Assembly (NCBI GenBank): GCA_001303225.1
Contig: LJNI01000008.1
Span: 1-23,927, forward strand
DNA: 23,927 bases
Reading direction: 5' to 3'
Source of the DNA: a candidate division TA06 bacterium DG_78
Lineage (GTDB): Bacteria; Hydrothermota; Tepidihabitantia; SM23-42
Numbering within the stretch: position 1 is the first letter of the stretch; each line of letters opens with the position of its first letter. The position numbers and the translations under genes were made by a program. Of this stretch, positions 1 to 23,927 are shown piece by piece. The notes under the pieces were generated by a model. It had not been told where the DNA came from, did no database searches, and was given only the letters and a program-made list of their open reading frames with translations.

Positions 1-1
1 A

Positions 2-1015
2 ATGACCGACTTCATCATTATGACAAAAGGTTCCTATATGTTTTTGACAGGTCCAGATGTTGTTAAAGCAGCAACCCATGAGGATGTTACCTATGAAGAC
101 CTCGGTGGTGCACTGGTTCACAACGAGAAATCTGGTGTCGCGCACTTTGCTGTCGATTCAGAACTCGAATGTATTGATCTTATAAAAAACTTACTATCAT
201 ATATGCCTCAAAATAATCTGGAAGATCCACCTCCTGTTGAACCAACTGATAATAGCAATCGTATGGACAGGGAATTAGACACGATTATTCCAGAAAGCCC
301 AAATAAGCCGTATGATATGCTTGAGGTAATAAAAAAAGTAGTTGACAATGGTGAATTTGTAGAGGTCCATAAGTATTATGCTTCTAATTTAATTGTTGGA
401 TTTGCACGGCTAAATGGAAGGTCGGTCGGTATTGTTGCAAACCAACCTGCCGTTCTCGCTGGTGTTTTAGGAAATAATTCAGGCATGAAGGGCGCACGAT
501 TCGTGCGTTTCTGCGACTGTTTCAACCTTCCTATTGTCACCTTTGTCGATGTTCCGGGTTTTCTTCCCGGTACTGCTCAAGAATGGGGTGGTGTAATAAA
601 GAACGGAGCAAAACTCCTCTATGCATTCTGTGAGGCGACTGTACCGAGGATTACTGTGATTACACGTAAGGCATACGGTGGTGCGTATTGTGTCATGAGT
701 TCGAAACATACGCGTGCCGACGTCAATTTTGCATGGCCCAGTGCTGAAATTGCAGTCATGGGCCCTGATGGTGCTGTCAAGATACTCTATCGTAAAGAAC
801 TCAAAGAGGCAAAAGACCCCAAGGTGTTAGAAAAAAAATTGATTGATGGATATACGGAAAAATTCGCCAATCCATATGTCACAGCAAGCAAGGGCTACGT
901 AGATGCCATTATAAAACCATCTGAAACACGACCGCGAATCATTGAGGCACTTGAAATTATTGAAAACAAACGAGATATAAATCCGCCAAAAAAACATGGG
1001 AATATACCGTTATAG
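2..1015 (+). CDS. pccB: Acyl-CoA carboxylase, carboxyltransferase (beta) subunit, 5'-truncated; probably propionyl-CoA carboxylase
   Basis: The window opens inside this gene, so only the C-terminal 337 or so residues are seen; the methionine at base 2 is internal. The chain transfers CO2 from carboxybiotin to an acyl-CoA, most likely propionyl-CoA to methylmalonyl-CoA. Visible landmarks of the PccB/MmdA family are MTDF near the start, 'TGPDVVKAATHEDVTYEDLG', 'PGFLPGTAQEWGGVIKNGAK' (oxyanion-hole region of the C-terminal crotonase-like half), 'KAYGGAYCVMSSKH', 'WPSAEIAVMGPDGAV', and the family-typical end 'KKHGNIPL'. A biotin carboxylase and a biotin carrier follow, then methylmalonyl-CoA mutase and epimerase, which supports propionyl-CoA as substrate. 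A decarboxylase subunit (MmdA) is possible from sequence alone, but the ATP-dependent biotin carboxylase downstream favours a carboxylase. Confidence 0.9.
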   Translation: MTDFIIMTKGSYMFLTGPDVVKAATHEDVTYEDLGGALVHNEKSGVAHFAVDSELECIDLIKNLLSYMPQNNLEDPPPVEPTDNSNRMDRELDTIIPESPNKPYDMLEVIKKVVDNGEFVEVHKYYASNLIVGFARLNGRSVGIVANQPAVLAGVLGNNSGMKGARFVRFCDCFNLPIVTFVDVPGFLPGTAQEWGGVIKNGAKLLYAFCEATVPRITVITRKAYGGAYCVMSSKHTRADVNFAWPSAEIAVMGPDGAVKILYRKELKEAKDPKVLEKKLIDGYTEKFANPYVTASKGYVDAIIKPSETRPRIIEALEIIENKRDINPPKKHGNIPL

Positions 1016-1017
1016 CA

Positions 1018-1136
1018 AATTCGAAGCACGAAATTCTCTCTCGACGTCGAGTCTTCCCTCGATGCTGAGTCTCGGGACGAAGCGCGAGACGAGACGGAAA
1101 CTCTAAACAAATACGAATGATCAAAATACAAAACAT
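1018..1136. repeat. R2 repeat copy 1, with the GC-rich 64-bp module in reverse orientation
   Basis: The stretch after pccB begins 'TTCGAAGCACGAAATTCT' and resumes with 'CTCTAAACAAAT' after an insertion. Between them, 1035-1098 is the exact reverse complement (64 of 64 bases by hand) of 3463-3526. The module is GC-rich in an AT-rich setting and contains the 12-bp palindrome CTCGACGTCGAG. The flanks match those of the copies at 3338 and 9575, where the same left-hand sequence is uninterrupted. No gene is seen here. Confidence 0.85.
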
Positions 1137-1189
1137 ATACACTCAGATTGTCTCTTGCTTAAAAGAAACAATAACTTGTACAAAAATGT

Positions 1190-1239
1190 CAGTATGAATC
1201 TACTAACATCCGTTTGCATCAATTTTTGCGGAGCAAAAA
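1190..1239. repeat. H repeat copy A (3' half only) leading into the biotin carboxylase
   Basis: Only the 3' arm is clear, including 'ATCCGTTTGCATCAA'. It is followed by the 7-bp hairpin TTTTTGC (1223-1229), loop GGA, GCAAAAA (1233-1239), and the start codon at 1240 comes directly after the stem. A GGAG Shine-Dalgarno-like stretch lies in the loop and the adjoining base. The stem keeps pairing although its sixth pair differs from the other copies (G-C here). Confidence 0.75.
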
Positions 1240-2748
1240 ATGTTTAAAAAAATATTGGTTGCAAATCGAGGTGAAATTGCCGTACGTGTGCTAAGGGCAT
1301 GTAGGGAAATGGGTATCCCTACCGTCACCATTTATTCTGATGCTGACAAGACTGCCTTACACACCCGTTATGCAGATGAGATCTATCATGTAGGACCTGC
1401 ACCAGCTACAGAAAGTTATTTAAGAATTGAAAAAATAATCGAAATTGCTAAAAAATCGAACGCCGAGGCAATCCATCCTGGCTATGGATTTTTAGCGGAA
1501 AATACAGAATTTGCTAAGGCATGTGAGACAAATAATATAGTATTCATTGGACCAAATTCAAAGGCAATTGAATTACTCGGTGATAAGATTGCCTCTAAAA
1601 AGACAATGACGAAGGCAGGAATCCCAGTCATTCCAGGCAGTGAAGGAGCCATAGAAAAAGATAAAGAAGCAATGAAAATTGCCGAAGAAATTGGTTTCCC
1701 AGTTTTAATAAAGGCAGCAGGTGGTGGTGGTGGAAAAGGCATGCGTGTAGTGAAGAAGAAGGAAGAACTCGTCGGTTCAATGAAGCAAGCAATAGGTGAA
1801 GCAAGTTCTGCATTTGGCAATCCAACAATATTTATCGAAAAGTTTTTAGAAGCACCAAGACATATCGAATTTCAGATTCTCGCGGATAATCATGGTAATG
1901 TAGTTCATCTGTGTGAAAGGGAATGTTCGATACAACGTCGACATCAAAAAATGATTGAGGAAGCTCCTTCAGCAATAATGACCGATGAGTTGCGTAAAAA
2001 GATGGGTGAAGCAGCAGTAAAAGCTGTAAAGGCTTCAAAATATACAAATGCTGGAACTGTTGAATTCATGGTTGATAAAAATAAAAATTTCTATTTTCTA
2101 GAAATGAATACTCGATTACAGGTCGAACATCCTGTTACCGAATTGATCACAGGTATAGATATTGTCAAAGAACAAGTCCATATTGCCTCGGGCGAGAAAT
2201 TGTCTCTTAATCAAGAAGTCGTTAAAATTAATGGTGCAGCAATAGAATGCCGATTATCAGCCGAAGACCCAGAGAATGATTTTGCACCTTCGACCGGTCG
2301 AATCACCGAATTGATCGAACCAGGCGGCCCAGGAGTGAGAGTAGAAAGTGGAGTATGTGAAGGATTTGAAGTCCCTATCTACTATGACCCCTTGATAGCA
2401 AAACTTCTTGTCTGGGCACCAACGAGGCAGAAAGCAATCACACGAATGAAACGGGCATTGAGTGAAACTGTTATACGTGGCATTAAGACGTCTATTCCTT
2501 TCCATTTAATCGTGATGGGACATGAAAGATTTATTGCCGGTGACTATGATACTACATTTATTGACAAAGTGCTCGGAAAAATTCAATACAAAAAACAACA
2601 CTACGAGGTTGCGGCGATCGCAGTAGCAATCGGTAAAATCTTAAGGGAGCAGTATGTGACGACAGCACAGACGAAAAAGCAAACACGAATCAGTCAGTGG
2701 AAATTAGCTGCTCGTCCTGTTAGATATAAACGTTGGCATAGTGAATAA
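1240..2748 (+). CDS. pccA: Biotin carboxylase subunit of the first acyl-CoA carboxylase (PccA/AccC type)
   Basis: This 502-residue enzyme carboxylates carrier-bound biotin using ATP and bicarbonate. The three biotin carboxylase parts are present in order: N-terminal domain from '[20 protein letters not shown]', ATP-grasp domain with glycine-rich loop '[13 protein letters not shown]' and '[19 protein letters not shown]', then '[14 protein letters not shown]' carrying the catalytic Arg and Glu. The C-terminal domain includes '[19 protein letters not shown]'. The length suits a stand-alone subunit; the biotin carrier found fused in many PccA proteins is a separate gene 94 bp downstream. The ATG at 1240 gives the canonical '[12 protein letters not shown]' start. 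Context points to propionyl-CoA, although biotin carboxylase subunits can be shared between carboxyltransferases. Confidence 0.93.
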
Positions 2749-2842
2749 GCTTAACTTTTTATTAAACTCATTCTGTCTTCACATAAAAGACGAGCTCCTG
2801 TTTATCTAACGGGGTCACAGGCGATGATGAGGAGAATGTAGC

Positions 2843-3337
2843 ATGGCATATATTGTTAAAATCGATAATAAAGAATTCAGAATCGATATTGCAAGAGAAG
2901 GTGATCGTTTTAACATACTCCTCAATAACCAAGAATTACCTGCGGAAGTCATTGCAGGATATCACAGTGCTCGATTTACACTAATCGTCAACAAAAAACT
3001 TTACAACATTGTTTTTAATACCGATAATCAAATTTCCGTAAATGAAGAGGAGTATACTGCTGAAATCTATGATGAACAAATTCACAAACTCATAAAAGCA
3101 AGTCCAGAAGCGAACCATAAAAAAGAAATTGTAATTACTGTACCAATGCCTGGCTTAGTCATTGATATAGAAGTAAAAGAAAATGACAAGATTATCTCTG
3201 GACAGGGACTCATTATTGTTGAAGCGATGAAGATGCAGAATGAAATAAAGGCACCGAGAGACGGCGTAATTAAGAAAATTCTCGTGAAAAAAGGACAGAC
3301 AGTTAATAGTAGAGAAACACTGCTCGTAATGGAATGA
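2843..3337 (+). CDS. Biotin carboxyl carrier protein with BT-like N-terminal region (first carboxylase)
   Basis: This 164-residue protein carries biotin between the biotin carboxylase and the carboxyltransferase. Its C-terminal 75 residues are a biotinyl domain: 'PMPGLVIDIEV', then the biotinylation motif 'VEAMKMQNE' with the acceptor lysine at residue 130, and 'APRDGVIKKILVKKGQTV'. The N-terminal 85 or so residues ('YIVKIDNKEFRIDI...') look beta-rich and probably correspond to the BT domain that joins alpha and beta subunits in PCC/MCC; that part is inference. A GGAGA ribosome-binding site at 2831-2835 supports the ATG at 2843. Together with the upstream gene it forms a split PccA. The downstream family R2 repeat begins directly after the stop codon. 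Confidence 0.92.
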   Translation: MAYIVKIDNKEFRIDIAREGDRFNILLNNQELPAEVIAGYHSARFTLIVNKKLYNIVFNTDNQISVNEEEYTAEIYDEQIHKLIKASPEANHKKEIVITVPMPGLVIDIEVKENDKIISGQGLIIVEAMKMQNEIKAPRDGVIKKILVKKGQTVNSRETLLVME

Positions 3338-3690
3338 AAATTCTAAGCACGAAATTCTAAACAAATCCTAATGAATAAAATTCAAATTTCTCAAACAGAT
3401 ATTTTGGAATTTAGATATTTGAATTTTAATATTGTTTCGGATTTCTGTCTCACGCCGAGCATTCCGTCTCGTCTCGCGCTTCGTCCCGAGACTCAGCATC
3501 GAGGGAAGACTCGACGTCGAGAGAGACACGAGGCGGATATTCTGCCGAAAATTTCAAAATTTTCAATTTTGTTCAATTTTCAAGTATCCTCGCCTACGGT
3601 ACCTTTGGTGAAAATCTTATCTCATTTCATCGATGCGTATGCATCTTGTAGAAAGAAGATTTTTGGAAGAATTTAGGATTTACTAAGGAT
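3338..3690. repeat. Intergenic region with R2 repeat copy 2, forward 64-bp module and AT-rich tail
   Basis: No convincing gene lies in this 353-bp gap. It starts with 'TAAGCACGAAATTCTAAACA', continues through an AT-rich imperfect inverted repeat ending 'ATTGTTTCGGATTTCTGTC', then carries the GC-rich module at 3463-3526 (same bases as 1035-1098 on the other strand) and the flank 'CACGAGGCGGATATT', also seen at 9768-9782. From about 3540 it holds another AT-rich self-complementary stretch ('GAAAATTTCAAAATTTTC'). The last 40 bases may be remnant coding sequence of the mutase gene (see findings). An open frame from 3371 to 3676 runs through these repeats and is not credible as a gene. Confidence 0.8.
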
Positions 3691-5241
3691 ATGTTATTTT
3701 CTCCTGATGATTTAAAAGATTTTGATTACAAACGAAACCTCGGTGATCCTGGTGAATATCCATTTACTCGAGGTGTCTATTCAACAATGTATACAGGCCG
3801 CCTCTGGACAATACGTCAGTACTCAGGTTACGCTACAGCCGAGGAATCGAACAAGCGGTATAAGTACCTTCTCAAGCAGGGCCAGACTGGGCTCTCAGTA
3901 GCATTTGATTTACCTACACAGATGGGATATGACTCAGATAACCCAATCTCCGATGGTGAAGTCGGTAAAACTGGAGTAGCTATTGATACCCTGCAAGACA
4001 TGGAAACACTCTTCGATGGAATACCACTCGACAAGGTGAGTACGTCAATGACAATCAACGCAACTGCGGCAATTTTATTAGCAATGTATATTGCAATTGC
4101 AGAGAAGCAGGGAGTTGTACTATCAGTTCTTCAGGGCACGATTCAAAATGATATACTCAAAGAGTATATTGCCAGGGGTGCCTACATTTATCCACCAGCA
4201 GCATCCATGAAGCTCACCGTCGATATTATATCGTATTGTAGCACATCTCTGCCCACGTGGAATACAATATCTATCTCTGGCTATCACGTCAGAGAGGCAG
4301 GTGCAACAGCAGCCCAAGAAGTTGCTTTTACTCTGGCAAATGGTATTGCCTATGTAAACGCAGTTATTGAACAAGGAAAACTTGATATTGATGAATTTGC
4401 TCCTCGGCTTTCTTTCTTCTTTAATGCCCATAATAACTTCTTTGAGGAAATTGCAAAATTTCGAGCAGCGAGACGGATATGGGCAAAAATCATGAAAGAG
4501 AAGTTCCACGCGAAAAATCCAAAATCGTGGATGTTGAGATTCCATACGCAGACAGGTGGTTCAACACTCACTGCCCAAGAACCTGAAAATAATGCCATTA
4601 GGGTCGCGCTTCAAGCACTCGCTGCAGTTCTCGGCGGAACACAGAGTCTCCATACCAATTCTCGTGATGAAGCACTTTCTTTACCAACCGAAGATGCAGT
4701 TAAATTGGCACTACGCACGCAACAGATTATTGCTTATGAAAGTAGAATTCCGGAAGTGATAGATCCACTAGGTGGTTCTTATTTTATTGAACACACGACA
4801 AATAAATTAGAAAAAGAAATAAATACATATCTTGACGAAATCGAGACAATGGGCGGTGCATTACAGGCAATCGAGAACGGATATTTTCAAAAACAGATTC
4901 ATCAGAGTGCCTACACATATCAAAAAGCTATAGAGAACAATGAGATTTCTGTCATTGGTGTTAATTCCTTCGTCACCGAGAAAGTACTAACCACACGTGC
5001 AATCCTCAAGGTTGAGCCGAAAGTAGTAAAGATACAAATAGACAGAATAAAAAAAATTAAGGCGAAAAGGAATAACAAAAATGTTAACAGTGCACTAAAT
5101 AATTTACGAGATGCTGCGATTCAAAATTGCAACGTAATGGAACCAATACTCAATTGCGTAAAAGAATATGCTACAGTAGGAGAAATATCAGATATTTTAA
5201 GAAAAGTTTACGGAGAGTATAAGGAGAAATCTCTCTTTTAG
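3691..5241 (+). CDS. Methylmalonyl-CoA mutase, catalytic (large) subunit without the cobalamin-binding domain
   Basis: This 516-residue chain interconverts (R)-methylmalonyl-CoA and succinyl-CoA with adenosylcobalamin. It is the archaeal/thermophile-type catalytic TIM barrel: '[20 protein letters not shown]', '[20 protein letters not shown]', '[11 protein letters not shown]', '[16 protein letters not shown]', '[20 protein letters not shown]'. Residues equivalent to P. shermanii Tyr89, Arg207, Tyr243 and His244 are Tyr44, Arg162, Tyr198 and His199, at matching spacing. That supports methylmalonyl-CoA over isobutyryl- or 2-hydroxyisobutyryl-CoA, whose mutases change the Tyr and Arg. The B12-binding domain is absent and must be a separate subunit, not encoded in this window; nor is a MeaB chaperone. 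The N-terminus looks short for the family, and similarity seems to continue upstream of this ATG, so the start is uncertain. Confidence 0.92.
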
Positions 5242-5336
5242 ATTCAAACAGATGACAGCTGATGCAAACGGATATTTTTATCTGTATGAATCTGCATTAA
5301 TCCGTATGAATCTATTTTTTCGAAGAAAAAAGGAGG
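5241..5336. repeat. H repeat copy B: 34-nt inverted arms, 7-bp hairpin and Shine-Dalgarno
   Basis: The 5' arm (5241-5274) and 3' arm (5279-5312) can pair at 25 of 34 positions around a 4-nt loop. The 5' arm starts on the last base of the mutase stop codon. A second hairpin, TTTTTTC (5315-5321), loop GAA, GAAAAAA (5325-5331), is followed at once by GGAGG (5332-5336), the ribosome-binding site for the gene at 5341. Confidence 0.85.
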
Positions 5337-5340
5337 TTAA

Positions 5341-6429
5341 ATGATTTTTGGTGTTCCAAGAGAACTGGCGCCATTTAAAGATATCCCTGAGTTCAGGGTC
5401 GGTTTATCGCCGATGGGTGTATATGAATTGTCATTATACGGTGCAAAGGTTTATGTAGAAACTAACGCTGGTAAAGGCGCAGGATTTTCTGATGTTGACT
5501 ACGAGAAGGCAGGTGCTACAATTGTCTATTCAAAAGAAGAGGCATACCGAAGAGCAGATGTCGTTTTAAAGGTGCGTCGACCACAACAGGAAGAATACGC
5601 CTTTATCACAGAGAATCAAGTAATCATGGGGTTTATTCATTTGATAACAGCGCGTAAAGAATTCATTAAATTAGTAGAGGACAAAAAAATTACTTTGATA
5701 GGGTATGAAATTGTGCAAAAGAGTGATGGTAGACTTCCCATTGTAATACCGATGAGTGAAATGGCTGGTAAACTTTCTGTACAATTAGCCGCTCGTTTAT
5801 TAGAATCTCCGGGTGGTGGTCGAGGTATTTTACTCAGTGGTATTGCTGGAATTCCACCAGCAGAGGTTGTTATTCTTGGTGCAGGAACATTAGGGAATAA
5901 CGCTGCACAGGCGTTTGCTGGTATCGGAGCAAATGTATATGCACTTGACATCGACCGTGATTGTCTCGACGAACTTGCCAGAAGCACTGCAGGCATGAGA
6001 GTAACAACGATGTTCGCTACAAAACATAACATAGAAAAGTTAGTAAAATTTGCAGATGTTGTCATTGGTGCAGTATTGTTGCCGGGCAAACGTTCTCCTA
6101 TATTAGTATCAAAAGAAATGGTGAAGACTATGCGGAAAGGCGCAGTGATTATTGACTTTTCAATTGATCAAGGTGGGTGTATTGAAACTTCAAAAATAAC
6201 ACCAAGTGGAAAATTCATATACCGTGAACATGACGTAATACATTTCTGCATGCCCAATGCCACGACACTTGTGGCTCGAACAGCAACCCATACAATAACG
6301 TCGAGTGCTTTCCCTTATTTAAGAACTATTGCAGAACACGGTTTTGAGCAAGCACTCCGTGAAAATGAAGACCTCCAGAGAGGGATCTACGCAGAAAAAG
6401 GCTCCGTCCGAAAGGAGTATCTGCCATGA
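5341..6429 (+). CDS. Alanine dehydrogenase / PNT-family NAD(P)-dependent dehydrogenase
   Basis: This 362-residue protein belongs to the alanine dehydrogenase/transhydrogenase-alpha family; the likely reaction is NAD-linked interconversion of pyruvate plus ammonia with alanine. Candidate active-site residues fall near their usual places: Arg19 ('EFRVGLSP'), Lys77 ('VVLKVRRP'), His100 ('MGFIHL') and Asp276 ('DFSIDQGGCIETS'). The nucleotide-binding loop is 'VVILGAGTLGNNAAQAF' at about 177-192, and 'GRLPIVIPMSEMAGKLSVQ' is the conserved central segment. GGAGG five bases upstream of the ATG supports the start. The gene overlaps the next one by four bases (ATGA), so the two are translationally coupled. 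In an amino-acid-degrading operon it may dispose of amino groups or reductant as alanine. Substrate is not proven by sequence. Confidence 0.8.
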   Translation: MIFGVPRELAPFKDIPEFRVGLSPMGVYELSLYGAKVYVETNAGKGAGFSDVDYEKAGATIVYSKEEAYRRADVVLKVRRPQQEEYAFITENQVIMGFIHLITARKEFIKLVEDKKITLIGYEIVQKSDGRLPIVIPMSEMAGKLSVQLAARLLESPGGGRGILLSGIAGIPPAEVVILGAGTLGNNAAQAFAGIGANVYALDIDRDCLDELARSTAGMRVTTMFATKHNIEKLVKFADVVIGAVLLPGKRSPILVSKEMVKTMRKGAVIIDFSIDQGGCIETSKITPSGKFIYREHDVIHFCMPNATTLVARTATHTITSSAFPYLRTIAEHGFEQALRENEDLQRGIYAEKGSVRKEYLP

Positions 6430-7721
6430 GTTGGTTTGATGACTACAAAAAAAAGAAGGGTTCTATCGAAGAAGCCGTGTCGGTTGTCAAAAGTAATGAC
6501 CGTGTTTATGTAAGTGGTAATGCTGCAACACCATTCCGGCTCATGGAATCGCTTGCTCTGCGTAAAGATGAACTGCACAATGTTGAAATAGTGCATGTTT
6601 TGTTATTTGGTGATGACCCGCTATCAAAACCCGGTATGGAAGGTCATTTTAGGCACAATTCATTGTTTGTGGGACCAGCAGACCGTACAGCAGTGAACGA
6701 AGGTAAGGCTGATTATATCCCTGTCTTTCTCTATGAAATACCCAGTCTCTTCCAAAGCGGATTGTTACCGATTGATGTTGCATTTATGCATTTATCACCT
6801 CCTGATGAACATGGTTTTATGAGTTATGGAGTCGAGTGTCTCGCATCAAAGGCTGCTGCTGAAACAGCAAAGATCGTGGTTGCACAAGTCAATGATAAAA
6901 TGCCACGGACCTTGGGCGATTCTTTCATCCATGTTTCTCGTGTATCTAAGATTGCTGAGATATCTGAGGATCTTCCAGAACTTCGTCCTATTCCATTTAC
7001 TGATGTTGAACAGAAAATTGGTTCGTATATTGCTTCTTTAGTAGAAGATGGATCAACACTTCAACTCGGCATCGGTGGTATTCCAAATGCAGCATTAAAA
7101 GCAATGTTCGATAAAAAAAATCTCGGCATCCATACTGAGATGGTTTCAGATAGCATAATTGAGGCAATCGAAGCAGGTGTCATAACTGGAAGCGAAAAAA
7201 CGTTACATGCTGGCAAGATTATTGCAACATTTTATCTCGGTACAAATAAGTTATATGAAGCTATTGATAACAACCCCATTTTTGAAACCCACCCTACAGA
7301 TTACACCAACCATCCCTATATTATTGGTCAAAATGAAAAAATGGTTGCGATCAATTCTGCGATTGAAGTTGACTTAACCGGTCAGGTATCCTCTGATTCT
7401 ATTGGGACCAAAATATACTCGGGGTTTGGAGGTCAGGTCGACTTTATTCGTGGTGCAGCACAGTCCAAAGGTGGGAAACCAATCATTGCACTTCCCTCAA
7501 CTACAAAAGGAGGAGCGATTTCTAAAATTGGTCCTACACTACAGTTGGGTGCTGGTGTTGTTACAAGTCGAGCAGATGTACATTATGTGGTAACCGAATA
7601 TGGAATTGCCTATCTCCACGGCAAGAATTTACGCCAACGTGCCGAAGCACTCATCAACATCGCCCACCCTGATTTTCGCTTAATGCTCGAAGAAGGAGCG
7701 AAGAAGAGAAAGCTACTTTAG
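6426..7721 (+). CDS. Acetyl-CoA hydrolase/transferase family CoA-transferase (4-hydroxybutyrate CoA-transferase type)
   Basis: This 431-residue cytosolic enzyme moves CoA between acyl-CoAs and free acids through an enzyme-glutamyl-CoA intermediate. The catalytic Glu is in 'LGIHTEMVSD' at residue 238, the same number reported for Clostridium AbfT. Other family marks are 'LQLGIGGIPNAAL', 'YSGFGGQVDFIRGAAQS' and the C-terminal 'VTEYGIAYLHGKNLRQRAEA'. It overlaps the upstream gene by four bases and has its own AAAGGAG at 6411-6417. In this setting it could exchange CoA between acetate, propionate, butyrate or succinate and the acyl-CoA products of the operon, saving the thioester energy. Donor and acceptor cannot be read from the sequence. 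Confidence 0.88.
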   Translation: MSWFDDYKKKKGSIEEAVSVVKSNDRVYVSGNAATPFRLMESLALRKDELHNVEIVHVLLFGDDPLSKPGMEGHFRHNSLFVGPADRTAVNEGKADYIPVFLYEIPSLFQSGLLPIDVAFMHLSPPDEHGFMSYGVECLASKAAAETAKIVVAQVNDKMPRTLGDSFIHVSRVSKIAEISEDLPELRPIPFTDVEQKIGSYIASLVEDGSTLQLGIGGIPNAALKAMFDKKNLGIHTEMVSDSIIEAIEAGVITGSEKTLHAGKIIATFYLGTNKLYEAIDNNPIFETHPTDYTNHPYIIGQNEKMVAINSAIEVDLTGQVSSDSIGTKIYSGFGGQVDFIRGAAQSKGGKPIIALPSTTKGGAISKIGPTLQLGAGVVTSRADVHYVVTEYGIAYLHGKNLRQRAEALINIAHPDFRLMLEEGAKKRKLL

Positions 7722-7992
7722 TTCATAGTTTTATGTTAAAGGACGTGGCTGATTGTATGTTTAATTATTGTGTGTTTATGGGTCAGGGTAACCCCCTCGG
7801 CGTCTGTCTCACATCGAGTTCGACACACGAGATGGAGCCTCAGGACGAGACGGAAACCCGTATCGTCAAGAGGTAACGGTTCTTAAATATCGTAACCATA
7901 ACCTTTAACCGAAACGGGTATCGTGACCGTGACCATAACCAATTTTGAGGAAACGAACCACAATGACAAATAACATTTAACAATTTTTACTT
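7722..7992. repeat. Intergenic stretch with degenerate R2-like copy and CCGT/ACC-rich repeat tract
   Basis: No gene is seen in these 271 bases. At 7801-7856 'GTCTGTCTCACATCGAG' and 'GGACGAGACGGAAAC' resemble the ends of the R2 GC-rich module, so this looks like a decayed copy. From 7855 to 7945 there are short repeated pieces: 'CCCGTATCGT' near 7857, 'CGGGTATCGTGACCGTGACC' near 7915, and 'CGTAACCATAACC' against 'CGTGACCATAACC'. These can fold imperfectly. No clear Shine-Dalgarno precedes the next gene. Confidence 0.5.
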
Positions 7993-8385
7993 ATGAAATT
8001 AGAACACATCGGTATTGCCGTAAAAAGTATTGAAGACAAGTTGAAAATATGGCGTGACATCCTCGGTCTAAAACGTCACATCATACAAGAAGTACCAGAC
8101 CAGAAAGTTAGAATTGCTGTCTTGGAGATGGGTGACATACACATTGAATTAATAGAACCGACAGACACCCACAGCAATGTACATAAATTTATCGAAAAAA
8201 GAGGTGAGGGCCTGCACCATCTCTGTTTTGAAGTTGAAGACATCGAAGCTATACTTTCAAATATGAAGAAAAATGGAATAAAATTAATTGACGAGGTTCC
8301 TAGAAAAGGGGCCTATGCAGAAAAAATTGCCTTTATCCATCCAAAGGATATGGGTGGTGTTTTAATTGAATTATGTGAAAGATAA
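7993..8385 (+). CDS. mce: Methylmalonyl-CoA epimerase
   Basis: This 130-residue VOC-superfamily protein converts (S)-methylmalonyl-CoA, the carboxylase product, to the (R) form used by the mutase. Two babab modules are visible. Likely metal-binding residues are His5 in 'MKLEHIGIAV', His75 or His76 in 'GLHHLCFEV', and Glu127 in the C-terminal 'GGVLIELCER'. 'KIAFIHPKDMGGVLIEL' is typical of the epimerase rather than other VOC proteins. The length matches the family (about 130-150 residues). No obvious ribosome-binding site precedes the ATG; the start is chosen because the first strand begins at residue 2. Proximity to the carboxylase and mutase genes supports the assignment. Confidence 0.93.
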   Translation: MKLEHIGIAVKSIEDKLKIWRDILGLKRHIIQEVPDQKVRIAVLEMGDIHIELIEPTDTHSNVHKFIEKRGEGLHHLCFEVEDIEAILSNMKKNGIKLIDEVPRKGAYAEKIAFIHPKDMGGVLIELCER

Positions 8386-8407
8386 ACTTCATATGTAAGG
8401 AGGAATA

Positions 8408-9574
8408 ATGCATATTGAAACCAATATCGTGCACGGTGGACAGCATCCAGACAAATTACATGGTGCAGTATCGCCTCCGATTTATCAAACCTCAACATTT
8501 GCCTTTCGCGATGCTGATCATGGTGCACGTCTTTTCATGGGCAAAGAAGAAGGTTACATATACACACGACTCAGTAATCCGACTATAGACCTTTTGGCAA
8601 ACAAGATTGCATTGTTGGAGTCTACAGAGGCAGGGTTAATTTTTTCCTCCGGTCTCGCTGCTATCTTTAACGTAGTAGTAACACTTGTGAAATCTGGCGA
8701 ACATGTTATTTCTGATAACACAATTTATGGTGGCACCTTTGCATTGTTCAAGAACATCCTTCCTCGGCTTGGTATCGAAGTAACTTTTATTGATACTACA
8801 GATATTGACCAATTGACATCATCAATCAAAAAAAATACTCGGTTGGTATTTACTGAAACACCAGCAAATCCCACTCTAAAAATTATTGACATAGCAAAAT
8901 GTGCTGAGGTTGTCCATAAAAATAATTTACCACTTTGTGTTGATAATACTTTTGCCACGCCATATTTACAAAGACCAGCTGAATTTGGCTCGGATATCGT
9001 TGTTCATTCGGCGACAAAATACTTGGGAGGCCATGGCGACATAATTGGTGGTGTGGTTGTGGGAAAGAAAGAATTTATTAAAAACCTATGGGAAGACGCC
9101 AAAGAAATCGGCGCATCAAATTCACCCTTCAATGCCTGGCTTATTTTGAGAGGATTAAAGACACTGGCAGTTCGAGTTGAAAAACATTGTGCAAACGCAA
9201 TGGAAATCGCGAAATATCTTTCTAAACATAATAAGGTCGAGCGCGTATATTATCCTGGATTACCATCACATCCAGGACATGAAATAGCAAAAAAACAGAT
9301 GAGTCATTTTGGTGGTATGCTTGCATTTGATGTTAAGGGTGGGAAAGAGGCAGGAAAAGTAATCATGAACTCGGTCAAGTTGTGCATACTCGCCGTGAGT
9401 CTAGGTGATGTTGATACTTTGATTGAACATCCAGCATCCATGACCCACTCTACATATAGTGATGAAGAATTGCGTGAGTGTGGTATAGCACCTGGATTTA
9501 TTAGAATATCAGTTGGCCTTGAAAATGCCAAAGACCTTATTAAAGACTTAGAACAAGCACTATCAAAGATATAA
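8408..9574 (+). CDS. Cys/Met metabolism PLP enzyme, probably methionine gamma-lyase
   Basis: This 388-residue enzyme is a fold-type I PLP protein of the cystathionine gamma-synthase/gamma-lyase group. The Schiff-base lysine is Lys204 in 'VVHSATKYLGGHGDIIGG'; Tyr52 and Arg54 of 'YIYTRLSNPT' should bind the cofactor phosphate of the neighbouring subunit. 'ARLFMGKEEGYIYTR' and 'GAVSPPIYQTSTFAF' are closest in my memory to methionine gamma-lyases, which release methanethiol, ammonia and 2-oxobutyrate. The Cys116 that marks Pseudomonas-type enzymes is Gly109 here, so O-acetylhomoserine sulfhydrylase or cystathionine gamma-lyase cannot be excluded. AAGGAGG at 8397-8403 supports the start. Position between epimerase and acyl-CoA genes fits supply of 2-oxobutyrate for propionyl-CoA. 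Confidence 0.8.
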   Translation: MHIETNIVHGGQHPDKLHGAVSPPIYQTSTFAFRDADHGARLFMGKEEGYIYTRLSNPTIDLLANKIALLESTEAGLIFSSGLAAIFNVVVTLVKSGEHVISDNTIYGGTFALFKNILPRLGIEVTFIDTTDIDQLTSSIKKNTRLVFTETPANPTLKIIDIAKCAEVVHKNNLPLCVDNTFATPYLQRPAEFGSDIVVHSATKYLGGHGDIIGGVVVGKKEFIKNLWEDAKEIGASNSPFNAWLILRGLKTLAVRVEKHCANAMEIAKYLSKHNKVERVYYPGLPSHPGHEIAKKQMSHFGGMLAFDVKGGKEAGKVIMNSVKLCILAVSLGDVDTLIEHPASMTHSTYSDEELRECGIAPGFIRISVGLENAKDLIKDLEQALSKI

Positions 9575-9791
9575 ATCCGAAGCACGAAATACGAAACTCT
9601 AAACAAATCCTAAATCCAAATGACCAAAATTCTAAAACTTTGTTTGAAAAATTTGAATTTTGATATTCGATATTGTTTCGGATTTCTGTCTCACGCCGAG
9701 TGTTCCATCTCGTCTCGCGCTTCGTCCCAAGATGCAGCATCGAGGGAAGACTCGACGTCGAGAGAAACACGAGGCGGATATTAGTATTTCG
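9575..9791. repeat. R2 repeat copy 3 with forward 64-bp module
   Basis: The repeat begins right after the stop codon with 'TCCGAAGCACGAAATACGAA' and has an AT-rich imperfect inverted repeat reaching 'ATTGTTTCGGATTTCTGTC'. The GC-rich module lies at 9704-9767 and differs from the 3463-3526 copy at about 5 of 64 positions. It ends in the shared flank 'CACGAGGCGGATATT'. The arrangement is collinear with copy 2 over roughly 200 bp. No gene is seen here. Confidence 0.85.
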
Positions 9792-9815
9792 AATTTCCTT
9801 TAAAAAGGGGGTGAC

Positions 9816-10862
9816 ATGGTCGGAATTGTTGGCTATGGTTCTTATCTGCCACGATATAGAATAAAGGTTGAGGAAATTGCACATCAATGGGGTAGAGATC
9901 CTGAAACGGTTAAAAGAGGACTGCTACTCATAGAAAAGACCGTTCCGAGTATAGATGAAGACACAATTACCATATCAGTGGAAGCAGCAAAAAATGCTGT
10001 GAAACGGGCTGGTATTGATCCCCAAGAGATCGGAGCTCTCTATATTGGTTCAGAATCACATCCCTATGCTGTTAAACCATCAGGCACAGTTGTAGCTGAA
10101 GCACTTGGTGTTGTCCCTGATGTACACATTGCGGACTATGAATTTGCCTGTAAGGCAGGAACTGAGGCAATGTTCGTCTGCTACAGCTTGGTAAAGGCAG
10201 GTTTGGTAAAATACGCGATGGGAATAGGAGCGGACACATCGCAAGGTGCGCCAGGTGATGCCTTAGAATTTTCAGCTTCTGCTGGTGGCTCAGCCTTTAT
10301 TTTTGGCAAAGAGAACGTTGTCGCAGAACTCCTCGAAACGAGCTCCTATACCACAGATACACCTGACTTTTGGCGCCGAGAAGGTGCCTTTTATCCTCTA
10401 CATGGTGGCAGATTCACTGGAGTCCCAGCATATTTTAAACATATCCTCGCTGCTGGCAAAGCAATCCTTGAGAAGAGCGGCTATAAGGCATCAGATTTTG
10501 CCTATGCTGTTTTTCACATGCCTAATGGAAAATTTCCTCTCACCGTCGGTAAAAAACTAGGCTTTACAAAAGAACAAATTGAACCAGGATGGATTGTGCC
10601 ACTCATGGGGAATACATATTCGGGGTCATCGCCGACCGGTTTTTCTGCAACACTCGATATTGCCAAACCTGGAGATTTGATAATGTTAGTATCATTCGGT
10701 TCTGGTGCAGGCAGCGATGCCTTTATATTTAAAGTGACAGAAAGAATCAATAAAGTTAGAAACAAAGCAGAAAAGGTGAAAAACATGCTCGAGAATAATC
10801 GTATCTATCTCACATACGGAGAATACGCAAAATTCCGTGGGAAAATCATCATGGCAGAATAG
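9816..10862 (+). CDS. Hydroxymethylglutaryl-CoA synthase, archaeal type
   Basis: This 348-residue protein is an archaeal-type HMG-CoA synthase, which condenses acetyl-CoA with acetoacetyl-CoA. Opening 'GIVGYGSYLPRYRI' and 'IGSESHPYAVKPSG' are family hallmarks. The acyl-accepting cysteine is Cys112 in 'EFACKAGTEAM', the general-acid/base Glu is near residue 80, and the conserved His is His234 in 'FHMPNGKFP'. The length is that of archaeal enzymes, shorter than the eukaryotic and Gram-positive forms. GGGGGTG just before the ATG at 9816 sets the start. A thiolase follows after 9 bp and then DUF35, the order known from archaea, where the three proteins form one channelling complex. Location beside leucine-degradation genes raises a second possible role (see findings). 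Confidence 0.92.
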   Translation: MVGIVGYGSYLPRYRIKVEEIAHQWGRDPETVKRGLLLIEKTVPSIDEDTITISVEAAKNAVKRAGIDPQEIGALYIGSESHPYAVKPSGTVVAEALGVVPDVHIADYEFACKAGTEAMFVCYSLVKAGLVKYAMGIGADTSQGAPGDALEFSASAGGSAFIFGKENVVAELLETSSYTTDTPDFWRREGAFYPLHGGRFTGVPAYFKHILAAGKAILEKSGYKASDFAYAVFHMPNGKFPLTVGKKLGFTKEQIEPGWIVPLMGNTYSGSSPTGFSATLDIAKPGDLIMLVSFGSGAGSDAFIFKVTERINKVRNKAEKVKNMLENNRIYLTYGEYAKFRGKIIMAE

Positions 10863-10871
10863 GAGGCGAAT

Positions 10872-12020
10872 ATGAAAAACGTTTGTGTCATTGGTTGTGG
10901 AATGACGAAATTCGGAGAACTTTGGGCAAAGTCCTTAAGAGATATCTATGTTGAGGCAGCACTCAAATCCATCGATGATGCAGGAGTTGACCATATCGAT
11001 TCAATGTATGTCGGTACAATGACATCGGGTCTATTTGTTGGCCAGGAGCATGTTGGCGCACTCATGGCTGATTATTTAGGGGTTGCTCCTATTCCTGCAG
11101 TGCGTATTGAATCGGCATGCTGTTCCGGCGGTATGGCAATCCGTTTAGGATTTTTTGATATTGCTTCGGGCAACAGCGATATAGTACTGGCTGGCGGTAT
11201 TGAGAAAATGACCGATGGAGCAGATGTGACATATGCACTCGCTACTGCAGCAGACCAAGAGTATGAGGTATATCATGGTGTGACCTTTCCAGGTCTCTAT
11301 GCAATGATTGCGCGGGCACACATGCATCGTTATGGAACGACGCGCACACAGCTTGCACGTGTAGCTGTAAAAAATCATCATAATGGTACATTAAACCCAA
11401 ACGCACAATTTCAGAATGAGGTTACCATTGAACAGGTTATCAATGCTACTATGGTTGCAGACCCAATAACGGTGCTGGATAGCTCACCGGTTTCTGATGG
11501 TGCAGCATGTGTCATTCTGGCATCAGAGGATATGGCGAAAAAGCTAAAGAAGCCGATAATAAAAATAATTGGTTCAGGAGCTGCTACGGATGCGCTTGCA
11601 TTACACTGCCGTGAGGACATCACAACACTAAATGCAGTAAAAGTATCAGCGGAAAGAGCCTATAAAATGGCTAATGTAAGCCCTAAAGATATCAATTTAG
11701 CAGAAGTGCATGATTGCTTCACCATTGCCGAAATCTGTATCACTGAAGAATTAGGTTTTGTAGAAAAAGGCAAAGGCGGGCCTTTTATTGAAAAAGGGAA
11801 TACAGCATTAGACAGTAAGATACCGGTCAATACATCAGGTGGATTGAAGTCGAAAGGGCATCCAGTAGGTGCCACCGGTGTTGCCCAGGCTGTTGAGATC
11901 GTTGAGCAGTTACGAGGAAATGCAGGAAAACGTCAGGTACAGAATGCACGAATTGGATTGGCTCAGAACATGGGTGGTTCAGGCGCATCATCCGTAGTAC
12001 ACATTTTTACGAAAGCGTAA
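10872..12020 (+). CDS. SCP2/archaeal-type thiolase (acetyl-CoA C-acetyltransferase)
   Basis: This 382-residue enzyme condenses or cleaves acetoacetyl-CoA and is the presumed partner of the HMG-CoA synthase upstream. The nucleophilic cysteine is Cys83 in '[12 protein letters not shown]'; a second Cys follows it. '[10 protein letters not shown]' and '[14 protein letters not shown]' give the two conserved active-site histidines. The C-terminal '[12 protein letters not shown]' lacks the CxG cysteine of classical thiolases, as expected for the SCP2/archaeal subgroup. AGGAGGCGAAT before the ATG fixes the start; the gap to the HMG-CoA synthase is only 9 bp, so the two share a transcript. In archaea this thiolase depends on a DUF35 bridge protein, encoded next here. 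Confidence 0.92.
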
Positions 12021-12031
12021 AAATTGAAGCG

Positions 12032-12126
12032 GATTCAGCCGGATAATTGCAGATGCATACGGATACATTATCTGTTTGAATCCAGATCAATCCGTTTGCA
12101 TCAATTTTTCCGAAGGAAAAAGGAGG
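12032..12126. repeat. H repeat copy C: 34-nt inverted arms, 7-bp hairpin and Shine-Dalgarno
   Basis: Arms 12032-12065 and 12069-12102 pair at 22 of 34 positions with a 3-nt loop. Two bases later comes hairpin TTTTTCC (12105-12111), loop GAA, GGAAAAA (12115-12121), followed directly by GGAGG (12122-12126). The element splits the thiolase from its DUF35 partner. Confidence 0.85.
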
Positions 12127-12131
12127 TATGA

Positions 12132-12521
12132 ATGCCATCACCAAGATATACAAGAGAAATGCCTCACCGGTATCGCCTCGAAGCATCAAAATGCAAGAAA
12201 TGTAATAAAATTTCATTCCCAACAAGACTCGTTTGTTCTGACTGTGGTTCCAAAGATTTCAAAAAAATAAAATTGTCTGACTATGGAAAAATTGTAACCT
12301 TTACCACAATCAGAGTGGCACCAACACAGTTCGCAACAGAAGTCCCTTATAATGTCGCCATTGTCGAATTGGATGATGGGGTGAGGATAACAACACAGGT
12401 TGTAGACTGTAAACCAGAAGACCTGACAATTGATAAAAAAGTGAAACTTGTCTTCAGAAAATTGTATGAAGAAGGCAAGACAGGAATAATCTGCTACGGG
12501 TACAAGGCAGTACCTGTTTAG
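12132..12521 (+). CDS. DUF35 zinc-ribbon/OB-fold protein, bridge of the thiolase/HMG-CoA synthase complex
   Basis: This 129-residue protein has an N-terminal rubredoxin-like zinc ribbon with Cys21, Cys24, Cys35 and Cys38, followed by an OB-fold ('[16 protein letters not shown]', '[19 protein letters not shown]'). In the archaeal acetoacetyl-CoA thiolase/HMG-CoA synthase complex, DUF35 forms part of a shared CoA-binding site between the two enzymes; that role is established for archaeal homologues and inferred here from gene order. The ATG at 12132 is preferred to the one at 12128, which nearly touches the AGGAGGT. It lies 8 bp from the carboxyltransferase gene and is probably cotranscribed with it. 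Confidence 0.9.
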
Positions 12522-12529
12522 AGGAGAAT

Positions 12530-14137
12530 ATGTATAAAATCGAATCAAAGATAAATACAAACAGTCAGGAATTTAAAAACAATACGGCAGCAATGGCAGA
12601 AGCAGTAAAGACACTAAAAAAACGTCTGGAACAGGTGAAAAAAGGTGGCCCTGATTACATGCATAAAAAACATAAAGGGCGCAATAAACTATTTGTCCGT
12701 GAAAGATTGGAATTACTCCTTGATCCAGACACGCCTTTTTTAGAACTAAGTCCATTAGCTGCCTGGGATATGTATAAAAATGAACATCCATCCGCAGCGA
12801 TTATCACTGGTATAGGTGTTGTGCATAATAGAGAAGTAATGATCATTGCCCATGATGCCACAGTCAAAGGTGGAACTTATATTCCCGAAACAATAAAGAA
12901 ACATATTCGTGCCCAAGAAATTGCCATGGAAAATCGGCTCCCCTGTATATATCTCGTTGATTCTGGTGGTATATTCTTACCGCTCCAGGTTGGAACTTTT
13001 CCTGATAAATTTCACTTCGGTAGAATCTTTTACAATCAGGCGCTGATGTCGGCGCACAATGTTCCACAGATCTCTGTTGTAATGGGCTTTTGTACTGCAG
13101 GTGGTGCGTATCAACCTGCCATGAGCGATGAAGTTGTTCAGGTCAAGGGTGTGGGAACCATCTACATTGGTGGTCCTCCATTAGTCAAAGCCGCAACAGG
13201 CGAAGTCGTCACTGAAGAAGACCTCGGAGGTGCTGATGTTCACTGCCGAATATCAGGTGTATCAGACCACTATGCATTGAATGAGGAACACGCGATTGAA
13301 ATAACAAGGAATATTATTGAAAATCTAGGTTCAAGCCAAAAATATCCACTCGGACGTGCTGAACCTGAAGAACCGGCATACGATCCAAAAGAATTATATG
13401 GAATCATTCCAAAAGATCTAAAAAAATCATTCGATATGAGGGATGTGATTGCGCGTATCGTTGATCGTAGTGAATTTCATGAATTTAAGGAACTCTACGG
13501 TCCTACTATTATATGTGGCTTTTGCAGAATCATGGGTTATCCAGTTGGCATATTGGCAAATAACGGAGTCCTGTTTTCTGAATCTTCACAAAAGGGTGCC
13601 CACTTTGTATCAATGTGTGCAGTACGAAAGATACCGCTGATCTTCCTGCAGAATATCACCGGCTTTATAGTTGGCAAACGCTATGAACACCAAGGCATTG
13701 CCAAAGATGGTGCAAAATTAGTACATGCTGTGGCAAATGCACAGGTTCCAAAATTTACAGTCATCATTGGTGGTTCTTATGGAGCTGGGAATTATGGAAT
13801 GTGTGGACGTGCCTATGACCCAAGACTTTTATGGATGTGGCCTACAGCTAAAATATGTGTGATGGGTGGTGAACAAGCAGCAAATGTCTTAACCGATATC
13901 AAAGTGAAGGCATTAGTAAAAGAAGGAAAAAAACTTACAAAGAAAGAGATTGAAGAAATAAGAAAGCCCATACTGGCAAAATATGAGAATGAATCGAGTG
14001 CCTATTATTCCACTGCTCGATTATGGGATGATGGGATTATCGACCCATTGGATACACGTGAGATTCTGGGACTCAGTATCGCCATGTCGCTCAATGCACC
14101 AATATCTGAACATCGTTTTGGTGTTTTCAGAATGTAA
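12530..14137 (+). CDS. mccB: 3-Methylcrotonyl-CoA carboxylase, carboxyltransferase (beta) subunit
   Basis: This 535-residue, full-length subunit carboxylates 3-methylcrotonyl-CoA to 3-methylglutaconyl-CoA in leucine breakdown. Both crotonase-like halves are present. Signatures specific to MCC beta rather than propionyl- or acetyl-CoA carboxylase include '[12 protein letters not shown]', '[12 protein letters not shown]', '[13 protein letters not shown]', '[18 protein letters not shown]', '[13 protein letters not shown]', '[11 protein letters not shown]', '[18 protein letters not shown]', '[12 protein letters not shown]' and the C-terminal 'FGVFRM'. Geranyl-CoA carboxylase is the main alternative. 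GAGGAG precedes the ATG at 12530. The matching LiuC-type hydratase, biotin carboxylase and biotin carrier follow downstream, interrupted by a secreted protein and a cupin. Confidence 0.93.
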
Positions 14138-14148
14138 CTTTTAAAAAA

Positions 14149-14197
14149 GCCTAAAAACATAGATACCTAAATTTCTAAAAATTTTAGGTATCTAGGC
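14149..14197. other. Stem-loop after mccB, possible terminator or processing site
   Basis: AGATACCTAAA (14161-14171) is the perfect inverse of TTTAGGTATCT (14183-14193), and outer GCCT (14149-14152) can pair with AGGC (14194-14197). There is no T-run after it, so a classical intrinsic terminator is not supported, but it sits exactly between the metabolic operon and the secreted-protein gene. Confidence 0.5.
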
Positions 14198-14222
14198 ATT
14201 TGTGTAAAGGATAGAGGTATTA

Positions 14223-15212
14223 ATGAAAAAATGTATATGTCTTTTTATTGTATCTATCATCTTTTTACGCGTAAATTCCCATGCCCAGATTACTTTTGAG
14301 AAAAGCTACGGTGGACTAGCCGACGACATAGGTTACTCTGTCCAGCAGACTCAGGACACGGGCTATGTCGTCGCGGGATGGACCGCTTCCGGCTGGTTGT
14401 GGCAGGTCTACGTCATCAAAACCGACTCCCTTGGGGATACACTCTGGACCAGATCCTATGGTTGGGTGGGTGATGATCGTGGTTACTCTGTCCAGCAGAC
14501 TCAGGAAGGGGGTTACATCGTCGCGGGATTCAAATATTGTTGGCCGACCAGCTCCGACGCCTACCTCATCAAAACTGATTCTCTTGGAGATTCCCTCTGG
14601 ACCAGGACCTACGGAGGGATGGGCGGGGATTATGGTTTCTCCGTTCAGCAGACTCAGGAAGGGGGCTACATCGTCGCGGGAGGGACCAATTCTTTCGAAG
14701 ACGGCTTCCAGGTCTACCTCAAAAAGACTGATTCCCTTGGATATACCCTCTGGACCAGGACCTATGGAGGGGTGGGCGCCGATTGGGGCATGTCTGTCCA
14801 GCAGACTCAAGACAGGGGCTACATCGTCGCGGGAACCTATAATTATAGCGGGTCTAGCCAGGTCTACCTCATCAAAACTGACCAGAATGGAAATGTAGCG
14901 GTCGCTGAGGGTTCTTCAACTGAGTTGCCAAAACCTCTGTTATTACAGAATTATCCCAACCCCTTTAATTTGACCACGACTATCCTCTTCAACATTCCCA
15001 CTGCAGTGGTCGGGCGTGTCAACTTAGCCATTCATGATATATGTGGTCGGCATATCAAAACCCTGATTGATTCTGAACTCGACCCAGGCATTCACCAGAT
15101 AGAGTGGGACAGAAACGACGACAAAGGTGCGTTTGTGTCATCCGGGATCTATTTTTGTATGCTGTGGAATGGTGGCAAGATACATACACAAAAGATAATG
15201 GTTATCAGATAG
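14223..15212 (+). CDS. Secreted repeat protein with FlgD/T9SS-like C-terminal domain
   Basis: The 329-residue product starts with a signal peptide ('MKKCICLFIVSIIFLRVNSH', cleavage likely after the Ala of SHAQ). Residues 28-225 or so hold four copies of a roughly 50-residue unit of the form 'GYSVQQTQxxGYxVAG' followed by 'YLIKTDSLGDTLWTRTYGG', as in beta-propeller-like or 'delta-60' repeats. The last 90 residues begin 'LLLQNYPNPFN' and run through 'HDICGRHIKTL' and 'SSGIYFCML', an Ig-like FlgD/Por-type tail used for export or surface attachment in FCB-like phyla. The repeats are nearly identical at DNA level and GC-rich compared with the neighbours. No metabolic link to the operon is evident. 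Confidence 0.82.
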   Translation: MKKCICLFIVSIIFLRVNSHAQITFEKSYGGLADDIGYSVQQTQDTGYVVAGWTASGWLWQVYVIKTDSLGDTLWTRSYGWVGDDRGYSVQQTQEGGYIVAGFKYCWPTSSDAYLIKTDSLGDSLWTRTYGGMGGDYGFSVQQTQEGGYIVAGGTNSFEDGFQVYLKKTDSLGYTLWTRTYGGVGADWGMSVQQTQDRGYIVAGTYNYSGSSQVYLIKTDQNGNVAVAEGSSTELPKPLLLQNYPNPFNLTTTILFNIPTAVVGRVNLAIHDICGRHIKTLIDSELDPGIHQIEWDRNDDKGAFVSSGIYFCMLWNGGKIHTQKIMVIR

Positions 15213-15224
15213 AACCTTTAGCTA

Positions 15225-15278
15225 AATCCGTGTCAATCTGCTTAAATCTGTTTGAATCAATTTTTCCGGAGGAAAAAA
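15225..15278. repeat. H repeat copy D (3' half only) leading into the cupin gene
   Basis: The 3' arm at 15225-15258 has no clear 5' partner. It is followed by hairpin TTTTTCC (15261-15267), loop GGA, GGAAAAA (15271-15277), and ATG at 15279. The Shine-Dalgarno GGAGG lies in the loop and descending stem, so folding would hide it. Confidence 0.75.
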
Positions 15279-15605
15279 ATGGCAAAGATAAGTTTGAAGG
15301 AATTAATAAATAAAACAAAGGAACCATGGCAACCTATGGATGTTGCTTATATAAATGAGACCGCCCTCAGAATTGCTAAGATTGAAGGTGCATATCACTG
15401 GCATACCCACCGAGATGAGGATGAATTTTTTCTAGTCCTCAAGGGGAAGATATATATTGACACCGACGAAGGCTCGGTGGAACTCAAAGAAAATGATGGT
15501 TATCTTGTCAAAAAAGGAACGAGACATCGTTCGCGCGCAGATAAATCTGCATGGATACTCTTGGTCGAACCGATAAAGACAAAGACGAAAGGAGAAGAAA
15601 CTTAA
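15279..15605 (+). CDS. Small cupin-domain protein
   Basis: This 108-residue protein is a single cupin barrel. Motif 1 is 'YHWHTHRDEDEFFLVLKGKI', giving HxHxxxE-type metal ligands; motif 2 is 'GYLVKKGTRHRSRADK' with the last His ligand. A TTG 27 bases upstream is in frame, but it lies before the ribosome-binding site and would translate the repeat, so ATG 15279 is chosen. The substrate is unknown: proteins of this size include sugar isomerases, dioxygenases and regulators. It lies between mccB and the LiuC-type hydratase, but nothing visible ties it to leucine breakdown. Confidence 0.85.
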   Translation: MAKISLKELINKTKEPWQPMDVAYINETALRIAKIEGAYHWHTHRDEDEFFLVLKGKIYIDTDEGSVELKENDGYLVKKGTRHRSRADKSAWILLVEPIKTKTKGEET

Positions 15606-15743
15606 TGTCAAATACCAAAGTCCAAATGTCAAATCAATATCAAAATTCAAATATCAAATTTGGCATTGGTCATTTGGATTTCATCCACGCCCATCACAGA
15701 TGAGCGGGATTCATTGGGCATTTTAATTTGAATTTTGACATTA
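15603..15743. repeat. R3 inverted repeat (TGTCAAAT-rich)
   Basis: TAATGTCAAA (15603-15612) and TTTGACATTA (15734-15743) are perfect inverse copies, and TCCAAATG (15621-15628) is the inverse of CATTTGGA (15671-15678). The interior is made of degenerate AAATxTCAAA pieces plus a 35-bp GC-richer insert ('CACGCCCATCACAGATGAGC'). The left end overlaps the cupin stop codon. It is unrelated in sequence to the H and R2 repeats and fills the gap before the hydratase gene. Confidence 0.7.
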
Positions 15744-15764
15744 AAAAATAGAAGGATATAGTAT

Positions 15765-16568
15765 ATGTTAAAAGATAAACCAAAAACATTAATCTATGAA
15801 GTCAAAAATAATACTGCGCACGTGACATTAAACCGTCCAGAAGTTCATAATGCGTTCAATGATACAATGATTAACGAAGTGAGTACGGTATTTGATGATA
15901 TTGAGAAGCGTTCAGATATTAGAGTTGTTGTCCTGACCGGTGAAGGAAAATCATTCTGCGCAGGAGCTGATTTAAACTGGATGAAGAGGGTAAAGGATTA
16001 TTCCTACGAAGAAAACCTAAAAGAATCCCTTGACCTTGCCGAAATGCTCTACAAAATCTATGCCTCATCAAAACCTACCATTGCCAGAGTAAATGGAACA
16101 GCAATTGGTGGTGGAACTGGTCTTGTCGCAGTTTGCGACATTGCGATTGCGGCATCAAATGCAAAATTCAGCTTCAGCGAAGTAAAACTTGGACTAATTC
16201 CAGCTTGTATATCGCCTTATGTTGTCAAAAAGTGTGGTGAAGGTCGATGTCGAGAATTTTTCTTGACCGGCAAAAGATTGACTGCAGATAAAGCATGTGC
16301 TGCTGGTCTTATAAATCAAGTTGTGCCTCTGGAAGAAATTGATAAGGTTATCGAGGAATTAGTTACCCAGTTGATTTCGAGCGGTCCTGCGGCAATAAAA
16401 AAATGCAAAGAACTATTGAGGAGAGTACCTGAAATGTCATTGGAGGAGGCAAAAAAATATACTGCTGAAGTCATTGCACAGTTGCGGATATCGGATGAAG
16501 GTCAGGAAGGAATGAATTCGTTTTTAGAAAAGCGACGACCAAAGTGGTCGGAAGATTCAAACGGATAA
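15765..16568 (+). CDS. liuC: Enoyl-CoA hydratase family protein, LiuC-type 3-methylglutaconyl-CoA hydratase
   Basis: This 267-residue crotonase-fold enzyme most likely hydrates 3-methylglutaconyl-CoA to HMG-CoA. Family-specific stretches are 'CAGADLNWMKRVKDY', 'SSKPTIARVNGTAIGGG', 'LVAVCDIAIAASNAKFSFSE' and 'VKLGLIPACISPYVV', with the C-terminal 'FLEKRRPKW'. The oxyanion-hole glycines are in 'GGGTGL'. The first of the two crotonase catalytic glutamates is replaced by Gly, as I recall for LiuC-type proteins, while the second (FSFSEVK) is kept. A GAAGGA lies 9 bp before the ATG. The last five codons and the stop (EDSNG plus TAA) lie in the left arm of an H repeat, so the repeat now supplies the protein's C-terminus. 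Confidence 0.88.
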   Translation: MLKDKPKTLIYEVKNNTAHVTLNRPEVHNAFNDTMINEVSTVFDDIEKRSDIRVVVLTGEGKSFCAGADLNWMKRVKDYSYEENLKESLDLAEMLYKIYASSKPTIARVNGTAIGGGTGLVAVCDIAIAASNAKFSFSEVKLGLIPACISPYVVKKCGEGRCREFFLTGKRLTADKACAAGLINQVVPLEEIDKVIEELVTQLISSGPAAIKKCKELLRRVPEMSLEEAKKYTAEVIAQLRISDEGQEGMNSFLEKRRPKWSEDSNG

Positions 16569-17010
16569 TAGCGGATGCAAACGAATAGGCTGTTGCATAG
16601 AGAACTAACATACAAGATTATTGGAACATTTTACAAGGTTCATAAGAATCTTGGTTGCGGATTTACAGAAAAGATTTATCAACGAGCCATAGAAATAGAG
16701 TTCAAAAAAGAAAATATCCCGTATGAGATTGAAAAAGAATTTGAAGTTAATTATAATGGCAAAAAATAGGTCGTTTTCGACTAGATCTGGTAATTGATAA
16801 TAAAGTGATTGTTGAGTTGAAAGCAGTTGAAAGACTTCCTAAAGTATTCCGCGAGCAATTAATTTCGCAGTTAAAAGCATCCCCGTATGAAGTCGGCTTA
16901 TTAGTTAATTTTGGCGCTCCGAAATTACAATACATTCGCTTAGCGCGAACTAAATCAGTATGAATTTGTCTTTTTACATCCGTATGAATCTGCTTCAATC
17001 TGTCTGAATC
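16554..17010. mobile_element. H repeat copy E: arms flanking a GxxExxY nuclease gene
   Basis: The left arm (16554-16587) and right arm (16977-17010) match in inverse orientation at 24 of 34 positions and align with the arms of copies B, C, F and G, whose loops are only 3-4 nt. Here the loop is about 390 bp and holds one open-frame remnant. The left arm overlaps the end of liuC, and the right arm is followed 11 bp later by the biotin carboxylase start. The 7-bp hairpin/Shine-Dalgarno end found in other copies is missing. Confidence 0.7.
16575..16963 (+). pseudogene. GxxExxY protein (PD-(D/E)XK nuclease-like), frameshifted
   Basis: The reading frame starts in the left repeat arm and gives 'LLHRELTYKIIGTFYKVHKN' and 'GCGFTEKIYQRAIEIEF', the GxxExxY signature (G-F-T-E-K-I-Y). 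It stops at TAG 16767-16769, after a run of six A. Adding one A restores a continuous product: 'IGRFRLDLVIDNKVIVELKA' and on to 'LLVNFGAPKLQYIRLARTK', ending at TGA 16961-16963. The second half carries the D...ExK nuclease core (D in RLDLVI, ELK). The intact product would be about 129 residues, normal for the family. Loss of one base, slippage on the A-run, or an assembly error are all possible. No ribosome-binding site is evident. Confidence 0.85.
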
Positions 17011-17021
17011 ATAAGATTTTT

Positions 17022-18521
17022 ATGCTTTTCAAAAAAATCTTAATCGCTAATCGGGGCGAAATTGCTATCCGTGTTGCCCGCTCCTGCCGGGAACTCGGTA
17101 TATCGACAGTTGGTGTCTATTCTACAGTAGATAAAGAATCGCTACATCTTCGCTACGTAGATGAGGCTGTATGTATTGGTGAAGCAACGCCTCTGGCGAG
17201 TTATCTTAATATGGGTGCTATCATTAATGCCGCAAAAAAGACGAAAGCAGAAGCGATTCATCCAGGTTATGGTTTCCTTGCTGAGAATTCTCAATTTGCA
17301 AAAGATTGTGAAGATGCTGGCATAATTTTTATTGGCCCCAGTTCCAAGGCGTTGGCACTTGTTGGTGATAAGGTGGCATCACGTAATACAGTTAAACATA
17401 TCGGAGTGCCAATTATTCCAGGTATGGAAGCGTCGAGTACCACCATGCAGAGTTTCAAGAAAATGGCACAGCAGGTGGGCTACCCGGTTATTGTAAAAGC
17501 ATCGATGGGTGGTGGTGGCAAAGGTATGAGAATCGTACAGAGCGAAAAAGAACTCGAGGCGAGTGTTGCAGTTGGTCAGCGAGAAGCAAAGAGTGCGTTT
17601 GGAGATGAAACTGTTTATCTCGAAAAATATATTGAAAAACCTCGACACATTGAATTTCAGGTCTTACGGGACACCTTCGGTAATGTGGTTCACCTCTACG
17701 AGCGTGAATGTTCAATTCAACGTCGACATCAAAAAATTATCGAAGAAACCCCCTCCCCCATTCTAGACGCAGATCTACGCCATAAGATGGGTGAAGCAGC
17801 AAAACAGGTAATCGCAGCAGCAGAATATACTAATGCAGGAACAGTAGAATTCTTGCTCGATGCAGATAAGAATTTTTATTTTCTGGAAGTGAACGCCCGT
17901 GTTCAGGTCGAACACCCGATAACCGAGATGGTAATTGGTACTGATTTGGTTCGTTGGCAGATTATGATTGCCTCAGGCGAAAAGATAAATTGTAAACAGG
18001 ATCAAATAAAGCAACGTGGGCACGCAATAGAATCAAGGATATATGCTGAGGATCCAGAAAATAACTTTATGCCATCGCCAGGACATATCCTATTTTTGCT
18101 CGAACCGAGTGGCCCAGGTATACGGGTCGATTCAGGTATATATCAAGGATGTAATATCCCACCACATTATGATCCTATTTTATCAAAATTGATTGTCTGG
18201 GCAGAAACAAGAGACATGGCAATATCGCGTATGTCCCATGCTTTAAAGAATTATGTCATTTTAGGAATAAAGAATAATATAGAATTTTTGAAACACATTA
18301 TGTATACAAAAAAATTTATTGATGGTGATTATAATACGCATTTCATCGATAATAATGAAATGGATTTATTGCGACAAAAAAAAGAAATAAATATCGCCCT
18401 GATAGCTGCTGCATTACGTGATGTAGAAACAAAAAGCATACGTAGTGAACCCACAGGACAAACAAAAAGCGAAACGAGTCCCTGGCAAGAACTTGGGAAA
18501 TGGGAGATATGCCAACACTAG
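17022..18521 (+). CDS. Biotin carboxylase subunit of the second acyl-CoA carboxylase (MCC alpha, split)
   Basis: This 499-residue biotin carboxylase parallels the one at 1240 with clear divergence. It shows 'FKKILIANRGEIAIRVARSC', ATP-grasp loop '[13 protein letters not shown]', '[20 protein letters not shown]' and catalytic 'EVNARVQVEHPITEM', then 'IESRIYAEDPENNFMPSPG'. Position downstream of mccB and the LiuC-type hydratase makes it the likely alpha-side partner of 3-methylcrotonyl-CoA carboxylase. The usual MCC alpha is a fused biotin carboxylase-BT-carrier chain; here the carrier is a separate gene 163 bp downstream. The ATG at 17022 has no good Shine-Dalgarno, because the arm of the inserted element ends only 11 bp upstream; the start is chosen by family alignment. 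Confidence 0.92.
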   Translation: MLFKKILIANRGEIAIRVARSCRELGISTVGVYSTVDKESLHLRYVDEAVCIGEATPLASYLNMGAIINAAKKTKAEAIHPGYGFLAENSQFAKDCEDAGIIFIGPSSKALALVGDKVASRNTVKHIGVPIIPGMEASSTTMQSFKKMAQQVGYPVIVKASMGGGGKGMRIVQSEKELEASVAVGQREAKSAFGDETVYLEKYIEKPRHIEFQVLRDTFGNVVHLYERECSIQRRHQKIIEETPSPILDADLRHKMGEAAKQVIAAAEYTNAGTVEFLLDADKNFYFLEVNARVQVEHPITEMVIGTDLVRWQIMIASGEKINCKQDQIKQRGHAIESRIYAEDPENNFMPSPGHILFLLEPSGPGIRVDSGIYQGCNIPPHYDPILSKLIVWAETRDMAISRMSHALKNYVILGIKNNIEFLKHIMYTKKFIDGDYNTHFIDNNEMDLLRQKKEINIALIAAALRDVETKSIRSEPTGQTKSETSPWQELGKWEICQH

Positions 18522-18684
18522 TAAAAATCCGAAGCACGAAACAATATCTCCCGAAAATCATCGAGATGAAAATGAGATTAGATTTTCGTGGATGCTCGAA
18601 AAATTATCAAAATCGAAGATTTTGGATTTTTCGGCAAAATGTTCAAAATTCGAAACGCTTCAGTCATAGGATTTAATCTACGGT
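18522..18684. repeat. Intergenic R2 fragment and AT-rich inverted sequence
   Basis: 'ATCCGAAGCACGAAACAATA' at 18527-18546 joins what look like the two ends of an R2 repeat with the middle missing. The rest has short self-complementary pieces such as CGAAAATC (18553-18560) against GATTTTCG. There is no gene and only a weak ribosome-binding site before 18685. Confidence 0.5.
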
Positions 18685-19179
18685 ATGGAATATAAATTTA
18701 TTCATAAAGACAAATTACACACCATTAAATTAGAAAAAAAAGAGGATTTTTATAAATTAGTGATCGATCAAGATAAATCTTATGAGATTATTGATTTTAC
18801 AGCTCAGAAAAATATTCTTTCGTTCAAATTAGACAACAAGTTAATAAATGTATATTTTGCTGAAGATAATGATAGAAAATATTTATCAATTGATGGCAAT
18901 TATTTCATTCTTGAATCAGAAAAGAAAAAGGCAACAAGTGCCAGAGAAGCTGTATTGCTAAAAGGAAATAGTGTAGCCTCGCCCATGCCCGGATTACTCG
19001 TTAAAGTATCTGTCTCAATAGGAGATAAGGTAAAAGTAGGAACAACATTAGCAATTGTTGAAGCGATGAAAATGCAAAATGAATTGCGCGCACCGTGTGA
19101 CGGTATCGTTTCTAAAATAAACTTTAATGAAGGCGATCAAGTAGATGTTCTTAAGCCAATAGTTGAATTGGAAACGTAA
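18685..19179 (+). CDS. Biotin carboxyl carrier protein with BT-like N-terminal region (second carboxylase)
   Basis: This 164-residue protein has the same length and plan as the carrier at 2843. The biotinyl domain runs from 'ASPMPGLLVKVSVSIGDKV' through 'VEAMKMQNELRAPCDG', with the acceptor lysine at residue 129, to the C-terminus. The first 80 residues ('YKFIHKDKLHTIKLEKKEDF') are charged and beta-rich, and probably act as the BT-like subunit-joining domain (inference). The protein diverges strongly from the first carrier in this N-terminal part, which would fit each carrier docking to its own carboxyltransferase. No clear Shine-Dalgarno is seen; the ATG at 18685 is the first in frame that gives the full domain. 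Confidence 0.92.
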   Translation: MEYKFIHKDKLHTIKLEKKEDFYKLVIDQDKSYEIIDFTAQKNILSFKLDNKLINVYFAEDNDRKYLSIDGNYFILESEKKKATSAREAVLLKGNSVASPMPGLLVKVSVSIGDKVKVGTTLAIVEAMKMQNELRAPCDGIVSKINFNEGDQVDVLKPIVELET

Positions 19180-19183
19180 GAGT

Positions 19184-20005
19184 ATGCATTTTATTTCATT
19201 TGTGGCCTCAGAGAGGAGAAATGGTAATTGCGATCTGTTAGGACGTCTCGCTACTAGATATGCGAAGGAAAGTGGTGCTGACTCGAGCGAGGTTGTTTAC
19301 TTAAAAAATTATAATATTGAACAGTGCCGAGGATGCCTCAGCTGCGTATTTGAGAAGACAAAGTGTAAAATTAATGATGATTTATACCAATTACTCGATG
19401 CAATTCAAAAAGCAGATAGGTTACTATTGATTGCACCGGTATATGTGTTATCAGTTCCTGGTAAATTAAAAATGTTACTAGATCGCTTCCTCTCCGCATA
19501 TGACTATTTGAAAGATTCATATGGCAAACCTGCAATGAGTATAGGAGTAGCAGCACTCAATGATTGGCATCAATTCCAGTTGCCGCTCATAAATCTATTC
19601 CTTCTATCATTCGGTTGTCATATTGTTGACAGCTTTATTGTCTATGGTGCGGGTCCTGGCGAGGTCTTACTTGAAGATCGTACTGCAGAATTACCAGTAT
19701 CTATCCAGAAGTTAATAGACTATAGAAGAACGGCTTTCCAGTCACACGTATCAAAGCACTGTCCAATAGACTTCTCTACACTCTTTGAGCGGATAGAGGG
19801 CACCAATTATCGATGTCCAGTATGTCTTACACCCGCCAAGGTGGCGGAAGATGGATATTTTTTCCATGCTAAAGATCTAAACAATCACCGGTGGACAACA
19901 CAAAAAATCCAAAATCATTACATAAATTGGATTGTAAAAACAAAACCAAGATTCAAATCAAAGTTCAGAGAAATTTTAAAGAAAAGGAAAACTTTTGGTC
20001 TTTAA
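19184..20005 (+). CDS. Iron-sulfur flavoprotein / NADPH-dependent FMN reductase family
   Basis: This 273-residue protein has a flavodoxin-like fold at residues 1-170, with an early FMN-binding region ('MHFISFVASERRNGNCDLL') and 'RLLLIAPVYVLSVPGKLKML'. Cys48, Cys51, Cys54 and Cys61 form a CxxCxxCx6C cluster like the [4Fe-4S] motif of Isf iron-sulfur flavoproteins. The C-terminal 90 residues add 'YRCPVCLTPAKVAEDGYFFH', a single CxxC with a nearby His, absent from simple family members. The ATG at 19184 lies four bases after the carrier stop; a TTG at 19163 would overlap that gene and is less likely. It probably shuttles electrons, with unknown partners. A scaffold for iron-sulfur assembly follows it. 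Confidence 0.85.
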   Translation: MHFISFVASERRNGNCDLLGRLATRYAKESGADSSEVVYLKNYNIEQCRGCLSCVFEKTKCKINDDLYQLLDAIQKADRLLLIAPVYVLSVPGKLKMLLDRFLSAYDYLKDSYGKPAMSIGVAALNDWHQFQLPLINLFLLSFGCHIVDSFIVYGAGPGEVLLEDRTAELPVSIQKLIDYRRTAFQSHVSKHCPIDFSTLFERIEGTNYRCPVCLTPAKVAEDGYFFHAKDLNNHRWTTQKIQNHYINWIVKTKPRFKSKFREILKKRKTFGL

Positions 20006-20063
20006 CAGCATAACCATGATAAATGTTTGCATATTAAAAATGTAACGAGTAAGGAGGTAACAA

Positions 20064-20453
20064 ATGTACAGCGAAAAAGTTATGGACCACTTCATGCATC
20101 CAAGAAATGTTGGCGAAATAAAAGACGCTGATGGTATTGGTGAAGTCGGTAATCCGGTGTGTGGTGATTTGATGACTTTTTATATTAAAGTCGAAGACAA
20201 CCGCATAAAAGATGTTAAATTCAAGACATTCGGATGTGGTGCAGCTATTGCAGTTTCGAGCATGGTGAGTGAAATGGCAAAGGGAAAAACGCTTGAAGAA
20301 GCAATAAAAATCACTAATAAGATGGTTGCCGATAAACTCAGTGGATTACCGCCGAATAAAATGCACTGTTCGAATCTCGGCGCTGATGCACTCCATAAGG
20401 CAATTGAAAATTATCTTGAGAAAAAAAGGAGTAAAAATGGAAGAAAAAAATAA
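20064..20453 (+). CDS. NifU/IscU-like iron-sulfur cluster scaffold
   Basis: This 129-residue protein assembles [Fe-S] clusters for transfer to other proteins. The three scaffold cysteines are Cys33 ('NPVCGD', with Asp35), Cys58 ('TFGCGAAIA') and Cys102 ('MHCSNLG'). 'YSEKVMDHFMHPRNVGEI' is the typical opening. No cysteine desulfurase (IscS/NifS) is next to it. AAGGAGGTAAC at 20052-20062 gives a strong ribosome-binding site. Its 3' end overlaps the start of the next gene by 17 bp, so both are probably translated together. The upstream iron-sulfur flavoprotein is a plausible client. Confidence 0.94.
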   Translation: MYSEKVMDHFMHPRNVGEIKDADGIGEVGNPVCGDLMTFYIKVEDNRIKDVKFKTFGCGAAIAVSSMVSEMAKGKTLEEAIKITNKMVADKLSGLPPNKMHCSNLGADALHKAIENYLEKKRSKNGRKK

Positions 20454-20613
20454 ATATCACTGTCCATACTGTAATGAACCGATAGAAGGCAATCTCTGTA
20501 AACCATGCCAAGTGAAATTTATAAGTTGTAAAAGTTGCGGGCAGATGATGTCTGAAAAGCTCGATAAATGCCCGAAATGTAGGACAGAAAATCCAGCGAA
20601 GCACGAGACATAA
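20437..20613 (+). CDS. Small double zinc-ribbon protein
   Basis: This 58-residue protein has four CxxC pairs: 'YHCPYCNEPI', 'LCKPC', 'SCKSCGQ' and 'KCPKCRTENP', enough for two zinc ribbons. There is no other domain. AAAGGAG at 20425-20431, inside the end of the NifU-like gene, positions the ATG at 20437, and the overlap implies coupled translation. The function is unknown; proteins of this kind often mediate protein or nucleic-acid contacts. The pairing with an iron-sulfur scaffold suggests a metal-related role, but this is conjecture. Confidence 0.85.
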   Translation: MEEKNKYHCPYCNEPIEGNLCKPCQVKFISCKSCGQMMSEKLDKCPKCRTENPAKHET

Positions 20614-20660
20614 CTATTTCTTTGCCTACATCATCACAGCCCATGGAAAAAGGAGGTAGC

Positions 20661-21440
20661 ATGGCTTATAAAAATATCATAGTCGAACTTATGGAAAAAA
20701 TGGGAATGGTAAAGATTAATCGTCCGGATGTTCTCAATGCAGTCAATATAGAAACTATACTCGAAATAGAAAAAGCAATCCATGAGTTCAACGAAAACAA
20801 AAATATTATGGTAATTATTATAACCGGAGAGGGTAAGTCTTTTGTATCAGGGTCAGATATTTCAAAGCTCATTGAGATGGATCCTCTCCAAGCGAGAGAA
20901 TACAGTCAGATTGGCCAACGTGTTCTCTCGTTTATAGAAAATATGGAAAAACCCGTCATCGCTGCAATTAATGGCTATGCTCTTGGCTCTGGGTGCGAAC
21001 TCGCTATGGCGTGTGATATCCGTATTGCCTCTGAAAAGGCTAAATTTGGACAACCCGAAGTAAAATTAGGACTCATTCCAGGACATGCTGGTACCCAACG
21101 TCTGGCAAGGATTGTGGGAATAGGCAAGGCAAAAGAATTGATCTTTACGGGAGGTATAATCGACGCCAATGAGGCATATCGAATCGGGCTCGTAAATAGT
21201 GTAGCTAAGCCTGAGGCGTTACTTGAAGAAACAAAAGCAGTTGCTCAGAAGATTATTGAGGTAGGACCAACCGCAGTACGTCTTGCAAAGACTGTTATTA
21301 ACCGCGGTATTGACACTAATCTCACCACGGCAAATTCGTATGAAACTGAGGCCTTCAGTATATTGTTTGCTACTGATGAAGCAAAAGAAGGAATGAAAGC
21401 ATTCCTTGAAAAACGTAAACCAAATTGGGTTTTAGATTGA
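20661..21440 (+). CDS. Enoyl-CoA hydratase (crotonase)
   Basis: This 259-residue protein hydrates short-chain trans-2-enoyl-CoA to 3-hydroxyacyl-CoA. Both catalytic glutamates of the classical enzyme are present: the one in 'LGSGCELAMACDIRIA' and the one in 'FGQPEVKLGLIPG'. 'GSDISKL' and 'GTQRLARIVG' are family marks. The start is the ATG at 20661, four bases after AGGAGGT; longer in-frame extensions would translate the ribosome-binding site. The 3-hydroxyacyl-CoA dehydrogenase and thiolase downstream complete a beta-oxidation set, so crotonyl-CoA or tiglyl-CoA (isoleucine) are likely substrates. The last sense codon and stop (GAT TGA) are part of an H repeat arm. Confidence 0.92.
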   Translation: MAYKNIIVELMEKMGMVKINRPDVLNAVNIETILEIEKAIHEFNENKNIMVIIITGEGKSFVSGSDISKLIEMDPLQAREYSQIGQRVLSFIENMEKPVIAAINGYALGSGCELAMACDIRIASEKAKFGQPEVKLGLIPGHAGTQRLARIVGIGKAKELIFTGGIIDANEAYRIGLVNSVAKPEALLEETKAVAQKIIEVGPTAVRLAKTVINRGIDTNLTTANSYETEAFSILFATDEAKEGMKAFLEKRKPNWVLD

Positions 21441-21529
21441 GACGGATTCGAGCAGATGCATACAGATACCACATCCGTCTGACTCCGCTTTCATCTGTTT
21501 GCATAAATTTTTTCCTTGAAAAAAGGAGG
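21435..21529. repeat. H repeat copy F: 34-nt inverted arms, 7-bp hairpin and Shine-Dalgarno
   Basis: Arms 21435-21468 and 21472-21505 pair at 20 of 34 positions with a 3-nt loop. The hairpin is TTTTTTC (21508-21514), loop CTT, GAAAAAA (21518-21524), followed directly by GGAGG (21525-21529). The left arm includes the last codon and stop of the crotonase gene. Confidence 0.8.
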
Positions 21530-21533
21530 TTTA

Positions 21534-22871
21534 ATGAACCTGGATGATAGACTTCAGAATGTTACAGTAATTGGAGCAGCGGGCAAAATGGGGAGCGGTA
21601 TTGCTGTCCTTATAGCCCAGGAAATGGCAAAATTAAAACTGAAGCCAGAAAATAAAAATAAAGTGTATAGACTCACCTGTATTGACATAAGCGAAAATGC
21701 ATTGGATGGACTTCGGAGCTATATGCGATCTCAATTGCTCAAGGCATCAGAAAAATCTACTGTATTTCTAAGAGAAATCTATAAGGATCGCAAAGATTTA
21801 GTCGAAAATGCAGAAATTATAAATGCCTTCGTGAATGATGCCTATGCAGTATTAAATTTCACGACTGATTTGTCTGCAGTAAAAGGTGCCCGCATTGTTT
21901 TTGAGGCTATTACTGAAAATGAGAAGGTTAAGATCAAAATTCTTAAAAAAGTAAAAAAAATGTGTAGCGACGGAACATTATTTCTCACCAATACGTCGAG
22001 TATTCCAATTGGCTTTCTCGATGAGAAAGTAGGACTGGATGGCCGTATTATTGGATATCACTTTTACAACCCACCAGTTGTTCAACGTTTGGTAGAAGTA
22101 ATAACAGCAGAAAAGACAACCGAAGAATTGAAGAATATCGGCGAAGAGTTAGGTAAACGCCTACGTAAAAAATTAGTACCTTCGAATGATGTATCAGGAT
22201 TTATCGGTAATGGTCACTTTATGCGTGATGGACTCTACGCAATCAATGAGGTTGAGAGATTAAAGAGTAAATATAGATTTCCCGGTGCCATCTACATCAT
22301 AAACAAAGTCTCCCAAGATTTCCTGTTACGACCCATGGGTATTTTCCAACTCATCGACTATGTTGGCATTGATGTCTTTCAGTGTATCTTGAAAGTGATG
22401 CGCACTCATCTCGGAGATACGATGTTGAAAAGTACACTCGTCGACAAAATGGCTAAACGAGTAATACTCGGAGGACAATACGCTGATGGTTCACAAAGAG
22501 ATGGCTTCCTCAAGTACGAGAAGAACCGACCTATTGGTATCTATCACATTACAAAAAAAGATTATTTTATCATGAGCGATGAATGGAAAAAGAAAATGGA
22601 TTCAAAAATCGGACAGCTTCCTGAAGGATTTGTACCATGGAAGGCATTGCTCGCTCATCCCAAAAAAGAGGATATAATAGGAAACCATTTTAACCACCTT
22701 AAAAATATGAATACGTTAGGTGCTGAACTCGGTCTCAATTATCTTAAAACGACTAAAGAAATTGCGCAAAATTTGGTGCGTGATGGTGTTGCACGCTCTG
22801 GAGATGATGTCAACGCAGTTTTATTGAATGGATTTTATTGGCTGTACGGACCGATCAATAACTACGTTTGA
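21534..22871 (+). CDS. 3-Hydroxyacyl-CoA dehydrogenase, 445-residue form
   Basis: This enzyme oxidises 3-hydroxyacyl-CoA to 3-oxoacyl-CoA with NAD. The N-terminal Rossmann domain opens with 'VTVIGAAGKMGSGIAVL'. 'FEAITENEKVK', 'TNTSSIPI' and 'GYHFYNPPVVQRLVEVI' give the conserved Glu, Ser and catalytic His/Glu pair, and Asn occurs in 'GFIGNGHF'. The first C-terminal domain includes 'LLRPMGIFQLIDYVGIDVFQ'; a further 130 residues after it look like a second, diverged C-terminal domain ending 'LLNGFYWLYGPIN'. At 445 residues it is longer than butyrate-type enzymes (about 280) and lacks the hydratase half of FadB-type fusions. The ATG at 21534 follows GGAGG; an upstream in-frame TTG lies within the repeat hairpin. 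Confidence 0.9.
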   Translation: MNLDDRLQNVTVIGAAGKMGSGIAVLIAQEMAKLKLKPENKNKVYRLTCIDISENALDGLRSYMRSQLLKASEKSTVFLREIYKDRKDLVENAEIINAFVNDAYAVLNFTTDLSAVKGARIVFEAITENEKVKIKILKKVKKMCSDGTLFLTNTSSIPIGFLDEKVGLDGRIIGYHFYNPPVVQRLVEVITAEKTTEELKNIGEELGKRLRKKLVPSNDVSGFIGNGHFMRDGLYAINEVERLKSKYRFPGAIYIINKVSQDFLLRPMGIFQLIDYVGIDVFQCILKVMRTHLGDTMLKSTLVDKMAKRVILGGQYADGSQRDGFLKYEKNRPIGIYHITKKDYFIMSDEWKKKMDSKIGQLPEGFVPWKALLAHPKKEDIIGNHFNHLKNMNTLGAELGLNYLKTTKEIAQNLVRDGVARSGDDVNAVLLNGFYWLYGPINNYV

Positions 22872-22883
22872 AAGATTTATGCG

Positions 22884-22979
22884 GATTCAGACAGATATTA
22901 GCGGATGCATACGGATAAAAAATTCGTTTAAATCTGCGCAAATCCGTTTGTATCTATTTTTCCATAAGGAAAAAAGGAG
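22884..22979. repeat. H repeat copy G: 34-nt inverted arms, 7-bp hairpin and Shine-Dalgarno
   Basis: Arms 22884-22917 and 22921-22954 pair at 22 of 34 positions with a 3-nt loop. The hairpin is TTTTTCC (22957-22963), loop ATAA, GGAAAAA (22968-22974), followed by AGGAG and, six bases later, the thiolase ATG at 22985. Confidence 0.85.
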
Positions 22980-22984
22980 TTATT

Positions 22985-23927
22985 ATGCCATTTTTCAGAA
23001 AAAAGATTTATGCCTGTGCAGGATTTAATACAATCTCACTCGGCACAGGCCGCAAAGAGTTCCATCCAAAAAAACCACGTCCTGGTATCGAATACTACAT
23101 TAAAGAAGCTGGTCTCGGTTCGATTGCTCAGATTAAAAACCCAGAAAATATTGACGAAGGTGTGATAGGCAATTTCGTCGCAGAAAGATTTTGTTATCAA
23201 GGTGACCTTGGCGGTTTCTTACCTATGGTTCATGAGACATTTAGGTATAAACCCTGTGTACGTGTTGAAGGTGCCTGCGATTCTGGTGGATTAGCATTAG
23301 TCAATGCAATCAAAACAATCCTTGCTGATCTTGCAGATGTCGTTCTCACAATTGGTGTCGAGGTTCAAAATAGCGTTAAGGCGATTTATGGTGCTGATTA
23401 CCTTGCTGCAGCAGGCTGGTTTTCTGGTGAACGCAAAAAAGGACATGCTTATTTCTTTCCTGATCAGTTTTCCCAGCGTGCCGGTGCATGCTTTGAAAAA
23501 TTTGGTCACGAAAAGATACGTAAAGGAATGTCACAATGGTATGTAAATGCCGTCGAAAACGCGCGCAAAAATCCAAAAGCACAAGAATATCATAATAAGA
23601 ATGCCGATTTGTTTGCAACTGGCATGACACAGCCAAATCCTAAAGTCTTCTGCGAACACATAAATGTCTTTGACTGTTCAAAAGTTTCTGATGGTGGATC
23701 AGCTTTAATCTTTGTCTCAGAACAAGGTCTTGAACAAATCGGCATCGATAAAAAAGATGCAGTCGAGGTAATTGCATATTCTCAGGTTCAAGATGATCTC
23801 ACCAAACCACCACCAGATTTCACCAAATTAACAACATGTGAGATTGCAGCAAAACGTGCTTACGAACGTGCTGCTATCAAATCTGAAAACTTGAGTGTTT
23901 TAGAAGTGCACGATTGCTTTACGATTG
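22985..23927 (+). CDS. SCP2/archaeal-type thiolase, 3'-truncated by the window end
   Basis: Translation from the ATG at 22985 stays open to the end of the window (314 codons). The nucleophile is Cys98 in 'RVEGACDSGGLALV', and the window ends inside 'LEVHDCFTI', the conserved active-site segment also found in the thiolase at 10872. The GHPxGATG segment should lie beyond the edge. Compared with the first thiolase it has a longer N-terminal region ('LGTGRKEFHPKKPRPGIEYY') and extra residues between 150 and 210, so it is a separate paralogue. The GGAG of repeat copy G is its ribosome-binding site. With the upstream crotonase and dehydrogenase it would finish a beta-oxidation round; a DUF35 partner may follow outside the window. 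Confidence 0.88.
   Translation, partial: MPFFRKKIYACAGFNTISLGTGRKEFHPKKPRPGIEYYIKEAGLGSIAQIKNPENIDEGVIGNFVAERFCYQGDLGGFLPMVHETFRYKPCVRVEGACDSGGLALVNAIKTILADLADVVLTIGVEVQNSVKAIYGADYLAAAGWFSGERKKGHAYFFPDQFSQRAGACFEKFGHEKIRKGMSQWYVNAVENARKNPKAQEYHNKNADLFATGMTQPNPKVFCEHINVFDCSKVSDGGSALIFVSEQGLEQIGIDKKDAVEVIAYSQVQDDLTKPPPDFTKLTTCEIAAKRAYERAAIKSENLSVLEVHDCFTI

Follow-up and report, generated by a model that had tools for sequence, protein, structure and literature searches.

Copy E, a block of 457 nt (16554-17010) between an enoyl-CoA hydratase gene and a biotin carboxylase gene, is probably a decayed mobile element in which a GxxExxY nuclease gene stands between an arm and its inverted counterpart, and the solo hairpins dispersed around it are probably the cargo-free, MITE-like form of the same element. 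We favour this reading together with the mechanism set out below. The window is the whole stretch of DNA that was analysed, an entire contig (C25, 23,927 nt) of a draft genome of 2.09 Mb in 173 contigs that is 79.5% complete. Copies of the arm-gene-arm block in related genomes, orthologous gaps with and without cargo, and the relationship between arm type and protein family carry the argument.

The dispersed repeat family itself is firmly established. The pattern ATCYGTNTGAATCN7ATCYGT (up to two mismatches) was found 25 times in the genome, with none reversed; the 13 matches on this 24-kb contig lie among genes of acyl-CoA metabolism. Each arm comprises three units of 10 bp, and the window holds four solo hairpins and two single arms. 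The solos are at 5241-5312 (6-nt loop, with an orthologous solo in G077, locus L313), 12032-12102 (5-nt loop, with arm units at the same place in G076, L299), 21435-21505 and 22884-22954 (both with 5-nt loops and weak pairing, scores 20 and 22), so that the loops are longer than the 3-4 nt given in a preliminary description of this DNA. Both half copies are right-type arms on the + strand, one at 1188-1220, where G079 (L321) also has a single arm, and one at 15226-15258, ahead of the cupin gene at 15279. The five nucleotides ahead of the left arms of the four solos read TTTTA, AAGCG, TTTTA and ATGCG, and no GTAG tetranucleotide was found at the foot of these solos.

Other features of the window were seen alongside these repeats. 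A small second hairpin often follows directly after a solo and leads into the ribosome-binding site (5313-5340, 12103-12130, 21506-21530); it also occurs beside solos elsewhere in the genome where, by eye, the stems vary and the loops are often CG-N-AG (TTTTTCCGAAGGAAAAA, GATGCGTAGCATC). Within the ORF at 14223-15212, four repeats of about 51 codons occupy 14306-14845 with a period of 150-153 bp.

Copy E sits between the hydratase ORF (15765-16568, stop at 16566-16568) and the biotin carboxylase ORF (17022-18521). Its left arm (16554-16586, + strand) consists of three units of about 10 bp, GATTCAAACG GATAATAGCG GATGCAAACG AAT, and overlaps both the end of the hydratase ORF and the start of the GxxExxY frame, while the right arm (16978-17010, + strand) reads ATCCGTATGA ATCTGCTTCA ATCTGTCTGA ATC. 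The preliminary description had called these arms homologous to the solo copies, with about 390 bp in place of the loop; they do belong to the dispersed family of the window, and the distance between them is 391 bp. Pairing is seen at 23 of 33 positions, with a score matched by 29 of 5000 shuffles, so that the pairing of copy E itself is modest evidence, and copy E was absent from a repeat search of the window at default settings.

The GxxExxY gene of copy E (16575-16963) begins at an ATG (16575) within the left arm, as had been described, but the earlier view of a single gene missed a one-nucleotide frameshift that breaks the reading frame. The 5' part (16575-16769, + strand) runs from the ATG to the TAG that the frameshift creates (16767-16769) and scores 59.1 bits against TIGR04256 and 57.8 bits against PF13366. 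The 3' part (16757-16963, + strand), in the neighbouring frame, carries the D...ExK and QxxxY residues, ends with a TGA at 16961-16963, and scores 63.9 and 58 bits, respectively. Both halves exceed the curated cut-offs (35 bits for TIGR04256 and 22 for PF13366), in agreement with the earlier assignment to GxxExxY/PDDEXK_3, and profile searches found no other family between the arms and no transposase family. Because the frame is shifted, copy E is probably a dead copy, most aptly described as a decayed relative of the parent element; intact GxxExxY copies with the arm type of copy E are present in related genomes.

Residues G19, E22, D61, E71, K73, Q86 and Y90 are conserved in 98-100% of 110 related sequences. 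A model of a relative (L001), rather than of the broken copy E, had a pLDDT of 96.6, and its best matches were SSO0001 and other PD-(D/E)XK nucleases. The predicted fold thus most resembles a Cas4/RecB-type nuclease, a match by fold alone, and a sequence-profile search of the PDB gave no relative at E<=10. GxxExxY is named in two of 5.39 million PMC papers, in one for a gene that another program called cas4 and in the other in a gene table.

The gap that holds copy E (site A) was read at 21 loci. G000 has the cargo, and at the same point G071 has a solo hairpin made of both arms, its left arm (CGGAAGATTCAAACRGAT) closely similar to that of copy E. Arm units are present in G082, G086 and G076, gaps of 4, 21 and 33 nt follow the hydratase in G301, G084 and G069, and the remaining loci carry other sequence. 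Because site A of G071 holds a single two-arm solo, copy E is one hairpin with a gene in its loop and not two adjacent, independent solos that happen to flank a gene, an alternative raised in the preliminary description. A cargo-free cognate allele therefore exists, and the G000 and G071 states are compatible with entry of cargo into a solo or its exit from one. In L361 (G072) and L369 (G074), the last codons of the hydratase gene are arm-like (AAATTCAGACGGATGA, GGATTCAGAAAGATGA) although no full element is present, and these ends are possible footprints.

Three further gaps vary in the same manner. Site B, ahead of the cupin gene (window 15279; 23 genomes), contains the closing part of a GxxExxY gene, together with right-arm units, in G087, G076, G068 and G086, with both arms and the upstream carboxyltransferase gene read in G087, G076 and G068; G084 has a relic, G071 a solo, and G000 a single arm behind another gene, while in G299 just 16 nt separate the carboxyltransferase from the cupin gene and the rest hold other sequence. 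Site C is an empty 9-bp gap in the window (10863-10871), and between the orthologous genes of G071 and G080 lies a GxxExxY gene with CACTGAA-type arms. Site D is a 22-bp gap without the element (8386-8407), where arm units are present in G078 (L326). Sites with and without cargo, which the preliminary description had thought worth seeking, are thus found among the orthologous gaps of relatives. With the L001 protein, tblastn of phage records gave no match at E<=1e-5; eight plasmid records match the L079 protein, all at below 60% identity, and so offer no near-identical pair for comparing empty sites at strain level.

Inverted arms around GxxExxY genes are widespread in other genomes. In a sample from named GTDB contigs (the best 80 of 118 loci from one query, of which 79 were usable and one had a short flank), the inverted-repeat score reached at least 40 at 47 of 79 loci, compared with 7 of 513 control ORFs from these loci; mis-paired flanks, a null that ignores relatedness between loci, would give 1.8. 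At a score of at least 30 the corresponding figures were 63 of 79, 60 of 513 and 6.8, leaving 16 loci below this value. Judged by record titles, armed loci come from more than a dozen phylum-level groups, including Planctomycetota, Bacteroidetes, Acidobacteria, Chloroflexi, Verrucomicrobia, Omnitrophota and Proteobacteria. Within the host's own phylum, where 30 loci were fetched and 27 were usable, 12 of 27 scored at least 40 and 22 of 27 at least 30, compared with 0 of 30 and 3 of 30 PIN-domain genes taken as controls from the same 141 genomes. The genes of relatives are thus not generally armless; a general lack of arms had been named beforehand as a finding that would count against the arrangement. 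Coding sequence inflates the score in GC-rich genomes (L079; L200, L201, L204 and L177), and the gap sequence was read there; by this reading, arms were not made out in L204. The second GxxExxY gene of the host genome, an open frame on contig C69, has its own arms with a different unit, GATTACRGTGAT.

To compare copies within single genomes, 40 GxxExxY loci from multi-copy genomes were aligned, counting only matches over 150 bp. Single genomes contain two to four copies of the element, of ~430-620 bp and 78-94% identity (96% for one pair of 351 bp), in unrelated surroundings. There are three close copies in G130 (89-91% identity over 426-449 bp), three in G012 (90-92%, 428-458 bp) and four in G137 (78-87%, 446-517 bp), and in G133 L429 matches L430 (91%, 465 bp), L430 matches L438 (96%, 351 bp) and L427 matches L428 (94%, 621 bp). 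Homology mostly ends less than ~20 nt from the outer arm ends (for example, GGACGCAGAT...ATCTGCGTCC), except that it extends ~70 nt further on the left for L421/L422, and the displayed flanks are unrelated. By eye, no target-site duplication is evident at the ends of these elements. The pairs L422/L426 and L425/L445 (G137/G136), with conserved flanks (96-97%), each represent one shared insertion that was inherited, and matches over 150 bp were lacking for some fetched loci, such as L420 and L435. By sequence comparison, then, the arm-gene-arm block moves as a unit, and it has solo forms that resemble MITEs. A small TCTAACGGGG palindrome was apparently inserted in the left arm of one GxxExxY copy (L432, G012), and L434, L421 and L422 have a stretch like it at their outer left end.

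These results bear on ordinary regulation, namely that terminator or attenuator hairpins flank the nuclease gene by chance. The hairpins are intergenic and often lie just ahead of start codons, in keeping with such a role; however, the same score is rare in control ORFs and never found in PIN genes, and whole arm-gene-arm blocks are met again at unrelated loci. Together, these findings refute regulation as a full account, and we regard it as hardly credible.

The arms are degenerate tandem units, for example CACAGAG, CGCAGAT, ACAGGAT and CACGGAT, and the period of the unit tracks the gene family. Self-matching of GxxExxY arms peaks at lags 9 and 10 (z 10.4 and 9.7; 72 arms of 110 elements), whereas for arms around genes of the four-helix family TIGR02436, which we take to be the S23p family, the peak is at lag 7 (z 20; 23 arms of 30 own-phylum loci). 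Among GxxExxY elements, protein similarity is correlated with arm similarity (Mantel r 0.46, with a null maximum of 0.10 in 5000), and this holds for the 2230 pairs between phyla (r 0.376, null maximum 0.11 in 3000), with phylum labels taken from record titles and own-phylum loci treated as one group. The direction of the units relative to the gene is also kept, with 1766 pairs more alike in the same direction and 574 in reverse. The arm-protein correlation is also expected from co-inheritance of one block and is no proof of recognition; a family-specific unit period is harder to explain by co-inheritance.

The number of solos follows the presence of the gene. A stricter unit, CRGATN5CRGATN5CRGAT, gave 613 matches, spread over 54 of 141 related genomes, and none reversed. 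GxxExxY is matched in 78 of the 141 genomes of the phylum. Such a GxxExxY match is found in 34 of the 36 genomes with at least three unit matches and in 44 of the 105 others; for a best E <1e-26, our own cut for a full-length GxxExxY, the numbers are 31 of 36 and 20 of 105, and permuting this association within GTDB families gave p 0.0003. Thirteen genomes with a full-length GxxExxY have none of the CRGAT unit, and their arms may be of another type. The autonomous/non-autonomous pair proposed in the preliminary description therefore stands in that arms occur elsewhere, match dispersed solos and mark sites with and without cargo, but copy E as it stands is not the active parent and the pairing is not exclusive, since no GxxExxY match was found in G078 (16 unit matches) or G081 (6).

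Alternatively, an unlinked factor, such as a transposase, RecT-like annealing or replication slippage, could move the arms, with the GxxExxY and four-helix genes being small passengers or defence genes lodged between them. All 36 genomes with at least three units also carry TIGR02436, and solo counts are as strongly correlated with one of these unrelated families as with the other (Spearman 0.68), so that a third factor could lie behind both correlations. The 16 solo units of G078, in a genome with no GxxExxY match, and an arm architecture common to three families (GxxExxY, TIGR02436 and DUF559) point the same way. Against this, the period of the unit goes with the gene family (9-10 compared with 7 bp), which is not expected of one outside mover common to all, and the arms differ by protein clade, even across phyla. 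We consider movement by an unlinked factor unlikely, and retain the reading in which GxxExxY and its arms form one element.

A further account places the effect at the RNA level: the arms would form a double-stranded stem that RNase III removes from transcripts, making insertion harmless, and mobility would be rare and accidental. Its precedent is the intervening sequence (IVS) of 23S rRNA, described as a sporadic insert of ~430 nt with complementary ends and one small ORF, a proposed component of mobility, which replaces the tetraloop of an rRNA hairpin and is excised by RNase III; in Coxiella, tandem 7-nt repeats stand ahead of the S23p ORF (PMC4990558). The solos of the window also sit in short gaps within runs of genes in the same direction. 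However, orthologous solos freely lose their pairing. In ten orthologous solo pairs counted in both directions (13 were aligned, and three single-arm pairs were left out), Watson-Crick pairs hit once were broken in 48 cases and kept as G-T in 17, and those hit twice were kept in four cases and broken in nine. There is no excess of compensatory changes in these ten pairs, and we therefore do not claim a conserved RNA structure for the solos, an idea that was dropped; the pair changes give no sign that the hairpin matters after insertion. An Rfam search of the window returned no match at E<=1, and multi-copy spread with unrelated flanks requires a DNA step. We judge the RNA-level account to be decidedly improbable.

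The gap occupied by copy E is also used in a distant group. In the Luteimonas lumbrici family, GxxExxY is found in 10 of 149 genomes, and six of the ten lie in this same hydratase/biotin carboxylase gap, one with an extra gene between. The arms vary by locus, with left and right matching where readable (GCCACGGATGCACACGGATGAACACGGAT in L199, GCCACAGATTTCACAGATTCCACAGATG in L201). Of the 30 closest gap loci of this family, seven have a gap that is closed or 58 bp long and four contain GxxExxY, and another five (L211, L214, L220, L221 and L226) contain a different insert with CCCTCCCCTTGAAGGGGAGGG arms. Two of these five (G182 and G173) have a PF04480 (DUF559) match just ahead of the biotin carboxylase, and the other three look alike. 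Two distant groups thus share this gap as a hot spot of insertion. For DUF559 genes of the family, 18 of 29 (one of 30 dropped) scored at least 40, compared with 6.0 expected from mis-pairing, a weak control because different loci have alike arms. DUF559 genes (L330-L359 and the five gap loci) are often bounded by hairpins, for example CCCTCTCCC..GGGAGAGGG, and in many cases the last residues of the protein (...LTPTPLPVGEG) are encoded by the right arm.

TIGR02436 genes of the host's phylum (L139-L168) have inverted arms of 7-bp units, with 14 of 30 loci scoring at least 40 where 0.62 were expected, and reach 30 gene copies per genome. Because the 7-nt repeats of the Coxiella IVS fit these 7-bp arm units, we suggest that GxxExxY and four-helix elements are two sister classes. 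A second intergenic repeat set (AAATCCGAAGCACGAAAT...) was noted in the window at 1017-1135, 3338-3600, 9573-9800, 15605-15690 and 18525-18640; some of its members have a 7-bp period (lag 7 with z of 3 or more in four of eight stretches tested), and the set possibly comprises solo forms of the four-helix type.

We infer that GxxExxY itself moves the element. The arms would fold into a hairpin in single-stranded DNA, either on the lagging strand or as a cruciform, and the Cas4/RecB-like nuclease would recognise its own arm units and cut near the loop or foot of the hairpin. Host break repair or end joining may then copy the cargo into the hairpin loop of a solo; alternatively, host repair may shift the hairpin to a new intergenic place. 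Solos would be mobilised in trans and would afterwards decay without constraint.

It is conceivable, though we would not yet expect it, that GxxExxY elements, four-helix elements (including the 23S rRNA IVS) and perhaps DUF559 elements form a single class of mobile DNA that is pan-bacterial, lacks a transposase and has gone unrecognised. In such a class, a tiny protein would read arms of tandem units with a protein-specific period (9-10 or 7 bp), the element would target hairpin loops, and the solos would account for much of the short intergenic repeat content that is so far unexplained in uncultured bacteria. Placing GxxExxY, a common orphan family in the genomes of uncultured bacteria, within a mobile element provides a role for it that can be tested and would account for one class of scattered hairpins; the 23S rRNA IVS, long a puzzle, would become part of a wider family. 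If GxxExxY is the mover, the only enzyme of the element would be a minimal Cas4/RecB-like nuclease, which bears on the origin of mobility systems. No description of the arm-gene-arm arrangement was seen in PMC papers, and these gave no mention of PDDEXK_3 and no DUF559 with an inverted repeat. As far as the literature covered goes, the mobility, the site polymorphism, the family-tied unit period and the link to the four-helix family are new.

The closest parallel among known systems is the 23S rRNA IVS, which is like copy E in its complementary ends, single small ORF and length, and like the GxxExxY elements in its sporadic distribution. Copy E differs in lying outside rRNA genes, in encoding a PD-(D/E)XK nuclease rather than the four-helix bundle S23p, and in having 9-10-bp units and many solo hairpins. 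The logic of REP sequences and their RAYT genes (REPtrons), invoked in the preliminary description, is shared as far as a gene is flanked by repeats that are dispersed cargo-free between genes, a proposed autonomous/non-autonomous pair. REP/RAYT systems have an HuH enzyme and short palindromes tagged at the foot by GTAG (PMC8266576). The GxxExxY element has neither the HuH enzyme nor the GTAG foot, and its arms are tandem units of ~33 nt in total. Pairs of MITEs and insertion sequences have inverted ends, short cargo-free forms, multiple copies, and occupied and empty sites, all of which the GxxExxY element shares; it differs in having no transposase gene between its arms, no clear target-site duplication by eye, and ends built from degenerate tandem units, which vary from clade to clade. 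Homing nuclease genes consist of a single nuclease gene and have occupied and cargo-free versions of a site, as here, whereas the GxxExxY element lacks an intron or intein. Rpn proteins also have the PD-(D/E)XK fold. Rpn/transposase_31 (PF04754) proteins are tied to RecA-independent horizontal transfer (PMC5350276), whereas GxxExxY belongs to another Pfam family. We would file the GxxExxY element under neither the IVS nor the REP/RAYT family.
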